A stretch of 64,000 bases of DNA from Acidobacteriota bacterium. GTDB lineage: Bacteria > Acidobacteriota > Thermoanaerobaculia > Gp7-AA8. The position numbers were made by a program, and so were the translations under genes. Numbering within the stretch: position 1 is the first letter of the stretch; every line of letters begins with the position of its first letter. Positions 1 to 64,000 of this stretch are shown piece by piece. The notes under the pieces were generated by a model. That model was not told where the DNA came from and made no database searches. It was given only the letters and a program-made list of their open reading frames with translations. The stretch covers positions 1 through 64,000 of the forward strand of contig JAJXWV010000007.1 in NCBI GenBank assembly GCA_021781455.1, read 5' to 3'.

Positions 1-220
1 AAGCGACACTATCAACGCGCCACCGCAGCCAAACTCGCTCGCAGCATTCGACATGCAGCTTAAGTTAGCGCGTATGCCCCTCACCCCGGCCCTCTCCCCG
101 CTGCGGCGGGGAGAGGGGGAACGATCGAGCGTTTCTTCTCTCTGGCGTCGCGCCAGCGCGATTTGAGCGTCCGCGATGACAAGTCCTTGTCTCGACTCAG
201 CACTCAGGACTCAGGACTCG
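1..220. other. Non-coding left edge with a palindrome and a short word repeat
   Basis: I see no convincing gene here. Positions 90-117 form a perfect hairpin: arms CCCTCTCCCCG and CGGGGAGAGGG around a 6-nt loop. A sister palindrome with a slightly different stem lies at 31258-31285. Positions 192-220 carry the first copy of the ACTCAGGACTCAGG word array that recurs at 2143, 27447 and (variant) 60818; here it runs up to the stop codon of the HIT gene. Confidence 0.6.
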
Positions 221-574
221 TCATCCCGGCGGCCAGCCGAAGTTTCGTCCGCCTAACAGGTGGAAATGGATGTGGAACACCGTCTGCCCGGCGGCGGCTC
301 CGGTGTTGGCAACCAGTCGATAACCGTCGGCCGTCAGCTGCAGGTCGTGGGCAATCTGCGCGGCCCGCGCCACGACCGTGCCGACGAGCTGCACGTCGGC
401 TCCCTCCATGTCGTCGAGACTGGGGATGTGCTTGCGCGGAATGATCAGGATGTGCGTAGGTGCCTGAGGATTGATGTCGTGGAACGCGTAGATCTCGTCG
501 TCCTCGTAAGCCTTCCGCGCAGGGATGTCGCCGCTGGCGATGCGGCAGAAGAGACACCTGTCATTGGTCGACAT
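221..574 (-). CDS. HIT-family nucleotide hydrolase
   Basis: A 117-residue histidine-triad protein of the HINT/Fhit-like hydrolase type, expected to cleave nucleoside phosphoramidates or dinucleotides in the cytoplasm. The triad HIHFHLL is at residues 101-107, and an N-terminal CLFC pair (Cys7, Cys10) matches the zinc-binding version of the family. Length is normal for bacterial HIT proteins. It is the last gene of a three-gene minus-strand run: its start overlaps the end of prmC by 14 nt. A TATCAT hexamer sits exactly 6 nt before the ATG inside prmC, so a separate leaderless transcript is possible. The physiological substrate cannot be told from sequence. Confidence 0.93.
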   Translation of the reverse strand: MSTNDRCLFCRIASGDIPARKAYEDDEIYAFHDINPQAPTHILIIPRKHIPSLDDMEGADVQLVGTVVARAAQIAHDLQLTADGYRLVANTGAAAGQTVFHIHFHLLGGRNFGWPPG

Positions 575-1394
575 GCGGCGATGATACGACGGTCCGCGGA
601 ATGCCGGCGAGGTCCGGAATGACCGTCTCCACGGCGTGCCCGTGGCTTTCGGCGAGCTGCCTTACCAGCGCTTCCTGGCCGAACCCGATCTCCATCACCA
701 GGCGACCGCCCGGTGCCAGTTGCGCGCGCGATTCTTCGAAGAGCCGCTCGATGATCTCGATGCCTCCGGCGCCCGGCGTCAATGCCGCCAGCGGCTCATG
801 ACCGCGCACCTCGATCTGCAGCGACTCGATCTGCGCGGCGGGGATGTAAGGCGGATTCGACAGGATGAGGTCGAATCGCCCGTCGACGCCGGACAGCAGG
901 TCGCTCGCGGCGAGATGCACGTGGGCGCCGTGGCGGTCGCGGTTGGCGGCCGTCACAGCGAGGGCGGCAATGGAGACGTCGACCGCCAGCACGCGCATGT
1001 CGGGGCGTTCGCGCTCGATGCTGATGGCGATGGCTCCGCTGCCCGATCCGACGTCGATCACGCGTGCACCGCGCGGCGCGAGCTTCAGAGCCGCCTCTAC
1101 GAGCAGCTCGGTCTCCGGCCGCGGGATCAGCACGCGCTCGTCGACGAAGAACTCGCGCCCGTAAAAATCGGCACGGCCGCGGATGTACTGCAGCGGCTCG
1201 CCGGCGTATCGGCGCTCCAGCTTTGCCAGCAGCGGCGCCGCATCGATCTCCAGCTCACCATGAGCCACGACGAACGATACCGGCCGCCCCACCGCGTCGG
1301 CCAGCAGCAGGTCGACGTCGCGCGGATCGATGCCGCGTCGCGCTGCTTCCGCGCGAAACTGCTTCCGAAGGGCCGACAGCCGTTGGCCGTTCAT
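561..1394 (-). CDS. prmC: Release factor glutamine methyltransferase PrmC
   Basis: PrmC (HemK) methylates the glutamine of the GGQ motif in peptide-chain release factors RF1 and RF2, using S-adenosylmethionine. The 277-residue product has the expected small helical N-terminal domain, the IPRPETELLVE segment typical of the family, a DVGSGSGAIAI motif I for SAM and the catalytic SNPPY signature. The start is taken at 1394 because its ATG overlaps the stop codon of the upstream ABC gene as ATGA; the same frame stays open far upstream, but that part is only the antisense-frame shadow of the ABC gene. It overlaps the downstream HIT gene by 14 nt, so the three are probably translationally coupled. 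Confidence 0.95.
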   Translation of the reverse strand: MNGQRLSALRKQFRAEAARRGIDPRDVDLLLADAVGRPVSFVVAHGELEIDAAPLLAKLERRYAGEPLQYIRGRADFYGREFFVDERVLIPRPETELLVEAALKLAPRGARVIDVGSGSGAIAISIERERPDMRVLAVDVSIAALAVTAANRDRHGAHVHLAASDLLSGVDGRFDLILSNPPYIPAAQIESLQIEVRGHEPLAALTPGAGGIEIIERLFEESRAQLAPGGRLVMEIGFGQEALVRQLAESHGHAVETVIPDLAGIPRTVVSSPHVDQ

Positions 1395-2131
1395 TCGGTT
1401 CCGCTTCCGTCCTCGTAAGTCAGCTCGAGAAAGATGTCCTCGAGCGGGCTGCCCGGGCTGCCTGCGGCGTCCTTGAGCTCGGCGATCGTGCCGATGGCAG
1501 CCACTCGCCCACGATGGAGGATGGCCACGCGGTCGCACACGGCCTCGGCGATCGACATCGTGTGCGTCGTCATGAAAATCGTCTTCTCTTCGGCGGCCAG
1601 CCTGCGGAAGAGCTGTTTGACCTGCCGCTGCGCCAGGGCGTCGAGACCCACCATCGGCTCGTCGATGATTAGCACGGCCGGGTCGTGGACCAGGGCGGCC
1701 ACGATGACCAGCTTCTGCTTCATGCCGTGAGAGAGGTTCTCGATCCGGGCGTCGATCCAGTCGCCGAGGCCGAAGTAGCGAAGGAGGTCCAGCGAGCGCT
1801 CCTGGCAATCGCCCCACTCACGGCGGTAGAGGTTGGCCACGAACTGCAGGAGCTCGCGGCCGGTGAGCTTTTCGTAGAGGTAGGGGCGGTCGGGGATGTA
1901 GCCGACGACTGCTTTGGCGCGGACCGGCTCCTCGATGACGTCGATCCCGGCGATCTCGACTGTGCCCTTGTTCGGCAGCGAGAGGCCTGCCATGACGCGG
2001 ATCGTGGTGGTCTTCCCGGCGCCGTTGGGGCCCAGAAACCCGAAGATCTCGCCGCGGGAGACGGTCAGCGACAGCCCGTCGACGGCGGTGAAATCGCCGT
2101 AGCTCTTGGTCAGGTCGCGGATCTCGATCAT
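1391..2131 (-). CDS. ABC transporter ATP-binding protein
   Basis: A 246-residue ATPase subunit of the ABC-2 exporter type (CcmA/NatA-like). It has Walker A GPNGAGKTT near residue 35, signature LSHGMKQ near 140, Walker B VLIIDEP and an H-loop TTHTM. It should energise a membrane exporter, but no permease gene lies next to it, so the partner must be elsewhere or lost. First gene of the minus-strand run ABC-prmC-HIT, with a 4-nt overlap to prmC. Its upstream gap is filled by the inverted word array at 2143-2212. Confidence 0.9.
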   Translation of the reverse strand: MIEIRDLTKSYGDFTAVDGLSLTVSRGEIFGFLGPNGAGKTTTIRVMAGLSLPNKGTVEIAGIDVIEEPVRAKAVVGYIPDRPYLYEKLTGRELLQFVANLYRREWGDCQERSLDLLRYFGLGDWIDARIENLSHGMKQKLVIVAALVHDPAVLIIDEPMVGLDALAQRQVKQLFRRLAAEEKTIFMTTHTMSIAEAVCDRVAILHRGRVAAIGTIAELKDAAGSPGSPLEDIFLELTYEDGSGTE

Positions 2132-2142
2132 GGAAGTCCTGA

Positions 2143-2212
2143 GTCCTGAGTGCTGAGTCCTGAGCCGCTTACGTTCACTGCTCAGGACTCAGGACTCAGG
2201 ACTCAGGACTTA
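2143..2212. repeat. Inverted word array (GAGTCCTGA / TCAGGACTC)
   Basis: About 12 nt after the divergent ABC start, three GAGTCCTGAG-type words run in one direction. After a 16-nt spacer, at least four copies of CTCAGGACT follow in the opposite direction. The two halves can pair into a long hairpin. The same word occurs at 192-222 and at 27447-27519. The array separates the ABC gene (minus) from the sigma-factor gene (plus). Confidence 0.85.
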
Positions 2213-2288
2213 CGAGGGACAGCACCGCCCTCCTGTCAGGTTATCATCCGCTGGCCCGAAAACTTTCCCCTGGCGGCGCCGTAAATCG

Positions 2289-2873
2289 ATGACAGAACGT
2301 GAGCAGCTCGACGACCGGACTCTTGTAGCCCGGATCCTCGGCGGCGACCGCGACCGGTTCGCGGAGCTGGTCTCGCGCTACGAAAAGCGCGTCATCAACT
2401 ACGTCTACCGGATCACGCACCGCTACGAAGATGCTCACGACCTGACGCAGGAAATCTTCGTGAAAGTCTTTCTGGCGCTCGATCGTTACGATCCGAAATA
2501 CCAGTTTTCGACGTGGGTGTTTCGGATCGCGCAGAACAGCGCCATCGACGCGTTGCGAAAGAGGAGCATTGCCGAGGTGCCGCTGGTGCGGCCGGGAGAT
2601 GAAGAGCAGGGCAAGGAGCGGGAATTCGCCGACAACGGCATTTCGCCGTATCGCGCCCTGAAGAACAAGCAGCTGACGGTCGCGATCGACAGGGCGGTGG
2701 AGAAGCTGCCGCCCGACTATCGCGAGCTGATTCAGTTGCGGCATTTTGCGGAAATGTCGTACGAAGAGATCGCGTCGATGAAGAAGCTGCCCCTCGGCAC
2801 GGTCAAGAACAAGCTCTTCCGAGCGCGGAATTTGCTGAAAGAATCGCTCGAGGAGTTCGTGGAACCGCTATGA
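2289..2873 (+). CDS. ECF-type RNA polymerase sigma factor
   Basis: A 194-residue sigma-70 family protein of the RpoE/ECF class. Region 2 includes DLTQEIFVKVFLAL and the promoter-melting segment FSTWVFRIAQNSAID. Region 4 has the helix-turn-helix MSYEEIASMKKLPLGTVKNK. Only regions 2 and 4 are present, as in ECF factors, and the linker is short. The next gene overlaps it by ATGA and encodes a small membrane protein with a zinc-binding anti-sigma motif, so this is likely a sigma/anti-sigma pair. No Shine-Dalgarno is visible before the ATG. Which regulon it controls is unknown. Confidence 0.93.
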   Translation: MTEREQLDDRTLVARILGGDRDRFAELVSRYEKRVINYVYRITHRYEDAHDLTQEIFVKVFLALDRYDPKYQFSTWVFRIAQNSAIDALRKRSIAEVPLVRPGDEEQGKEREFADNGISPYRALKNKQLTVAIDRAVEKLPPDYRELIQLRHFAEMSYEEIASMKKLPLGTVKNKLFRARNLLKESLEEFVEPL

Positions 2874-3325
2874 AGAGCGAAGCGTGTGAGCGGTACGTGG
2901 CCGATCCCGAGGCCTACGCGGCGCACCTGGCCGAATGCCAGGAGTGTGCGGCGCTCTTCGGCCCTCCGGCCCTGTCGATCGAGCCGCGGCCGATGTCGGT
3001 CGATCAACTGCCGCTCGCGCCGTGGGAAGGCGCTTCGCATCGCGCCTGGCCGCTGGTCATCGGGGGAGCGCTGGCGCTGTTCGCCATCGCCGCGGGATTG
3101 TTCGCGGCCGCGGGAGTCGCGCCGGTGAGGGGCGTGGCGGGTGCAATCGGCTCGGGAGTGCCGCCGCTGGACATCGTCAAGGCTCTTCTGCAGCACGTCG
3201 GCTCGGCGGCACAGAACGCGCCCGGCGGCTGGCAGATCGCCGTGGCCGTGCTCTTCGTCGTCGTCAACACGCTGCTGTTCCTTCTTCTGCGCCGGGCGCC
3301 GAAGGGAGTGGACATCGATGCGTAG
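2870..3325 (+). CDS. Putative zinc-finger (ZAS-type) anti-sigma factor, membrane-bound
   Basis: A 151-residue protein with a short cytoplasmic N-terminus carrying H-x3-C-x2-C (His19, Cys23, Cys26), the signature of ZAS anti-sigma factors. Two hydrophobic segments follow, near residues 60-82 and 122-140. It starts inside the sigma-factor stop (ATGA overlap), the usual arrangement for a cognate anti-sigma. By inference it tethers and inhibits the ECF factor until an envelope signal arrives. The helical anti-sigma domain is short compared with typical RsrA/ChrR-type proteins, so the assignment rests on motif and position. Confidence 0.75.
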   Translation: MKSEACERYVADPEAYAAHLAECQECAALFGPPALSIEPRPMSVDQLPLAPWEGASHRAWPLVIGGALALFAIAAGLFAAAGVAPVRGVAGAIGSGVPPLDIVKALLQHVGSAAQNAPGGWQIAVAVLFVVVNTLLFLLLRRAPKGVDIDA

Positions 3326-4220
3326 GCCATCGCGCATCCTGGTGCCGCTGACCGCCGTCGCGGCGGTGATCGTCGTGGCATTCGTGCTCTCGCCGACGGG
3401 AGCAAGCGGCGGGGAGAGGCTGCACAGGATCGGCAGCGGCGATCAGTTCGTCTTCGGACGTGACAGCGTGGTCGATTCTGCGGTTCCGGGAAGTCTGCAG
3501 GTCTACGGTGGCAACATCGACGTGAACGCGCCGATCGCCGGCGATCTGCTGGTTTTCGGTGGCAACGTCGTTCTTCGCGGAGCGGGCCACGTTGGCGGCA
3601 ACCTGATCTACGCCGGCGGAAACATCGAAGGAGCGGACGGGCGTGTGGGAGGGCGGGTGTACTCGCTCATGACACTGCAGGGCGCGGCAGCAACGATGAA
3701 CAAGACTGCCATCGTGGTGTCGCTGCTGCTGGCGTGGCTCATCGTCGCGGTGGCCCTGACTCTGGTCAGCGGGCGCGAGGTTCGCTTCTCCTCGGTGGAG
3801 GTGCGCACCAGCGCGCTCTATTGCTTTGCCCTCGGGCTGGTGGCCCTGACCAGTTTCGTCCTCACGGCGATCGTCTTCAGTTACCTCGTTCCCTACGTGA
3901 TCGGCATTCCTCTGCTGGCGGTGCTGGCAGTCTTCGCCATCCTGACGAAGGTCTACGGGATGGTGGTCGTGTTCCACGCGGTGGGCGCGCTGGTCGCGGC
4001 ACCGCGCACTCACGAACAGCTGATGGCCCGCCGCTGGTTCCGCGGCGACCTGACCATGGTCGTCATCGGCCTGTTGATCCTCGGCGCTCTGCGCATCATC
4101 CCCGGCGTCGGCGCGATCGTCTGGAGCTGCGCCTCGGTGTTCGGCGTCGGCGTGGCCCTGGCGACCCGCTTCGGGCACCGCGATCCGGTCTTCCTGGCCT
4201 TCCGGGAAGCGGAAGCCTGA
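3318..4220 (+). CDS. Bactofilin-like polymer-forming membrane protein
   Basis: A 300-residue protein with an N-terminal signal/membrane segment, then a short run of right-handed beta-helix-like turns (GSLQVYGGNIDV, GDLLVFGGNVVL, GNLIYAGGNIEG near residues 50-105) of the kind seen in polymer-forming bactofilin domains, then about four to five transmembrane helices. The ATG at 3318 overlaps the anti-sigma gene by 8 nt; the frame is open further upstream, but this start gives the signal sequence. It probably belongs to the envelope-stress module with the sigma/anti-sigma pair. No enzymatic motif is visible. Confidence 0.75.
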   Translation: MRRPSRILVPLTAVAAVIVVAFVLSPTGASGGERLHRIGSGDQFVFGRDSVVDSAVPGSLQVYGGNIDVNAPIAGDLLVFGGNVVLRGAGHVGGNLIYAGGNIEGADGRVGGRVYSLMTLQGAAATMNKTAIVVSLLLAWLIVAVALTLVSGREVRFSSVEVRTSALYCFALGLVALTSFVLTAIVFSYLVPYVIGIPLLAVLAVFAILTKVYGMVVVFHAVGALVAAPRTHEQLMARRWFRGDLTMVVIGLLILGALRIIPGVGAIVWSCASVFGVGVALATRFGHRDPVFLAFREAEA

Positions 4221-4224
4221 TCTC

Positions 4225-4467
4225 GTGGTGGTGATCTGTCCGAATTGCGGCTCGGATCACACCCGCCGCGGTGGTCATTCGATCTGGACCATCTACGTCG
4301 TCCTGATCGCCGCGGCCGTCGCGTCCGTCCTCGTGTTTCACCTGCATGCAGGCCTCGTCGCCGCGATCGTCCTGGCTGTGATCGTGATCGCGAACCTCGC
4401 GATCGAGCAACGAGTCTGTTCTGATTGCGGGTATCAGTGGCGGGACGGCCCATCCAGACCCGAGTAA
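4225..4467 (+). CDS. Small zinc-ribbon membrane protein
   Basis: An 80-residue protein, starting at GTG 4225 (or the adjacent GTGs at 4228 and 4231), only 4 nt after the bactofilin-like gene. A CPNC pair at the N-terminus and CSDC near the C-terminus can make one four-cysteine zinc ribbon. Between them are two short hydrophobic helices that would form a hairpin in the membrane. No catalytic residues are seen. Function is unknown; it is the fourth gene of the sigma-factor cluster. Confidence 0.7.
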   Translation: MVVICPNCGSDHTRRGGHSIWTIYVVLIAAAVASVLVFHLHAGLVAAIVLAVIVIANLAIEQRVCSDCGYQWRDGPSRPE

Positions 4468-4553
4468 GGCGGGGGCTCCGGGAGCCTCGAGCGCATTCTC
4501 GCAACCGGTCCATGCCTCGATAGAATGGCCGCCGTTCGAAAGCGGAGGATCCA

Positions 4554-6635
4554 ATGCGTACCCGTACAATCGTTCTGCTGCTCGTCGCAATGCTGGTCGT
4601 GCTGCCGCTCGTGGCAGACGAGGGGATGTGGCTGTTCAACCATCCGCCGCGGCAGATCCTGAAGCAGCGCTACGGGTTCGACCCGAGCCAGGCCTGGCTC
4701 GATCACCTGCAGAAGTCCTCGGTGCGATTCAACAGCGGAGGATCGGGCTCGTTCGTCTCGCCGGATGGCCTCGTGCTGACGAACCATCACGTCGGGCTGG
4801 ACTGCCTGCAGAAGATCAGCACCGCCAAGCACGACTACATCGCCACCGGATTTCACGCGAAGAAGCATGCCGACGAGGTGAAGTGCGTCGATCTCGAGCT
4901 GAACGTCCTGATGAGCATCGAGGACGTGACGCAGCGCGTGAATGCAGCCGTCACGACGGGGATGAGCGCAGCGGACGCGCAGGCGGCGCGTCGCGCGATC
5001 ATGAACACGATCGAACAGGAGTCGCTGAGCCGCACCGGCCTCCGAAGCGACGTCGTCACGCTGTACCAGGGAGGCGAGTACCAGCTCTACCGCTACAAGA
5101 AGTACACGGACGTACGGCTCGTGTTTGCGCCGGAAGTGACGATCGCCTTCTTCGGCGGCGATCCCGACAATTTCGAATACCCGCGTTACGACCTCGACAT
5201 CTGCCTGTTCCGCGCCTACGAGAACGGCAAGCCGGTACATGTCGACAACTACCTTCGTTTCGATCCGGCGGGCGTCAAGGACGGCGACCTGATTCTGGTG
5301 TCGGGTCACCCCGGCCGAACCGACCGGCTGAGGACTCTGGCCGACCTGCAGTTTCTGCGCGACGTGCAATACCCGTCGACCCAACGGCGGCTCTTTCGCC
5401 GCGAGGTTCTGCTGCGCGCTTACAGTGAGCGGAGCTTCGAAAATGAGCGGCGGGCGCATGACGAGCTGTTCGGGATCGAGAATTCGCGCAAGGCGTACCG
5501 CGGCTTCCTGGCCGGCCTTCAGGATCCGGTGATCATGAAGATGAAGAGCGATGCCGAAGCTGCGCTGCGGCAGAAGGTCGCAGCTGATCCGCAGCTCCAG
5601 GCTCGTGATGGCGACGCGTGGCACAGCGTCGAGACGGCCGTGGATGCCGAACGCTCGCTGTTCCTCCCGTACACCTATCTCGAGCTGGGATCGGCGTTCA
5701 ACTCGCGCCTGTTCACGATCGCCAGGCAACTCGTTCGGATGGCCGAGGAACGCGCCAAGCCGAACAGCGAGCGCCTTCGGGAGTACCGCGAATCGAATCT
5801 GGAGTCGCTGCAGCAGGAGCTCTACTCCGAGGCACCGATCTACCCGGATCTCGAGACGATCAAGCTGGCGGACTCGCTGTCGGACTGGTTGACCGCGACC
5901 TCTGGCGGACCCGCCGAGGACCCGCTGGTCGCGCAGGTGCTCGACGGGAAGTCGCCGAACGAGCGCGCGGCCGAGCTGATTCGCGGCACGAAGCTGATCG
6001 ACGTGGCCTACCGGAAGCAGCTCGGCGAAGGCGGGCTCGCGGCCATCAACGCCTCGAGCGATCCGATGATCCGGCTGGCGCGCCTCGTCGATCCGCGTGC
6101 CCGTGAAATCCGGAAGCGATTCGAGGACACCGTCGACGAGCCGCAGCGGCAGGCCTACGCAAAGATCGCCGATGCCGTTTTCCGCACCGGAGGCGGCGAG
6201 ACCTACCCGGATGCGACGTTCACCCTTCGGCTGTCGTTCGGTACGGTGAAGGGCTTCGTCGACGACAGCGGCGCACAGATCCCCTGGCACACGACGATCA
6301 AAGGTGCATTCGCGCGGGCAGCCGAGCACAAGAATCAGCCGCCGTTTGATCTGCCGAAGAGCTGGCTGGCCGCGAAGCCGAAGCTGCGCCTCGACACCCC
6401 GCTCGATTTCATCAACACCGCAGACATCATCGGCGGCAATTCCGGCAGTCCGGTCGTGAACCGCGACGGAAAGTTCGTCGGAATCGTTTTCGACATGAAT
6501 CTGCAGTCGCTGCCGTGGGACTACGCGTATGACGACCGGCAGGGAAGGTGTGTGGCGGTGGACGTTCGCGCCATTCTGGAGGCTTTGAAGAAGGTTTACG
6601 GGGTGACAGACCTCGTGAGCGAATTGACAAAGTAG
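4554..6635 (+). CDS. S46-family dipeptidyl-peptidase (DPP7/DPP11-like)
   Basis: A 693-residue secreted serine exopeptidase, expected to remove dipeptides from oligopeptides in the periplasm. It has a signal peptide (about residues 1-21), the catalytic His in LTNHHVG (His79 by alignment with the family's NHHCG, here with Val for Cys), conserved DNFEYPRYDLD near 205-215 and the nucleophile in GGNSGSP (Ser630). Length matches DPP7/DPP11. At the position 18 residues after the Ser, where DPP7 has Gly and DPP11 has Arg for P1 selection, this protein has Met648, so its specificity cannot be assigned to either. A GGAGG ribosome site lies just before the ATG, and TAGAAT at 4521 may be its -10. Confidence 0.92.
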   Translation: MRTRTIVLLLVAMLVVLPLVADEGMWLFNHPPRQILKQRYGFDPSQAWLDHLQKSSVRFNSGGSGSFVSPDGLVLTNHHVGLDCLQKISTAKHDYIATGFHAKKHADEVKCVDLELNVLMSIEDVTQRVNAAVTTGMSAADAQAARRAIMNTIEQESLSRTGLRSDVVTLYQGGEYQLYRYKKYTDVRLVFAPEVTIAFFGGDPDNFEYPRYDLDICLFRAYENGKPVHVDNYLRFDPAGVKDGDLILVSGHPGRTDRLRTLADLQFLRDVQYPSTQRRLFRREVLLRAYSERSFENERRAHDELFGIENSRKAYRGFLAGLQDPVIMKMKSDAEAALRQKVAADPQLQARDGDAWHSVETAVDAERSLFLPYTYLELGSAFNSRLFTIARQLVRMAEERAKPNSERLREYRESNLESLQQELYSEAPIYPDLETIKLADSLSDWLTATSGGPAEDPLVAQVLDGKSPNERAAELIRGTKLIDVAYRKQLGEGGLAAINASSDPMIRLARLVDPRAREIRKRFEDTVDEPQRQAYAKIADAVFRTGGGETYPDATFTLRLSFGTVKGFVDDSGAQIPWHTTIKGAFARAAEHKNQPPFDLPKSWLAAKPKLRLDTPLDFINTADIIGGNSGSPVVNRDGKFVGIVFDMNLQSLPWDYAYDDRQGRCVAVDVRAILEALKKVYGVTDLVSELTK

Positions 6636-6677
6636 GGCGCGCGGGACGCAACTCGTCCGGCAGTCGCCTGGGTGTTT

Positions 6678-6760
6678 TTCACCACAGGGAACACAGAGAA
6701 CGCAGAGCACGAAGACGCTTGCGCTGATGTCTCTGTGCTCTCTGTGTTCTCCGTGGTGAA
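6678..6760. repeat. CACAGAG-type inverted repeat, short version
   Basis: TTCACCACAGGGAACACAGAG opens the element and a matching CTCTGTGTTCTCCGTGGTGAA half closes it, with only about 20 nt between the arms. The ends are nearly the same as the termini of the two 240-255 bp elements at 34454 and 47474, which makes this look like a core-less copy. It lies between the S46 peptidase and lepA. The rest of 6636-6922 holds no gene that I can see. Confidence 0.85.
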
Positions 6761-6922
6761 GAACACGCTCGCCAGCACGGGGGCTACCCACTGAGAATGA
6801 AGAAAGCCACCGCGCTTTCAACCGCCACCGCGCCACCGGGATGACAATCCCTGCCGTTCGTGTTAATCAGCCGGCACTGGAGAGCGCTTCGGCGCCTGCC
6901 CGCTCCCGCTGTCCGCTGAACG

Positions 6923-8716
<1,794 letters not shown>

Positions 8717-8738
8717 TTCACCTCCATCGGGAGGTGCC

Positions 8739-9410
8739 ATGCGATCTTCCAAAGCAGTCGCTCCGATCTTTACAGCCATGATCCTCGTCGGTGCCGCCGC
8801 CCAGGCCGCGCACATCGACATGAAGGACCCTCGCCGCGCTCTCGGGCGCGAAGACGACGTCCGCGTCGATGCCCAGCTCCTTCGGGATACCGTATCCTCC
8901 AGCTCGCCCATCTCCGTCACCTACCGGGTCCAGAATCTCAGCTCCGGCTGGATCGCCCTGGCGGACAAGGTCGCCACGACCGACTTCGACGCCGAAACCC
9001 GCACGATCACCGTGGCCATCGGGGCGGAGGTGCCCAAAGACGGCGTCCTGCCGCACCTGGTGCTGATCGCGCCGGGCGAAAAGAAGACCTTCAGCACCGG
9101 CGTCACCCCGCACGTGGCAGCGCCGAACGCCGGTTCTCACTTTGCCAACGTGCCGAAGTACGTCCAGATCACGGTGAACTTCCTCCGCGACATCAATCCG
9201 TTCAAGGAGCTGATCGCCAGGCAGGCTGCCACTCCGTCGCCTGTGATCTCGCTCTCGGACAAGCAGTTCGACCAGTGGCTGCAGAGCAACGACTCGGTGG
9301 TCCTGAACTCGTTGCCGATCACTTGGAACGGCAGCGGCGGCGATCGCAACGACATGCCGGACGCGGACCAGGAGGCCCCTCCGGATCGAGCGTGGACTGG
9401 CGGCAGCTGA
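8739..9410 (+). CDS. Secreted protein of unknown function (paralogue of the next gene)
   Basis: A 223-residue protein with a signal peptide (about residues 1-23, AQA-A cleavage) and a good GGGAGG ribosome site. The mature part reads like a single beta-rich domain, with the pattern DVRVDAQLL, ISVTYRVQNLSS, ETRTITVAIGAEVP and PHLVLIAPGEKKTFS. The following gene repeats the same pattern, so the two are diverged tandem duplicates. I do not recognise a named family. The phrase about balanced positive and negative states, as in Ig-like chaperone-usher or DUF-type beta sandwiches, is only a structural guess. Confidence 0.75.
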   Translation: MRSSKAVAPIFTAMILVGAAAQAAHIDMKDPRRALGREDDVRVDAQLLRDTVSSSSPISVTYRVQNLSSGWIALADKVATTDFDAETRTITVAIGAEVPKDGVLPHLVLIAPGEKKTFSTGVTPHVAAPNAGSHFANVPKYVQITVNFLRDINPFKELIARQAATPSPVISLSDKQFDQWLQSNDSVVLNSLPITWNGSGGDRNDMPDADQEAPPDRAWTGGS

Positions 9411-9536
9411 GAGTAGAGCGCCCGCGCTCTCGATTTGCGACCTGGAGCCGACGGGCCGAAAGCGCTCCCGAGGTCTCTCCATGGGGGCGCGAATTTGAAA
9501 GGCGGTCTCGGCGTTGGCGTTCTCGGGAGGACGCCC

Positions 9537-10181
9537 TTGAGACTCTCTCAGCGTTTCGCCTTCGCCGTTGCGATCCTGCTCCTGGTCGGTTGTGCGACGA
9601 CCCGGCCGGTGGACATGAGCCAGCCGCGGCGGCTGGTCGGGACCGAGAACGGAGTGCGTGTCGATGCCCTGGTTGTCACCGAGCAGTTGTCGCCCTCCTC
9701 GTCGGTCGCTATCTCCTACGACATCACCAACGAGCGCTCAGTTCCGATCGCGGTCGCCGATCTGGTTCCGGAGTCGTCGTACGACCCGGAGACTAGAACC
9801 GTGACCGTCACGTTCGGCTCGGAAGTGCCCGGCTACTCGTTCCTGCCTCGCCTGCTGCTCATCCCCGCCGGCGCGAAGAAGAGTTTCAGCTCGCGCGCCG
9901 TCGTCAACGTACGGGCAATCGGCAGCTCGGTAGCGGGCAGCTTCGGCAGGTTCCCCAACGGCCTGCGCGTGAAGGTTCACTTCCTGACTGACCTGCAGCC
10001 CTTCTCCCCGCTGATCGGAATTCCAGAGAGAGCGCTCCACGACCCGAAGCTCGCCGACGCCCTCCTGCCGAAGTGGCTGGAACGGAACGAGACAATCATC
10101 ACGAACGTGCTGCCCATGCGCTGGGTGGGGCCGTTTGGCGGAGAAGACGATCCCGCGGCGGCGAGACGGCGCCAGCCGTAA
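9537..10181 (+). CDS. Lipoprotein of unknown function (paralogue of the previous gene)
   Basis: A 214-residue protein when started at TTG 9537, which has GGGAGGA five bases upstream and gives a clean lipoprotein signal ending LLLVGC (lipobox). An upstream start at 9435 is possible but adds a non-signal-like leader. The mature domain parallels its neighbour: VRVDALVVTEQL, VAISYDITNE, ETRTVTVTFGSEVP, PRLLLIPAGAKKSFS, then VHFLTDLQPFSPLIG. It is probably anchored in the outer membrane or periplasm. It ends before a bidirectional terminator. Confidence 0.75.
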   Translation: MRLSQRFAFAVAILLLVGCATTRPVDMSQPRRLVGTENGVRVDALVVTEQLSPSSSVAISYDITNERSVPIAVADLVPESSYDPETRTVTVTFGSEVPGYSFLPRLLLIPAGAKKSFSSRAVVNVRAIGSSVAGSFGRFPNGLRVKVHFLTDLQPFSPLIGIPERALHDPKLADALLPKWLERNETIITNVLPMRWVGPFGGEDDPAAARRRQP

Positions 10182-10203
10182 CGCGCTGTTTCGACTCCAA
10201 CAA

Positions 10204-10242
10204 AAAAGCGAGCGATGAGCCATCCGGCTCACGCTCGCTTTT
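10204..10242. terminator. Bidirectional intrinsic terminator
   Basis: AAAAGCGAGC and GCTCGCTTTT flank a second stem, GAGCC/GGCTC. The result is a near-perfect hairpin with A and T tracts on both sides. It sits between the plus-strand lipoprotein gene and the minus-strand STAS gene, so it can end both transcripts. Confidence 0.9.
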
Positions 10243-10260
10243 CGATCTCTGTCGGACGGA

Positions 10261-10596
10261 TTAGAAACTGCCTACGGCCTGCTGTTCGTTGTCGTAGACC
10301 TCGAACACGGTGATGAGCTGGGTGACGTGGAGCAGCTCATTCAGCTTGGCCGGAAGGTGAAGCAGCTTCAGCTTGCCGCCGCGGTTCGTGACGGTGGTGT
10401 AAGACCCGACGAGCTCACCGATGCCGGACGAGTCGATGGTCGTTACACCGCTCATGTCGAGGAGGATTTTCGAGTTCCCCTGATTGACGGCGTTGCCGAT
10501 CACGTCGCGGAGCTGCTGGTCGCCCGAACCGATCGTGATCTTGCCGTCGAGCTTGATGACCTCGACTCCGTTCACATTGTGGGAAGTGGCTTTCAT
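10261..10596 (-). CDS. Anti-sigma-factor antagonist (STAS domain, RsbV/SpoIIAA-like)
   Basis: A 111-residue single STAS domain. The phosphorylation segment TTIDSSGIGEL contains the acceptor serine (Ser56 or Ser57). In the known system the dephosphorylated form binds an RsbW-type kinase and frees its target; phosphorylation by that kinase breaks the complex. The kinase-like gene is directly upstream on the same strand (68 nt gap), giving a complete two-protein partner-switch. The start has a GGAGAG ribosome site. What the kinase otherwise sequesters is not visible in this window. Confidence 0.92.
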   Translation of the reverse strand: MKATSHNVNGVEVIKLDGKITIGSGDQQLRDVIGNAVNQGNSKILLDMSGVTTIDSSGIGELVGSYTTVTNRGGKLKLLHLPAKLNELLHVTQLITVFEVYDNEQQAVGSF

Positions 10597-10664
10597 GTTC
10601 TCTCCTTTGGCGCTCGCTGCTCGCCGGTGCCGAGCCTGACGCGTACTGCGAGCGGATAGCTATA

Positions 10665-11117
10665 TCAGACTTTGCTGCTGGCGAGTCCGCTTCCTTTCGC
10701 CAGGTCCTTGGTCATGACCAGGGATGTTCCGCCGCTCGGGCTGAATGAGTACTGCACCGCGTCCATGAACGTCCTCATGTAGAAGATGCCGCGGCCGCTG
10801 GTCTTCATCAGGTTCTGCGGGTTGAGCGGGTCGCCGACCGCGGTGGGGTCGAATCCCTCTCCCTGGTCGAGAATGGTGATCTCCAGTTCCGATCCGCGGA
10901 GGGTGAACGTGGCGTAGACCTTTTTCGACACGTCGAGCTTATTGCCGTGCTTGATCGCATTCGCGACCGCCTCACGCACCGCCATGCCGATCCAATGAGA
11001 GCCGTCCTCATCGAGCCCTGCGTTTTCGCAGAGATGCTCTGCGATCACCTGCACGAGCTCGATGTTTTCAAACCGGCTGCTGATGGTGATCTCGATCCGC
11101 TCGCCGTCCCGTTCCAT
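10665..11117 (-). CDS. RsbW-like anti-sigma serine kinase (HATPase)
   Basis: A 150-residue GHKL ATPase of the RsbW/SpoIIAB class. N-box EAVANAIKHGN (about 49-59), G1 DQGEGFD (about 90) and G2 GRGIFYMRTF (about 108) are all present, so it should be an active kinase. It is paired with the STAS antagonist downstream. A TAGAAT hexamer lies 18 nt upstream of the ATG. It may act on a sigma factor or another partner encoded elsewhere; the ECF gene at 2.3 kb already has its own ZAS candidate. Confidence 0.92.
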   Translation of the reverse strand: MERDGERIEITISSRFENIELVQVIAEHLCENAGLDEDGSHWIGMAVREAVANAIKHGNKLDVSKKVYATFTLRGSELEITILDQGEGFDPTAVGDPLNPQNLMKTSGRGIFYMRTFMDAVQYSFSPSGGTSLVMTKDLAKGSGLASSKV

Positions 11118-11304
11118 TTGCTGAATCGTCGGCGCATTCTACGGAACGAAAAGCGAAGTTGCAAAGTGAATCGGGCCGGCCCACAGAAGCCGGTGACGAA
11201 TACCAAGACGCGTCTTCTCTTCAATTTGGGGCATGTCGCGGCCATCGCGGCCGTGCTCCGTTACTGATCGGAATGGCGGTCGAAGCCTCACCGTTGACCA
11301 GCGC

Positions 11305-12468
11305 ATGTTCAAGCGTCCCCTCGTCGCCGTCATCGCGCTGCTTCTGGGCGCCTCGACACTTCTGGCGTCGAATATCGACGACGACATCAGGGACGCGCAG
11401 CGCATTCGCGGCCTCGCGCTCCTCCACGCGGTCAGGATCGAGACGATCGACCGCAGCCAGCTGCCCGCTTATCTTCGCGCGCAGCTGGCCTCGTCGCTTC
11501 CATACTCATTCGACGAGTACGCGCGGATCCTCACGGCACTTCAGCTGATCGACAGCCCGGCGGCAGCTCGGCAATCGAAACTTCTCGATCTCCTGCAGCA
11601 GCAGGTGCTCGCTTTCTACGATCCGCTGACCCACACCTATTTCGCGATCCGCCAGCTGCCGGACGCGCTGCCTGCGGCGGCCAGAGAGCTTCCGCTCGAG
11701 GACGCCATCGCCGTTCACGAGCTGACGCACGCGCTCCAGGACCAGCATTTCGCCATCGGCAAGACGGACTACGCACTGCGCAACGACTGGGATGCCAGCC
11801 TCGCTCTTCACGCCCTCATCGAAGGCGACGCCACCCTGGTGATGATGGCCAGACTGGCCGCCGCGGCCGGCATGACGCTCGACGACCTCGTCAAGAACGA
11901 CATGATCGCGAACGCCCTCGGCAGTGCGGCCGCCCTGATGCGCTCGGACAACAAGGACACGGCGCGCTACTTTGTCGATGAGCTCGCATTCCCGTACGTG
12001 CAAGGCCTGCGACTCGTCGTTGACGCCTATCGCCGGGGCGGATGGGCGGCGATCAACCGCATGTACGCCGATCCGCCACGCTCCACGCGCGAGGTCATGC
12101 ATCCTGACGAGTATTTCGCCGGCCACCACACGCCTAACGCGTTCGGGCCGAAACCGCCGCTGACCGTTCCCGGCATCGTCAGCGTCGAGCACCTCGGCGA
12201 GTACCACTGGAACTTCCTCCTCGGCCCGGAGAGCTCGCGCGGATGGCTGGGCGACCGCGCCACCATCGTCGACGATGATTACTGCCAGCCCACCGTGTTG
12301 ATCGAGACGAAATGGGAGTCGCCCGAACGCGCCGCAGCGTTCCGGAAGGCGTATGTCGAATTCCTGCGCGCGCACAGTGTCGTGCCGGAGGTCTCCGTTC
12401 GCGGGAACGAGGTCGACGTCGCATACGGCGCGGATCCTGTGCTCATGGAAAGGTTCGTCACCCGATGA
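11305..12468 (+). CDS. Secreted HExxH metalloprotease-like protein
   Basis: A 387-residue protein with a signal peptide (about residues 1-22) if started at ATG 11305; the frame is open to 11233, but that start would bury the signal. Residues around 138-148 read HELTHALQDQH, a zincin HExxH motif plus further His, and a Glu-rich helix (LHALIEGDATLVMMARL) about 30 residues later could supply the third ligand, as in gluzincins. By inference it is a periplasmic or surface metalloprotease. The family name is not recognised with certainty. It overlaps the next small gene by ATGA. Confidence 0.78.
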   Translation: MFKRPLVAVIALLLGASTLLASNIDDDIRDAQRIRGLALLHAVRIETIDRSQLPAYLRAQLASSLPYSFDEYARILTALQLIDSPAAARQSKLLDLLQQQVLAFYDPLTHTYFAIRQLPDALPAAARELPLEDAIAVHELTHALQDQHFAIGKTDYALRNDWDASLALHALIEGDATLVMMARLAAAAGMTLDDLVKNDMIANALGSAAALMRSDNKDTARYFVDELAFPYVQGLRLVVDAYRRGGWAAINRMYADPPRSTREVMHPDEYFAGHHTPNAFGPKPPLTVPGIVSVEHLGEYHWNFLLGPESSRGWLGDRATIVDDDYCQPTVLIETKWESPERAAAFRKAYVEFLRAHSVVPEVSVRGNEVDVAYGADPVLMERFVTR

Positions 12469-12734
12469 TCGACGTCGACTACAGGACCCTCGTCACCGAC
12501 CTCGAAGAGGGGACGTTCCGGCAGAGGCTTGAAGAGGAGCTGGTGACCGGTTTCCAGGCCATTCGCGACTCCGGCGAGCGGCTGCCCACGGCTTCTCATT
12601 ACGCGTCGCAGATTGCCGAGATCATCAGCCGTGGCGCGCCGGTGCCGCTGGCGCCGGGAACCGCCTTCGACCTGTACCAGGAAATTCTTCTGGCGTGCGA
12701 GCAGGCGCGTGCCACGGTGCTGGGCGAAGAGTGA
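12465..12734 (+). CDS. Conserved-looking small protein of unknown function
   Basis: An 89-residue acidic, mostly helical protein. The ATG overlaps the stop codon of the HExxH gene (ATGA), so it is probably co-translated with it. No motif, signal or membrane segment is seen. The gap to selD (12735-12803) contains a short GTCATCCC/GGGATGAC inverted repeat at 12750-12777. Confidence 0.6.
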   Translation: MIDVDYRTLVTDLEEGTFRQRLEEELVTGFQAIRDSGERLPTASHYASQIAEIISRGAPVPLAPGTAFDLYQEILLACEQARATVLGEE

Positions 12735-12803
12735 GACGGAACGCCGCTCGTCATCCCTCGCGAAGCTCGGGATGACAGATTCGCAATTCGATACACTCCG
12801 CTC

Positions 12804-13874
12804 GTGCGCCACAGACTTCGTTCCTCGTATCCCCCCTTGTCGTCGTTCGCGACGACCGGCGGGTGAGCCTGCAAGCTGGGTCAGGATGACCTGCACACGC
12901 TCCTCTCCAAAATTCCTCTGCAGGAGGGAACGGGAGATCTTCTCGTCGGCCACGGCACGAGCGACGACGCGGCCGTCCTGCGCATCAGTGGCGACCTGGC
13001 CATCGCCCAGACCGTCGACTTCTTCACGCCCATCGTCGACGATCCTTTCCTGTTTGGCGCGATCGCAGCGGTGAACTCCGTCTCGGACATCTACGCCATG
13101 GGCGCCACGCCGATCCTCGGCCTGGCGATTGCGGCATTTCCGAGCGACAAACTCCCGCTGGAGATGCTTTCCGAGATTTTTCGGGGTGGCGCATCGAAGG
13201 CTATCGAAGCGGGATTCCCGATCGCCGGCGGCCACACGATCATCGACGAGGTTCCGAAATACGGCCTGGCGGTGACCGGGACGGTCTCGGTCGGAAAGCT
13301 GGTTCGCAATTCGACGGCGCACAGCGGTGACGCGCTCTACCTGACGAAGCCGATCGGCAACGGCATTCTGATCAGCCGCTACCGGGCGTACACGACGCGG
13401 AAGTTCCGGCGCGGACAGCCGCCGAGCCTCGACCAAGCGATCGACTGGATGCTGCGGCTGAATCGCGATGCCGCAACGGCGATGGTCGGCGCCAGCGCCA
13501 GCGCGGCAACCGATGTGACCGGCTATGGCCTCGTCGGACACCTTCTGGAGATGTGCGCCGGGGCAGGCATCGGTGCGGAGATCGCGGTGTCGAGCGTACC
13601 GCTTCTCACCGGCGTGCGTGAGGCGCTGGCGCGAGGCTTCATTCCCGCAGGCACGGAGCGCAACGTGACCTCGTTCCGTCCGCGGGTCCGCTTGTCCGTT
13701 CCTGAAAGTGAGTTCAAATTGATGTGTGATGCGCAAACGAGTGGCGGGCTGCTGATCGCGATCGCTCCCGATCGCGAGGCGGATCTCGAGGCTCGTTTTC
13801 GCGAGAGCGGCCTGTTCTATGCAAAGGTTGGCCGTATGACGGACGAGAAGGGTGTGGTCGCCCTCGTCCCATGA
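12804..13874 (+). CDS. selD: Selenide, water dikinase SelD, selenocysteine-containing (in-frame UGA)
   Basis: SelD makes selenophosphate from selenide and ATP, the selenium donor for Sec-tRNA. Read from GTG 12804 through a TGA at 12864-12866, the frame gives 356 residues that match SelD throughout. The UGA is codon 21 in the context G-G-U-A-C-K-L; it aligns with the catalytic Cys of the E. coli motif G-C-G-C-K and is followed by the essential Lys (Lys24). Downstream come LLVGHGTSDDAAVL, TVDFFTPIVDDPF and the GHTI glycine-rich segment. The UGA hides the N-terminus: the part without stops begins only at GTG 13071. A stem-loop that fits a bacterial SECIS follows the UGA. TACACT lies 6 nt before the GTG and no Shine-Dalgarno is seen, so the mRNA may be leaderless. 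Confidence 0.93.
12877..12893 (+). promoter_or_regulatory. Putative bacterial SECIS hairpin of selD
   Basis: GGTCA-GGA-TGACC forms a perfect 5-bp stem with a GGA loop. It is extended by two G-U pairs and its loop starts 17 nt after the UGA codon. Bacterial SECIS elements lie just downstream of the Sec codon within the coding sequence and carry G in the first loop positions; this hairpin meets both conditions. Confidence 0.7.
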
Positions 13875-13888
13875 GGAGATGACGATCG

Positions 13889-14305
13889 ATGCCGTACTGC
13901 CCGAAGTGCAAACAGGAGTTTGGTGCAGACGTCCGGGAGTGCCCCGACGACAAGGTGGTCCTGGTAAGCGAGCTTCCCTTCCAGACGGTCTCCGGCGACG
14001 ACGCAACCTGGGTCGAGATTGCCAGCACCGGCAGCGATGATGAGGCCCGGCTGCTGAAGGGATTCCTGGAGGGTGAGGGCATTCCTGCTCAGATCGAGAA
14101 CGTGAAGTTCAGCATGGAGCCGATCAACTTCGGGATCATGGGAGACATCCGCGTGTATGTCGATGCGGATGACGAACAGCGCGCCATCGAGCTGCTCCAC
14201 CGGCGAGAGGCCGAGTACGATCGGCTCGACGACGACGGTGAGAACGTCGTGACCGACGAAGGCACCGCCGATATCGCCGACGACGCCGAAGCCGAAAAGG
14301 TATGA
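13889..14305 (+). CDS. Zinc-ribbon plus DUF2007-like protein
   Basis: A 138-residue protein with an N-terminal CPKC...CPDD half-ribbon, followed by a compact domain (ARLLKGFLEGEGIPAQIEN ... IRVYVDADDEQRAIELL, about 48-105) resembling the DUF2007 putative signal-transducing domain, which folds like a small ferredoxin. The last 30 residues are acidic and probably disordered. A GAGGAG ribosome site lies in the selD stop region. It overlaps the next gene by ATGA. Function unknown. Confidence 0.7.
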   Translation: MPYCPKCKQEFGADVRECPDDKVVLVSELPFQTVSGDDATWVEIASTGSDDEARLLKGFLEGEGIPAQIENVKFSMEPINFGIMGDIRVYVDADDEQRAIELLHRREAEYDRLDDDGENVVTDEGTADIADDAEAEKV

Positions 14306-14901
14306 GCGATCTTCCGCCGAACGCACCACCGCCAGGGCCGCAGGTCGCCGAGACCACCCTGCCGCGCTGGGTTCCCATCCTCATCGGCGCCATTCTCATC
14401 GTCATGGCGGCGCTGGCGGTGTTCACCGGCCTTCGCTACCGGACCAACACCACCCTGGTGTCGATCGTCCACCCGCGCCACAAGGTTCAGGAGCCCGCCA
14501 CGCCCGCCCCGCCCGGTGAGCCGGAAGCGGGAGCGTCGCTGATCTTTCCGGGCGCTTCGGGCGACAACGCCCCCACTGCCCACCCGCCCGTGAGCGGTCA
14601 GGCGCGCGCCGTGATCACAGGAAGCGGCGAGTCGATCGACGCCAGTGTGCGCATCTGGGCGCGGCGCGGCATGCAGCTGAGTGTGGTGCCGGACGACGCG
14701 GTGGTTTACGTCAACGACGTGGCCATCGGACAGGCCAGGCAGTTCAACTCGCCCGACGAGATCTACGACTTCCCGGCCGCGGGGAGCTACACGGTCAAGC
14801 TGACCGCACCCGGCTACAAGGACCGTTCGTACGTCGTGACCGCCAGCGACACGGCCAAGGCCGAGATCGCCCGCATCGAGGCGAAGCTCGACAAGCAGTA
14901 G
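14302..14901 (+). CDS. Single-pass membrane protein with PEGA-like C-terminal domain
   Basis: A 199-residue protein: proline-rich cytoplasmic N-terminus, one transmembrane helix (about residues 24-44), a low-complexity Pro/Ala linker and a C-terminal beta domain (LSVVPDDAVVYVNDVAIGQA ... AAGSYTVKLTAPGYKDRSY) typical of PEGA domains found in surface proteins. It is probably exported or periplasmic-facing. It is translationally coupled to the DUF2007-like gene. A GGGCGCAG/CTGCGCCC hairpin follows its stop codon at 14902. Confidence 0.7.
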   Translation: MSDLPPNAPPPGPQVAETTLPRWVPILIGAILIVMAALAVFTGLRYRTNTTLVSIVHPRHKVQEPATPAPPGEPEAGASLIFPGASGDNAPTAHPPVSGQARAVITGSGESIDASVRIWARRGMQLSVVPDDAVVYVNDVAIGQARQFNSPDEIYDFPAAGSYTVKLTAPGYKDRSYVVTASDTAKAEIARIEAKLDKQ

Positions 14902-14976
14902 GGCGCAGCCGCGCTGCGCCCCGCGCCTGCATGCTGGCTCGCGCAGACCGACCGTTTGTCGCGCTGCACGTGAAAA

Positions 14977-14998
14977 GGGCTCCGGTTCCCCGGAGCCC
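14977..14998 (-). terminator. Intrinsic terminator of the EF-G paralogue
   Basis: GGGCTCCGG-TTCC-CCGGAGCCC makes a perfect 9-bp stem, followed on the minus strand by TTTT. It lies about 30 nt past the stop codon of the minus-strand gene. Between the two, GGTCTGC is repeated three times (15003-15024). Confidence 0.85.
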
Positions 14999-15026
14999 CT
15001 GCGGTCTGCGGTCTGCGGTCTGCGCT

Positions 15027-17129
15027 CTAGTGCGCCGCCGCCTGCTGCTGTTCTTCCTTCTTCTTCTTCGCTTCCGTGATGATCTTCTCCTGCAGGTTGC
15101 GCGGCACTTCCTCGTAGTGCGAGTACTCCATGTGGAAGCTTCCCCGGCCCTGCGTGATCGAGCGAAGGGTCGAACCGTAGGTCAGCATCTCCGACATCGG
15201 CACGCGTGCGTGGACCGTTTGCATGTCCTCCTCGGCGTCGACGCCCTCGACACGGCCGCGGCGGGAGTTGAGATCGCCCATCAGGTCGCCGATGTACTCA
15301 GCCGGCGCGCTGATGTTCACGTGCATGATCGGCTCGAGAAGCGTCGGCTTGCCCTGTTCCATGCCCTGCTGGAAGGCGAGCGACCCGGCGATCTTGAACG
15401 CCATTTCCGAAGAGTCGACGTCGTGATACTGGCCGTCCTTGAGGCGCACGCGGAAGTCCACCACCGGGTAGCCGGCCAGGAAGCCCTTGACGCGCGCTTC
15501 CTGGATGCCCTTTTCCACGGCCGGGATGTACTGGCGCGGGATCGAGCCGCCGAAGATCTCGTCGACGAATTCGAAGTCGCCGCCTCGCGGCAGCGGCTCC
15601 ATGGTGATCTTGCAGTCGGCGAACTGACCGTGGCCGCCGGACTGCTTCTTGTGGCGGCCATGCGCGTCGGATGATTTGGTGATCGTTTCGCGGTACGGCA
15701 CCTTCGGCGGATGCAGGATCACGTCGACGCCGTACTTCTTCTTCAGCTTGGCCACGACGATCTCGACGTGGAGCTGCCCCTGACCGCTGATCAGGAACTC
15801 CTTGGTCTGTTCGTCGCGCTGGAACTTGATGGTGGGGTCTTCTTCGATGACGCGGGCGATGGCGCTGGAGAGCTTGTCTTCGTCGCCGCGGGCCTTGGCC
15901 TCGACGGCGAAGGCGATCGCGGCCTCCGGATAGTCGAGGTGCTTGATGACGATGGAATGTTCTCTGGTGGCCAGAGTGTCGCCGGTGCGCACGTCTTTCA
16001 GCTTCGCCACGGCGCCGATGTCGCCGGCCTTGAGCTCGCTGACCGGCACCTGCTGCTTGCCCTGCAGAACCTGGAGCTTGCCGACGCGCTCCTCGTGATC
16101 GCGCGTGGTGTTCCAGTAGGTGGTGTCGGACTTGAACGTGCCCGAGTAAACGCGGAACAGCGACACGCGTCCGGAAAAGGGATCGGAGAAGGTCTTGAAG
16201 ACCAGCGCCGCCGGGAACGCTTCGGCACGGCGGTCGAAGGTGATGGGCTGTCCCTTCGGGTCGAGGCCCTCCACGGTCTTGCTCGTGTCCGCTGCAGGAA
16301 ACAGCGCCACGAAATTGTCGAGGATGGGCTGTGCGCCGATGTTGTGCGAGGCAGAGGCGAAGAGGACGGGGAAGATCTGGTTATGCGCCACTTCGCGCTG
16401 CAGCCCTTCCATGAGCTCTTCCTGCGAGAGGCCGCCCTGCTCGAAAAACTTCTCCATGAGGGTGTCGTCACCCTCGGCGACTTTCTCGATGAGCTTCTCG
16501 CGCCACTCGGTGGCGGAGGCCTTCATCTTCTCGGGGATGTCGACGGTCTCGAACTTTCCGGAGGCGTCGCTGGCGTAGCTGTACGCCTTCATGGCCACGA
16601 GATCGATGACGCCGCTGAAGTCCTTTTCCTCTCCGATGGGGAGCTGGATCGGGACGACGTTCTTCCCGAATTTTTTCTGCAGAGACTCGAGCGTGCGTGA
16701 GGAGGAGGCGCGCTCGCGATCCATCTTGTTGACGATGATCAGGCGCGGAAGCCCGAACTCGTCAGCGAACTTCCACATCTTCTCGGTGTTCACCTCGACG
16801 CCGGTCACTCCGCTGACCACCAGCGCGGCGGCATCGGCGACACGGATGGCCGTCTTCGCCTCCATCTGGAAAATGCCGAAGCCGGGAGTGTCGAGGAGAT
16901 TGACCTTGGTGTCTTTCCACTCCGCGAAGGCGACCGCGCTGGAGATGGAATGCTTACGCTCGATTTCGTCCGGATCGAAATCGGTGGTGGTAGTGCCGTC
17001 TTCGATCCGCCCGAGTCGCGTCGTGGCGCCGGCAGTGAACAGCAGTTGCGACACCAGCATCGTCTTACCGGTGTCGTTGTGACCGACCAAGACCACGTTG
17101 CGGATCTCGGAACCCGAATAGACTTTCAT
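15027..17129 (-). CDS. Elongation factor G paralogue (EF-G2-like translational GTPase)
   Basis: A 700-residue EF-G-family GTPase with all five domains. The P-loop is GHNDTGKT (16-23) and the G4 motif NKMD (134-137). The G3 motif reads DTPGF (80-84), so the His that activates water in canonical EF-G (DTPGH) is Phe here. Divergent switch residues and the VEGVDAEEDMQTVHARVP region place it with the second, non-canonical EF-G group (EF-G-2) rather than with the str-operon fusA. It stands alone, convergent to nothing but a terminator, and is not next to rpsL or tuf. Slow or altered GTP hydrolysis is an inference from the motif. Confidence 0.9.
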   Translation of the reverse strand: MKVYSGSEIRNVVLVGHNDTGKTMLVSQLLFTAGATTRLGRIEDGTTTTDFDPDEIERKHSISSAVAFAEWKDTKVNLLDTPGFGIFQMEAKTAIRVADAAALVVSGVTGVEVNTEKMWKFADEFGLPRLIIVNKMDRERASSSRTLESLQKKFGKNVVPIQLPIGEEKDFSGVIDLVAMKAYSYASDASGKFETVDIPEKMKASATEWREKLIEKVAEGDDTLMEKFFEQGGLSQEELMEGLQREVAHNQIFPVLFASASHNIGAQPILDNFVALFPAADTSKTVEGLDPKGQPITFDRRAEAFPAALVFKTFSDPFSGRVSLFRVYSGTFKSDTTYWNTTRDHEERVGKLQVLQGKQQVPVSELKAGDIGAVAKLKDVRTGDTLATREHSIVIKHLDYPEAAIAFAVEAKARGDEDKLSSAIARVIEEDPTIKFQRDEQTKEFLISGQGQLHVEIVVAKLKKKYGVDVILHPPKVPYRETITKSSDAHGRHKKQSGGHGQFADCKITMEPLPRGGDFEFVDEIFGGSIPRQYIPAVEKGIQEARVKGFLAGYPVVDFRVRLKDGQYHDVDSSEMAFKIAGSLAFQQGMEQGKPTLLEPIMHVNISAPAEYIGDLMGDLNSRRGRVEGVDAEEDMQTVHARVPMSEMLTYGSTLRSITQGRGSFHMEYSHYEEVPRNLQEKIITEAKKKKEEQQQAAAH

Positions 17130-17270
17130 AGAGCTTACCCTCGACTGGATTTCACAAACAGGGCGTGAATCATAAATTAAAATGAGAGAACGGCGCGCGG
17201 GGGCGCACCTTCATCACCGTGGCTGCGCTGACCCTTTCCGGCGGTTTCGGGAGAGTATGATTGTCAAATT

Positions 17271-17336
17271 ATGGAACTCCCACCAGTCCTGATCCGGACC
17301 TCAGCCGGAGTTCCCGTGGGGACCGCCATCAGGTGA
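17271..17336 (+). CDS. Possible leader peptide upstream of the kinase
   Basis: ATG 17271 opens a 21-codon frame. Its TGA (17334-17336) overlaps the GTG at 17333, which is the most natural start of the kinase (GTGA overlap). A TATGAT hexamer ends 9 nt before this ATG. The peptide begins MELPPVLIR and has no recognisable function; translational coupling is the likely role if it is real. If the kinase instead starts at TTG 17261, this frame is a chance overlap. Confidence 0.35.
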   Translation: MELPPVLIRTSAGVPVGTAIR

Positions 17337-19339
17337 AGCTCGGGCGCTATGAGATCGTCCGCGAACTTGGCAAGGGGGCGATGGGCATCGTCTACCTGGC
17401 CAAGGATCCTCTGATCGGCCGTCTGGTGGCCCTCAAAACGATCCGGCCCGCCGTGCACGGCGACGACGACGAGACCCGCGAATTTCAGCAGCGCTTCATC
17501 CGCGAGGCTCAGGCCGCCGGGATCCTCAACCATCCGGCCATCGTCACCGTCTTCGACATCGGTCAGGACGATTCCAGCGGCGTCTCGTTCATCGCCATGG
17601 AGTATGTCGAGGGGCAGAACCTGAAGGAAGTACTGGCGCAGGGGCGGCCGCTGACGTTCGAACAGATCGGTGACATCATCGGACAGATCGCCGACGCGCT
17701 CGACTTCGCGCACGCCAAGGGAATCATCCACCGCGACGTGAAGCCCGCCAACATCATCCTGGTCGACGGGTTTCGCGCCAAGATCATGGACTTCGGCATC
17801 GCCAAGATCGCCAGCGGCGCGGTGAACCTCACCACCACCGGCCAGTTCCTCGGCACGCCTAACTACATGGCTCCCGAGCAGATCAAGGGCGCACCCGTCG
17901 ACGGGCGAACCGATATCTTCGCCCTGGGCATCTGCCTTTACGAATGTCTGACGCGGCACAAGCCCTTCGGCGGCGATTCGCTCACCTCCATCTCCTACAA
18001 GATCGTGCACGAGCCGTTTCCGCCGTTGCGCGAGATCAACCCTCAGATTCCCGAAGGATTCGAGGACGTCGCCGGGCGGTGCCTGGCGAAGGATCCGACG
18101 AAGCGTTACCAGCGCGCCCGCGATCTGGCCAATGCCCTTCGTGCCGTCATTCGCGGCGAGAAGCCCGCCGTGGCCGAGCCGATGCAGGTCGAGGAGACGA
18201 TCGTCACGCGCGATCACGACAAGATCCCGACCGTCGAAGTTCCCTTCCCGGAAGCGGTCGAGGCCGAAGAGCCGCCCGGGCTGCAGACCAAAGCGTCGGC
18301 CGCCACCGCCCCGCCCGTGGCTGGCGCTGCACCCGCAGCCGCCGGGGTCCCGGCGCGACCCCGACCGCAGATTGCCGCTCAGCTGAAGAAGACCCTCAGC
18401 GGCGTTCGGGCCATGCCTCTGTGGAAGCGGCCCATTCATACGGTGGCGTTCTTCGCGATCATCGGTGTGCTGGTCGTCGGCCTGCTCGCCGCGGTCGACT
18501 CGATCCAGCGCCGGAAAGTTCCCGCCAGGGCCGTAGACGTCAAGGCAGAGGCCCTTCGCGCGCAGCAGCGCACGCTTCGAAATCAGGCAAACGCGCTCAT
18601 CCGTGAGGGTCGCGTCAACGATGCCTATGCGAAGTTTCAGGAACTGAGCAAGATCGCCCCCGCTTCACCAGCGGTCGCTCAGATGCTGCAGAAGCTCGGC
18701 GCCATCCGGCAGCAGGAAGAAGTCAGCCGGCAGCAGGTCGTCCAGGCCAAGCAGAAGTTCGACGAAGGCGTCGGACTTTTCAATCAGAAGAAGTACGCGG
18801 AGTCCATCCCCCTGTTCCAGCAGGCGTTTGATCTCAATCCGAACTCCGACGAGACCGCCGCGTATCTGAAGCTCGCGCAGCATGCGCAGGAGATCTCCGA
18901 GCAGGAGAAGGCGGCCAGGGTCGCGTCGGCGCCGCGGCGGGTCGCGACCGACACCGCTTCGCGAACGGCCTCTGCCGCCAGGACCAGCAATTCGGCTGCG
19001 CGAACGGCCGCGGTCGTGACGCCTGCTCAGCTGACCACGATCTTCAACAGCACCGTCAACGACGGCTACATCATGGTGAAAGCCGGCGGTCAGGTCGTGG
19101 CCCACGAGAATCTCTGGCAGGAGAGCGGACGCTTCTTCAAGCGGAAGATCCCCCGCAACGTCAGCGTCACCAAAGAGCTCACGCCGGCGAACATGGACAT
19201 CGAGATCTGGGTGGTGATCCCGTCGCTGAACATCCAGGAGCACAAGATCATCAAGCAGAACTTTCTGCCGGGAGCCGCCAGGAAGCTCATCGTCAGTTTC
19301 GATCCGCAGAGCAAGAAGTTCGACTACCAGGTCAACTGA
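17333..19339 (+). CDS. PknB-type transmembrane Ser/Thr protein kinase with TPR-like sensor domain
   Basis: A 668-residue Hanks-type kinase. The GTG start at 17333 gives the classic opening KLGRYEIVRELGKGAMG; TTG 17261 would add 24 residues. Catalytic Lys (ALKT, 35), HRDVKPAN (133-140), DFG (153-155) and APE (180-182) are intact. A Pro/Ala-rich linker leads to one transmembrane helix (about 367-387). The part beyond the membrane has two TPR-like helix pairs (LIREGRVNDAYAKFQEL, LFNQKKYAESIPLFQQA) and a C-terminal beta domain. It should sense an envelope signal and phosphorylate cytoplasmic targets. No phosphatase gene is adjacent. Confidence 0.93.
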   Translation: MKLGRYEIVRELGKGAMGIVYLAKDPLIGRLVALKTIRPAVHGDDDETREFQQRFIREAQAAGILNHPAIVTVFDIGQDDSSGVSFIAMEYVEGQNLKEVLAQGRPLTFEQIGDIIGQIADALDFAHAKGIIHRDVKPANIILVDGFRAKIMDFGIAKIASGAVNLTTTGQFLGTPNYMAPEQIKGAPVDGRTDIFALGICLYECLTRHKPFGGDSLTSISYKIVHEPFPPLREINPQIPEGFEDVAGRCLAKDPTKRYQRARDLANALRAVIRGEKPAVAEPMQVEETIVTRDHDKIPTVEVPFPEAVEAEEPPGLQTKASAATAPPVAGAAPAAAGVPARPRPQIAAQLKKTLSGVRAMPLWKRPIHTVAFFAIIGVLVVGLLAAVDSIQRRKVPARAVDVKAEALRAQQRTLRNQANALIREGRVNDAYAKFQELSKIAPASPAVAQMLQKLGAIRQQEEVSRQQVVQAKQKFDEGVGLFNQKKYAESIPLFQQAFDLNPNSDETAAYLKLAQHAQEISEQEKAARVASAPRRVATDTASRTASAARTSNSAARTAAVVTPAQLTTIFNSTVNDGYIMVKAGGQVVAHENLWQESGRFFKRKIPRNVSVTKELTPANMDIEIWVVIPSLNIQEHKIIKQNFLPGAARKLIVSFDPQSKKFDYQVN

Positions 19340-19437
19340 ACGCAGGACCGGCAGCGCCGGCTCTGCGAAGGTCTGAGTGCCAGTGCCGGACACGGGCTCC
19401 ACAGGTTGCACACTCAGTCGTCACTCAGCACTCGATC

Positions 19438-20400
19438 ATGTCTCGACGTCCAGCCATTGAACCTCACGATTCCTCCCGCGAAGTCGACTTCGCGATGGCG
19501 TCGCGCGATGAGCTCTGGTATCGCGGGAAGTGCCTTGAGCGCATACGAGGCCATGGCGTGGCCCGGCAGCGCGGCAGTCGTATCGAAGCCACCGACGCTC
19601 GTGACGACGCGTTGATGCGCCTCTGCGGTGAGGACATGGGCGTTCTCCGCGAGATTGCGCAGGGGATAGGCGATGGGCGCGTGCGGGCCATTGCCGTCGC
19701 GCGGAGAATCGACGGGACGATCGTGCGGGAGAAGACGATGACGGTCAGCATCCGGCATGTATCGATCGTCACCTCGCCCGAGCTCGCCTCGCGAGATGCT
19801 GCCTTTCTGAGAGAGCTCGTCGCCTCCGAGGCAAAGATGGCCTTTCGCAAGCTGCCCATTCTCTGGAAGAACGGCTCGGCCGCCGTTCTCCTGCACGAGG
19901 CAGTCGGCCACGCCGCCGAGCATGCTGCACCGCGCGTCGAATGGCCTTCCTGGCTGCGCGTTTCCGACGAGCCGGCGATCGCGATCGATGACTGCGGTGA
20001 TGAGCCGCGGCCCGCCGATCTTCTGTCCGAGCCTCCGTCCTGCTCCCGCCGCGAGTCGTTCCGAGACGTGCCGCTTCGGAGGATGACCACGCTCGTGGCG
20101 CGCCAGAACGGCGCCGTACTCGAGATTCCGGACGAGCACATCGAGGTGCACCTCGTGGCCGGTGGTGGTTACGACGCGCTGACCGACACCGTGCTCGTGA
20201 ACGTCTCGATTGCCGATCTCGTCCACGACGGCAAGCGGCACCGCATGCGCCCTTTCAAGATCCTCGAGCCGCGGACCTCGATCGCGAAGTCGCTCTGCGG
20301 CGCAACCGGAGAGCCGATCCGCTATCCCGGCGTGATCTGCTCGCGCGAAGGGCAGGAAATCGTGGTGGGATCGTTTGCGCCGGTGATGATGACCTCATGA
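19438..20400 (+). CDS. Minimal TldD-like metalloprotease
   Basis: A 320-residue protein related to TldD, which matures peptides such as microcin B17 with its partner TldE. HEAVGHAAEH at 153-162 matches the TldD zinc helix (HEAVGH), RRESFRDVPLRRM at 204-216 matches the TldD segment RRESYAHLPMPRM, and Cys301 in the GVICSREGQ segment corresponds to the GVCGKEGQ cysteine that completes the metal site. TldD is about 480 residues, so most of the N-terminal domain is missing or reduced. It overlaps the next, unrecognised gene by ATGA. The usual partner TldE/PmbA is not in the window. Confidence 0.75.
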   Translation: MSRRPAIEPHDSSREVDFAMASRDELWYRGKCLERIRGHGVARQRGSRIEATDARDDALMRLCGEDMGVLREIAQGIGDGRVRAIAVARRIDGTIVREKTMTVSIRHVSIVTSPELASRDAAFLRELVASEAKMAFRKLPILWKNGSAAVLLHEAVGHAAEHAAPRVEWPSWLRVSDEPAIAIDDCGDEPRPADLLSEPPSCSRRESFRDVPLRRMTTLVARQNGAVLEIPDEHIEVHLVAGGGYDALTDTVLVNVSIADLVHDGKRHRMRPFKILEPRTSIAKSLCGATGEPIRYPGVICSREGQEIVVGSFAPVMMTS

Positions 20401-21230
20401 GCGAGATCTACCGGAAGCACGGTCGCGTGGCGCGATTCGAAGACGGCCACACGGTCATCGTCGACGAGGCGGGCGAGGCCATCGAGATCGGCCGCGAGTT
20501 CGAGGCCCGGCCGCTGGAAGACAAAGTCGCGCTGCCCGACATCGACGCCGCGGCGGTGGAGCGGGCAGCACACGAGATCCGCCGTCTGGTGAAGCCGCAT
20601 CGCATCGAACGCCTCATCGTCAGCGACGGTGTCGCAGAGCACGAGTTCAACGGCGTCCACTGGACCGAAGCCTCACGGCGCATTCACCTGTCGCTCACGC
20701 ACCGCGATTTCCGCGTTCTGATCGACCGCGGCGACTTCGACCTGCACGACATCGAGCGAATCGCGAGCGCCCTCGGCCGTGCCCAGGCCGAGCGCGAGGC
20801 CCCTCCCCGCATCCGGACCGCCCCCAACGTCTCCGCCGCGCTCCTGCCGTCGCTTCCCACGATCGCTCCCCCCAGCGTCGAGCTCTGGCAGAGGGATGGC
20901 GGCCGCGACGGCAAGGGGAAGCCGATCCGGGAAGAGCAGCTCACCTCGCCGCCCTGGAGCAACTGGTACCGCCCCAGCTACCGCGTGCGGCCTGTGAGGA
21001 TGCCGTTCAACATCCAGGCGCGCTGCGAGGTGAAGACGGTCGACACCGACGTTCCCCAGGCCGTGGCCATCCTCGCTCAGACCGAGGGCGTGATGATGCG
21101 CGTGCTCATCCTCGACGGGGAAGTGTCGTATCCCGCCACAGTCCGGCTGTCGCGCATCGACGCCGTCACGGAAGAGGTGACGTGGTATCCGTACAGTGCC
21201 GGCGCGCTGGGTGCGGAAATGATGCTTTAG
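20397..21230 (+). CDS. Protein of unknown function paired with the mini-TldD
   Basis: A 277-residue protein whose ATG overlaps the stop of the mini-TldD gene, so the two are probably made together. It has no signal, membrane segment or HExxH motif. An N-terminal beta-rich part (RVARFEDGHTVIVDEAGEAI), a central helical stretch and a C-terminal domain with RPSYRVRPVRMPFNIQARCEV and EVTWYPYSAGALG can be seen, but no family is recognised. By position it may replace TldE as the partner subunit, or be the substrate-recognition or scaffold protein. That is inference. Confidence 0.65.
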   Translation: MSEIYRKHGRVARFEDGHTVIVDEAGEAIEIGREFEARPLEDKVALPDIDAAAVERAAHEIRRLVKPHRIERLIVSDGVAEHEFNGVHWTEASRRIHLSLTHRDFRVLIDRGDFDLHDIERIASALGRAQAEREAPPRIRTAPNVSAALLPSLPTIAPPSVELWQRDGGRDGKGKPIREEQLTSPPWSNWYRPSYRVRPVRMPFNIQARCEVKTVDTDVPQAVAILAQTEGVMMRVLILDGEVSYPATVRLSRIDAVTEEVTWYPYSAGALGAEMML

Positions 21231-21242
21231 AATCGCGGCACG

Positions 21243-21509
21243 ATGACGACCACGGCGAACAAGCAGATCGAGTTTCTGGCCCGGGCCATCGTGAACCGGC
21301 TGGAGGACCGCGGATTCGTCGAGTTTGGCGACGCCGAGGAAGGCATTCAGATCGCCGCACAGACTCTGGGCGACAACTTCGCCGCCGTCGACGCCTTCGA
21401 GCAGGAAGCGCGGAGCAGGCTGACCCGCGACCTCGGACGCGAGCCGCGAACCGATGAAGTCGAAGGCGAGATGCAGCGCCTCGCCGCCGAGCACAAGTTC
21501 ACGCTGTAG
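21243..21509 (+). CDS. DUF507-like small protein
   Basis: An 88-residue helical, charged protein. The opening [21 protein letters not shown] resembles the N-terminal part of DUF507 proteins, small cytoplasmic proteins of unknown function. TAGAAT ends 9 nt before the ATG (its first bases are the stop codon of the previous gene) and there is no Shine-Dalgarno, suggesting a leaderless start. The stop codon is followed at once by the large GGTTCCTC word array. Confidence 0.65.
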
Positions 21510-21690
21510 TTCCTCGGTTCCTCGGTTCCTCGGTTCCTCGGTTCCCACGATGCACCCGAGGAACCGAGGAACCAGGAACCAGGAACCAGGAACCAGGAAC
21601 CGAGGAACCAGGAACCGAGGAACCAGGAACCGAGGAACCAGGAACCAGGAACCGAGGAACCGAGGAACCAGGAACCATGAACCAGGACCA
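21510..21690. repeat. Inverted word array (GGTTCCTC / GAGGAACC) before pccB
   Basis: Four GGTTCCTC words are followed, after a short TTCCCACGATGCACC spacer, by more than fifteen copies of GAGGAACC or CAGGAACC in the opposite direction. The array fills the gap between the DUF507-like gene and pccB. Because its word has no stop in one frame, it extends the pccB reading frame upstream to 21454, but that extension is almost certainly not translated. The same word flanks the four-helix-bundle gene at 40233-40293 and 40701-40749. Confidence 0.9.
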
Positions 21691-21723
21691 CGAACCAAAA
21701 ACCCGAAGGAACGAAAAGCCGAA

Positions 21724-23259
21724 ATGAACCCTCCCATTCACAACAAGCTCGAGGAGCTCGAATCGCGAAAGCGCGAGAGTGAGCTCGGCGGCGGCCAGGC
21801 TCGCATCGACCGGCAGCACAACGAGGGCAAGCTCACCGCGCGCGAGCGCATCGCGCTTCTCTTCGACCCCGGCTCGTTCCAGGAGATCGACCAGCTCGTC
21901 GTCCACAGGTGCACCGACTTCGGTCTGGAGAAGCAGCGCGTGCCGGGCGACGGCGTAGTCACCGGCTACGGCACCGTTCGCGGACGTCTCGTCTATGCCT
22001 TCGCTCAGGACTTCACCGTGTTCGGCGGATCGCTCAGCGAAGCCTACGCGTCGAAGATCGTGAAGATCATGGACCTGGCCATGCGCAACGGAGCCCCGGT
22101 GGTCGGCCTCAACGATTCCGGCGGCGCCCGGATTCAGGAAGGCGTGATGTCGCTGGCCGGATACGCGGACATCTTTCTCCGCAATACCCTGGCCTCGGGA
22201 GTCATCCCGCAGGTCTCCGCGATCATGGGACCCTGCGCCGGGGGCGCCGTTTATTCGCCGGCCATCACCGATTTCATCCTGATGGTGAAGGGCACCAGCT
22301 ACATGTTCGTCACCGGCCCCGACGTCATCAAGACCGTGACGCACGAGGAAGTCACGAAGGAGAAGTTAGGCGGCGCAGACACGCACAATCAGATCTCCGG
22401 AGTGGCGCAGTTCTCGGCCGACAGCGACGAGGATTGCCTGGCCATGATCCGTGAGCTGCTCTCCTACCTGCCCCAGAACAACCTCGAGGATCCGCCGCGG
22501 GTGGCTGCAGACGACGACATCAATCGCGTCGATCCCCAGCTGGACGCCTTCATCCCGGAGAGCGCCAACCAGCCCTACGAGATGCGCGAGCTGATCCGGA
22601 CCATCGCCGACGAGGGCCAGTTCCTCGAGGTGCATCAGGACTTCGCCAGGAACATCGTCGTCGGCTTTCTCCGGCTCGACGGTCATTCCATCGGGGTCGT
22701 CGCCAACCAGCCCGCGTTTCTGGCCGGTGTTCTCGACATCAACGCCTCTAGAAAAGGAGCGCGTTTCGTTCGCTTCTGCGACGCCTTCAACATCCCTCTG
22801 CTCGTGCTCGAGGATGTCCCCGGATTTCTGCCGGGCACGGATCAGGAGTATGGCGGGATCATCATCCATGGCGCGAAGCTGCTGTTCGCCCTCGCCGAGG
22901 CGACGGTTCCGAAAGTCACGGTGATCACCCGCAAGGCCTACGGCGGCGCGTATTGCGTGATGAACTCCAAGCACATCCGTGCGGACATGAACTACGCCTA
23001 TCCCACTGCCGAGATCGCCGTCATGGGCGCGGAAGGTGCGGTGAACATCCTCTATCGCGGGTCCCCCGGAGACCGCCAGCAGAAGATCGAGGAGTACAAG
23101 CAGAAGTTCGCCAACCCCTACATCGCAGCCGAGCGGGGATACGTCGACGAGATCATCGAGCCGCGCTTCACGCGGCGGAAGCTGATCACCGCCTTCGCCA
23201 TGCTGCGCAACAAGAGGGACAAGAACCCGCCCAAGAAACACGGGAACATCCCCCTGTGA
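21724..23259 (+). CDS. pccB: Propionyl-CoA / acyl-CoA carboxylase carboxyltransferase subunit
   Basis: A 511-residue biotin-dependent carboxyltransferase of the PccB/AccD5/MmdA group. It transfers CO2 from carboxybiotin to propionyl-CoA or a related acyl-CoA. The start ATG 21724 begins [16 protein letters not shown], as usual for the family. Glycine-rich carboxybiotin and acyl-CoA sites are present ([18 protein letters not shown] near 145, [13 protein letters not shown] near 175, [14 protein letters not shown] near 410). Length is normal. The biotin carboxylase/BCCP subunit is not adjacent. The upstream word array ends about 35 nt before the start; AAGGA at about 21708 is the only ribosome-site candidate. 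Confidence 0.93.
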
Positions 23260-23536
23260 GTCGAGGCGAATGTTGAATGTTGAACCGGGGAGGGTCCTCT
23301 TTGGGAAGGGTGGCCCTCTCTAAGTCGCAGGCAGAGAGGAGGCGGGTCGCAGGCCGCCCTCCCGCCGGTTGCCCCCGACCTGCCGTCCGCGAGCTGCGAT
23401 CTCTCCACCGGAATAGCCCCTCCCTCTGAACCGTTGTCCGTCAAGCACTTCGCTGCGGTCCAGCTCACTGCCGGGCTCGTTGCGCCTTTCGGGCGCGGTG
23501 TGCTACAAAGCGCAGTTCTATTTCTCGGAGGTCGTT
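23260..23536. other. Gap upstream of rplU with a candidate promoter
   Basis: No gene is seen. An AATGTTGAATGTTGAA direct repeat lies at 23268-23284; a related word recurs at 63810. TTGCGC at about 23479 and TACAAA 18 nt later are the best candidate -35 and -10 for the L21-L27 operon. No leader attenuator is clear. Confidence 0.4.
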
Positions 23537-23854
23537 GTGTACGCCATCATTCGGTCGGGTGGAAAGCAGTACCGGGTTGCTCAGGGCGATGTCTTCCGCG
23601 TCGAGCGGGACGCGCTCGCGAGCGCAAAAGACGAAAAAATCACGTTCGGCGAAGTGCTGATGATCGGTGGCGACAAGCCTCAGGTCGGCAGCCCGCTGGT
23701 TTCCGGTGCCTCGGTGGTGGCCACGATCCTCGGTGAGGAGCGCGGCGAGAAGATCATCGTCTTCCGGAAGAAGCGCCGGAAGAACCACGCCAAGCGGATG
23801 CACGGGCACCGTCAGGACATGGTGGAAGTTCGTATCGAGAGCATCAACGTCTGA
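23537..23854 (+). CDS. rplU: 50S ribosomal protein L21
   Basis: A 105-residue large-subunit protein that binds 23S rRNA near domain I and contacts L20. The start is GTG 23537, which gives [14 protein letters not shown], the usual L21 opening, and has CGGAGG upstream; the frame is open to 23480, but that leader is not part of L21. The basic loop [18 protein letters not shown] is typical. First gene of rplU-rpmA-obg. Confidence 0.97.
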
Positions 23855-23898
23855 TTCCGAGGCACAGGCTCGGTCCTGCGCCGTCGAGGGGGTTCCAA

Positions 23899-24162
23899 AT
23901 GGCTCATAAAAAGGGACAAGGCTCATCGCGCAACGGTCGCGATTCGCAGCCGAAGATGCTGGGCGTGAAGCGCTTTGCCGGCCAGTTCGTGACCGGCGGA
24001 TCGATCATCGTTCGCCAGCGCGGTACGAAGTTCTATCCCGGCGTGAACGTCGGTATCGGTCGCGATCACACGTTGTTCGCCAAGATCGACGGCATCGTGC
24101 AGTTCCAGGACAAAGGCGAGCGCGGCCGATTCGTGACCGTCACGCCCGTCGTAGCCCAGTAG
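23899..24162 (+). CDS. rpmA: 50S ribosomal protein L27
   Basis: An 87-residue protein whose N-terminus [16 protein letters not shown] reaches the peptidyl-transferase centre in other bacteria. There is no N-terminal cleavable extension of the Firmicutes type. [20 protein letters not shown] and the C-terminal beta part are standard. It lies 44 nt after rplU. Its stop codon overlaps the left arm of the inverted repeat at 24161-24233. Confidence 0.97.
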
Positions 24163-24233
24163 GGACGCGCAGCAGCGCGTCCGCAGCCTGGTTCGCGGGA
24201 TCGAGAGTTGCGGACGCGCTGCTGTGTGTCCCT
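24161..24233. repeat. 24-bp inverted repeat after rpmA
   Basis: The arms 24161-24184 and 24210-24233 (GGGACGCGCAGCAGCGCGTC type) pair over 24 bp with two G-T mismatches. The left arm contains the last base pair of the rpmA stop codon. A relative of the same word (GGACGCGCGGCGGCGCGTTC) lies at 33384 after the DUF481 gene. It may act as a terminator or mRNA-end protector. Confidence 0.8.
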
Positions 24234-24258
24234 GCAAATTGGTACCTGCCGATTCGAG

Positions 24259-24287
24259 ACGCCGCTCATGGGGCGGCGTTTTCATTT
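24259..24287 (+). terminator. Intrinsic terminator after rpmA
   Basis: ACGCCGCTC-ATG-GGGCGGCGT forms a 9-bp stem followed by TTTTCATTTT. It separates rplU-rpmA from obg, which then probably has its own promoter in 24290-24390. Confidence 0.88.
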
Positions 24288-24394
24288 TCTGACGAAGCTG
24301 TTCGGCGCTATCCTCTTTTCGTGTTGAGCTCCCGCCTGCTGCCCTCAGCCTGCTACCCGCTGTCTCTTGGCGTGTCGCTCGCAACCTGCTACTG

Positions 24395-25465
24395 ATGATG
24401 TTCATCGACCAGGCGACGATCCGAGCAAAGGCCGGCGACGGCGGGAGGGGCTGCGTCGCGTTCCGACGCGAGAAGTTCGTCCCGAAGGGCGGGCCCTCCG
24501 GCGGCGACGGCGGCAACGGCGGCTCGGTCTGGATCGCCGCATCCAGGCGTCTGAACACCCTGTACCACCTGCAGTTCCATCGGGAGTGGAAGGGTGGCCG
24601 CGGCGAGCACGGCATGGGCTCGAACTGTTCGGGTGAGTCTGCCCCGGACGTGGTCATCGAGCTGCCGATCGGGTCGATCGTACGGGACGCGGCTACGGGC
24701 GAGCTCATCGCCGACCTCGCCCACGACGGCGAGCGTGTCCTCGTCGCCAAGGGCGGCCGGGGCGGGTGGGGCAACCAGCATTTCGCGACGGCGACGCGGC
24801 AGGCTCCGCGTTTCGCGCAGCCGGGCGAGCCCGGAGAGGAGCGCGAGCTGCAGGTCGAGCTCAAGCTCATCGCCGACGTCGGGATCGTCGGCCTGCCGAA
24901 CGCCGGGAAGTCGACGCTCATCTCCGTGATCAGCGCGGCCAGGCCGAAGATCGCCGACTATCCATTCACGACGCTCATACCGAACCTCGGTGTCGTAACG
25001 GCCGATGATGACCAGACTTTCGTCGTGGCCGATATTCCGGGGCTCATCGAGGGCGCGCACGAAGGGCACGGCCTCGGCGATCAGTTCCTCCGTCACGTCG
25101 AGCGTTGTGCGCTGCTGCTGCACCTGGTCGATCTGTCCGCCGATGATCATCCCGATAAGGACGCCGAAGTGATCGCCCGTGAGCTCGAGCTTTACTCGAA
25201 GACGCTGGCCGCGAAATCCCGGATCGTCTGCGGCTCGAAGGTCGATTCGGCGATCGAAGGAAACTCGGAGAAGGTGCGCTCGTACGCGGAGAAGAACGGA
25301 TTCGCCTACGCCGAGGTCTCGGCAGTCACTGGCGCAGGCGTTCGCGATCTGGTACGAACGCTGGCCGGGCTCGTCCGTGAACATCGGGCGGTCGAGAGCG
25401 TGGAAGAGCAGGTGAGCTCGCCGGCGGGCACGATTGAAGGAGAACCGTCGCTTCACCGGGGATGA
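24395..25465 (+). CDS. obg: GTPase Obg (CgtA)
   Basis: A 356-residue ribosome-assembly GTPase. The N-terminal glycine-rich Obg fold is complete (AKAGDGGRGCVAFRREK, GGPSGGDGGNGGSV), followed by the G domain with GLPNAGKST, DIPGLIEGAHEG and the family's TTLIPNLGVV switch. Start is ATG 24395 or the next ATG at 24398. The C-terminal extension is short. It overlaps no other gene; nadD begins 10 nt after its stop codon. Confidence 0.96.
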   Translation: MMFIDQATIRAKAGDGGRGCVAFRREKFVPKGGPSGGDGGNGGSVWIAASRRLNTLYHLQFHREWKGGRGEHGMGSNCSGESAPDVVIELPIGSIVRDAATGELIADLAHDGERVLVAKGGRGGWGNQHFATATRQAPRFAQPGEPGEERELQVELKLIADVGIVGLPNAGKSTLISVISAARPKIADYPFTTLIPNLGVVTADDDQTFVVADIPGLIEGAHEGHGLGDQFLRHVERCALLLHLVDLSADDHPDKDAEVIARELELYSKTLAAKSRIVCGSKVDSAIEGNSEKVRSYAEKNGFAYAEVSAVTGAGVRDLVRTLAGLVREHRAVESVEEQVSSPAGTIEGEPSLHRG

Positions 25466-25475
25466 CGCGAAAAGA

Positions 25476-26105
25476 ATGAAGATCGGCATCTGCGGCGGCA
25501 CATTCGATCCCTTCCATCGAGGGCACCTCGACCCGATCGTCGCCGTCCGCGAAGAGATGCAGTGGGAGCGGATTCTCTACGTTCCGACCCACCGCCAGCC
25601 CTTCAAACTCGGCCGGGACAGCGCCTCGGGATACCACCGATTCGCCATGGCGGCGCTGGCCACCCGCGACATCGATTACGTCTGGATCCTGCCGTGGGAG
25701 CTCGAGCGCGAGGAGGTGTCGTATACCGTCGACACCCTCGAGCATCTGCGCGGAACCTATCCGGACGCCACGCTGGACTGGATCATCGGCGACGACAACG
25801 TGTCGAGGCTCGGGGAGTGGAAATCGCTCCAGCGCATTCTGGAGCTGGCGAACTTCGTCGTCCTCAGCCGCGGAAGCGAAGCGGTCCTGCCGATGATCGA
25901 CGCGCTCGAGCCGAAGAGCGCTGTCGTTCGCGAAGCCAGACAGCGCAGCACGCATGGCGCGATCGTCTTCGCGCGCAATGCCACCGTTCCCATCTCCTCG
26001 ACTGAAATCCGAAAGCGAGTTCGCGCCGGCGAGCCGATCGAAGCCTTGGTCGACGCTCGCGTGTCGCATTACATTGACCATTACGGACTGTACCGTGCTT
26101 CATGA
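25476..26105 (+). CDS. nadD: Nicotinate-nucleotide adenylyltransferase
   Basis: A 209-residue enzyme that adenylates nicotinate mononucleotide to deamido-NAD in NAD synthesis. The start is set at ATG 25476, directly before KIGICGGTFDPFHRGH, the nucleotidyltransferase T/HxGH signature. The ISSTEIRKR motif near the C-terminus completes the ATP site. The frame is open to 25434 inside obg, but that part is not conserved. It lies 10 nt after obg and 10 nt before rsfS, a common bacterial order. Confidence 0.96.
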   Translation: MKIGICGGTFDPFHRGHLDPIVAVREEMQWERILYVPTHRQPFKLGRDSASGYHRFAMAALATRDIDYVWILPWELEREEVSYTVDTLEHLRGTYPDATLDWIIGDDNVSRLGEWKSLQRILELANFVVLSRGSEAVLPMIDALEPKSAVVREARQRSTHGAIVFARNATVPISSTEIRKRVRAGEPIEALVDARVSHYIDHYGLYRAS

Positions 26106-26115
26106 AGGGGACCAC

Positions 26116-26514
26116 GTGAACGATCCGATTGAAAACCGCGTTCGTCTTGCAGTGGCAGCAGCACTCGACAAGAAGACTTTTGACCTCGATGTCCTCTCCG
26201 TCGGCGAGCTGACGTCGATTGCCGACTACTTCATCCTGGCGTCGGCCAGCAACGAGCGGCAGGCCCAGGCGATCGCGGACAGCGTGCAGGAGAGGCTTCG
26301 CCAGGAGCTGCGGGTCAAGCCGCTGCTCGTGGAAGGGACGACGCCCGGGCGCTGGATCCTTCTCGATTTCGGCGATTTCATCTTTCACATCTTCACCGAG
26401 GACACCCGTCGCTTCTACGGCCTGGAGCGTCTCTGGGGTGATGCGCCGAACGTGACGGCCGAGTTCACGAACGAGGCCGAGCCGCGGCGGCATGCTCTCA
26501 AAAAGACGTCGTGA
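26116..26514 (+). CDS. rsfS: Ribosomal silencing factor RsfS
   Basis: A 132-residue RsfS/Iojap protein that binds L14 and blocks subunit joining in starvation. It starts at GTG 26116 after GAAGGGG. The family core KKTFDLDVLSVGELTSIADYFILASA and the GRWILLDFGDFIFHIF segment are clear. The C-terminal tail is a little longer than usual and overlaps the next gene by 23 nt. The frame upstream of 26116 runs inside nadD and is not part of the protein. Confidence 0.96.
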   Translation: MNDPIENRVRLAVAAALDKKTFDLDVLSVGELTSIADYFILASASNERQAQAIADSVQERLRQELRVKPLLVEGTTPGRWILLDFGDFIFHIFTEDTRRFYGLERLWGDAPNVTAEFTNEAEPRRHALKKTS

Positions 26515-27445
26515 AGTCGGGCTGCGCAGCCTGTTCAGGACGCGCAGCCGCGCCATGCGCGCGCTCCTGGCGACGGTCGAGAAAATCGTCGATCACGACG
26601 TCAGCCTGCTGATTCTCGGCGAGTCCGGCGTCGGCAAGAACTACCTGGCCGAGGCCATCCACGCCTGCAGCGCACGAAAGGAACAGCCCTTCGTGCACAT
26701 CGACTGCGCCGCCATTCCCCATGACCTCTTCGAGAGCGAGCTGTTCGGTTACGAGCAGGGCACGTTCACCGATGCGAAGGCGCGGAAGATCGGAAAGCTC
26801 GAAGCCGCGCGCGGCGGCACCGTCTATTTCGACGAGATCGCGGCGTTGAGCACGGCCCTGCAGGCCAAGCTGCTGCGCGCCATCGAGGAAAGGAAGTTCA
26901 CCCGGTTAGGCGGCCATCAGAACGTGACCTTCAGCGCACGAGTGATCACATCCACCAATGTCGATCTCGATGCGCTCGTGCAAAGCGGAGAGTTCCGCCG
27001 CGATCTCCTGTACCGCATCAACATCGTCACCCTGACCATCCCCCCGCTGCGTGAGCGTGCCGAGGACATCCCCCAGCTGGCCGCGGCATTCCTGCGCCGC
27101 TCGCCGCGCAAGGGCATTCGCGGCTTCGACCCGGAAGCTCTGCAGACCGTGATCGCCTACTCTTGGCCAGGCAACGTACGCGAGCTGCACAATGTGATCG
27201 AGCGCGCAGCCCTGCTGGAGGAGTCGGATCGAATCACGGTGGCCGCGCTGGCCGACCGTCTTCGCGACGGAGCCTCGCTCCTCACGGCTGCCGCTCGCGA
27301 TCAGTGGACGCTCGACCAGCTCGAGGAGCGCTACATCTGCGAGGTGTTGCGGCAGACGCGCTCCAATTACTCCCGCGCCGCCCGGATCCTCGGCATCAAT
27401 CGCAAGACGCTGCTCGAGAAGCGGAAGCGGTACGGGCTGGTGTAA
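26492..27445 (+). CDS. Sigma54-type AAA+ activator without receiver domain, GAFTGA variant
   Basis: A 317-residue protein made of an AAA+ sigma54-activation domain (Walker A GESGVGKN, Walker B GGTVYFDEIAAL, SWPGNVRELHNVIERA) and a Fis-type helix-turn-helix at the C-terminus (NYSRAARILGINRKTLLEKRKR). There is no receiver, PAS or GAF domain. The loop that contacts sigma54, normally GAFTGA, reads GTFTDA here. It may still act with sigma54, or may have become independent. It lies inside the obg-nadD-rsfS-rlmH run and overlaps rsfS by 23 nt; its targets are unknown. Confidence 0.88.
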   Translation: MLSKRRREVGLRSLFRTRSRAMRALLATVEKIVDHDVSLLILGESGVGKNYLAEAIHACSARKEQPFVHIDCAAIPHDLFESELFGYEQGTFTDAKARKIGKLEAARGGTVYFDEIAALSTALQAKLLRAIEERKFTRLGGHQNVTFSARVITSTNVDLDALVQSGEFRRDLLYRINIVTLTIPPLRERAEDIPQLAAAFLRRSPRKGIRGFDPEALQTVIAYSWPGNVRELHNVIERAALLEESDRITVAALADRLRDGASLLTAAARDQWTLDQLEERYICEVLRQTRSNYSRAARILGINRKTLLEKRKRYGLV

Positions 27446-27446
27446 A

Positions 27447-27519
27447 GGAGTCCTGAGTGCTGAGTCCTGAGTCCCGAGTGGGCTCACGTACTCGCACTCA
27501 GCACTCAGGACTCAGGACT
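27447..27519. repeat. Inverted word array (GAGTCCTGA) up to the rlmH start
   Basis: GAGTCCTGAGTGCTGAG words run one way and ACTCAGCACTCAGGACT words the other, around a short GGGCTCACGTACTCG spacer. The right end abuts the ATG of rlmH directly. The same word is found at 192-222 and 2143-2212. Confidence 0.88.
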
Positions 27520-27990
27520 ATGAAAATCCGTTTGATTTGGCCGGCCTCATCGTCCGATTCGGACTTCGCTGACGCGTTCGATCGCTATGTAAAACGCATC
27601 AGACATTTCTTCCCGATCGAGGTCACGGAAGTCGCCGCCGAGCGCGGTAGACAAAGCCAAAGCGATGTGGCTATCATACGCGCCCAATCCGCGCGGCTCA
27701 TGGCGAAGATCCCCGATCGCGGAACGACAGTGGTCCTCGATGAACGAGGCCAAATGCTTGATTCTTTGAAGTTTGCACGGTGGTTCGAGCGGCTCACGAT
27801 CGACAGTCCTCATGGCGTGAACTTCGTTGTCGGTGGCGATGTCGGGCTCGACGAAACGGTGAGGCAACGCGCTGACAAACTGCTGAGCTTGTCTGCGATG
27901 ACCCTCCCCCATCAGATCGCACGGATCGTGCTTTTGGAACAGATCTACCGTGCGTGCACGTTGATGCGCAACATCGCTTACCACAAGTAG
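27520..27990 (+). CDS. rlmH: 23S rRNA pseudouridine-1915 N3-methyltransferase RlmH
   Basis: A 156-residue SPOUT methyltransferase that modifies pseudouridine 1915 in helix 69 of 23S rRNA. The start MKIRLIW at 27520 is typical. The knot region is intact: VVLDERGQMLDS, FVVGGDVGLDETVRQRAD, and LSAMTLPHQIARIVLLEQIYRA with the conserved C-terminal YHK. It follows the activator gene after the word array and precedes the DksA-like gene by 18 nt. Confidence 0.96.
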   Translation: MKIRLIWPASSSDSDFADAFDRYVKRIRHFFPIEVTEVAAERGRQSQSDVAIIRAQSARLMAKIPDRGTTVVLDERGQMLDSLKFARWFERLTIDSPHGVNFVVGGDVGLDETVRQRADKLLSLSAMTLPHQIARIVLLEQIYRACTLMRNIAYHK

Positions 27991-28008
27991 CAAGAGAGGC
28001 GGCTCGAA

Positions 28009-28380
28009 ATGGCCAGAACAAAAACCAAGAACAACCCTTATCAGTTTTACGAGGATGCGCTCCGAAGAAAGCAGCATGAGCTCCTCGATTCCTATGAGCG
28101 CGACAAGGCCGCCGGCAACGCCCAGCCCGATGACGGCATTCAGGACCTTGCCGACAAAGCGGCCAGCGCCTACTCGAAAGAGCTCAACTTCTCCCTCTCC
28201 GACGGAGAGCGCGGCGTGCTCATGCTGATCGACGAAGCCTTCGCCCGCATCAAGGAAAACAACTACGGCAAGTGCACCAACTGCGGCAACACCATCGGCG
28301 AGAAGCGCCTCCAGGCCATTGCCTGGACGCCGTACTGCATCGACTGCCAGGAGCTCGTCGAAAAGGGGCTGTTGTCGTAG
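28009..28380 (+). CDS. DksA/TraR-family zinc-finger protein
   Basis: A 123-residue protein of the DksA/TraR family that binds in the RNA polymerase secondary channel and tunes transcription with ppGpp. An N-terminal coiled coil, a DLADKA motif at 46-51 matching the DxxDxA tip, and the four zinc cysteines (Cys89, Cys92, Cys110, Cys113) are present. Length is a little below DksA of proteobacteria. It ends in a strong intrinsic terminator. Confidence 0.9.
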   Translation: MARTKTKNNPYQFYEDALRRKQHELLDSYERDKAAGNAQPDDGIQDLADKAASAYSKELNFSLSDGERGVLMLIDEAFARIKENNYGKCTNCGNTIGEKRLQAIAWTPYCIDCQELVEKGLLS

Positions 28381-28406
28381 CACTCCATCGCGTTGATGTA
28401 CATTCG

Positions 28407-28439
28407 AAGGAGCGGCGTCAATGCCGCTCCTTTTCTTTT
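28407..28439 (+). terminator. Intrinsic terminator after the DksA-like gene
   Basis: AAGGAGCGGC-GTCAAT-GCCGCTCCTT forms a perfect 10-bp stem, followed by TTCTTTT. It closes the rlmH/dksA transcript. Confidence 0.92.
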
Positions 28440-28500
28440 GGTTGCCAGGTCACCGAGTCACCCGGTCACCTGGTGACTCGGCGACCCGGTGACCGGTGAC
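28440..28500. repeat. Inverted word array (GGTCACC / GGTGACC)
   Basis: Three variants of GGTCACC run into three of GGTGACC. Together they form a long imperfect palindrome directly after the terminator and 12 nt before the holA start. It is one of the word-array loci; the word here is unique in the window. Confidence 0.82.
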
Positions 28501-28511
28501 AGCACGAATGC

Positions 28512-29894
28512 ATGCCTAAGCCACTCAACACCGTCCTCGCCAACATCGCCCAGGGCACCGCGCCCAGGGTCATTCTCGTCGGGGGCACGAGCGAGTTTCT
28601 CTCCCAGAAGGCGTTTCACGACATTCGCGACGCGGTCATCGCTGGGAGCGAAGGGATTGCCGTGGAGGCTTACGAGGCCGGCAGCGATCTCGGCGCGGTT
28701 CTCGATTCATACCGCACGCTGTCGCTGTTCTCTCCGGCACGGCTCCTGATCATTCCGGAAGTCAACGCCTTCGTCTCGGCGAAGGAGCTGGCCTCGCTGT
28801 ACGACAAGGCCACTGCAGACTGGCGTTCGTCCAAGACGGATCGCAAACGCGCCTCTTCGGCCGCCAAGCTGCTTCACGTCCTCGGCCTCTGCGGTGCCGA
28901 TCTCGACATGCCCGACCGCGCCATCGCGGCCGCCGCCGGAGTCCCGCTCGATCAGACGCTGGCGGACATGCTCGCTTTCTGCCGTGCCACCGGGAAGAAA
29001 GCCGGACGAGGAGAGGGTGACGCCGAACTGCTCACCGAAGCAATCGCGCGCGGCGGAGCTTCGGGAACGATCCTGCTGATGCGCACGCCCGGCGAGATCC
29101 CGACGAGCTCCTCGACCGTCGAGCTGATCGACAGGGCCGGTGCGGTCGTAGTCTGCGACCTGACACGCGAGGATTTCGCCGCGGCTCTCGATCACGCCCT
29201 TACGGAGCTGGCCACAGAAGCCAACGTGAAGTTCGAGCCGCGCGCGGTCAATGCGCTGCGGCAGAAACTCGGGATCGAGCGCACTCTGGCCGACAAGTTC
29301 TCGCGCGAGATCCCGGACATCCGTGTGGCCATCTCGGAAGGGGAGCGCCTGGTGACGCTGGCCGGCGAGGGGGGGCGGGTCACGGCGGAGATGGTCCAGC
29401 GCGAAGTGACGGCGGTCGAAGGCGGCGCCCGGTACGAGCTCGGCTCGTTGTACAGCGAAGGGAAGATCATGGAAGCGATCGCCAAGCTGCGCGATCTCGT
29501 GTCCCAGGCACGTCGCGACGACGCCAGGATGCCGATCGAGATGCAGTACGGACGGTTCCTCTTTCCGCTGGCCGACGAGCTGCGGCAGATGATCGGCATC
29601 CGCTCGTTCGCGCGCGTCCACAATCTCGACCTCCGCCAGTCGATGACGTACAACCGTTTCAAGGACACCCTGGCGGAACGCCTCGGCGACTACCTCAAGT
29701 CGAGTGGCATCGTCCGGCAGCGCCCTCATCCCTTTCCGCTTCACAAGAAATGGGAGGCGGCGCGGTCGCAACCTGAGGAGCAGCTCTGGCGCTCGCTGGC
29801 GCTGCTGGCCGATCTCGACGTGAAGCGCAAGTCCGGAGGGGTGGCGGCGGATGTGGGGATGGAGCTGTTTCTGCTGCGGCAGCTGTCCCGATGA
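28512..29894 (+). CDS. holA: DNA polymerase III delta subunit-like protein
   Basis: A 460-residue protein that looks like HolA, the clamp-loader delta subunit. The N-terminal part has a AAA-like fold without a Walker A motif (PRVILVGGTSEFLSQKAFHDI, VEAYEAGSD, SLFSPARLLIIPEV) and the C-terminal part is the helical collar domain (DDARMPIEMQYGRFLFPLADELRQ, AERLGDYLKSSGI). Typical HolA is about 340 residues; here an extra stretch lies in the middle (about 85-190). The assignment is reasonable but not certain. Confidence 0.68.
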   Translation: MPKPLNTVLANIAQGTAPRVILVGGTSEFLSQKAFHDIRDAVIAGSEGIAVEAYEAGSDLGAVLDSYRTLSLFSPARLLIIPEVNAFVSAKELASLYDKATADWRSSKTDRKRASSAAKLLHVLGLCGADLDMPDRAIAAAAGVPLDQTLADMLAFCRATGKKAGRGEGDAELLTEAIARGGASGTILLMRTPGEIPTSSSTVELIDRAGAVVVCDLTREDFAAALDHALTELATEANVKFEPRAVNALRQKLGIERTLADKFSREIPDIRVAISEGERLVTLAGEGGRVTAEMVQREVTAVEGGARYELGSLYSEGKIMEAIAKLRDLVSQARRDDARMPIEMQYGRFLFPLADELRQMIGIRSFARVHNLDLRQSMTYNRFKDTLAERLGDYLKSSGIVRQRPHPFPLHKKWEAARSQPEEQLWRSLALLADLDVKRKSGGVAADVGMELFLLRQLSR

Positions 29895-29898
29895 GCAG

Positions 29899-29968
29899 GG
29901 TTACGGGGTTGCGCGGTTCCGCGCTGATCATGAGTGCGGACACCGCGGAACCTCGTAACCGCGCAACC
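29899..29968. repeat. 25-bp inverted repeat (GGTTACGGGGTTGCGCGG)
   Basis: The left arm 29899-29923 and right arm 29944-29968 pair almost perfectly around a 20-nt loop. The GGTTGCGCGGTT word is also the one found inside the nucleotidyltransferase gene at 56812-56890. It lies between holA and the MFS gene. Confidence 0.85.
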
Positions 29969-30011
29969 GGGTGGTCTCGCAGAAAGAGCCATTCCTCACT
30001 AAACTCTCGGG

Positions 30012-31238
30012 GTGGAAGTCGACCGTCGCGCCTGGCGCGCACTGTTCGCAGCGCAGCTGGGCTGGATGCTCGATGCGATGGACTTCCTCCTGTTCACCTT
30101 CGCCATCCTCCCCATCCAGAAGGAATTCGGCCTCTCCAGCGCCACGATGGGCGGCCTCACTTCGGTCGCGTTGATCGCCGGCGCCGTCGGCGGCATCGCC
30201 TTCGGCACGATCGCCGACCGCATCGGTCGCGTCCGCGCGATGACGGTCAGCATCCTGATCTACTCCTTCGCCACCGCCGGTCTGGCCACCTCGCATTCGC
30301 TCTGGCAGCTGATCGCCTGGCGCACGCTGGTCGGGCTGGGCATGGGTGGGGAATGGTCGTGCGGCTCAGTGCTGGTTGCCGAGACGTGGCCGGCGGAGCA
30401 CCGCGGCAAGGCCATGGGCTTGATGCAATCCGGCTGGGCCATCGGAGCGCTGTTCGCAGCCGCGATTTCGGCGCTCGTCCTCGGCCGCTTCGGCTGGCGC
30501 GTGCTCTTTCTCGTCGGAGCGCTGCCGGCGGTGGCGGCGTTCTTCATCCGGCGAACGGTCGAGGAGCCGCCGATCTGGCGAGAGCGCGAACGCAGCGAAT
30601 CGAATTTCTTCGAGATGTTCCGGGCGCAGTTCATCCGAAAGACGCTGATTGCCACGCTCGTGGCCAGCAGCGTCCTGATCGCCTACTGGGGGCTGACCTC
30701 GTGGCTGCCAGCGTTTCTCGCTTCACCCCTCGACAAGGGCGGCGCGGGGATGACGCTGACGAAATCGGCGCTGTGGCTGATCGTGCTGCAGCTGGGCGCG
30801 TTCACCGGCTACGTGACCTTCGGCTGGATCGCCGACCGGCTCGGCCGCCGGCCGTCGTTCACGATGTTCATGATCGCCGCGGCGATCGTCGTGCCCGTGT
30901 TTGCGCTCGGCGCGCGCTCGCCGATGATGCTCCTCCTGCTCGGGCCGCTCGTCGGCTACTTCGGCCACGGATATTTCTCCCTGTTTGGCGCGATGCTGGC
31001 CGAGCTCTTTCCCACTCGGATCCGTGCCACGGCGCAGGGCTTCTGCTACAACGCCGGCCGTGTGGTCTCGGCCGCAGCTCCGCTCACGATCGGCGCGCTC
31101 GCGCAGAAGCATGGGCTCGGTTATGGGCTGGCCCTCGATGCGATGTTCTTCGCGGTAGCGGGCGTGCTGATCTGGCTTCTGCCTGAGACGCGCGGCGCCG
31201 AGCTGGCGACAAATTCTCCTGCGCCGGCTCCCCTCTGA
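30012..31238 (+). CDS. MFS transporter, metabolite:H+ symporter type
   Basis: A 408-residue permease with about 12 transmembrane helices. The first helix contains LDAMDFLLFTFA, close to the D-x-x-D motif of the aromatic-acid/H+ and sialic-acid-type symporters. Loop signatures GRVRAM and GWIADRLGRRPS are at 2-3 and 8-9. Start is GTG 30012; TAAACT ends exactly 6 nt upstream and no Shine-Dalgarno is seen, suggesting a leaderless message. The substrate is not predictable. Confidence 0.88.
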   Translation: MEVDRRAWRALFAAQLGWMLDAMDFLLFTFAILPIQKEFGLSSATMGGLTSVALIAGAVGGIAFGTIADRIGRVRAMTVSILIYSFATAGLATSHSLWQLIAWRTLVGLGMGGEWSCGSVLVAETWPAEHRGKAMGLMQSGWAIGALFAAAISALVLGRFGWRVLFLVGALPAVAAFFIRRTVEEPPIWRERERSESNFFEMFRAQFIRKTLIATLVASSVLIAYWGLTSWLPAFLASPLDKGGAGMTLTKSALWLIVLQLGAFTGYVTFGWIADRLGRRPSFTMFMIAAAIVVPVFALGARSPMMLLLLGPLVGYFGHGYFSLFGAMLAELFPTRIRATAQGFCYNAGRVVSAAAPLTIGALAQKHGLGYGLALDAMFFAVAGVLIWLLPETRGAELATNSPAPAPL

Positions 31239-31257
31239 ACGACTCGTTCATCATTGT

Positions 31258-31285
31258 CCTTCTCCCCGCCGCAGCGGGGAGAAGG
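31258..31285. repeat. Perfect palindrome (CCTTCTCCCCGC / GCGGGGAGAAGG)
   Basis: 12-bp perfect arms with a 4-nt CGCA loop, between the MFS gene and pxpA. It resembles the hairpin at 90-117 with a different stem length. It may terminate or protect the MFS mRNA. Confidence 0.85.
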
Positions 31286-31333
31286 TGGCGAAGGCGGATG
31301 AGGAGTCCTGCGATCGAGGCTTACAATCGCGCC

Positions 31334-32041
31334 ATGATCGATATCAGCGCCGATCTCGCGGAAGGCTCACCGGGCGAAGAGGAGATCTGGCCACTCGTGA
31401 CGTCAGCGAACGTCGCCTGCGGTGGGCATGTCGGCGACTCCGAATCGATGGCCATGGCCTCTCGCGCGGCGCGGCACTACGGCGTGATCCTCGGCGCGCA
31501 CCCGTCGTATCCCGATCGTGAGAATTTCGGCCGCAAGTCGCTCTCCATGCCTCGCGAGGCGCTTCGAGTCTCCCTTCTCGAGCAGATCGGATCGCTGCAG
31601 TTCCTGGCCGAGCACTTCGACATGGACGTCAAGCGGGTCAAGCCGCATGGCGCGCTCTACAACGACGCACACCGCGACCGAGCTCTCGCGGACATCATCG
31701 TCGACGCGATCATCGAGCTCAGTCCGCGGATGGCCATCGTGTGCAGCGATCGGTCCGAAATGGCCGCCGCCGCACGGGCCCGTCGCATTGGCGTGGTTCG
31801 CGAGGCCTTTGCCGATCGGCGCTACGAGCCGGACGGTTCGCTGATGTCGCGGGGCAAGCCAGGCTCGCTGCTCTCGGTCGAGGAAGCGATCGCACAGGCG
31901 GAGCTCCTCGCTCGCGAAGGCGTGGTGATTACGGCGGACGGCTCGCGCCTTGCGGTCCCGTTCGACACACTCTGCATCCACGCCGACATGGAGCACGCCC
32001 TCGACCGCCTCAAGGCGATCCGCGCCCGGCTTGGCGCCTGA
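31334..32041 (+). CDS. pxpA: 5-oxoprolinase subunit A (PxpA, LamB/YcsF family)
   Basis: A 235-residue protein of the YcsF family, the subunit of the ATP-dependent 5-oxoprolinase that carries the hydrolase barrel. The opening IDISADLAEG (usually D-LNxDxGE), SANVACGGHVGD and AHPSYPDRENFGRK are family signatures. The start ATG 31334 is preceded at 6 nt by TACAAT and has no Shine-Dalgarno. It is slightly short compared with the usual 245-255. PxpB and PxpC genes are not adjacent, so here it is an orphan. Confidence 0.92.
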   Translation: MIDISADLAEGSPGEEEIWPLVTSANVACGGHVGDSESMAMASRAARHYGVILGAHPSYPDRENFGRKSLSMPREALRVSLLEQIGSLQFLAEHFDMDVKRVKPHGALYNDAHRDRALADIIVDAIIELSPRMAIVCSDRSEMAAAARARRIGVVREAFADRRYEPDGSLMSRGKPGSLLSVEEAIAQAELLAREGVVITADGSRLAVPFDTLCIHADMEHALDRLKAIRARLGA

Positions 32042-32098
32042 GAGTCACATCTGTCGGGCGCTTCGCACCCTCATACGCTGAGACGTGCGGCCCATGTC

Positions 32099-32302
32099 GG
32101 CGGCCTGACGGCCGCCAGGCGGCCTGACGGCCGCCGCTAAATTCTCGTCGGGCGCTTTCGCGCCCTCGCGATTCCCTGCGCAACGCGATTCCCTGCGCAA
32201 CGCGATTCCTGCGCAACGCGATTCCTGCGCGAAGGGAAGGCGGCGGAGCCGCCGAAAGCATTTAGCGGCGGCCGTCAGGCCGCCGGCGGCCGTCAGGCCG
32301 CC
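32099..32302. repeat. 204-bp element with 43-44-bp terminal inverted repeats
   Basis: The left arm 32099-32142 and right arm 32260-32302 are inverted copies that differ by a single-base indel. Each arm holds two GGCGGCCTGACGGCCGCC palindromes and ends in CGCTAAAT / ATTTAGCG. The core contains the hairpin GGGCGC-TTTC-GCGCCC and four tandem GCGCAACGCGATTCC-type copies. The remaining bases of the 32042-32477 gap hold only the tRNA-Asn promoter region (perfect TTGACA at 32430-32435). Confidence 0.92.
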
Positions 32303-32477
32303 GTCCGATCAGCACAGCTCAGCGTCTGAGCGCGCGAAGCGCGCGACAGATCATTCGCACCGGTTCAAGGCGTTCTATGTGACGCTTCCCGCGCGATCGG
32401 GTTGCGCCCTTCGTCATCCCTCATCCGATTTGACAACGAGCCTCGATTCACGCACTCTTTCGCCTCCCACCCGGTCT

Positions 32478-32553
32478 TGTGGTGTAGCTCAGCTGGTAGA
32501 GCGCCGGATTGTTAATCCGGTGGTCGGAGGTTCGAATCCTCCCGCCACAGCCA
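32478..32553 (+). tRNA. tRNA-Asn (anticodon GTT)
   Basis: The acceptor arms TGTGGTG and CGCCACA pair with one G-U. D-arm GTAGCTCAGCTGGTAGAGC, anticodon GTT at 32511-32513 in the loop TTGTTAA, and T-arm GGTTCGAATCC are all standard. The CCA end is encoded (32551-32553). A perfect TTGACA -35 lies about 45 nt upstream, with a weak -10. Confidence 0.97.
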
Positions 32554-32637
32554 TCACCGCAATCTCTCCCCGACGGCTCAATAATTGCTTCCGCGACGCC
32601 GGACCGTCAGTAGTCCGCGTCAGCGAGAGGTGACGAC

Positions 32638-33372
32638 ATGAGGAAATTGGCCCTTTTTCTCCTAACGATGATCTTCTCCACTTTTGTGAGCGCAACCGCG
32701 CAGGAGACCGCGCCGCCTCCGAAACCGTGGGCGTCGAGCTTCGGCGCCGGATTGGCGGCGACCAGTGGGAACACCGACACGAAGAACTTCAACCTGTCGT
32801 TCACGACGAAATACGACCCGAAGACGAGGTTCGTCTTCAAGGCGGACGCGCTTTATCTCCGCGGGGACGCCAACGGCCAGAAACAGGTCGACAAGGCCGC
32901 CGCGGATGCGCGTGGCGAATACTCCGTCTCAGACCGCACCTTCACGTTCGGCGAGGTGACCTACCTCCGCGATCCATTCAAGGACCTCACGTACTTCGTG
33001 GCGCCGCTCGCGGGAGCCGGCTACCGGATCATCAAGAGCGACGTCCGGAACCTCACCGTCGACGGTGCCGTCGGTGCCGAGGCCGAGAGCGGGAGCACCG
33101 GCCGGTCGAGCGGCGGTGCCGTCAAGGCCGGACAGAACTTCGACTGGACGATCTCCCCGTCGAGCAAGATCACGGAAAAAGTCACCGGTATCTGGAAGAC
33201 CAGCGACTTCGCCGATTCCCTCTACCACTTCGACGCCGGTCTCACCACGACGTTGGCGGCGCGGCTCGATCTGAAGGTGGCCTATGTCTTCGACTACAAG
33301 AACCGGCCGACCGTTCCGGGGATCAAGAAGGGCGACAGCGCGCTGTTTGCGGCGTTCATGGTGAAGTTCTGA
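32638..33372 (+). CDS. DUF481 outer-membrane protein (YdiY-like)
   Basis: A 244-residue protein with a signal peptide (about residues 1-21) and a DUF481 beta-barrel: GLAATSGNTDTKNFNLSF and repeated alternating strands through to the terminal FMVKF with aromatic C-terminal Phe, the usual outer-membrane sorting signal. E. coli YdiY is a salt-induced outer-membrane protein; the function is unknown. Its presence supports a diderm host. A GAGAGGTG ribosome site precedes the ATG. Confidence 0.88.
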   Translation: MRKLALFLLTMIFSTFVSATAQETAPPPKPWASSFGAGLAATSGNTDTKNFNLSFTTKYDPKTRFVFKADALYLRGDANGQKQVDKAAADARGEYSVSDRTFTFGEVTYLRDPFKDLTYFVAPLAGAGYRIIKSDVRNLTVDGAVGAEAESGSTGRSSGGAVKAGQNFDWTISPSSKITEKVTGIWKTSDFADSLYHFDAGLTTTLAARLDLKVAYVFDYKNRPTVPGIKKGDSALFAAFMVKF

Positions 33373-33474
33373 GGGGAGTTGTGGACGCGCGGCGGCGCGT
33401 TCCGACGTGTGGAATAGCGCGTCCGCTTCGGGAACCGCCGAGCCTGACACGGAATTTGCACTCTTCCCCGGCCG

Positions 33475-33906
33475 ATGTCCCGCATTCTCGTGGTCGACGA
33501 CGACAAGCCGATCCGCAATCTGGTCACGACCGTGCTGCAGCGACGTGGCCTGGCCATCGATGCGGCTCCCGACGGCGTGACGGCCCTGCAGCTGATCGCG
33601 CAGAACGACTATGCCGTGGCCATCGTCGACCTGATGATGCCGGGAATGAACGGGATCGAGCTGCTCGACCACGTGAAGACGGCCGAACGGCACCCACAGA
33701 CCATCATCGTGCTCACCGCTTCCGGCCCCGGGGACATCCGCCAGCTCGATGCCGCCTCGGTGCACGCCGTGATGCGCAAACCGTTCGATATTGACGAGCT
33801 CGCGGACGTCGTCGAGTCGGCGGCGAACGCAGCAAAGCGTCCTCAACCGAACACGGCCGCCGCCGAGGTCAACGTGGTCGTGTTCCCGACTCTCGAACAA
33901 CGCTGA
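33475..33906 (+). CDS. Single-domain response regulator (receiver)
   Basis: A 143-residue CheY-like receiver: acidic pocket DDD (8-10), phospho-acceptor Asp52 in VDLMMPG, Thr in LTAS and Lys in RKPFD. The 20-residue tail is low-complexity. There is no output domain and no histidine kinase nearby. A second receiver follows after 66 nt, so they may act as a phosphorelay pair or respond to a shared kinase. Confidence 0.9.
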   Translation: MSRILVVDDDKPIRNLVTTVLQRRGLAIDAAPDGVTALQLIAQNDYAVAIVDLMMPGMNGIELLDHVKTAERHPQTIIVLTASGPGDIRQLDAASVHAVMRKPFDIDELADVVESAANAAKRPQPNTAAAEVNVVVFPTLEQR

Positions 33907-33972
33907 ACGACCAGGCCTCGCCGCAGGCGGGGTCGACCTCCGCATGAACGGCACCCCGCAGCGAAGGCGCAG

Positions 33973-34410
33973 ATGAGCACGCAGCGACTTCCGACACCGC
34001 CTCCGAGTGTCTCGGCGCTGCTGCCAGTGCTCGTCGTGGAGGACGACTCGTCGTTCTCGCGCCTGGTGGCCAACGCACTCGAATTTCGCGGAATGACCGT
34101 TGAGCAGTACAGCTCCGCGGAAGCCGCGGTGGCTCGGCTTCGCGAACGCCGCTTCGGTCTGGCGGTCGTCGACCTCCTTCTGTTCGGCGGAAACAGCGGC
34201 GTGTATGTGATCGACACCATCCGCAAGCTGCCGGCGGAGTGGCGGCCTCCTGTGCTGATCGTGACCGGCGCCTCGGCCGACCATCTGCGCAGTCTCGATC
34301 GCTCGCTGGTCAAGGCCGTGATCTTCAAGCCGATCGACATCGACCTGTTCGTGTCGTTCGCATTTGCGGCGCACGCGAACGGCGTGCGCCGGACAGCAGG
34401 CCCGGGCTGA
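33973..34410 (+). CDS. Second single-domain response regulator
   Basis: A 145-residue receiver with a 16-residue Pro-rich lead-in. Acidic pair EDD (23-25), acceptor Asp67 in VDLLLFGGNSG, Thr in VTGAS and Lys in FKPID are present. The DLLLFGG loop replaces the usual D-x-M-MPG, so its phosphorylation-induced change may differ. It is the tandem partner of the preceding receiver. Confidence 0.87.
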   Translation: MSTQRLPTPPPSVSALLPVLVVEDDSSFSRLVANALEFRGMTVEQYSSAEAAVARLRERRFGLAVVDLLLFGGNSGVYVIDTIRKLPAEWRPPVLIVTGASADHLRSLDRSLVKAVIFKPIDIDLFVSFAFAAHANGVRRTAGPG

Positions 34411-34453
34411 ACGGCTCTGCGGGGATCGCTGACGTGATTTCCGGACTGCCCTG

Positions 34454-34708
34454 TTCACCACAGAGAGCACAGCGCAGGCTCGCGAGGCTCGGCCGCAACC
34501 GAAGGCTGCCTCATAGGTCCCCTCGCCCGGCGCGGATCAGTTCCGCGAGGTTGTTCGTCGGGGAGCACGGGCGCGAGGGGACCGGTCGTCCTTGTCGTTC
34601 GTGAGAGGAAATCTTCCCGTGGCGCACAAAAACTTCGAGTTAGTAGCACAGAGCTTCACGCAGGTTCTCGGTTCGTGTCTCTGTGCTCTTTGTGTTCTCT
34701 GTGGTGAA
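34454..34708. mobile_element. 255-bp element with CACAGAG terminal inverted repeats (copy 1)
   Basis: It starts TTCACCACAGAG and ends CTCTGTGGTGAA. An inner stem GGTCCCCTCGCCC pairs with GGGCGCGAGGGGACC, and the right half carries AGGAAATCTTC and AAACTTCGAG. A second copy at 47474-47716 shares these blocks in the same order, so this is a repeated element. No transposase is encoded, so it is MITE-like or a structured RNA. I see no gene in 34411-34804. Confidence 0.85.
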
Positions 34709-34755
34709 TTCGGTCCGGGTGATCGACCGGCCGAATGTTCCGTGAATACCGAATA

Positions 34756-34784
34756 TTGACCGTCCGCAAGGTGTTCACTACACT
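34756..34784 (+). promoter_or_regulatory. Sigma70-type promoter of tRNA-Cys
   Basis: TTGACC at 34756-34761, a 17-nt spacer and TACACT at 34779-34784, about 20 nt before the tRNA. The 11 bases GAATATTGACC are also found at the 35816 promoter. Confidence 0.85.
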
Positions 34785-34804
34785 CGCGGTCCCGCCGCCC
34801 GGAC

Positions 34805-34879
<75 letters not shown>

Positions 34880-34892
34880 TCATTTCCCCACA

Positions 34893-35786
34893 ATGAACAT
34901 CGCCCTTCCCAAGGACTTCTCGTTCGAGTCGACGGTCGTCTCGCACGGCTGGTACCTGCTGGCGCCGTACCGCTGGTCGCGCGAAGAATGCGTCCTGCGC
35001 AGGCCCGAGGTCCTCGGGCGCAGCGTCGTCGACCTCGAGATCGCCCAGACGGACGGGCAGCTGCAGGTGGCCGGCCGGATTCCTGCCGCGTCTGAAAAGA
35101 CTCTGCGCTGCAAGCTCGGGCGGATGTTCCAGCTCGATCTGGAGATGTCGGAATTCCTCTCCATTGCGTCCTTGTCGCCGTCCCACGCCTGGGTCGTCGA
35201 AGCGCGATTCGGGCGGCTGCTCTGCGGCAGCACGCTTTTCGAAGACATCGTGAAGATCATCGCCACCACGAACACCACCTGGCGGCAGACGATGCGGATG
35301 ACCGAGTTCCTCGTCGAAAAGTGCGGCCGGCGCTCGAGGAGCGGGAGGGCCGCGTTTCCGGAGCCTGCCGACATCGTCCGCTTCTCCGTCGACGAACTGA
35401 AGGATGACTGCCGCATGGGTTACCGCGCCCGGTACGTGCACCAGCTCGCGAGCGGATCGCTCGACGGCACGATCGATCTGGCGCGAGTCTCCGATCCAGC
35501 ACAGTCGACCGAAGAGTTGTTCAAGAGCTACCGTACGCTGCCGGGTATCGGGCCTTACGGCGCCGCGCATCTTCTGGCCATGGACGGCCGTCACGATTTC
35601 ATCGCCGTCGACAGCGAGTTCCGCCGCTTCGTTCGCGACCGCTACCACAACGGAAGAGCGGTCAGCGACCGCGCCATGCTGCGCCGTTACGCTCGCTGGG
35701 GACGCTGGAAATACCTCGCATACTGGTCGGAGCTCTGGAGCTCGGTGGCCGAGCGCTTGCAGCCACTGGAGGACGAGGACAAATAG
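34893..35786 (+). CDS. HhH-GPD DNA glycosylase (AlkA/OGG-like)
   Basis: A 297-residue base-excision glycosylase. The helix-hairpin-helix TLPGIGPYGAAHLL is at 215-228 and the catalytic Asp240 lies in FIAVDSEF. There is no Lys at the bifunctional lyase position before the Asp, so a monofunctional AlkA-type enzyme is more likely than OGG1, but the substrate is uncertain. The N-terminal half is a beta-rich lead domain. It begins 13 nt after tRNA-Cys. Confidence 0.85.
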   Translation: MNIALPKDFSFESTVVSHGWYLLAPYRWSREECVLRRPEVLGRSVVDLEIAQTDGQLQVAGRIPAASEKTLRCKLGRMFQLDLEMSEFLSIASLSPSHAWVVEARFGRLLCGSTLFEDIVKIIATTNTTWRQTMRMTEFLVEKCGRRSRSGRAAFPEPADIVRFSVDELKDDCRMGYRARYVHQLASGSLDGTIDLARVSDPAQSTEELFKSYRTLPGIGPYGAAHLLAMDGRHDFIAVDSEFRRFVRDRYHNGRAVSDRAMLRRYARWGRWKYLAYWSELWSSVAERLQPLEDEDK

Positions 35787-35815
35787 TGTACGCCCCCGGG
35801 GCGAGCTTCGGAATA

Positions 35816-35844
35816 TTGACCTCGAGGCACTCCGTTTGGATAAT
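35816..35844 (+). promoter_or_regulatory. Sigma70-type promoter
   Basis: TTGACC (35816-35821), a 17-nt spacer and GATAAT (35839-35844). It drives the small gene that starts at GTG 35915 with a leader of about 65 nt, and perhaps rlmN. It shares GAATATTGACC with the tRNA-Cys promoter. Confidence 0.85.
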
Positions 35845-35914
35845 GGAGTCCACGGCACGTAAAACATAAGTGCTTGTATTTTCAGTCGTTTACGTGCACG
35901 ACTGGGGAGCCCAC

Positions 35915-36253
35915 GTGAACGATCGAATCAAGCAGCTTCTCCGTGAGTTGGGAACGGCGATCAACGAGTCGATCTCGAGCTCCGAAGACGTCAGCCGGCA
36001 CATTCAGAGAATCCGCGACGAGGGCTACGACCTCTACGTCGTCCTCGACGCCACCATCGGGTTGAACAAGCAGGGTGAGGAACCGGAAACGCGCGAGCCC
36101 GCGGGAGTGGTCGCAGGCGTGTCGGACCGAGAGGTGCAGTTCCGAATCAATGTGAATGACCTCGCTCTTCTTCGCTCGATCGGCATCGATCCGACGCGGA
36201 AAGTGAAGACGGCCCGCCGCGTCGAGCCGCTTCGGCAAAGCAATGATGAGTGA
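35915..36253 (+). CDS. Small protein of unknown function
   Basis: A 112-residue protein; GTG 35915 has GGGGAG upstream and is preferred over GTG 35870, which lies only 25 nt after the -10. It opens with a helical NDRIKQLLRELGTAINESI, then a beta-like YDLYVVLDATIG and VQFRINVNDLALLRSIGI. No known motif. It precedes rlmN by 18 nt and probably shares its promoter. Confidence 0.7.
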   Translation: MNDRIKQLLRELGTAINESISSSEDVSRHIQRIRDEGYDLYVVLDATIGLNKQGEEPETREPAGVVAGVSDREVQFRINVNDLALLRSIGIDPTRKVKTARRVEPLRQSNDE

Positions 36254-36271
36254 CACCGCCTGTCATCCCGG

Positions 36272-37339
36272 ATGTTGAACCTTTACGACCTTACCCCTGC
36301 GCAACTCGAGCGGGCGTTGACGGAGATCGTTTCCCCACCGTTCCGCATCCGGCAGATCGAAGAGTGGCTGCACGTCCGCGGCGCCGACACCTTCGACTCG
36401 ATGACGAACCTGCCGCGGGATCTTCGCACCCGGCTGGCGGAGCGTTTCGCGATCGCCTTCCCGCAGGTCGTCGAGGTGACGCCGCCGGCGCCGGACGGAA
36501 GTCGCAAGTATCTGTTCAGCCTCCCGGATGCAAATCGCATCGAGGCCGTCTACATGCCGATGGGCGAGCGGACGAGCGTCTGCCTCTCGTCGCAGGCCGG
36601 ATGCGCCGTCGGCTGCACGTTCTGTGTGACCGGCTTCTTCGGTGCCGGTCGGAATCTCACTCCGTCCGAAATCCTCGGGCAGTTCTTCGCGATCCAGCGC
36701 GAGCACAAGATCGCATTCGAGCAGACGAACATCGTGTTCATGGGCATGGGCGAGCCGCTGCTGAACTTCGAGAACGTCGTGGCCTCGCTGGATGTCTTCT
36801 TTCGGAGCATCGCGCCGAAGCGGATCACGCTGTCGACCGCGGGGATCATTCCGGGCATCGATCAGCTGGCGACGCTGCCGCGGCGGCCGAATCTTGCGGT
36901 GTCGATCAACGCTCCCGACCGGAAGCGCCGCGAGGAGATCATGCCGATCACCAGGAAGTACCCGCTCGACGAGCTGATGATGGCGCTCCGCCGCTTTCCG
37001 CTGGAAAAGGGACGCGACCTCACCATCGAGTACGTGCTGCTCGCCGGCTACAACGATTCGACGGCCGATGCGGCGCAGCTGGCCAGGCTCATTCGCGGCC
37101 TCCAGTGCAAGGTCAACGCGATCCCGCTCAATCCCGATCCGAAACTGCCGCAGTGGATGCTTCGGCCGTCGGAGGAGGCCATCGACGCATTCGTGGAGGC
37201 TCTCGTCGAACGCGGCGTGCGCGTGACGGTGAGGCGGTCGAAGGGACGCGACATCGCCGCGGCCTGCGGTCAGCTGCGAGGAAAGAGCGAGCCGTTGCCG
37301 CGCCACAAATCGGCACCGGTGCACGGCCGCCACGCCTGA
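36272..37339 (+). CDS. rlmN: Dual-specificity RNA methyltransferase RlmN
   Basis: A 355-residue radical-SAM enzyme that makes C2-methyladenosine in 23S rRNA (A2503) and some tRNAs. The Fe-S cluster cysteines are C111-x3-C115-x2-C118 (CAVGCTFC), preceded by VCLSSQAG. The C-terminal methyl-carrying Cys is in DIAAACGQL. The N-terminal HhH-like domain is present. Length is normal. Confidence 0.96.
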   Translation: MLNLYDLTPAQLERALTEIVSPPFRIRQIEEWLHVRGADTFDSMTNLPRDLRTRLAERFAIAFPQVVEVTPPAPDGSRKYLFSLPDANRIEAVYMPMGERTSVCLSSQAGCAVGCTFCVTGFFGAGRNLTPSEILGQFFAIQREHKIAFEQTNIVFMGMGEPLLNFENVVASLDVFFRSIAPKRITLSTAGIIPGIDQLATLPRRPNLAVSINAPDRKRREEIMPITRKYPLDELMMALRRFPLEKGRDLTIEYVLLAGYNDSTADAAQLARLIRGLQCKVNAIPLNPDPKLPQWMLRPSEEAIDAFVEALVERGVRVTVRRSKGRDIAAACGQLRGKSEPLPRHKSAPVHGRHA

Positions 37340-37353
37340 GGTTCGGTCTCGCC

Positions 37354-37908
37354 TCAGGCGATCGCGAACTCGCGGACCGGCGTGTGGATGGCGCCTTTCG
37401 GGTTCAGCTGGCTCGAGTAGAGCGTCAGCCGGTCGACCTTGAACAGCGGCGATTCGAACTTGCCGAACGTCGACTGGTAGATCTCCAGGCACGCGGGCGG
37501 CCATTTGTCTCGAAGGCGGCACAGCGTGAGATGCGGTCTGAAGTCGGCGCCGTCGAGCGCCACGCCCGCAGCCGTGACTGCCGCTCTGACCACGGCGGCC
37601 ACTGCATTGAATCTTTCGTCCGGCGTAACGCCCACCCACGCCACGCGCGCGTTTCGTGAATTAGGAAAGAAACCGCATCCGCGCAATTGGGCGTCGAACG
37701 CATGGATCCCGCGCAGGCGCGTTTCGACGGTGCAGGCCAGCTTCGGGATCAGCCCTTCGTCCTGTTCGCCGAGGAACGCGAAGGTGAGGTGCTGCGATTC
37801 GGGACGCACCCATGAGCACGGCGGAAGGCGCGTTTTCACGCGGGCCACGCGTTCGTTGAGGCCGCAGAGCACGTCCGGCGGAAACGTCGTGGCGAGGAAG
37901 AGCCGCAT
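37354..37908 (-). CDS. thpR: RNA 2',3'-cyclic phosphodiesterase ThpR
   Basis: A 184-residue 2H phosphoesterase (LigT family) that opens 2',3'-cyclic phosphates on RNA. Both H-x-T/S motifs are present: HLTFAFLG and HLTLCRL. The start MRLFLATTFPP is typical. Convergent with rlmN over a 14-nt gap. A TACAAT hexamer lies 24 nt upstream of the ATG. Confidence 0.92.
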   Translation of the reverse strand: MRLFLATTFPPDVLCGLNERVARVKTRLPPCSWVRPESQHLTFAFLGEQDEGLIPKLACTVETRLRGIHAFDAQLRGCGFFPNSRNARVAWVGVTPDERFNAVAAVVRAAVTAAGVALDGADFRPHLTLCRLRDKWPPACLEIYQSTFGKFESPLFKVDRLTLYSSQLNPKGAIHTPVREFAIA

Positions 37909-37996
37909 GGGATCGCTTTTTGGACCGCCGCGGATTGTACCGCGGGAGCGGCGCAGCGCTCAGTGCGTTAGAACCGGGGCGCGCATCGCAGTGTGT

Positions 37997-38110
37997 GAAG
38001 CGCGGCAAAGAGTCTCTTACCGGGACGATTTGCAGGGTTGAGACTCTTCGCCACGCTACGCCGCTCCACCCAACCACCCTTTCCCGCGGCTCCGCCGGCT
38101 CAGAGCGATG
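37997..38110. repeat. 114-bp repeated element (copy 1; copy 2 at 51941)
   Basis: This shares blocks with the 51941-52087 element: AGACTCTTCGCC-CGCT-CGCCGCTCCACCC and CGCGGCTCCGCCGGCTCAGAG. The segment with TCTCTTACCGGGACGAT is inverted here relative to that copy (CGTCCCGGTGAGAGA). It lies in the thpR/lyase gap (37909-38119), which has no gene. Confidence 0.78.
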
Positions 38111-38119
38111 CAGGCGCGC

Positions 38120-39526
38120 CTAACCCTCTCTGTCGGCCTGGCCGGCCAGAAACTCCGGCGTGAAGATCCGCGCGATCTCTTCGTCGCTGAGGATCTTCTT
38201 CTCCCGCAGGAGCTGCGGAATGGGCGTGCCGCTCTTCGCCGACTCCTTGGCGATCTCCGCCGCTCGGGCGTAGCCGATGATCGGGTTGAGCGCCGTCGCC
38301 AGCGAAGGCGAGCTGATGTAGTACGCCTCGCAGCGCGCGCGATCGGCCGTAATGCCGCGGACGCACTTCTCGATGAACACCGGCAGGTAGTTCTTCAGGA
38401 TGTCGATCGAGAACGTGATCTCGAAAGCCATCAGCGGCATCATCACGTTGAGGTCGAGCTGTCCGGCCTGGGATGCGTACGCGATGGCCGTGTCGCCGCC
38501 GATGACGTGAAACAGGACCTGGTTCATGGCCTCGAGCATCGACGGGTTCACTTTGCCCGGCATGATCGACGAGCCGGGTTGCACCGCCGGAAGGGCGATC
38601 TCGGCCAGGCCGGTGTGCGGTCCCGAGGCCAGAAGGCGAAGATCGTTGGTGATGCGCGTGAGCTCCAGCGCCAGGTTCCGCAGCGCCGCGGACGTACCGA
38701 CGACGGGCAGCTGCGACTGCATGGCCTCGCGCAGGTCGTCGGTGGGCACGAGATCGAGGCGCGTCGCTTCCCGGAGGTACTTGACGATCGTGAAACGGTA
38801 GCCGGCCGGGGCGTTGATGCCGGTGCCGGCGGCGGTGCCGCCGATGCCGAGGACGCGCAGCTCGCTGGCCGAATCGCGCAGAAGCCTCGTCGCGCGGCCA
38901 ACCGCCGCGCCATAGGCGTGGAATTCCTGGCCGAGCGTCACCGGTACCGCATCCTGGAGGTGGGTGCGGCCGGACTTGATCACGTCGGCGAACTCGTCGC
39001 CCTTGGCGTGAAAGGCAGAGGCGAGCGCGTCGAGCTCCGGCGCCAACTCGCCCAGGAGCATCAGAGTGGCGATGCGGATGGCCGTCGGAAAGACGTCATT
39101 CGTCGACTGCGACATGTTCACGTGGTCGTTGGGATGGACCGGCTTGTACTCGCCCGTCTTTCCCCCGAGCGACACGTTGGCCAGGTTGGCGATGACCTCG
39201 TTGCAGTTCATGTTGAACGAAGTTCCCGCTCCGGCCTGAAAGACGTCGACGACGAACTGGTCGCGGTATCTCGCTTCATCGTGCAGGATCTGGTCGCAGG
39301 CGCGGACGATGGCCGCCGCGATGGGCGGGTCCATGGCGCGCAGCTCGGCGTTCGCCAGCGCCGCCGCTTTCTTGAGGAAGATGAACGAGCGGATGAAGAC
39401 CGGGTGCTCGCGCAGGCCGCTGATCGGGTAGTTCTCGACGGCACGCTGCGTCTGAGCGCCGTAGAGGGCATCGGCCGGGACAAGGACGTCGCCGAGGGTG
39501 TCGCGTTCGGTTCGGTTGCTGCTCAT
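38120..39526 (-). CDS. Aspartate ammonia-lyase / class II fumarase family protein
   Basis: A 468-residue lyase of the aspartase/fumarase superfamily with the signature GSSIMPGKVNP and conserved GRTHLQDAVP and HPNDHVNMSQS segments. It mixes features: QAGAGTSFNMNCNEVIAN is aspartase-like, while HVNMSQSTND and GRTHLQ are closer to FumC. A class I fumarase is encoded just upstream on the same strand, so an aspartase role feeding fumarate is attractive, but the class II fumarase reading cannot be excluded. Length fits both. Confidence 0.88.
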   Translation of the reverse strand: MSSNRTERDTLGDVLVPADALYGAQTQRAVENYPISGLREHPVFIRSFIFLKKAAALANAELRAMDPPIAAAIVRACDQILHDEARYRDQFVVDVFQAGAGTSFNMNCNEVIANLANVSLGGKTGEYKPVHPNDHVNMSQSTNDVFPTAIRIATLMLLGELAPELDALASAFHAKGDEFADVIKSGRTHLQDAVPVTLGQEFHAYGAAVGRATRLLRDSASELRVLGIGGTAAGTGINAPAGYRFTIVKYLREATRLDLVPTDDLREAMQSQLPVVGTSAALRNLALELTRITNDLRLLASGPHTGLAEIALPAVQPGSSIMPGKVNPSMLEAMNQVLFHVIGGDTAIAYASQAGQLDLNVMMPLMAFEITFSIDILKNYLPVFIEKCVRGITADRARCEAYYISSPSLATALNPIIGYARAAEIAKESAKSGTPIPQLLREKKILSDEEIARIFTPEFLAGQADREG

Positions 39527-39548
39527 GCCGCTAACGCTAGCTGAAACC

Positions 39549-39631
39549 AGCGGGCAGCGGGTAGCGGGTAGGAGGACGAAGCGGGCAGCGGCACGGAGAG
39601 CCTGCCCGCTGCTCGCTACACGCCACCCGCT
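39549..39631. repeat. Word array with AGCGGGTAGCGGGTAG / CCCGCTACCCGCT
   Basis: Short array of AGCGGGCAGCGGGTAGCGG words, with inverted CCCGCTGCTCGCTACACGCCACCCGC at the other end. It lies between the lyase gene and the fumarase beta gene. The same word, more regular, occurs at 49583-49679. Confidence 0.75.
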
Positions 39632-40207
39632 TTAAGAGGCCCGCAGTGCGTCGAGCTTCCGGGTCGACTCCTCCAGCACCTGCTTGTGGAGCGACTGGCC
39701 GTGGGCGTCCATCGTCACGATGGCCATGAAGTCCTCGACCCAGAGGTGCCAGATGGCCTCGGGCGAGCCGAGATCCATCCAGTCGACGCCGTCGACACGC
39801 TTGATCGAGTTCGCGCAGACCTGGGCCGCTCCGCCGATGGCGTGCAGATAGACCGCGCCGTAATCCTTGCACGCGGCCAGCGTCTTTTCGAACATGCCGC
39901 CCTTGCCGATGACGCCGCGGATCTTGTAGTCGCGCATCACTTCCCACTGATAGGGCTCTTCGCGAGAGCTCGTGGTAGGGCCGGCGGCCTTACAGACCCA
40001 CTTTTCGCCTTCCTTCACCATGACCGGGCCGCAGTGGTAGATGATCTGGCCGTTGAGGTCGACCGGCGGCTTCACGCCGGTGTGGATCCGGTGATGAACG
40101 GCATCGCGGCCGGTGTAGAGGCGCCCGGAGAGCAGGACCGTGTCGCCGACGTGCAGCGAGCGGATGGTTTTTTCGTCGATGGGGGTGGTTAGTTTTACGA
40201 GTGCCAT
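39632..40207 (-). CDS. Class I fumarase, beta (C-terminal) subunit
   Basis: A 191-residue protein equal to the C-terminal domain of Fe-S fumarases and L(+)-tartrate dehydratase beta. LHVGDTVLLSGRLYTGRDAVHHRI and the TSSREEP and IGKGGM segments are family signatures. It should assemble with the alpha subunit encoded at 40748-41659, but a third gene and two word arrays lie between them. The ATG has GAAGGACC upstream. Confidence 0.92.
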   Translation of the reverse strand: MALVKLTTPIDEKTIRSLHVGDTVLLSGRLYTGRDAVHHRIHTGVKPPVDLNGQIIYHCGPVMVKEGEKWVCKAAGPTTSSREEPYQWEVMRDYKIRGVIGKGGMFEKTLAACKDYGAVYLHAIGGAAQVCANSIKRVDGVDWMDLGSPEAIWHLWVEDFMAIVTMDAHGQSLHKQVLEESTRKLDALRAS

Positions 40208-40232
40208 TGGGTCCTTCTTGAGTTGTGGTTGC

Positions 40233-40293
40233 TAGTTCCTGGTTCCTGGTTCCTGGTTCCTGGTTCCTGGTTCCTGGTTCCTCGGTTCCTCGG
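40233..40293. repeat. Tandem GGTTCCTGGTTCC array, left flank of the four-helix-bundle gene
   Basis: Seven GGTTCCT words in one direction (with two GGTTCCTC variants at the inner end). It is inverted relative to the array at 40701-40749, so the 40303-40689 gene lies between oppositely oriented arrays. The same word fills the gap before pccB at 21510. Confidence 0.88.
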
Positions 40294-40302
40294 TGTTTTC
40301 GG

Positions 40303-40689
40303 TTAGGGGCGAGGGGTTGCGTACTCATGCGAGTCACGTTCGACGTATCGCATCAGTGAATCGAGTCCTTTGCCGATGCTCTTGATCTCACCCAGGATTG
40401 CCGCGGCCTGAGAATCGAGGAAACCGAGGCGTGTTGCGAGTTCGAGCTGCGTTTCCACTTCGAAGGCGGACCCGAGAGCGTTCTCGAGAAAATGAAACGT
40501 CTGCTTGTGGGTCTTACGGCCGTACCCCTCAGCGATGTTGCTCGAGATCGAAACGGAAGCACGTCTTAGTTGCTGCGCGAGCCCGTATTGCTCTCGCTTC
40601 GGAAAGGCCTCCGTCAATTCATAAACGCGCACCGCGATATCCATGGCCATCTGCCAAACCTGAAGATCGCGATACGAAGCTTTAGTCAC
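40303..40689 (-). CDS. Four-helix-bundle protein (23S rRNA intervening-sequence protein family)
   Basis: A 128-residue protein of the S23/four-helix-bundle family: YRDLQVWQMAMDIAVRVYELTEAFP, LAQQLRRASVSISSNIAEGYGR and a helical C-terminus. Members are often encoded in rRNA intervening sequences or next to repeats and have no known enzymatic role. Here the gene splits the class I fumarase alpha and beta genes and is flanked on both sides by inverted GGTTCC arrays, which looks like an inserted cassette. Confidence 0.9.
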   Translation of the reverse strand: MTKASYRDLQVWQMAMDIAVRVYELTEAFPKREQYGLAQQLRRASVSISSNIAEGYGRKTHKQTFHFLENALGSAFEVETQLELATRLGFLDSQAAAILGEIKSIGKGLDSLMRYVERDSHEYATPRP

Positions 40690-40700
40690 AGAAAAACTCC

Positions 40701-40749
40701 GAACCCGAGGAACCGAGGAACCCGAGGAACCCGAGGAACCCGAGGAACT
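40701..40749. repeat. Tandem GAGGAACC array, right flank of the four-helix-bundle gene
   Basis: Five GAGGAACC words, in opposite orientation to the 40233-40293 array. Its last bases touch the stop codon of the fumarase alpha gene (CTA at 40748-40750). Confidence 0.88.
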
Positions 40750-41659
40750 AGTACAGCCACTCCGTCACATTACCCTTTGCATCGAGGTTCGCTCCCCGCC
40801 GCCGGTACGCCCAGCACATGTAGGCGACGGAGACGAAGAACGAGGCCGGCAGGCGGTTGCGCTTGCCGATCTTGCAGGTCAGCAGGGTCGTGTTGCCGCC
40901 GAAGCCCATCGGCCCGATGCCGGACTTGTTGGCCTTCTCGATGACGCGCTTCTCCAGATCCGCGAGCACGGGATCGGGATTGGTGTCATCGAGCTCGCGC
41001 AGGAGCTGCTCCTTGGCGTAGGCGTAGCCGGTGCCGCGGTCGCCGCCGATGCAGACGCCGAGGATGCCGGGGCCGCAGCCCTGGCCCTGGGCGTTGAGCA
41101 CGCACTCGAGGATGGCGTTCTCGACGCCTTTGAGGTCGCGGCTGCCGAGCTTCGGATCGGGGAGGGAGTACTGCGCGTTCATGTTCTCGCAGCCGCCGCC
41201 CTTGAGGATCAGCTTCACTTCCGCGTAAGGCTTGCGCCATTGCTGAAAGTGGAAGACCGGGGAGCCGGGTCCCGTGTTGTCGCCGGTGTTCTTGCCGGTG
41301 ACGCTGTCGACGCTGTTCTGGCGGAGGTAGCCCTTGCGGGTGGCCTCGCGAACGGCTTCGGTGGCCGTCTCCTCGAAGTCGAGCTGGTCGTAGCCGACCG
41401 GCGTGTGGACGTAGAAGAGAATCGTGCCGGTGTCCTGGCAGAGGGGCAGGGAGCTGTCGCGGGCCAGGCCGATGTTGCAGCCGATCACGTCGAGAGCGAG
41501 ATCGGCGTTCGATCCCTTCTCCTCGCTCTTGCGCGCCGTGGCGATGGCCCTGACGACGTCGTCGGGCAGGATCGTCGAGGTGCGCCGGATGAGCTCGAGG
41601 ATGCTTTCGAAGAGGACGGTGCGCGGTGTGACTTCGTGCAGAGGTGCTGTGGCAGTCAT
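40748..41659 (-). CDS. Class I fumarase, alpha (N-terminal) subunit
   Basis: A 303-residue 4Fe-4S hydro-lyase subunit. The start at 41659 has GGAG 7 nt upstream; a longer frame to 41704 is open but not needed. The three cluster cysteines are in LCQDTG, GGGCENMN and GCGPGILGVCIGGD. The protein equals the alpha subunit of two-subunit fumarase or tartrate dehydratase. The beta gene is downstream, separated by the four-helix-bundle gene. Fumarate/malate interconversion is the likely reaction. Confidence 0.92.
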   Translation of the reverse strand: MTATAPLHEVTPRTVLFESILELIRRTSTILPDDVVRAIATARKSEEKGSNADLALDVIGCNIGLARDSSLPLCQDTGTILFYVHTPVGYDQLDFEETATEAVREATRKGYLRQNSVDSVTGKNTGDNTGPGSPVFHFQQWRKPYAEVKLILKGGGCENMNAQYSLPDPKLGSRDLKGVENAILECVLNAQGQGCGPGILGVCIGGDRGTGYAYAKEQLLRELDDTNPDPVLADLEKRVIEKANKSGIGPMGFGGNTTLLTCKIGKRNRLPASFFVSVAYMCWAYRRRGANLDAKGNVTEWLY

Positions 41660-41803
41660 TTGTTGCTCCGGCCGGGAGTGTATCGCTGAGGGTCCCGACG
41701 TCAAGGACGGCGATCATGCCGGTGTGGCGCAGACAATCTTGTCTCTCGCCGCGCCGGCAGGAATGCCTGCGCCACACGTGAACCGGCCTAAAATGCCCTC
41801 ACC

Positions 41804-42622
41804 GTGCTCCGCAACAATCTCATGGCCCACCAGGATCCAGTGGATGGTTTCCGCTGGAGGAGTCGCGAGGTCACGCGCATCGAGGGGTTCAGCGACGCCG
41901 TCTTCGGGTTTGCGACGACGCTGCTGATCATCTCGCTCGAGGTGCCGAAGACCTCGACCGAGCTGCTGCTGGCCATGCGCGGCTTCAGCGCGTTCGTGGT
42001 CACGTTCGTGATTCTGGCGGGGATCTGGTACTCCCAGTACACGTTCTTCCGTCGCTACGGTTTGGAGGACCGGGTCACGGTTGTGTTGAACCTCGTCCTG
42101 CTGTTCACTGTGCTCTTCTTCGTTTACCCGCTCAAGTTCCTCTTCGGCGTGATGGTGGTCGATCCGACGCTCAATCACCTGATGGTGGAGACGGCGCACG
42201 GACTGGAAAAAGCGGTTCTCCCGGAGCACCGCGCGCTCATTTTTCTGATCTTCGGCGCCGGGTTCGCGGCAGTGTTCGCCGTCTTTCTCCTGCTGTACCG
42301 GCACGCTTATGCGAAGGCGGACGAGCTCGGCCTCAACGAGTTCGAGAGATACGAGACGCAGCACAGCATCCGGCGGCTATGGACGTCGGTCTCGGTCGGC
42401 GGGATGTACTTCCTCATCGGAGGCATGAACGCGCTTCCGCAGAAGACGCCAGGGCAGAAGCGGGCGGTCGAGATCGTCGGTCTGGTGATCATGGTGCTGT
42501 TCGTGCTGGTGGTGATCCGGATGGTTCGATTGCGCGGTGAGCGACGGGCGCGCAAGCGCGAGTGGCTCGCAAAGTCGGGGCCGGATGCGCCGCCACCGCA
42601 GAATCAGCCCGTGCAGAAGTGA
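41804..42622 (+). CDS. TMEM175-family potassium channel-like protein
   Basis: A 272-residue membrane protein with six hydrophobic helices. RIEGFSDAVFGFATTLLIISLEVP holds the F-S-D motif of TMEM175 channels, whose bacterial forms conduct K+ through a pore lined by helix 1 rather than a P-loop filter. Start is GTG 41804; TAAAAT ends 9 nt upstream and no ribosome site is visible. Convergent with the next gene: the two stop codons abut as TGATCA. Confidence 0.85.
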   Translation: MLRNNLMAHQDPVDGFRWRSREVTRIEGFSDAVFGFATTLLIISLEVPKTSTELLLAMRGFSAFVVTFVILAGIWYSQYTFFRRYGLEDRVTVVLNLVLLFTVLFFVYPLKFLFGVMVVDPTLNHLMVETAHGLEKAVLPEHRALIFLIFGAGFAAVFAVFLLLYRHAYAKADELGLNEFERYETQHSIRRLWTSVSVGGMYFLIGGMNALPQKTPGQKRAVEIVGLVIMVLFVLVVIRMVRLRGERRARKREWLAKSGPDAPPPQNQPVQK

Positions 42623-44695
42623 TCAACTGACCGGGACTGCCGCCGCGAGAGCTTCTTCGCGCTGCCCGATGCGCCGGTACAACAGCATGGCGACCAGATA
42701 GAACGCGAGTGCGACCAGCGTCAGGGCGCGCAGCCCGGTCCAGGTCGACAGGAATTCGAGGCAGCCGCCGACGACAGCACCGAGAAGATTCGATCCAAGT
42801 GACGCACTCGGCTCCGGAGAGCGCGCGAAGACAGACGAGAAGATGAGGCCGGCGAAACCAACCGGAAGGGCGGCCAGAAGCGGCCCGAGGATCGAGCGCT
42901 CCACAACCGGAAGCGCGAGCAGCCGGTCCGGCCGCACGAAGTAGTTCAAGAGAAGCGCAGCGAAGAGAAGCGCGAAAACGATGGTCATGTCCGGCACGCC
43001 ACGGCGGCGGACGTACGCGTTCGCGACGAACACGACTGCGAGCACGCCCGCGAAAACCGCGGCGTTCACAATCCACGTCGACCCAAACAAGAGCGACAGG
43101 TCGGTCACGCTGCGCGTCTCGATCAGCAGGAAGGCAGCTCCCATCACGAACAGCAGCGGATCGAACGAATGGCGCCGGAACATCGCCGCGCCGAACGCCA
43201 GGCGGGTGCCGGCGATCGCGATGACGAGAATCGCGCCGAGCATCGCCAGATAGCCGATCGGAACCTCTCCTGGCTTCAGATAGAGGAATGGCCAGTCGTC
43301 GGTGGCTGGCCGCACGTCTTTCGCGTCCGGCGGAGGCAGCGTGGCCAGCCCGTAATGAGCGGCCAGTGCGTGCGCGTCGATTCCCTTGGTCACGATGAAG
43401 AACCGGCCGTTCTGAATCGGGTGCGCGATGATCACGGGCTCGAGTCCCGTGGCGTCCTTCACGATCGTGTAGAGCCGGTCGGAAAGCCATTCTCGCTCGC
43501 CGATCGAGAAGCTGATGCTCATCAGGCCGGGTGTGCGGACGTGATTCCAGGCGGACCGGATTGCCTCGACCGTGTAGACGTAGTTGTCGAGACGCAGAGA
43601 CGACATCGCCGAGAAGATCGCGTGCGAGTCGAGCAGCCCGAACACGACGGCGTCGAACTGATCGTCGTGGCGCTCGAACCAGGCGCGCGCGTCGTTGACG
43701 ACTGAAACCGCGCGCGGATCGTCGTACGGCCGTTCCGGATGCATGGCTTTGCCGATGTCGAGGATGCGCCGGTCGATGTCGACCGACACGATCCGGCGGT
43801 AGCCCTGCCGTAGGCCCGCGGCGGCATCGTTGCCCGTTCCCGCGCCGACGACGAGAGCATCACCGTGCCGCGGCGCGAGAAAAAACGGCAGACGGTAGGC
43901 AATCTCGGCGACGCGCAGACGGGCGCGCAGGTCGGGCGGCAGCGACGGATCGAGAAGCCGCTTCCGTGAGAAATCGTGGATGTACTGATGGAAGTCGCGG
44001 TTCACCGAGAGGCGGATCGGAGAGCCCGTGATGTCGTTGGCGCGATCAAGATCGATGCGGTAGTACGGCGAGAAGGTCGCACCTCGAATCGACACGAATG
44101 CGAACAGGATCACGCCCGCCGCGGCAACCCAGCTCGTCCACTTCCGCGACAGCCAGGCCACCGGAATGACTCCCATCGCGAACCACACCGGCGGCGGAGT
44201 CCCGGTTGCGGACACGATCGCCATCGCCACCACGCCTGTAAACGATCCGGCCAGGTCGATGCCGTACGCGTCGAGCGCTTCGGAGGTCGCAAAGATCTCG
44301 CCGACCCGCGTTCCCGCGAGCGCGAACACCGACACGACCGCGGCGAACAGCGCCACGATCACCGCCATGCTTCCAAAGAAGTTCTTCGCTCCTTCGAGGC
44401 CCCACATGGCGATGGCATTGCCCGGCAGACGCGTTCTGAGGATGTGAAGCTTCTGCGAGAACGCGAGCACGCCCGACAGGAGGAAAAGAAGCGGGAGCGT
44501 CAAATGGAACAGCCCGGGTCGGCGGCGGCCGATGGCCACGCCCAGTCCCATTCCGAGAAACGCGCCGATCAGAATGACGTTGCCGAGGTAGGCGAACAGC
44601 GTGACCTGCTGGCCCATCCAGCGGATCAGCGCCAGCTCCAGGGCCAGGATCGAAAACGTCGCTAGAAAGAGTTCGCGGCGCGCGGATGCGGTCAC
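42623..44695 (-). CDS. Membrane protein with spermidine-synthase-like domain
   Basis: A 690-residue protein with about 7 N-terminal and 7 C-terminal transmembrane helices around a soluble Rossmann domain (ALVVGAGTGNDAAAGLRQGYRRIVSVDIDRRI, about 275-305). This is the architecture of fused SpeE-like membrane proteins. Its substrate is unknown, and the polyamine-binding residues cannot be confirmed. Start is GTG 44695; TATACT lies exactly 6 nt upstream on the minus strand, so it may be leaderless. Confidence 0.8.
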   Translation of the reverse strand: MTASARRELFLATFSILALELALIRWMGQQVTLFAYLGNVILIGAFLGMGLGVAIGRRRPGLFHLTLPLLFLLSGVLAFSQKLHILRTRLPGNAIAMWGLEGAKNFFGSMAVIVALFAAVVSVFALAGTRVGEIFATSEALDAYGIDLAGSFTGVVAMAIVSATGTPPPVWFAMGVIPVAWLSRKWTSWVAAAGVILFAFVSIRGATFSPYYRIDLDRANDITGSPIRLSVNRDFHQYIHDFSRKRLLDPSLPPDLRARLRVAEIAYRLPFFLAPRHGDALVVGAGTGNDAAAGLRQGYRRIVSVDIDRRILDIGKAMHPERPYDDPRAVSVVNDARAWFERHDDQFDAVVFGLLDSHAIFSAMSSLRLDNYVYTVEAIRSAWNHVRTPGLMSISFSIGEREWLSDRLYTIVKDATGLEPVIIAHPIQNGRFFIVTKGIDAHALAAHYGLATLPPPDAKDVRPATDDWPFLYLKPGEVPIGYLAMLGAILVIAIAGTRLAFGAAMFRRHSFDPLLFVMGAAFLLIETRSVTDLSLLFGSTWIVNAAVFAGVLAVVFVANAYVRRRGVPDMTIVFALLFAALLLNYFVRPDRLLALPVVERSILGPLLAALPVGFAGLIFSSVFARSPEPSASLGSNLLGAVVGGCLEFLSTWTGLRALTLVALAFYLVAMLLYRRIGQREEALAAAVPVS

Positions 44696-44805
44696 TTCGG
44701 CAGTATACCGAACGGGCTCGCGTCGCCCGGCCGCTCAGGCGCGCGGTCTTGAACGCAAGTTGCAGAGTTCGGAATGGTGGGTAATTGCCATCTGTTTAGT
44801 GATCT

Positions 44806-44822
44806 GAGTCAGTTGGACTCAA
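44806..44822. promoter_or_regulatory. Palindrome before clpB
   Basis: TGAGTC-AGTTG-GACTCA, 6-bp perfect arms, ends 14 nt before the clpB ATG. It could be an operator, but it is not the CIRCE element (TTAGCACTC-N9-GAGTGCTAA), and no sigma32-like CCCCAT is visible. Weak evidence. Confidence 0.3.
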
Positions 44823-44836
44823 TGTGAGGCAAGATC

Positions 44837-47461
44837 ATGAATTTCAACAAACTTACGGTCAAGGCGCAGGAGGCGGTCGCCGAGGCGCAGAACCTCGCGC
44901 GGGGAGCCGGGAACCCGGAATTGACTCCGGAGCACCTGCTGCTGGCGCTGCTTCGTCAGGAGGGCGGTATCGTCGCGCCGATCCTCAACAAGCTCGGGCT
45001 CAATCCGGGGGCGATCGAGGCCGAAGTGGCGAGCGAGGTCGCGAAGTACTCGAAGGTCGGCGGCGCGTCGGCCGAGCCGGGCACCTCCAGCTCGCTGCGC
45101 AAGGTCTTTGACGAAGCGTTCAAGCTCGCGGCCCAGTTCAACGACGAATACGTCTCGACCGAGCACTTCCTGCTGGCGATCGCACAGACGAGGGAAGCGT
45201 CGGCGGCGAAGATTCTGGCGCGGCACGGTGCGGTTCTCGACGCGTTGCTCAAGGCGCTGCAGTCGGTGCGCGGAACGCAGCGGGTGACCGACCAGAACCC
45301 CGAGGACAAGTACCAGGCGCTGGAGCGCTACGCCCGCGACCTGACGCAGCTGGCGCGGCGGGGCAAGCTCGATCCGGTCATCGGCCGCGACGAAGAGATC
45401 CGCCGGGTGATCCAGGTGCTTTCGCGTCGGACGAAGAACAATCCCGTGCTCATCGGCGAGCCGGGCGTCGGCAAGACTGCAATCGTGGAAGGGCTGGCGC
45501 GCCGCGTCGTGGAAGGCGATGTCCCGGAAGGGCTGAAGAACAAGCGCGTGGTCGCTCTCGACCTCGGCGCCATGATCGCCGGGGCGAAGTACCGCGGCGA
45601 GTTCGAGGACCGGCTCAAGGCGGTGATCAAGGAAGTCGAGGAGAGCGAGGGCAACGTCATTCTCTTCATCGACGAGCTGCACACGCTGGTCGGCGCGGGG
45701 GCCGCGGAAGGGGCCATGGACGCCTCGAATCTGCTCAAGCCGGCGCTGGCGCGGGGCGAGCTGCGTGCCGTCGGCGCGACCACGCTCAACGAGTACCAGA
45801 AGCACATCGAGAAGGATGCGGCGCTGGAGCGGCGCTTCCAGCCGGTGTACGTCGGCGAGCCGTCGGTCGAGGACACGATCGCCATCCTGCGCGGCCTGAA
45901 GGAGCGGTATGAGGTTCACCACGGAGTGAAGATCACGGACGCCGCGATCGTCGCCGCGGCCACGCTCTCCCAGCGCTACATCACCGACCGTTTCCTCCCC
46001 GACAAGGCCATCGACCTGGTCGACGAAGCGGCCTCACGCCTGCGCATCGAGCTGACCTCGATGCCGCAGGAGATCGACGAGCTGCAGCGCCGCATGACCC
46101 AGCTGCAGATCGAGAAACAGGCGCTCTCGCGCGAGAACAATCCGGCCTCGAAGGCCAGGCTCGGCGAGATCGAGACCGAAATTTCCGAGCTGCAGGAAAC
46201 GATGGCCGGCCTGAAGGCGCAGTGGGAGAGCGAAAAAAACGCCATCAAGCAGATCAACGACGTCAAGGCCAAGCTGGAGAAGACCAAGGAGGACGCCGCA
46301 CGCGCCGAGCGCGAAGGCGACCTCAATCGCGCCGCCGAGCTGCGCTACGGAGCACTGCCTCAGGTGCAGCGCGAGCTCGATGCCGCGAACGCGAAGCTCG
46401 CCGAGATGCAGAAGAGCGGCGCCATGCTCAAGGAGGAGGTCACCGACGAGGACATCGCCGAGATCGTGGCCAAGTGGACCGGCGTTCCGGTCACGCGAAT
46501 GCTCGAGTCGGAGGTGCAGAAGCTCATCCGGATGGAAGAGTCGCTGCAGATGCGCGTGGTCGGACAGGAAGACGCCGTCCGCGCGGTGTCGAACGCGGTG
46601 CGGCGCTCACGGGCCGGATTGAAAGACCCCAGCCGCCCCATCGGCTCGTTCATCTTCATGGGACCGACGGGCGTCGGGAAGACCGAGCTCGCCCGCGCTC
46701 TGGCGGAGTTCCTCTTCGATGACGAGAACGCCATGGTGCGCATCGACATGTCGGAGTACATGGAGCGCCATGCCGTGGCGCGGCTGATCGGCGCACCGCC
46801 GGGATACGTCGGTTACGAGGAAGGCGGCCAGCTGACCGAGGCCATCCGCCGCCGGCCGTACGCAGTCGTGCTCTTCGACGAGATCGAGAAGGCCCATCCT
46901 GAGGTCTTCAACGTGATGCTCCAGATTCTCGACGACGGCCGACTGACGGACTCGAAAGGCCGCGTGGTCAACTTCAAGAACACCGTCATCATCATGACCT
47001 CGAACGTCGGCGCGCAGTACATCTTCGACTACCAGAAGTCGATGCAGACGCCGCAGCAGGAAGAGGAGATGCAGAAGAAGGTCGAGGAGGAGCTGCACCA
47101 TCACTTCCGCCCCGAGTTCCTCAACCGCATCGACGACGTGATCATCTTCCATGCCCTCGACCTCGCGGAGATCAAGCGGATCATCGAGATCCAGCTGAAG
47201 CGGCTGACGAAGATGATCGAGGACCGCGGCCTGAAGATCGAGATCACCGAAGCGGCCAAGGATTACCTGGCCAGGGAAGGCTACGATCCGGCGTTCGGCG
47301 CGCGGCCGCTCAAGCGCGCGCTGCAGAAGCTGATCATCGATCCTCTGGCCATGCGTCTGCTGGAGGGGAAGTTCAAGGCCGGCGACACCGTCTTCGTGAT
47401 GATGACTCCGCAGGGAAAGCTGGATCTGTCGCTCGAGCCGGAGCCGATGACTGTGCACTGA
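44837..47461 (+). CDS. clpB: ATP-dependent disaggregase ClpB
   Basis: An 874-residue Hsp100 chaperone that pulls proteins out of aggregates with DnaK. It has a Clp-N double repeat (about 5-145), AAA-1 with GEPGVGKT (207-214), a long coiled-coil middle domain (about 405-530) that separates ClpB from ClpA/ClpX, AAA-2 with [10 protein letters not shown] (about 610) and the C-terminal D2-small domain. Walker [13 protein letters not shown] and [12 protein letters not shown] are intact. There is no IGF/L ClpP loop. It ends just before a repeated element. Confidence 0.97.
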
Positions 47462-47473
47462 ATGCGGCTGTAA

Positions 47474-47716
47474 TTAACCACAGAGGCACAGAGAGAGCAC
47501 AGAGCAGGCTCGCTCCGCTCGCCCGCAACCGAAGATCGCCGCATAGGTCCCCTCGCCCCGCGCGCGGCGCGATGCATCAACCAGTCGGATCGAAGGTCCG
47601 CGGGGCGAGAGGACCGGTCGCCCGTTCGTTTGTGCAAGGAAATCTTCGCGTGGCGCGCAGAAACTTCGAGCTAGTAGTACAGAGGCCCTGTGCTTCCTCT
47701 GTGTCTCGGTGGTGAA
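47474..47716. mobile_element. 243-bp element with CACAGAG terminal inverted repeats (copy 2)
   Basis: It starts TTAACCACAGAG and ends CTCGGTGGTGAA. It shares GCAGGCTCG, CGCAACCGAAG, CATAGGTCCCCTCGCCC, GGACCGGTCG, AGGAAATCTTC and AAACTTCGAG with the 34454-34708 copy, in the same order. The inner GGTCCCCTCG and CGAGAGGACC stem is conserved although the loop sequence differs. It begins about 12 nt after the clpB stop codon. Confidence 0.87.
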
Positions 47717-47752
47717 ATTCGGCGTTGATCAGCGCAGCGGTGTGTTAGGACT

Positions 47753-49564
47753 CTACCAACGCCCCATCGCATCGGAGAACATCGCCTGGTAGACCTTGCG
47801 GGCCCAGCTGCGCTTGCCGTGCTCGACGGCGCCCTCCTGCTGCAGCCATTCCTTGATCGGCAGCGTGAATCCGGTCTTCCGGCGATGGCGCACTGCTTCG
47901 GGCAGAGGCGGCCGCGGTGCCGCGGCAAGGAGCTGTTTTCCGCGCTCTCTGCGCGTCACCAGGTACGGGGCGAGGCGCCTCAGAAGATGCGCGTCGACCA
48001 GCGGCACGCGCACTTCGAGAGAGTGCGCCATGCTCGCCCAGTCCATGTCGCGCAGCAGCTGGTTGCGCAGGTACAACGACGATTCGAGAGCGGCGACACG
48101 CGCGTAAGGCGTGCCGGGATCGGGGGTGACCGTCCGTTCGATCAGCTCCAGCAGGTCCAGCCTCTGCAGGCCTTCGCGAGCGACGTCCGGGCCCAACACG
48201 TCCGGCAGCTCGGACGCGAGAAAGCGGCCGCGCTTCACGAGATATGCCCCGGCATACGAAGAGCCGTAGCGCACGATCTCTCCCATCTTCGGGCTGACGT
48301 GCCGGCTCCGTTTCGCCAGGGCGCTGTTGATCCGGTAGACGCCGCCGCCCAGTCCCGGAATGCGGGCTAGAACCGATGTCACCGGCATCCAGCGCGGGAT
48401 GTCGCGGAAGGAGGTGTATCCGCCGAAAAGCTCGTCGCCGCCGGTGCCCGAGAGCGCGACTTTGAGACCGAGGTCGGCGGCAGCCTTGCTGATGAAGTAA
48501 CTGTTCAGGCCATCGACGGAGGGCTGGTCCATGGCAGTGAAGAGGCGGGGCAGCTCGGCCTTGAACTCGCTGAGGGTCAGGTCGCGAATGGTGTGCGGCA
48601 CGCCATACTGCTGCGCGACGGCCGCCGCCAGCGGAGCCTCGTCGTTGTCGCGGCCGCGGTACTCCTCGAAGCGAAGGGTCATCGTCTGCAGGTCCGCGGC
48701 GCCACTCTCGCGCGCCAGGGCGACGACCGAGGTCGAGTCGATTCCGGCGGAGAGAAACGCGCCGACCGGCACATCCGAGACCATGTGGTAGCGCACCGAT
48801 TCGAGGACGGCGTCGTGCACGGCCTCGAGGCGCTGGCTGTCGCTGAAATGACCATCGGAGTCGACCGCGTCGCGCAGGGTGGAGGCGATCGAGAAGTACT
48901 GGCGCGGCTCGCCGACACCGTGCGCGCCGGCAAACGCAAACGATCCGGCTGGAAGTGCGCGAACGGCGCGGTACATCGTGAATGGCTCCGGAATCGTGCC
49001 GCGGAGAAAGAAGCCGGCGGCACCGGCCGGATCGAATCGGCGATCCACGCGGCCGCCTGCGATGAGCGCCCTGACCTGCGAGGCCACCCGCAGGGTCGAT
49101 CCGTCATCCGCGAAGTACAGCGGCTTGATGCCGTAAGGGTCGCGGGCCAGAAACATGCGCCTGCGAGCTCCGTCCCACAGCGCGATGGCGAACATGCCCC
49201 GCAGCCGCTCGAGCATGGTCTCGCCCTGCTCCTCATACAGCGCCAGCAGCACCTCGGTATCGGAGTGCGAGGTGAACGTGCGGCCACGGCTCTCGAGGTC
49301 GGCCCGCAGCTCGCGGTAGTTGTAGATCTCGCCGTTGAAGATGATGACGAGCTCTCCGCGCCGCATCGGCTGTGCGCCCGCGGGCGACAGGTCGATGATG
49401 GAAAGCCGCCGGTGCCCGAAGCCGACGCGGCGATCGGTGGATATCCAGACGTCGGCGGCGTCGGGGCCGCGCGAGCGCATGGACTCGCGGGTCGTGATCA
49501 GTTCGTCGCGGTCGATCTCCGGCGCTTCCGGGCCGTACGCGAAGATTCCGTTGATGCCGCACAT
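47753..49564 (-). CDS. asnB: Asparagine synthase (glutamine-hydrolysing)
   Basis: A 603-residue two-domain enzyme: N-terminal Ntn glutaminase with nucleophile Cys2 (MCGINGIF) and RGPD, then the synthetase domain with a PP-loop SAGIDSTSV in place of SGGxDS. GTGGDELFGGY and EVRVPLVD complete the synthetase. It may make free asparagine or act on a peptidic or cell-surface substrate. A TATACT hexamer lies 9 nt upstream of the ATG. Confidence 0.93.
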   Translation of the reverse strand: MCGINGIFAYGPEAPEIDRDELITTRESMRSRGPDAADVWISTDRRVGFGHRRLSIIDLSPAGAQPMRRGELVIIFNGEIYNYRELRADLESRGRTFTSHSDTEVLLALYEEQGETMLERLRGMFAIALWDGARRRMFLARDPYGIKPLYFADDGSTLRVASQVRALIAGGRVDRRFDPAGAAGFFLRGTIPEPFTMYRAVRALPAGSFAFAGAHGVGEPRQYFSIASTLRDAVDSDGHFSDSQRLEAVHDAVLESVRYHMVSDVPVGAFLSAGIDSTSVVALARESGAADLQTMTLRFEEYRGRDNDEAPLAAAVAQQYGVPHTIRDLTLSEFKAELPRLFTAMDQPSVDGLNSYFISKAAADLGLKVALSGTGGDELFGGYTSFRDIPRWMPVTSVLARIPGLGGGVYRINSALAKRSRHVSPKMGEIVRYGSSYAGAYLVKRGRFLASELPDVLGPDVAREGLQRLDLLELIERTVTPDPGTPYARVAALESSLYLRNQLLRDMDWASMAHSLEVRVPLVDAHLLRRLAPYLVTRRERGKQLLAAAPRPPLPEAVRHRRKTGFTLPIKEWLQQEGAVEHGKRSWARKVYQAMFSDAMGRW

Positions 49565-49582
49565 CGGGCGCCGAGTATAGCG

Positions 49583-49679
49583 AGCGGGTAGCGGGTAGCG
49601 GGTAGCGGGTAGGAGGGAGATTCGCCGGGTCCCCTGGCCGCTGCCCCCTACCCGCTACCCGCTACCCGCTACCCGCTCG
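49583..49679. repeat. Inverted word array (AGCGGGT / ACCCGCT)
   Basis: Four AGCGGGT words and, after a 37-nt spacer, four ACCCGCT words in inverted orientation. It fills the gap between asnB and the M28 gene, and its last base is one base before the TACAAT -10 of that gene. Confidence 0.9.
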
Positions 49680-49693
49680 TACAATGCGCCCTC

Positions 49694-51925
49694 ATGTCGA
49701 TCAAATCGCTGGCCGTCACTGCGCTCGTTCTTGCAATCTCGCTTTCGACATACGCCGCCGATGCTCCGATCACCGGCTTTACTGCCGCGAACGCGGCGAA
49801 GGAGCAGGCGCTCGAGTCGCAGTTCGACTCGAAGGTCAGCGTCCAGGACCTTCGCACGTGGCTGGAGCGGCTGGCGGCACGCCCGCATCAACTCGGCTCC
49901 GCCTACGACCACGACAACGCGGAGTTCATCGCATCGCTGTTCCGCTCGTGGGGCTACGACACGACCATCGAGCGCTACGACGTGCTCTTCCCGACGCCGA
50001 AGACGCGCCTGCTCGAGCTGATCTCGCCCGAGCGCTATACGGCGAAGCTCGTCGAACCGGCACTCCCGCAGGACCGCACTTCGGGACAGACGGCCGAGCA
50101 GCTGCCGGTCTACAACGCCTACTCGATCGACGGCGACGTGACCGCTGACCTCGTCTACGCCAACTACGGAGTGCCGGCCGACTACGACGTCCTCGCCAGG
50201 AACGGCATCGACGTGCGCGGCAAGATCGTGATCACCCGCTACGGCGGATCGTGGCGCGGCATCAAGCCGAAGGTCGCGGCCGAGCACGGCGCCATCGGCT
50301 GCATCATCTACTCCGATCCGCGGGACGACGGCTACTTCCAGGGCGACGTCTATCCGAAGGGCGCTTATCGCAGCGAGTACGGCGCGCAGCGCGGCTCGGT
50401 CGAAGACATGCCCGTCTATCCGGGCGATCCGCTCACTCCGGGCGTTGCCGCGACTCCCGACGCCAAGCGCCTCGACGTCAAGAACTGTCCGGTCATCACG
50501 AAGATCCCGGTCCTGCCGATCTCGTACGCCGACGCGCTGCCTCTCATGCGATCGATGGCCGGTCCGGTCGCCCCGCCCGACTGGCGCGGAGCCCTGCCGA
50601 TCACCTATCACCTCGGGCCGGGCGCGTCGCGGGTCCATCTCAACCTGGCCTTCAACTGGAACATCGTGCCGGCCTACGACGTCATCGCCCGGATGCGCGG
50701 CAGCGAGCGCCCCGACGAGTGGATCATGCGCGGCAATCACTACGACGCCTGGGTCAACGGAGCGGCTGATCCGATCAGCGGACAGGTGTCCATGCTCGAA
50801 GAGGCGAAGGCGCTCGGTGAGCTCGCCAAACAGGGCTGGCGTCCGAAGCGCACCATCATCTACGCCGCCTGGGATGGCGAGGAGCCGGGCCTTCTCGGCT
50901 CGACCGAATGGGTGGAAGGACACGCCGCGGAGCTGGCGCAGCATCTGGCCGTGTACATCAACTCCGACTCGAACTCGCGCGGTTTCCTCAATGCCGACGG
51001 CTCGCATTCGCTGGAGCGGTTCGTCACCGAGGTGGCGCGGGACGTCCAGGACCCGGAGCGCAACGTCTCCGTCCTGGAGCGGCTGAAGGCGAGGCAGGTC
51101 GTCCTGGCGTCTAACGCAGAGGATCGCAAGCGCGCTCGCGATCGCGAGCTGATGCGCCTCGACGCCCTGGGCTCCGGCTCCGATTACACGGCCTACATCG
51201 ATCACGTCGGCATCGCCTCGCTCAACCTCGGCTACGGCGGCGAGGGCGGTGGCGGCTCGTATCACTCGATCTACGATTCCATCGATTACTTCGAGCGCTT
51301 CGTCGACCCGGACTTCGTCTACGGCGTGGTTCTCACGAAGACGGGCGGGCGGATGGTGCTGCGCCTCGCCAATGCCGACGTGCTCCCCCTGCAGGCGGGG
51401 ACGTTCGCGCACACAGTCAGCCGTTACGCGTCCGAAGTCATGAAGCTCGCCGACGACACGCGCGCAAAGATCGAAGAGCAGAACCGCGAAGTGCAGACGC
51501 ACGAAATGGAGCTGGCGGCCGACCCGAAGAAGCCCTTCGTGGCTCCGCCGATTCAGCCGGTTGCGCCGTACGTGAATTTCGCACCGCTGCAGAATGCGGT
51601 TGCGCATCTGAAGAGTGTCGCCGGAGTCCTGGACAGGGCATCGGCGGCGGCAACGGATTCGGCGAACGCGCCGCGGCAGGTGGCGCTCGACGGCGCTCTG
51701 ATGCATCTGGAGCAGGCGCTCCTCGGGCCCGGCCTCCCGAACCGGCCGTGGTTCCGCCATCAGATCTACGCGCCGGGCTTCTACACGGGCTATGGCGTGA
51801 AGACGCTGCCGGGAATCCGCGAAGCGATCGAGCAGAAGGAGTGGGCGCAGGCGAACGAGCAGATCGCCGTCACCGCAAAAGTGCTGGAGAACTACGCGGA
51901 CGAAGTGGAGAAGGCGGCGAAGTAA
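49694..51925 (+). CDS. Secreted M28-family peptidase (glutamate carboxypeptidase II-like)
   Basis: A 743-residue zinc peptidase with a signal peptide (about 1-21), a PA domain (about 110-270), the M28 catalytic core and a C-terminal TfR-type dimerisation domain. The ligands are His349, Asp359, Glu397 and Asp425, with Glu396 as base, plus His in GGGSYHSIYDS. Their spacing is the same as in human GCPII. It should remove acidic or other C-terminal residues from peptides outside the inner membrane. TACAAT lies 8 nt before the ATG, and no ribosome site is seen. Confidence 0.94.
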   Translation: MSIKSLAVTALVLAISLSTYAADAPITGFTAANAAKEQALESQFDSKVSVQDLRTWLERLAARPHQLGSAYDHDNAEFIASLFRSWGYDTTIERYDVLFPTPKTRLLELISPERYTAKLVEPALPQDRTSGQTAEQLPVYNAYSIDGDVTADLVYANYGVPADYDVLARNGIDVRGKIVITRYGGSWRGIKPKVAAEHGAIGCIIYSDPRDDGYFQGDVYPKGAYRSEYGAQRGSVEDMPVYPGDPLTPGVAATPDAKRLDVKNCPVITKIPVLPISYADALPLMRSMAGPVAPPDWRGALPITYHLGPGASRVHLNLAFNWNIVPAYDVIARMRGSERPDEWIMRGNHYDAWVNGAADPISGQVSMLEEAKALGELAKQGWRPKRTIIYAAWDGEEPGLLGSTEWVEGHAAELAQHLAVYINSDSNSRGFLNADGSHSLERFVTEVARDVQDPERNVSVLERLKARQVVLASNAEDRKRARDRELMRLDALGSGSDYTAYIDHVGIASLNLGYGGEGGGGSYHSIYDSIDYFERFVDPDFVYGVVLTKTGGRMVLRLANADVLPLQAGTFAHTVSRYASEVMKLADDTRAKIEEQNREVQTHEMELAADPKKPFVAPPIQPVAPYVNFAPLQNAVAHLKSVAGVLDRASAAATDSANAPRQVALDGALMHLEQALLGPGLPNRPWFRHQIYAPGFYTGYGVKTLPGIREAIEQKEWAQANEQIAVTAKVLENYADEVEKAAK

Positions 51926-51940
51926 GCGGCCGCGGTTCCC

Positions 51941-52087
51941 GTCATTCTGAGCCGAGTGGTTGGGTGGAGCGGCGGAGCGCGGCGGGGGGTCTCCAGCGGG
52001 CAGATCGTCCCGGTGAGAGACTCTTCGCCGCGCTCCGCCGCTCCACCCGCCCTTCCCACCCCGCGGCTCCGCCGGCTCAGAGTGACG
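51941..52087. repeat. 147-bp inverted-repeat element (copy 2 of the 37997 element)
   Basis: The ends GTCATTCTGAGCCG and CGGCTCAGAGTGAC pair with one mismatch. Inner arms GGGTGGAGCGGCGGAGCGCGG and CGCGCTCCGCCGCTCCACCC pair perfectly over about 20 bp. Blocks are shared with 37997-38110. No gene in 51926-52147. Confidence 0.85.
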
Positions 52088-52147
52088 GGGAACGAGGCTC
52101 CGCCGGGGCGCGGATGTTCCACCGGCTCCGGATGGCGGAGGGGCGAA

Positions 52148-52468
52148 CTACTTCTTCGGCAACATGTAGACGACCTCGCCCTTCCTCGACATGCCGAGGT
52201 CTTCGCGGGCGATGCGCTCGACGGCGTAGGTCGACTTCTTCACGCTCTCGATCTCGGCATGCAGCCGCGCGTTCTCGGACTGCAGCTTGGCGATGTCGAC
52301 GTGGAGCTCGGCCACCCGTTTGCGCGCGTGCTGCAGGTCGGCGATGCCGCGGTCGCTGAAGAAGAACGAGATGAAGAAAACGAAGGTGAGGACGCCGGAG
52401 AGGAGGATGACCAGCCGGAGCGTCACCTGAGTGGCGCGCCGCGAGTCGTGGGTGGAGACAGCCGGCAT
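52148..52468 (-). CDS. ftsB: Septum-formation protein, FtsB/DivIC family
   Basis: A 106-residue single-pass membrane protein: short cytoplasmic N-terminus, transmembrane helix (about 18-36), then a leucine/valine heptad coiled coil (DLQHARKRVAELHVDIAKLQSENARLHAEI) and a conserved C-terminal IAREDLGM segment. FtsB/DivIC joins the divisome with FtsL and FtsQ. The symbol could be divIC instead. Confidence 0.85.
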   Translation of the reverse strand: MPAVSTHDSRRATQVTLRLVILLSGVLTFVFFISFFFSDRGIADLQHARKRVAELHVDIAKLQSENARLHAEIESVKKSTYAVERIAREDLGMSRKGEVVYMLPKK

Positions 52469-52510
52469 TTCGTGATGAGTGTCGAAGGTCGCTCTCTCTC
52501 TGTCAAGTTG

Positions 52511-53041
52511 TCAGGGCGCGGAAGCCTTGACCGCCTTCATGATCGCCTGCCACGACATGTTCTGTCGGTCGACGTCGATGTCCAGCAGCGTGATGCCGGA
52601 GATCTGCTCCAGATCGGCCTTGAGCGCCCTGCAGGGCATGCACCACACCGCGCCCATGACCACGGCGACGGGCTCGTTTCTGGGTAGATCGATCGACTTT
52701 CCTTCCGGCGTTCTCACGGTCTCCAGGAATTGACTCAGTTGCGCCGCATTGGCGGGCGCCGGACCGGCAAACTCCTTCGCCAACCATTCGCGGCCCTGGC
52801 CGCCGTAGCCGGTAAACGAGAGAAGCTGGCGACCGGCGGCGTCATAGAGCCGGACCTCCGGAAGGTGCTGGTTGATGCTCACCCTGCGGCCCGGCCCGTT
52901 GATCTTGACGAACATCCCGGCCCAGGCGGCAGGCGTGAGTCTTCCCTTGAGGACGTGAGCGACCGGATGGGAGTCGCTGCCGTAAAGTGCCGGACCGGCG
53001 GTCGCGACGGCGAGTGCGAGGACGACGAGGCGGCGGCGCAT
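52511..53041 (-). CDS. Exported thioredoxin-like protein
   Basis: A 176-residue protein with a signal peptide (about 1-20) and a C-terminal thioredoxin-like part with the redox site WCMPC (in VVMGAVWCMPCRALKADL). The middle region contains a VRLYDAAGRQLLSFTGYGG beta segment. The ATG at 53041 is preferred because it gives the signal peptide and has TACAAT exactly 6 nt upstream; the frame runs further, into purB. Probably a periplasmic disulfide reductase. Divergent from purB over 37 nt. Confidence 0.8.
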   Translation of the reverse strand: MRRRLVVLALAVATAGPALYGSDSHPVAHVLKGRLTPAAWAGMFVKINGPGRRVSINQHLPEVRLYDAAGRQLLSFTGYGGQGREWLAKEFAGPAPANAAQLSQFLETVRTPEGKSIDLPRNEPVAVVMGAVWCMPCRALKADLEQISGITLLDIDVDRQNMSWQAIMKAVKASAP

Positions 53042-53047
53042 CCGGCG

Positions 53048-53072
53048 ATTGTAGCGGTGCGGCCGGTATAAT
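53048..53072. promoter_or_regulatory. Back-to-back -10 hexamers in a 37-nt divergent gap
   Basis: On the minus strand TACAAT (53053-53048) lies 6 nt before the thioredoxin-like ATG. On the plus strand TATAAT (53067-53072) lies 6 nt before the purB GTG. Both spacings suit a transcript that starts at the start codon. The two hexamers are 13 nt apart. Confidence 0.75.
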
Positions 53073-53078
53073 TCGCAC

Positions 53079-54515
53079 GTGCCCAGGGACTCGGCTTCGA
53101 ACCCACTGACGGAACGGTACGCCTCCAGGGAGATGTCGTACCTCTTCTCCTCCGACTTCAAGTTTCGAACGTGGCGCCGCCTGTGGATCGCACTGGCCGA
53201 GTCGGAGAAGGAGCTGGGGCTGCCGATCACGGACGCCCAGATCGCCGAGCTCCGCGCGCACGCCGAGTCGATCAATTACGACGACGCTGAGCGCCGCGAG
53301 CGGGAAATCCGCCACGACGTGATGTCCCACATCTATGCCTACGGCCTTCAGGCGCCGTCGGCGAAGGGGATCATCCACCTCGGCGCGACCTCGGCCTTCG
53401 TCACCGACAACACCGACATCCTGCAGATGGCCGCGGCACTGCAGATCGTTCGAAGGCGCATCGTCAACCTGATGGCCAAGCTGCGCGAGTTCGCATGGCA
53501 ATGGCGCGGCACGCCGGCGCTGGCCTTCACGCACTTTCAGCCGGCCCAGCTGACCACGGTCGGTAAGCGCGCGACACTCTGGCTGCACGACCTGCTGCTC
53601 GACTACCGCGAGATCGAGTTCCGCGAATCGCAGCTGGCACTCCTCGGTGTCAAGGGAGCCACCGGCACACAGGCGTCGTTCCTGAGCCTGTTCGAAGGCG
53701 ACGAGACGAAGGTCCACACGCTCGAGCACCTCGTCGCCGCGAAGGTTGGCCTCAGGCGCAGCTATCCGGTCTCCGGCCAGACCTACTCGCGCAAGGTCGA
53801 CTCGCAGGTTGTGAACGCGCTTTCGGGATTCGCGCAATCGGCGTCGAAGTTCGCCTACGACATGCGCCTGCTGCAGCACCTCCACGAGATCGAAGAGCCT
53901 TTCGAGGAAAAGCAGGTCGGTTCCTCCGCCATGGCCTACAAGCGGAATCCGATGCGTGCGGAGCGGATCGACGGGCTGGCGCGCCACCTCATCATCAACG
54001 CTCTGAATCCGGCCATGACCGCCGCCACGCAGTGGTTCGAGCGCACGCTGGACGATTCCGCGAACCGGCGCATCGCCATTCCTGAAGCCTTCCTGGCGGC
54101 CGATGCCATCGCCTTGATCTACGACAACATCGTGGGCGGGATCGTCGTGCACGAGGAAGTGATCGCGGCGGACGTGGCTCGCGAGCTGCCGTTCATGATG
54201 ACCGAGAACCTGATGATGGAGGGCGTGCGCGGCGGCGGCGACCGGCAGGTGCTGCACGAGCGCGTGCGTATCCACTCGCAGGCGGCGGCGGACGCGCTCA
54301 AGGGCGGCGCACGGACGAACGACCTGTTCGACCGCATCGCTGCCGACCCGCTGTTCGGCATCGACCGGGCCGCGATCGACCGGATCGCCCGACCGGAGGA
54401 TTACACCGGTCTTTCGAAGCAGCAGACCGAACGATTCCTCGAGGAAGACGTCGACCCGATTCTCGAGCACGAGCGAGCCGAGATCCGCGCGGAAGTCGGC
54501 GAGGTGCGGGTGTGA
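53079..54515 (+). CDS. purB: Adenylosuccinate lyase
   Basis: A 478-residue purine enzyme that splits SAICAR and adenylosuccinate. The signature GSSAMAYKRNP is at about 288-298 and the catalytic His segments LGATSAFVTDN and AFTHFQPAQ are intact. GTG 53079 is the start: it keeps the conserved NPLTERYASREMSYLFS opening, and TATAAT lies 6 nt upstream. The next gene overlaps by GTGA. Confidence 0.96.
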   Translation: MPRDSASNPLTERYASREMSYLFSSDFKFRTWRRLWIALAESEKELGLPITDAQIAELRAHAESINYDDAERREREIRHDVMSHIYAYGLQAPSAKGIIHLGATSAFVTDNTDILQMAAALQIVRRRIVNLMAKLREFAWQWRGTPALAFTHFQPAQLTTVGKRATLWLHDLLLDYREIEFRESQLALLGVKGATGTQASFLSLFEGDETKVHTLEHLVAAKVGLRRSYPVSGQTYSRKVDSQVVNALSGFAQSASKFAYDMRLLQHLHEIEEPFEEKQVGSSAMAYKRNPMRAERIDGLARHLIINALNPAMTAATQWFERTLDDSANRRIAIPEAFLAADAIALIYDNIVGGIVVHEEVIAADVARELPFMMTENLMMEGVRGGGDRQVLHERVRIHSQAAADALKGGARTNDLFDRIAADPLFGIDRAAIDRIARPEDYTGLSKQQTERFLEEDVDPILEHERAEIRAEVGEVRV

Positions 54516-55510
54516 CCGCGGATCGAAGGTGGCAGATCGCAGATCGCAGGGTGAGCTCCGCCCGGATCCTGTTCTCCGTTGCCGCGGCGGTCGCGCTGAC
54601 GATGGCCGGCTGCGTGAGCACGGCGCCGCAACCGCAACCGCCGCAGACGCTGCACGGCGTGGCGAGCTGGTACGGAGAGGAATTCGCCGGGCGGACGACG
54701 GCCAATGGCGAGATCTTCGATCCGCTGCAGCTCACGGCCGCGCATCGCACGCTGCCGTTCGGGACCGTCGTCGACGTGAAAAACCCCAAAACCGGGCAGA
54801 CCGTGCGCGTGCGGATCAACGATCGCGGGCCGTTCGTCGGTAACCGCATGATCGATCTCTCCTACGCCGCCGCGCGGCAGATCGGGCTGATCGACCCCGG
54901 CAGCGGCGAAGTCGACGTCACCATCGTCTCGATGGGGAAGGGCGACCGCGAGCCCCCGGCGCCGTACAGCGTGACCATCGGCGAGCCGAAGGAGAAAGTC
55001 CAGGTCGCCTCGTCCAAGCCTCCGAAGGTCGACTTCCCGCTTCCTTCGCAGGTGACGAAGAGTGCCCCCGCCTCGACGCCGGACGCCGACTTCAAGGTCG
55101 ACGTGGTCGAGGAGCACGCCGGTGTCGTGACCAGGAAAGAGGTCGCGCCCGACGGAAAGACCTTCATCACCGTTCCGGTGAATCCGCAGGACGCAGACAA
55201 AGTGCCGGAGGTGAAGTCGGCACCGGGCCACAGCGCCGCAGAGTCACTGGACAACCGGAAGAGCACATCCGTTTCGCCGACGCCACCTCGCCGGAGCAGC
55301 GGGTTCATCGTGCAGGTCGGCGCGTTCTCGATCGAAGCGAATGCCAGGGCGCTTCAGGACCGCCTCACGCAGATCGGTCAGAAGAGCTACGTCGACCACG
55401 GCACGCTCTACCGGGTCCGCATCGGCCCGTTCGGCACACGCGACGACGCCGTGAAGGCTCGCACCGCCCTCGAGTCGAACGGCATCTCCGCGATCGTGCT
55501 GACGCCGTAG
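54512..55510 (+). CDS. rlpA: RlpA-like lipoprotein with SPOR domain
   Basis: A 332-residue septal protein: lipobox near residue 33 (LTMAGC), the double-psi beta-barrel RlpA domain (GVASWYGEEFAGRTTANGE, INDRGPFVGNRMIDLS, about 49-140), a disordered linker and a C-terminal SPOR domain (GFIVQVGAFSIEANARAL, VRIGPFGTRDDA) that binds denuded glycan at the septum. In Pseudomonas RlpA is a lytic transglycosylase; the family is not always active. GTG 54512 overlaps the purB stop; GTG 54554 is an alternative start. Confidence 0.92.
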   Translation: MTADRRWQIADRRVSSARILFSVAAAVALTMAGCVSTAPQPQPPQTLHGVASWYGEEFAGRTTANGEIFDPLQLTAAHRTLPFGTVVDVKNPKTGQTVRVRINDRGPFVGNRMIDLSYAAARQIGLIDPGSGEVDVTIVSMGKGDREPPAPYSVTIGEPKEKVQVASSKPPKVDFPLPSQVTKSAPASTPDADFKVDVVEEHAGVVTRKEVAPDGKTFITVPVNPQDADKVPEVKSAPGHSAAESLDNRKSTSVSPTPPRRSSGFIVQVGAFSIEANARALQDRLTQIGQKSYVDHGTLYRVRIGPFGTRDDAVKARTALESNGISAIVLTP

Positions 55511-55591
55511 GGCAACGGCCGCCGTGCCGAACTCTCTCTGAGCCGGCGCAACCGCGTCCCCCGTCACTCTGAGAGAGTGACGGAAGAGCGC

Positions 55592-55757
55592 CTAGTGGCC
55601 TGTATCGGCTGAATTGGTACCACCTGGCTTGGTCTCGACGCCGTGAGCTTCGTTGCGCCTCCTCAGCATAGTCACCGCTATGCCTGCGTCGGCGCGCCTC
55701 GCTCACGTCGCCGATCCCGGCGCCACTGGTACCAATTCAACCAATACGGGCCACTAG
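55592..55757. repeat. 166-bp nested inverted-repeat element overlapping the ndk stop
   Basis: The outer arms CTAGTGGCC...GGTACCA (55592-55621) and TGGTACCAATT...GGCCACTAG (55727-55757) pair with few mismatches. Inside, GTGAGC-TTCGTTGCGCC pairs with GGCGCGCCTCGCTCAC, and GCATAG-TCACCG-CTATGC forms the tip. The ndk stop codon (55754-55756) lies within the right arm. It separates the convergent rlpA and ndk genes. Confidence 0.9.
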
Positions 55758-56170
55758 AGGAGCTCCGACTCCGCAAAGAAGAACGAGATTTCGATCTTCG
55801 CGTTCTCGTCGGAGTCGGATCCGTGAATGGCGTTCTGCTCGATTGATTCGCCGAACTCCTTGCGGATCGTTCCGGCGTCGGCCTTGGCCGGGTCGGTGGC
55901 TCCCATGACCTTGCGCAGATGGGCGACCGCGTTGTCGCGCTGGAGCGCGGCCACGTAGACCGGCCCTGAAGTCATGTACTCGACGAGCCCGCTGAAGAAT
56001 GGCCGCTCGCGATGCACTGCGTAGAAGCCCTGAGCCTGTTTCTGCGACAGGCTGGTCTTCTTCAGCCCGAGGATCTGAAAGCCCTCGGATTCGAGACGGC
56101 TGATGATTTTGCCGAAGTTGCCCTTGCGGACCGAATCCGGCTTGACGATGGTGAAGGTGCGATTGGACAT
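55754..56170 (-). CDS. ndk: Nucleoside diphosphate kinase
   Basis: A 138-residue enzyme that transfers phosphate from ATP to other NDPs through a phospho-His. The active site is NAIHGSDS, KPDSVRKG is the nucleotide-binding opening and the C-terminal region matches NDKs. Its stop codon lies within the inverted repeat. A TATAAT lies about 33 nt before the ATG, with GGAAGGA as ribosome site, so this promoter is of the ordinary leadered kind. Confidence 0.96.
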   Translation of the reverse strand: MSNRTFTIVKPDSVRKGNFGKIISRLESEGFQILGLKKTSLSQKQAQGFYAVHRERPFFSGLVEYMTSGPVYVAALQRDNAVAHLRKVMGATDPAKADAGTIRKEFGESIEQNAIHGSDSDENAKIEISFFFAESELL

Positions 56171-56229
56171 CTGATTTTTTCCTTCCGAATGAAATCGGGC
56201 GGCGGATTATAACGGACAGCCCGAAAACG

Positions 56230-57336
56230 TCAGGCGATCGGCGCGATCACGAGGCCGTTCTCGAACCGGCAGTCCCCGTCGCGTGGAATTGACGGCTCAT
56301 CGCGACAGATGACCGCGTTCTCGAACGAGCGGGGCATCGCGATCTCCACGCCATGACCAACGATGCAGGAAGTCAGTTTCGATCCGCGTGCGATCCGGCA
56401 GTCGTTCCAGACGAACGAGGCATCGAGATCGCCTTCCACGACAGAGCGGCGGCCGACAGTCGATCGCCGAGCGGTGCCGCTGATCCGAGCCGTAGTGTCG
56501 ATGATCGAGCCGGTGTCGACGCGTGATCCGGCCGGAACATCGACCTTACCGGCGATCATCGCCTCGGCGAGTGCTCGCGACGCGGCCAGGTAACGCTGCG
56601 GTGTACCGATGTCGAACCACAGCCCGTCGTCGACGATCGCGGCGAGCGTCTCGCGCCCGCCGGCGATCAGCGGCCGGTACGTGTCCTCCACGATTCCGGA
56701 GACCTCGCGATCAGGCAGCTCACGAAGAATTCGCGCGCTGATGCAGTGCGAGCCGGAGAACATGAGCGCCTCGCCGGTGCCGGTGCCGAATCCCGTGACC
56801 CGGCCGCCCACCCGGTTGCGCGGTTGCGAGGTTGCGCGGTTGCGAGGTGTCTGGTCTCGTGACCTCGAAACCTCGTGACCGCGTGACCCCTCTTCAAAGT
56901 ACACGGCCGTGAAGCAGTCTCCTTCGGGAGGATGGCGAAGTGTCAGGGCGGCGAGAGCGTCGGTGTCGCGGCGCGCTGCCAGCAGATCGTCGTAGGGTGG
57001 GAACTGGATCGTGTCGCCGTTGACGAGGAAGAAGTCGCGCTCGTGCTCGAGCAGCGGCCGCACCCTGCGGATCGCGCCCCCGGTGCCGAGGATTTCCTCT
57101 TCGTGCGAGAACGAGAAGCGGCAGCGGCCCGCATATTCGTCGCGGAGGAAGCGCTCGATCGGCTCGCCGAGGTGGTGAAGGTTGACGATGATCTCGTCGA
57201 TGCCGAACCGCACGAGGTTCTCGACCGCGTATGCGATCAGCGGCCGGTTGCACAGCGGCACGAGCGGCTTCGGCAACGTCCAGGTCAGGGGTCGCAGCCG
57301 CGTGCCGAAGCCGGCGGCGAGAATCAGGGCTTTCAT
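56230..57336 (-). CDS. Nucleotidyltransferase (sugar-phosphate) with left-handed beta helix, carrying an in-frame repeat insertion
   Basis: A 368-residue NDP-sugar pyrophosphorylase-like protein: LILAAGFGTRLRPLTWTLPKPLVPL (nucleotide binding), GTGGAIRRV, NGDTIQF and a C-terminal hexapeptide-like segment. The start MKALILAAG at 57336 is chosen; upstream in-frame codons lie in the 57340 repeat. About residues 149-175 (GSRGHEVSRSRDQTP... to ...QPRNRVG) have no counterpart in the fold and are encoded by the word array at 56812-56890, in frame. Such a 26-residue insertion is Arg-rich and repeat-derived, and it lies between two strands, so the enzyme may survive. Confidence 0.85.
   Translation of the reverse strand: MKALILAAGFGTRLRPLTWTLPKPLVPLCNRPLIAYAVENLVRFGIDEIIVNLHHLGEPIERFLRDEYAGRCRFSFSHEEEILGTGGAIRRVRPLLEHERDFFLVNGDTIQFPPYDDLLAARRDTDALAALTLRHPPEGDCFTAVYFEEGSRGHEVSRSRDQTPRNRATSQPRNRVGGRVTGFGTGTGEALMFSGSHCISARILRELPDREVSGIVEDTYRPLIAGGRETLAAIVDDGLWFDIGTPQRYLAASRALAEAMIAGKVDVPAGSRVDTGSIIDTTARISGTARRSTVGRRSVVEGDLDASFVWNDCRIARGSKLTSCIVGHGVEIAMPRSFENAVICRDEPSIPRDGDCRFENGLVIAPIA
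56812..56890. repeat. Word array inside a coding sequence (GGTTGCGCGGTTGCGAGG)
   Basis: Four GGTTGCG-type words (56814-56847) are followed by GTGACCTCGAAACCTCGTGACCG-type inverted words (56859-56890). The block is translated within the nucleotidyltransferase frame on the minus strand without a stop. The same GGTTGCGCGGTT word occurs in the gap at 29899-29968. Confidence 0.9.
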
Positions 57337-57339
57337 GAA

Positions 57340-57401
57340 GGTGTCGGGTGTCGGGTCTCGGGTGTCGGTTTCCTGAAACCCGACACCTGACACCCGACAC
57401 C
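57340..57401. repeat. Inverted word array (GGTGTCGGG / CCCGACACC)
   Basis: Three GGTGTCGGG-type words and their inverted copies around a TTTCCTGAAA centre. It fills the whole gap between the CYTH gene and the nucleotidyltransferase gene, starting 3 nt before the latter's ATG and ending in the CYTH stop codon. Confidence 0.9.
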
Positions 57402-57967
57402 TATCCCGAGGTCAACTGGTCTGCAGGGAAAACCATGTGCTCCGGCAGGTCCGCGCGGGTGCGGCGGGCCTGCCGGTACAGATCGGCATAGGTCTGGCGA
57501 ATGGCCTGATCCATGTTCATGCCAAGCTCGGCCGAGATCGTGCGGATCGTGTCGATGTTTCCCTCGATCTCGAAGTAATCGCCGATGGGAGTGCGGTCGA
57601 TGACCACCTCGACGTCGCGAACGTGCCAGACCTCCCGGTACTTCTGGTAGCGGAAGACAGGCTTGAACCCGAGCGAATCGAGGAGCTGGATGGCCAGCTC
57701 GAAGCTCTCCACGCCTGTCTGCACTTCTTCCCGCGATTTGATGCCGCCTTCGATCGACATCGGTCCTTTGTACGTGGCGATGGAGTACTTGCCGAAGCGG
57801 CGCACGCGCAGCAGGGCGCCCTTGGTGCGCAGCTCGCCGCGGCGGTCGAGGACGATGTTGTCTTCGAACGTCTCGGCGTAGAGCCGTTGCGCGCTGAGGT
57901 CGTGCAGCTTGCGCGTCAGCTCGGCGCGATCGCGCAAGGGAAACTTCACTTCGATTTCCTGGGCCAT
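57401..57967 (-). CDS. CYTH-domain protein (class IV adenylate cyclase / triphosphatase-like)
   Basis: A 188-residue triphosphate-tunnel enzyme: EIEVKF at 4-9 is the ExExK signature, and VRRFGKYSIATYKGP and YFEIEGN supply further tunnel residues. The related proteins act as CyaB-type adenylate cyclases or as inorganic or thiamine triphosphatases; the substrate is not decided by sequence. It ends in the word array before the nucleotidyltransferase gene. Confidence 0.88.
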   Translation of the reverse strand: MAQEIEVKFPLRDRAELTRKLHDLSAQRLYAETFEDNIVLDRRGELRTKGALLRVRRFGKYSIATYKGPMSIEGGIKSREEVQTGVESFELAIQLLDSLGFKPVFRYQKYREVWHVRDVEVVIDRTPIGDYFEIEGNIDTIRTISAELGMNMDQAIRQTYADLYRQARRTRADLPEHMVFPADQLTSG

Positions 57968-58304
57968 GAATTGAGGTTATGCGGTGTTCTACCACGCAAC
58001 TGCGTAACTGCGTAACCGCTGTGATCCTTGCCGGCGAAACGCGGCGAAGGATGGTGGCCATGTTGACCCGTCAGTTCTCGGTCGATCCACGCGAACACTT
58101 GGGCGTCCGTCAGGAACATGCGGAGGAGGCGCGAACGGCCCCTGAGTAGTGGCATTTTCTTCTGTTCCCAGAGCGGAGTGGCAATGCGCACCGACACGGA
58201 GCGATGTCTCGCCATAAGGGTGGATATGCTGCGGGCTGTGGACGTCGGTGACTCTCCCAGGCGTTCGTGCGGCCAGTCTTCCACCCAACCTAAGGAGGTA
58301 TCCA
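57968..58304. other. Gap upstream of the frameshifted gene
   Basis: No gene is seen. A short GCAACTGCGTAACTGCGTAACC word is present at 58003-58018, related in style to the other arrays. The right end has the strong ribosome site TAAGGAGG at 58291-58298. No riboswitch is recognised. Confidence 0.5.
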
Positions 58305-59418
58305 ATGTCGAGACCTTTCCGTTTCCTTCGCGCTGTTCTCACTCTCGCGCTTCTGGTTGTCGCCTTTCCGTCATCTCCACTTTTCGGGGCCGATCAGCAG
58401 GCTGCCAAAGCACAATTACCGTCGATTCGGGGTGTGGACGAACCTCCCATACAGTTCGAATGGTCCAGGGTAGCAGCCGATCAAACGACGACGCCGCACA
58501 AAGCCGGCGTTTTATGCGAAGGCTCTGAGTGCTTTGAGGCTGCCACTGCTGCTATTACTGCTCTCCCAGGGATTGCGAGGCTACATATCCCGGTGTGTAG
58601 CACCTACGTCAGCGGCCGAGTCACACGCGCCGGCCGCCCTGTATCGGCGCACATCAGGTTCTTGACCGGCGACGCGTTCTCGGATCCTGCGACAGGAAGG
58701 TATGTAGCCCTGCTCCCGCGGCTGCCCGACAGGAGCCCCGTCTATGTCGTCGCCTGCGACGACTCGTTTGCATATGTGCATGTTCCACGCGCACCGATCC
58801 CGAATGGCGCAGGCTACGACTTTGAAATCCCTGCGAACGAAATTCGGATCGAGGTTCAAGACCAAACAACTTCAGCTCAAACCCAAACCTCGGAGTGGCC
58901 GAGTCACCGTGAGTGGGTATTCGCATCTGTTTTGGACTCGAGGCGGTGCCGTCACCGAAGACGCTGCAATCGACGACAGCGGCGAATTCAATTACCAATT
59001 CGTGCACGGTACTGACGAGCACGTCATCTTGGTGGGCAGTGCCCCCTTGTACGTCGCTTCCGCTCAGCCGGTCGATGGGGAATTGACCATCGAGCCCGCG
59101 ATCGCCTCGATTCATGACTTGCGGCTCAGTCTCGGTCCGCGAAATCCGCAGAAGAGCGCCATTGTGGCGCTCTGGCTTGCTGGCGTACGAATCCCGAACC
59201 AAGCACTCGCAATGCATCAAATGCGACATCACCAACCCTGGTGGATCAAGGACGGGAGCGCATTGGTCATTCCACAACTGCCGACGGCGTACGGAATCGC
59301 AGTTGCCCAGGGACCCGATCCTTCCTTGCTGCCGTCAAACGGGAACATTAATGACCTGGGGCTTTTCTTCGGTCGGGCGCTGCATCCCGTTAGCGGAGGC
59401 GAGTTCGTTTTTGAATGA
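58305..59418 (+). pseudogene. Secreted protein of unknown function, frameshifted
   Basis: ATG 58305 has TAAGGAGG 7 nt upstream and opens a signal peptide (about 1-28) and a beta-rich domain (YVSGRVTRAGRPVSAHIRFLTGD). The frame ends at 59015 in an Arg-rich shadow sequence, while a second frame one base later continues with sensible sequence (GRVTVSGYSHLFWTRGGAV ... FGRALHPVSGGEFVFE) to 59418. The switch must lie near 58850-58900, in an A/C-rich run. One gene of about 370 residues with a one-base indel or sequencing error is the simplest reading; no family is recognised. Confidence 0.6.
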
Positions 59419-59577
59419 TTACAAGGTCGCCCAGGACTTTCGCGCGACGGGAATGGATCCCCTCGAGCCGGGCCTTCGCGGCCTGAACCGCGGGGATTCC
59501 CTCCCGCGCTTCAAGCCTCCAGCGCCTGGCCGGCTCAGGATGACACGCCGGATGACACGCTCCGCGCTCCCGGACCA

Positions 59578-60768
59578 TCACTTTCTCAAGACTTCCACTC
59601 CCGGCAACGACGACCCTGAAATGAACTCGAGCGATGCGCCCCCGCCGGTGGAGATGTGCGTGATCCGGTTTGCGAAGCCGGAGGCCTTCACAGCTTCGAC
59701 CGACTCGCCTCCGCCGACCACCGTCGTGGCGTTGCTGTCCACGACTGCACGTGCGATGGCCTGCGTTCCCTTCGCGAAGGCCTCCTTCTCGAACACGCCC
59801 ATCGGGCCGTTCCAGAACACGATCCGGGCGTTGCGCAGCGATTGCGTGAAGAGCTGAATCGTCTTCGGCCCGATGTCGAAGGCCTTCTGTGTATCGGCGA
59901 GGCCCGCCGATACGTCGATCGTCGTGATGTCCTTCGGGTTTTCCAGATCGTCGGCCACGACGAGGTCCACGGGCAGGACCACGTGCGCCCGGTGCTGACC
60001 GTCGAGGATCCGCTTCGCAACGTCGATCGAATCCACGTCGACGAGCGAGCCGCCCATCCTCACGCCTTTGGCCAGAAGGAAGGTGTTGGCCATGCCACCG
60101 CCGATCAGCACCGTATCGGCGAGCTTCACGAGCGCCTCGAGCGGCTCGATCTTTCCGGCGATCTTCGCGCCGCCGAGGAGAGCGACGAACGGCCGTTCGG
60201 AGACCTGGGTGACGCGCTGCAGGAAGTCGAGCTCGCGCTCCAGCAGCCTGCCGCCGGCCGTACGGGCTTTGTCGAGCAGCCGCGGCAAGGCGTCGATCGA
60301 AGCATGAGCGCGATGCGAGGCGCCGAAGGCGTCGTTCACGTAGTAGTCGCCGAGCTTGCGCAGCCCCTGCGCGAACTCCTGGTCGTTCGATTCCTCGCCC
60401 GGATGGAAGCGCAGGTTCTCCAGAAGGAGCACCTCGCCCGGTTTGAGGTCGCGGCTCTTTGCTTCGGCGTTCGTGCCGATGCAGTCGTCCGCCCACTGCA
60501 CGTTCGCGCCGCAGAGCGAGGCCAGCTTCTCTCGAACCGGAGCCAGGGAGTACTTCTCCTTGCGCTGCCCCTTGGGCCGGCCGAGGTGGCTGGCGATCAC
60601 GATGCGGGCGCCGCGGTCGCGAAGGATCTTCAGCGTCGGCAGCGTCTCCTCGATGCGCGTGGCGTCGGTGATGCGGTTCCCTTCCAGCGGGACGTTGTAG
60701 TCGACGCGGTAGAACACGCGCGCGCCGTCCGGCAGAGCGAGGTCGTCGAGCGTACGGATCTTGATCAT
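59578..60768 (-). CDS. pgk: Phosphoglycerate kinase
   Basis: A 396-residue glycolytic kinase (1,3-bisphosphoglycerate plus ADP to 3-phosphoglycerate plus ATP). Conserved RVDYNVPL (usually RVDFNVPL), IASHLGRPKG, NDAFGASHRAHAS, GGAKIAGKI and GGGMANTF are present, with GGGESV and the C-terminal STGGGASLEF of the nucleotide site. It lies downstream of gap on the same strand, separated by the word array at 60818-60939, and has GGGGAG before the ATG. Confidence 0.96.
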   Translation of the reverse strand: MIKIRTLDDLALPDGARVFYRVDYNVPLEGNRITDATRIEETLPTLKILRDRGARIVIASHLGRPKGQRKEKYSLAPVREKLASLCGANVQWADDCIGTNAEAKSRDLKPGEVLLLENLRFHPGEESNDQEFAQGLRKLGDYYVNDAFGASHRAHASIDALPRLLDKARTAGGRLLERELDFLQRVTQVSERPFVALLGGAKIAGKIEPLEALVKLADTVLIGGGMANTFLLAKGVRMGGSLVDVDSIDVAKRILDGQHRAHVVLPVDLVVADDLENPKDITTIDVSAGLADTQKAFDIGPKTIQLFTQSLRNARIVFWNGPMGVFEKEAFAKGTQAIARAVVDSNATTVVGGGESVEAVKASGFANRITHISTGGGASLEFISGSSLPGVEVLRK

Positions 60769-60817
60769 GGCACTCCCCTGATTTGTGTCCGAAGGGACCT
60801 TTTGGGACGAGAAGAGA

Positions 60818-60939
60818 AGTGCTGAGTACTGAGTGCTGAGTACTGAGTGCTGAGTACTGAGTGGACTCGTTCCAACTCAGTGCCCGACTCAGTACTCAGC
60901 ACTCAGTACTCAGCACTCAGTACTCAGTACTCAGCACTC
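60818..60939. repeat. Inverted word array (AGTGCTGAGTACTG / CAGTACTCAGCACT)
   Basis: Three AGTGCTGAGTACTG units, a 13-nt ACTCGTTCC-type spacer and then about six inverted CAGTACTCAGCACT units. It fills the gap between gap and pgk and ends a few bases from the gap stop codon. It is a variant of the GAGTCCTGA family. Confidence 0.9.
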
Positions 60940-60943
60940 GTGT

Positions 60944-61981
60944 TCACCTCGATGCGGCGAGCGAGGGGGCCTGCTTCTTGACCCGCGCCACGTAGGCGAT
61001 CAGGTCGAGAACGCGGTTCGAGTAGCCCCACTCGTTGTCGTACCAGGCCAGGATCTTGAAATTGTGCGCATCGACCGACTTCGTGAACGTCGTGTCCACG
61101 ATCGCCGAGTGCGCGTCGTGGTTGAAGTCGACCGAGACGAGCTGTTCGTCCGAATACGTGAGGATGCCTTTGAGCTCGCCGTCGGCGGCCTCGCGGACCG
61201 CGCTGTTGATCTCCTCGATGCTGGTCGCCTTGTCCGTCGTGAAGGTCAGGTCGACGAGCGAGACGTTCGGCGTCGGCACGCGAATCGAGATTCCGTCGAA
61301 CTTTCCCTTCAGCTCGGGGAGCACGAGAGCGACCGCCTGGGCGGCGCCCGTCGTCGTCGGAATCATCGACAGTGCAGCGGCACGGGCACGGCGGTGATCC
61401 TTGTGCGGGAAGTCGAGGATCACCTGGTCATTCGTGTACGAGTGGATCGTCGTCATGATGCCCGACTTGATGCCGAAGCGCTGGTGCAGCACTTTGGCCA
61501 CCGGGGCCAGGCAGTTCGTCGTGCAGGAGGCGTTCGAGATCACCTTCTGCGTGGCGGCGTTGAGCGCTTTTTCGTTCACGCCCATGCAGATCGTGATGTC
61601 GGCGTCCTTCGACGGCGCGGAGATGATGACGTGCTCGACGCCGTCGCGCAGATGCGCCGAGGCCTTTTCCTTCGTCGTGAAACGGCCGGAAGACTCGACC
61701 ACGAGCTCCACGCCCAGTTCGCTCCAGGGAATCTTGCTGGGGTCGGGATTCGAGAAGACCCGCAGCTCCTTGCCGTCGATGCTGAGACCGTTCGTGCTGG
61801 TTGCGACCTTGTTGGGGATCGTGCCGTGCACCGAGTCGTACTTCAAGAGGTAGGCGAGCGTCGCCGCATCCGTCAGGTCGTTGACCGCGACGAACTCGAT
61901 GTCGCCTGTCTTGCGCTCGAGCGCGGCACGCACGACATTGCGGCCGATGCGCCCGAAACCATTTACACCAACTTTCACCAT
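60944..61981 (-). CDS. gap: Glyceraldehyde-3-phosphate dehydrogenase, type I
   Basis: A 345-residue enzyme: NGFGRIGR at the NAD site, catalytic Cys in [12 protein letters not shown] and TTTGAAQAV. The start [10 protein letters not shown] at 61981 has GGAGGC upstream; the longer frame is not needed. pgk follows on the same strand, the usual gap-pgk order, with the word array between. Confidence 0.96.
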
Positions 61982-62088
61982 ATTGCCTCCGTCGGATTCT
62001 GGGGGTCGGATGGTTGCGGCCATGCGGCGCGATCCGGCACGCGGTCGCCACAATTCGGCCCCCGGCTCTCGGTAGTATATCGGCCGAC

Positions 62089-63105
62089 ATGTCCCAAGGC
62101 TCTCAACCCGTCGAACCGATTCGCTGGACCGCCGATACGCTGCACCTTCTGGACCAGCGCCGTCTGCCTCACGAGGTCACCTATGTGGCGTGCCACACCG
62201 CACGTGAAGTGGCCGTGGCCATTCGCGACATGGTCGTCCGCGGCGCGCCGGCCATCGGCGTGAGCGCCGCCTTCGGCATGGCTCTGGCGTGGAAGGGCGG
62301 CGAGGACCTCCGCAGCGCTGCGGATGAGCTCCGCCGCGCCCGCCCCACCGCCGTGAACCTGATGTGGGCCGTCGACCGCATGCTCGAGGCGCGCCAGCGC
62401 GGCGCCGACCTCGTCGTCGAGGCGCAGGCCATGTTCGACGCAGACGTGGCGGCGAATCGCCGCATCGGCCGCTTCGGAGCCGAGCTCCTCGGCAATCGCG
62501 CCACCGTCCTGACGCACTGCAATGCCGGCGCGCTGGCCACGGCCGGTTACGGTACTGCGTTGGGCGTGGTCCGCGCAGCCGTGGAGAGCGGGAAGAACAT
62601 CGCCGTCTTCGCCGACGAGACCCGCCCGTACCTGCAGGGCGCTCGTCTGACAGCGTGGGAGCTGCAGCAGGAAGGGATCGACGTCACACTGATCACCGAC
62701 AGCATGGCCGGCCATTTTTTTCAGCAGGGGAAATTCGACGCCGCGGTCGTGGGCGCCGACCGGATCGCCGCCAACGGCGATACCGCGAACAAGATCGGAA
62801 CGTATACGGTTGCGGTGCTGGCGAACGCGCACGGAGTTCCGTTCTACGTTGCGGCACCGATGTCGACGATCGACGTCAGCTGTCCGAGCGGCGAGGGCAT
62901 CCCGATCGAAGAGCGCAGTGCGACCGAAGTCATCGAGATCCTCGGGCGCCGCATGGCACCGGAAGGGGTGGCGGTGCGGCACCCTGCATTCGACGTGACG
63001 CCGGCGCGACTGATCACCGCGATCATCACGGATCGCGGAGTGCTGCGCCCGCCATACTCGGAATCGATCGCCCGGGCCGTGGCCGGGAACCAGCAGGGGA
63101 GTTGA
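62089..63105 (+). CDS. mtnA: Methylthioribose-1-phosphate isomerase
   Basis: A 338-residue isomerase of the methionine-salvage pathway. [13 protein letters not shown], the catalytic Cys segment [20 protein letters not shown] and [18 protein letters not shown] with the catalytic Asp are intact. Related aIF2B-like enzymes share the fold, but the pattern is MtnA. TATATC or TAGTAT lies 7-10 nt upstream of the ATG. Divergent from gap. Confidence 0.94.
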
Positions 63106-63107
63106 TC

Positions 63108-63767
63108 ATGGCAGAAATCGAAGAGGGAGCGGGACAGAACGAGCAGATCGAGGGACTGGGTCAGCCGTCCGAGCCGGAAGCGGCCGCGACTGATGGCGGC
63201 GCCGTCCCCGGTTCCGGTAAGGCCGGAGATTTTGCCGGATTCGAAAACGGCGCGGGCGAGCCTGTCGTGCCTCAGCCGCCGCCTCCCGCCACGCCGTCGA
63301 CAGCGGCCGCGACGGTCGCGGCCGTTCCCCGTTCGCTGTTTCTGGCGCGCATCGTCCAGGCGTTGTGGTTCGGCAGCGGCGTCTTCGTCATGTTCGCGGC
63401 GCTCGCGGTTTTCCGGGCGCTGTCGCCGGTGGATGCCGCCGATGCCGTCGGGGCGATGCTCACGCGATGGCACTACATCGCCCTTCTCGCGCCGGCCCTG
63501 CTGACGCTGATCGAGTTCCGGCGGGCCCGCACGCGGATGGTCATGATCCTGTTCGTCGCCATTCTCCTGGCCGCGCTGGAGGGATTCTCGGATCTCCGCA
63601 TTCGCAGGATGAGGGAGGAGTCGCCGGTGGCCATCAGCTCGCTGGACCGGAATGATCCGGTGCGCCGCCGATTCGGTGCCCTGCACGGCTTTTCGTCGAT
63701 CCTGCTGGTTGCCCAGATCGCGGCTGCGGCTGCGGCCATCGCCGCGGAGCCCGACCCGGACGTGTAG
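63108..63767 (+). CDS. Membrane protein of unknown function (DUF4149-like)
   Basis: A 219-residue protein: 70 acidic, Pro/Ala-rich residues, then four hydrophobic segments (about 80-100, 118-140, 145-160, 190-215). The layout resembles DUF4149 proteins, with a membrane part of that size. The ATG lies 2 nt after the mtnA stop codon and has GGGGAG upstream, so it is co-transcribed. Function unknown. Confidence 0.68.
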   Translation: MAEIEEGAGQNEQIEGLGQPSEPEAAATDGGAVPGSGKAGDFAGFENGAGEPVVPQPPPPATPSTAAATVAAVPRSLFLARIVQALWFGSGVFVMFAALAVFRALSPVDAADAVGAMLTRWHYIALLAPALLTLIEFRRARTRMVMILFVAILLAALEGFSDLRIRRMREESPVAISSLDRNDPVRRRFGALHGFSSILLVAQIAAAAAAIAAEPDPDV

Positions 63768-64000
63768 CCCTCTCGGTCCGCAGGCTGACCCGGGGTTGAG
63801 CAACGGCGAAATGTTGGATGTTGAAGTTGAATGAGGCGCTTCCGGCTTTGGAGTGGGTCAAGGATGGGCGTCGAGCCGCTCCGCGGCTGGAGTGCTCTCT
63901 TCGAAATTTCGCCGAACCCACTGAATATCCTGAAGAGCCTTGAATGAAGATTCAGACCTCGTTAAGACCTCGTTCCGAACGGCTACTTCGGACTTCGCTT
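63768..64000. other. Non-coding right edge
   Basis: I see no gene. An AATGTTGGATGTTGAAGTTGAATG word (63810-63833) is related to the short repeat at 23268-23284. The last 70 nt hold two CAGACCTCGTTAAGACCTCGTT repeats. The window ends here. Confidence 0.5.

Follow-up and report, generated by a model that had tools for sequence, protein, structure and literature searches.

Inverted arrays of short tandem words in an Acidobacteriota genome as probable ends of small mobile palindromes associated with IVP genes

What are the inverted arrays of short repeated words that recur along this Acidobacteriota genome? We consider that they probably form the inverted ends of small mobile palindromes, a superfamily of the intervening-sequence (IVS) type, in which copies carrying an IVP gene (PF05635, 23S rRNA-intervening sequence protein) would be the full elements and the short-loop hairpins their empty, non-autonomous derivatives. 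The repeated hairpins resemble the termini of small insertion elements such as those known from within ribosomal RNA genes, because IVP genes in several bacterial phyla sit between such repeats. Our starting point was a window of 64,000 nucleotides, the whole stretch analysed, which belongs to the draft genome of a soil bacterium (Acidobacteriota, Thermoanaerobaculia) totalling 4.88 Mb in 90 contigs; about 1.5 Mb (about 31%) of this genome was read in stretches. Gene calls were home-made and gene starts are approximate, the compared taxa are draft assemblies except for the plasmids, and the main comparison was with G001, a congener and sister species of the window organism.

The arrays are genuine and greatly exceed chance expectation. 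Within 443 kb of the window's genome, 133 tandem runs of period 6–10 were found, against none in a dinucleotide shuffle, and 101 of these 133 runs have period 7; the same 443 kb contains 111 long hairpins, against none in a 200-kb shuffle. All nine of the window stretches that were folded gave RNA folding z-scores between −4.0 and −12.0, and no shuffle was equally stable. A preliminary description of this DNA had reported one architecture in at least nine gaps, each array able to fold into a long hairpin, and both points were borne out, with arrays present at every position that it named (from 2134–2211 to 60818–60939). Its further statement that each locus has a different word stands only in part: different words do exist, but they are shared families and not one per locus, the word ACTCAGN (equivalent to AGTNCTG) accounting for 61 of the 101 period-7 runs. 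AGTNCTG is the dominant word family, with 274 pattern matches genome-wide. Rfam matches in the window comprise two tRNAs and nothing else.

Within the window, an AGTNCTG hairpin with arms of 32 nt and a loop of 14 nt (2134–2211) separates an ABC-ATPase gene from a divergent ECF sigma gene, and the matching gap of the sister species holds other words. Another AGTNCTG hairpin (27449–27519) fills the whole distance from the stop codon of a sigma-54 activator gene to the ATG of a SPOUT methyltransferase gene, and a long AGTRCTG hairpin (60818–60939) has 45-nt arms around a 24-nt loop. A GGTCACC-type hairpin is located at 28440–28494, a GGTTGCGC hairpin at 29899–29968, and AGCGGGT hairpins at 39549–39628, where the sister species has a GACGAATGGGACC hairpin, and at 49581–49679, between divergent genes and with 39-nt arms according to a gapless repeat finder. 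The GGTGTCG hairpin at 57339–57402 stands immediately 5′ of a start codon and is replaced in the sister gap by a GGGACGCGC REP pair, while a GGTTCCTC array is accompanied by a long inverted AGGAACC array at 21509–21700; REP-like inverted repeats occupy the sister counterparts of both 21509–21700 and 49581–49679. Conservation of the architecture without conservation of the word, as originally described, holds even at orthologous gaps of sister species. Lone arrays also occur, one of ACTCAGG at 195–219, an arm without a partner, and a single arm of CTGCGGT at 14999–15028. The arrays had been placed in gaps, which is true of most; the GGTTGCG/GGTCACG hairpin at 56812–56890 lies inside a sugar nucleotidyltransferase gene (56230–57336, minus strand). 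Finally, what had been listed as an array near 40233 and 40701 does consist of inverted words, but it is a single element: a GGTTCCT array (40226–40290) and an inverted GGAACCCGAG array (40701–40748) are its two arms, and in the loop lies a small IVP gene (40303–40689, minus strand, with a tentative GTG start) that matches PF05635 at 1.9e-36, the query carrying three extra N-terminal residues outside the matched stretch.

Arm lengths group around 31 nt irrespective of the word. A set of 235 tandem-word hairpins, drawn from the window's genome, its relatives and foreign loci, includes 210 of period 7 and 19 of period 8; the median arm is 29–31 nt in each period group, and words other than AGTNCTG likewise peak at 30–32 nt. 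The commonest arm of the AGTNCTG family, AGT(NCTGAGT)4, measures 31 nt and is also found in Chloroflexi and other phyla. The order AGTNCTG–loop–CAGNACT was matched 715 times and the reverse order never, in a count that covers 13 distinct genomes (14 handles, two of which are apparently one genome) and includes overlapping registers. When the 15 families with three or more copies are taken one by one, 211 of 213 copies have the polarity of their family. In 21 of 26 families, G outnumbers C in the 5′ arm. Many arms recur unchanged from locus to locus, yet their loops resemble one another no more than shuffled loops do, and no loop homology between copies rose above shuffles. The two arms of a hairpin are weakly related at the free N positions of the word, and at some loci they differ in length. 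In G004 (L164, L201, L209 and L212), AGTNCTG arms are never less than 30 bp apart, opposite arms are about 100–700 bp apart, and in one case an IVP gene lies between them; the long-loop AGTNCTG pairs in L314, L031 and L047 have REP-like sequence nested inside them, in which no remnant of an IVP gene could be recognised. Three contigs of the Chloroflexi NC_groundwater_1442 (L051, L053 and L058) carry many perfect fold-back palindromes with loops of 0–7 nt, some at contig ends, which are possibly chimeric assembly artefacts.

The association with IVP genes extends well beyond the window. Inverted word arrays flank all five IVP genes in the fetched Acidobacteriota DNA, and inverted repeats flank 16 of 20 IVP genes on plasmids (cyanobacteria, Azospirillum and Gemmatirosa), where each locus has its own word, for example CAGGTGA, GGGTGTA, TAGGGAG, AAAAGGG or AGAGGAC; one further plasmid locus, L241, also scores once wider flanks are taken. 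Of the 27 distinct IVP genes on IMG/VR contigs, 21 have inverted repeats on both sides, compared with 0 of 27 after shuffling, some of these loci sharing a word family and hence not being independent. The threshold of 14 was chosen after the first examples and before the IMG/VR sample, and 10 of the 52 IVP genes show no clear repeat at this threshold. The flanking repeats are mostly period-7 words that differ between loci. Among control genes, the threshold was reached by 1 of 20 plasmid neighbours and by 12 of 371 other genes of the window's genome, namely five RAYT/Y1 genes with non-tandem ends and seven genes between or beside word arrays. Three IVP genes occur in the 1.5 Mb of the window's genome, with the words GGTTCCT, AGCGGGT and AGTNCTG, and all three words also form short hairpins there. 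Most hairpin copies carry no IVP gene, and for several words of this genome none was found in the roughly 31% that was read. In the sister species, the gap that corresponds to the IVP element of the window holds a short hairpin only. On plasmids of Anabaena sp. 90, Pseudanabaena and Picosynechococcus (L239, L241 and L253), IVP genes are located between cas6 and cas4, and between cas10 and cmr3, and are surrounded by inverted heptamer arrays, more weakly so in L253; these genes look like insertions in CRISPR operons and not like CRISPR components.

Comparison with relatives revealed both filled and empty sites. The in-gene hairpin at 56812–56890 lengthens its gene by 84 bp in frame, the sister species having that gene without interruption, and the hairpin at 29899 faces a sister gap of just 13 bp. 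Whole-unit insertion fits both sites better than growth in place. Likewise, the S17-L14, L23-L2, L24-L5 and S10-L3 gaps of ribosomal-protein genes are found both filled and empty with conserved leaders. The idea that the loop is former target DNA was ruled out, as the empty in-gene site has no room for a loop sequence. No excision or transposition event was seen at the compared sites, and no target duplication was recognised.

Where do the hairpins persist? Of the 111 long hairpins, 104 are intergenic, while genes cover 86% of the sequence by our home-made calls. Tandem-word hairpins occupy tandem, convergent and divergent gaps in the proportion 68/4/8, typically within 10 bases of the upstream stop codon. 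The str-S10-spc ribosomal-protein operon, its genes named from protein sequences, is full of hairpins; in 18 relatives, the S17-L14, L24-L5, S10-L3, L30-L15, S3-L16 and L23-L2 gaps carry hairpins of different words according to genus, or none, and the leader of the downstream gene is conserved at hairpin-bearing and empty gaps alike. Over 63 mapped gaps, hairpin presence in two sister species is weakly associated (p = 0.045). For the AGTNCTG family shared by G000 and G001, 334 of 336 skeleton positions agree, an upper estimate because the arm-extraction pattern favours skeleton matches; the N position agrees in 24 of 56 cases, and loops are near chance. At the L23-L2 gap of L177 and L183, GTAG-type REP pairs start on the stop codon of L23, the stop TAG being the TAG of GTAG, which suggests that REPs insert at stop codons.

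Three other explanations deserve consideration. The arrays might be REP or REPIN elements with unusual arms, moved by RAYT (Y1) transposases; they do share with REPINs and with GTAG and CGTC REP dimers the conserved inverted arms, variable spacers, extragenic position, high copy number per genome and family turnover (PMC3116915, PMC3733652), the window's genome contains 14 Y1 genes, and genuine REP pairs coexist with the tandem-word hairpins. However, no GTAG/CGTC tag or in-arm REP palindrome is evident in the AGTNCTG arm ends and flanks read, the arms consisting of tandem words, and tandem-word arms enclose none of the 14 Y1 genes, which are flanked by non-tandem repeats or by none that are clear. 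Moreover, the Omnitrophota genome G053 has hairpins and no Y1 match, and convergent gaps account for a larger share of REP-type hairpins (27 tandem/13 convergent) than of tandem-word hairpins (68/4). We therefore regard this explanation as improbable. The RAYT-like gene for which a search had been proposed is replaced by IVP as the associated gene, and the arrays do not all belong to a single REP family, nor did assembly create them, since separately assembled genomes have hairpins in the same gaps and finished plasmids show this structure too. It is similarly doubtful that the hairpins are host-selected RNA structures, such as processing, stability or decoupling signals with fixed sites and drifting sequence. 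The stems do adjoin stop codons, the same gaps hold hairpins in many genera, and orthologous arms keep their skeleton with loops near chance; yet many genera have these gaps empty, the skeleton is kept by sequence and not by compensatory change, T-tracts are absent, one hairpin is inserted in a gene, and IVP genes lie inside some. Selection for RNA pairing was rejected because the coding strand shows no G-U excess (GT:AC 70:64), and so were intrinsic terminators, as at least five T in 9 nt follow the stem in just 3 of 81 cases and 4 of 80 hairpins lie in convergent gaps. Nevertheless, some copies may have been domesticated.

The preliminary description favoured a mechanism (template switching, slippage at replication or a targeted enzyme) over one mobile element. 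Local construction by slippage or template switching would account for the tandem words, the unequal arm lengths at some loci and the single arms, but we consider it very improbable as the origin of the arrays: the same words recur across phyla, many loci have identical arms around unrelated loops, the free N of one arm corresponds only loosely to that of the other, the polarity is absolute, arms are near 31 nt for periods 7 and 8 alike, and the filled and empty sites show unit insertions. Slippage may still vary the copy number. Templating of both break ends by a reverse transcriptase was also discarded, as RVT_1 is absent from several hairpin-bearing relatives. The data point to mobile-element-like families with an associated protein.

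How might such mobile palindromes work? We propose an element consisting of an arm of tandem words of about 7 nt (about 31 nt in all), a loop and the inverted arm, and we set out the steps in decreasing order of support. Elements insert as units, as the filled and empty sites show. They persist mostly between co-directional genes just past a stop codon and turn over, related species having different words in the same gap; by analogy with IVSs, tolerance after stop codons might be aided by RNase III cutting the transcribed stem. We know of no enzyme activity of IVP, and its association with the arrays suggests a mobility or word-recognition protein that, supplied by full copies, may recognise the word and act in trans on empty copies. 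Last, and speculatively, the arm of about 31 nt, which in the main family presents five AGT triplets at 7-nt spacing, would match a five-subunit ring. The nearest solved relative, 2gsc, has five chains in its entry, and a toroidal homopentamer is cited in PMC4990558. Tentatively, and with less confidence than in the mobile palindromes themselves, we suggest that IVPs may be rings that recognise the words of a mobile-palindrome superfamily which spans phyla and includes the rRNA IVSs and the cyanobacterial heptamer repeats, a pentameric ring reading about five units and so setting the arm length and the 7-nt spacing, with each family changing its word together with its own IVP. Copies with identical arms have different loops, which is not what copying and pasting of whole elements would by itself produce; loss and refilling of the interior, or exchange between arms, is possible.

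The closest known systems are the IVSs of 23S rRNA in Coxiella, Leptospira and Salmonella. The Coxiella IVS has a 28-bp stem formed by terminal inverted repeats and three tandem heptamers (GACAGAT) before an S23p ORF in the loop, and it is excised from the RNA by RNase III (PMC4990558). Terminal inverted repeats with a long stem (about 28 bp in the IVS), a loop that in some copies contains an IVP/S23p ORF and, in Coxiella, heptameric tandem repeats are features shared with our arrays. In contrast, IVSs lie in helices 9, 25 or 45 of 23S rRNA, whereas the window copies are intergenic or in a protein gene, and here the copies are numerous, occupy intergenic and operonic gaps, fall into many word families per genome and are mostly empty. 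As the window copies lie outside rRNA, we call them IVS-type and not IVSs in the strict sense. The Beggiatoaceae TAACTGA repeats (PMC4679880) and the cyanobacterial STRR heptamers, the latter compared by description, are also tandem heptamers in gaps or extragenic DNA, including ribosomal-protein operons, with a patchy distribution across phyla, but they have been described as direct repeats and not as paired inverted arms. In the open-access literature, where an existing account could be missed, we found no description of this element class and no paper on the word strings themselves.

A part in mobility was suggested for the IVS ORF long ago, and in over 25 years neither a function nor a means of movement has been established for IVSs and the S23/IVP protein (PMC4990558). 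The link with IVP gives this old orphan protein family a likely and testable role, and the IVP–heptamer association in Acidobacteriota, Cyanobacteria, Gemmatimonadota and Alphaproteobacteria joins rRNA IVSs, heptamer repeats and many unexplained intergenic hairpins. For any IVP gene, the prediction is that its protein binds the word flanking that gene, and where annotation places an IVP gene beside a CRISPR operon, the gene may be an inserted element and not a CRISPR part.

Other repeats accompany the arrays in the window. Non-tandem REP-type hairpins are present at 24161 and 51962. The hairpin families at 24161–24233, 51962–52048 and 6672–6766 are, as listed, a GGGACGCGCAGCAGCGCGTCC REP pair, a GGAGCGGYGGAGCGCGGCG element whose loop is conserved in other copies and a CACAGAGAACGCAGAG hairpin. 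At 32098–32304, nested GCGGCGGCC inverted repeats enclose four CGCGATTCC(C)TGCGCAA copies, and the outer repeat is similar to the terminal repeat of a RAYT gene in L135 (ATTTAGCGGCGGCCGTGAGGCCGCCG).

Follow-up and report, generated by a model that had tools for sequence, protein, structure and literature searches.

A survey from 2006 (PMC1794560) counted 38 selenocysteine (Sec) containing SelD proteins, named FdhA and SelD as the selenoproteins most widespread in bacteria, and already included four from Acidobacteria. Three known selenoprotein genes are given for an acidobacterium other than ours in a tool paper from 2025 (PMC12013277). A paper on selenocysteine in Thermoanaerobaculia was not found in the open-licence PMC literature. 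In the Sec-containing SelD (SPS2) proteins Sec takes the position of the active-site Cys in the N-terminal loop, and a bacterial SECIS element (bSECIS) lies directly downstream of its codon. The selD gene described here, located in a 64,000-nucleotide stretch of DNA from an Acidobacteriota genome (the window), appears to share both properties and would not differ mechanistically; its peculiarities are the origin from Thermoanaerobaculia and a predicted leaderless start. A Sec-containing SelD is a long-known kind of gene, and the comparative evidence that here confirms the predicted one is unusually clean.

The host genome (4.88 Mb) is assembled in 90 contigs, and the window lies on contig C30. 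Once the TGA at 12864 is passed, the region 12804-13874 of the forward strand forms one single frame, the rest of which is open (Table 1). The product matched the curated equivalog TIGR00476 with 361.3 bits (cut-off 125) and NF002098 with 334.9 bits (cut-off 299), and both Pfam domains, PF00586 (AIRS) and PF02769 (AIRS_C), were present. The nearest solved relative by sequence is the Cys-containing SelD of PDB entry 3u0o, which gave a nearly full-length alignment of 253 bits. In this alignment U21 and K24 of the GG-U-A-C-K-L motif fall on the Cys and the Lys of the GAGCGCK loop, thus the predicted Sec of the window gene occupies the place where the solved protein has a Cys. We take these two loop residues to be the catalytic ones, the Lys presumably being essential in SelD. 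The original prediction, made from the letters of the window, had described selD as a selenoprotein gene with an in-frame UGA at codon 21, this motif aligned with the catalytic Cys and essential Lys, and a stem-loop with a GGA loop just behind it; all of its coordinates were found to be right, the core arms of the stem being extended by two G-U pairs. The locus is almost certainly an intact selenoprotein gene that codes for a SelD with Sec at position 21.

Table 1. Positions of the selD features in the window.
Feature	Position	Strand	Remarks
selD, selenide water dikinase (selenophosphate synthetase)	12804-13874	+	356 aa; GTG start, TGA stop; predicted Sec at position 21
selD GTG start codon	12804-12806	+	
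In-frame TGA, codon 21, predicted to be read as selenocysteine	12864-12866	+	TGA in 18 of 19 genes; active-site Cys position of 3u0o
Cys codon of selD	12870-12872	+	
Lys 24 codon, counterpart of the essential SelD Lys	12873-12875	+	Alignment to 3u0o
selD stop codon	13872-13874	+	
TANNNT box TACACT, predicted -10 element	12792-12797	+	12 nt before the selD start codon
Predicted bacterial SECIS hairpin	12877-12893	+	Core stem GGTCA/TGACC, two outer G-U pairs; it folds, its codons are frozen and paired changes occur elsewhere
bSECIS core arms; loop GGA	12879-12883 and 12887-12891; 12884-12886	+	

As the original prediction had also foreseen, standard gene calling would lose the active site, since without a Sec reading of the TGA the first ATG, GTG or TTG of the frame is the GTG at 13071. 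Mechanical ORF finding yields exactly this, a short SelD-like product that is started at a downstream codon and lacks the active-site loop. That translation really starts downstream appears extremely improbable, because 13071 is codon 90 and falls within the AIRS domain (from residue 54 on), and because the codons upstream evolve as protein. The latter was established on a comparison set of 19 selD genes, consisting of the window gene and 18 relatives (17 of the same family, one of them of the same genus, and one of the same order). Over the 13 codons that precede the UGA, the relatives mismatched the window at rates of 0.158, 0.030 and 0.483 at the first, second and third codon positions, a pattern that indicates purifying selection on the protein; the corresponding values for the 20 codons upstream of the GTG were 0.733, 0.761 and 0.756, which is random. 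The homologues do not begin downstream of the UGA, one of the two points on which the original prediction could have been contradicted: their start codon (GTG or ATG) is conserved and the 17-20 residues preceding the UGA codon are kept. The TANNNT box in front of the start, discussed below, is likewise conserved and argues in the same direction.

Codon 21 was TGA in 18 of these 19 genes, and TGC in genome G010 only. In an assembly of 90 contigs a single wrong base could create a stop, so that the TGA might be taken for a real one, left by an assembly error or by the decay of the gene into a pseudogene, with no full-length SelD produced. The presence of the same TGA in 17 of the 18 separately assembled relatives speaks against this, as do the open remainder of the frame and the fact that no other SelD over the cut-off was listed in a host genome that has selA, selB and tRNA-Sec. 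We consider a real stop as having only the slightest probability, and continue with the Sec-containing SelD.

In order to follow this codon across the class, 91 SelD loci were collected (those of G061, G065, G076, G080 and G082 were taken in by a wider motif), from which G022 was dropped, its SelD being cut by the contig start and lacking the N-terminus. Among the 90 genes with readable N-terminus the codon was TGA in 56, TGC in 28 and TGT in 6 cases, thus Cys was the sole alternative to the predicted Sec. A further 14 SelD matches over the cut-off, 13 of them from genus g19 of family f7 and one the partial G050:C313, were left out of this count; none of them was listed with an in-frame stop.

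The hairpin downstream of the UGA comprises five Watson-Crick and two G-U pairs around the GGA loop, which is 17 nt from the UGA, and the calculated energy of 12867-12902 is -10.4 kcal/mol. PMC13188914 limits bSECIS elements to a loop of 3-9 nt, a stem of 4-16 bp, a G in the first two loop positions, a distance of 16-37 nt from the UGA and a minimum free energy of at most -7.5. The hairpin is within every one of these published limits, and with its 3-nt loop, G first, its stem of 5-7 bp and its spacing it shows no difference from the consensus as given there. Its folding energy was ordinary (z -0.20 for 36 nt and -0.98 for 43 nt); for the 19-nt core z was -2.17, and 3 of 200 shuffles were equally stable. 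Among 5000 synonymous recodings 186 contained an equally good hairpin and 1074 some bSECIS-like hairpin. Folding energy was therefore rejected as too weak an evidence for a SECIS, and the hairpin was judged by its conservation, which is what exceeds chance here.

The four codons GGT CAG GAT GAC just 3' of the TGA, spelling GGTCA-GGA-TGACC, were identical in all 18 Sec genes of the comparison set. Synonymous diversity in the nine codons after the UGA was 0.28 of expectation, compared with 0.81 gene-wide, and only one in 100,000 random codon sets was as low. Across the class, 51 of 56 Sec genes had a stem of four or more pairs at 16-17 nt, versus 3 of 34 Cys genes, although these genes are related and the counts are not independent. 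Both sides of the stem change their letters together, being GGTCA/TGACC in the window, GGTCC/GGACC in family f9 and GAGCCC/GGGCTC in f12, always 17 nt from the UGA. The five Sec genes without a stem at 16-17 nt belong to G050, G056, G059, G062 and G096, and in the three that were examined (G059, G062, G096) another candidate hairpin was found 32-33 nt from the UGA. Elsewhere in selD, a stretch near the 3' end (about 13800-13824, alignment codons about 325-333) has equally few synonymous changes, with only five countable codons.

The relatives in which Cys replaces Sec are informative about the function of the hairpin. The SelD tree required 6 changes of the Sec/Cys label, compared with a shuffled mean of 27.5. 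Within the Sec clade G010 groups with G016 as its sister (support 100/89), and its nesting in the Sec family indicates a recent change from Sec to Cys. The same residues are coded there by GGG CAG GAC GAT, and the three synonymous changes break the hairpin. The Cys relative G032 is also without the stem, which is present in its Sec neighbours G038 and G041. G070, another Cys gene, adjoins the Sec gene of G090 in the tree (98/95) and retains the stem, and is in this respect like the remnant SECIS elements after Sec-to-Cys changes described in PMC1794560, from which G010 and G032 differ by having lost it. These lineages kept the protein, and in two cases the hairpin was lost. The loss in G010 and G032 amounts to a natural experiment and makes a strong comparative case for a role of the hairpin in the service of the UGA.

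The original prediction implied a working Sec system elsewhere in the genome, and its genes, whose absence would have spoken against that prediction, were all found: selA (472 bits) and selB (370 bits), both confirmed as the best family, and a tRNA-Sec with UCA anticodon (71 bits). A search that covered family PF00384 showed that the host has a second selenoprotein, formate dehydrogenase-N alpha (FdhA; G000:C23:94915-96102, locus L211), with an in-frame TGA at ARVUHGPTVASL and a TIGR01553 match of 1318 bits. The selenouridine synthase gene mnmH, looked for as another selenophosphate consumer, had no match at E 0.001 in the host genome. Since the identity of residue 21 is predicted from the sequence, one might think of a UGA read outside the Sec system, by near-cognate insertion of an ordinary amino acid. 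The presence of the Sec machinery, the keeping of a SECIS-like hairpin mainly where the codon is TGA and the replacement of Sec by Cys alone among the 90 class members make such a reading most improbable. Sec is thus the preferred residue at codon 21, and from what is known of these families it would be inserted there and take part in catalysis. SelA would charge the tRNA-Sec (UCA), drawing the selenium from the selenophosphate that SelD itself makes, and SelB would bind the hairpin 17 nt past the UGA and deliver Sec at codon 21. In the enzyme Sec21 and Lys24 would sit in the active-site loop, where selenophosphate would be made from selenide and ATP, and this compound would serve at least two Sec proteins, formate dehydrogenase and SelD.

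In 100 genomes of the class, host included, SelD was matched in 99 and SelA in 97, of which 93 passed the cut-off; a tRNA-Sec scoring at least 59 bits was counted in 88. These numbers indicate that the Sec trait is general in the class. G001, G002, G003, G004, G006 and G013 have a Sec-type SelD and a selA match, and tRNA-Sec was not recognisable in their assemblies. The search made use of DNA similarity, of the Rfam model (applied to four of these genomes) and of a pilD-like neighbour gene (all six), and ARAGORN found ordinary tRNAs only on the loci fetched from these genomes. The G002 contig stops 173 nt past the pilD-like gene; in the window genome the tRNA-Sec is 181 nt from that gene, and an assembly break is the likely explanation for G002. 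In G006 the pilD-like gene was found and the locus around it was without tRNA-Sec, and in G001, G003, G004 and G013 this gene was not found. For these six family genomes, assembly gaps or a divergent tRNA-Sec are the candidate readings. A selB over the cut-off was not found in G001.

Some further observations were made on these genomes. In G004 and G013, which belong to one genus, the C-terminal half of SelB is a poorer fit to the SelB model. The neighbourhood of lepA, selD and an EF-G-like gene (6923-17129 of the window) seems to be kept in G001, G003, G004 and G013, where GTPase matches of that kind share the contig with selD. In family f4 some genomes encode a Cys form of SelD in addition to a stand-alone Sec form (locus L019 of G035, and L020-L023); the Cys form of L019 (322-2529) follows a class V aminotransferase (cysteine-desulfurase-like) domain, to which it is fused. 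A Cys-type SelD of f5 is fused behind a Se_S_carrier (PF11823) domain in L044 (1216-2514) of G048.

Upstream of selD, 18 of the 19 genes of the comparison set have a TANNNT box that begins 12-14 nt ahead of the start codon, and the 19th (G008) has, by eye, TACCAT at -13 of its conserved GTG. The frequency of TANNNT at random window positions was 0.0066, and 6 of the window's 39 long ORFs carry a comparable box ahead of one of their five most upstream start codons. None of the Shine-Dalgarno motifs GGAG, GAGG and AGGA occurred in the 28 nt preceding the selD GTG. Zheng and colleagues take a TA-like signal located some 12 bp ahead of the start as the mark of leaderless genes (PMC3160421), and selD shares with the genes described there the box at -12 and the absence of a Shine-Dalgarno motif. 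Judging from the box, the selD mRNA is likely leaderless, with transcription beginning at or next to the GTG. Among the titles listed from the open-licence PMC literature, none dealt with a leaderless bacterial selenoprotein. It is conceivable, but rather doubtful, that leaderless selD mRNA is family-wide, with 60 nt between the 5' end and the Sec UGA, and that the supply of SelD could in this way respond to selenium. Our guess for a feedback role is that selenium scarcity would stop the translation of selD after codon 20. Three points go beyond the original prediction: the second selenoprotein, the leaderless start predicted for selD, and the decay of the hairpin in relatives that changed from Sec to Cys.

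Automatic annotation would cut the selD of the window and those of its relatives to a stub without the active site. Such mis-annotation would conceal the selenium pathway in a group of soil bacteria, nearly all of which have SelD, SelA and tRNA-Sec.
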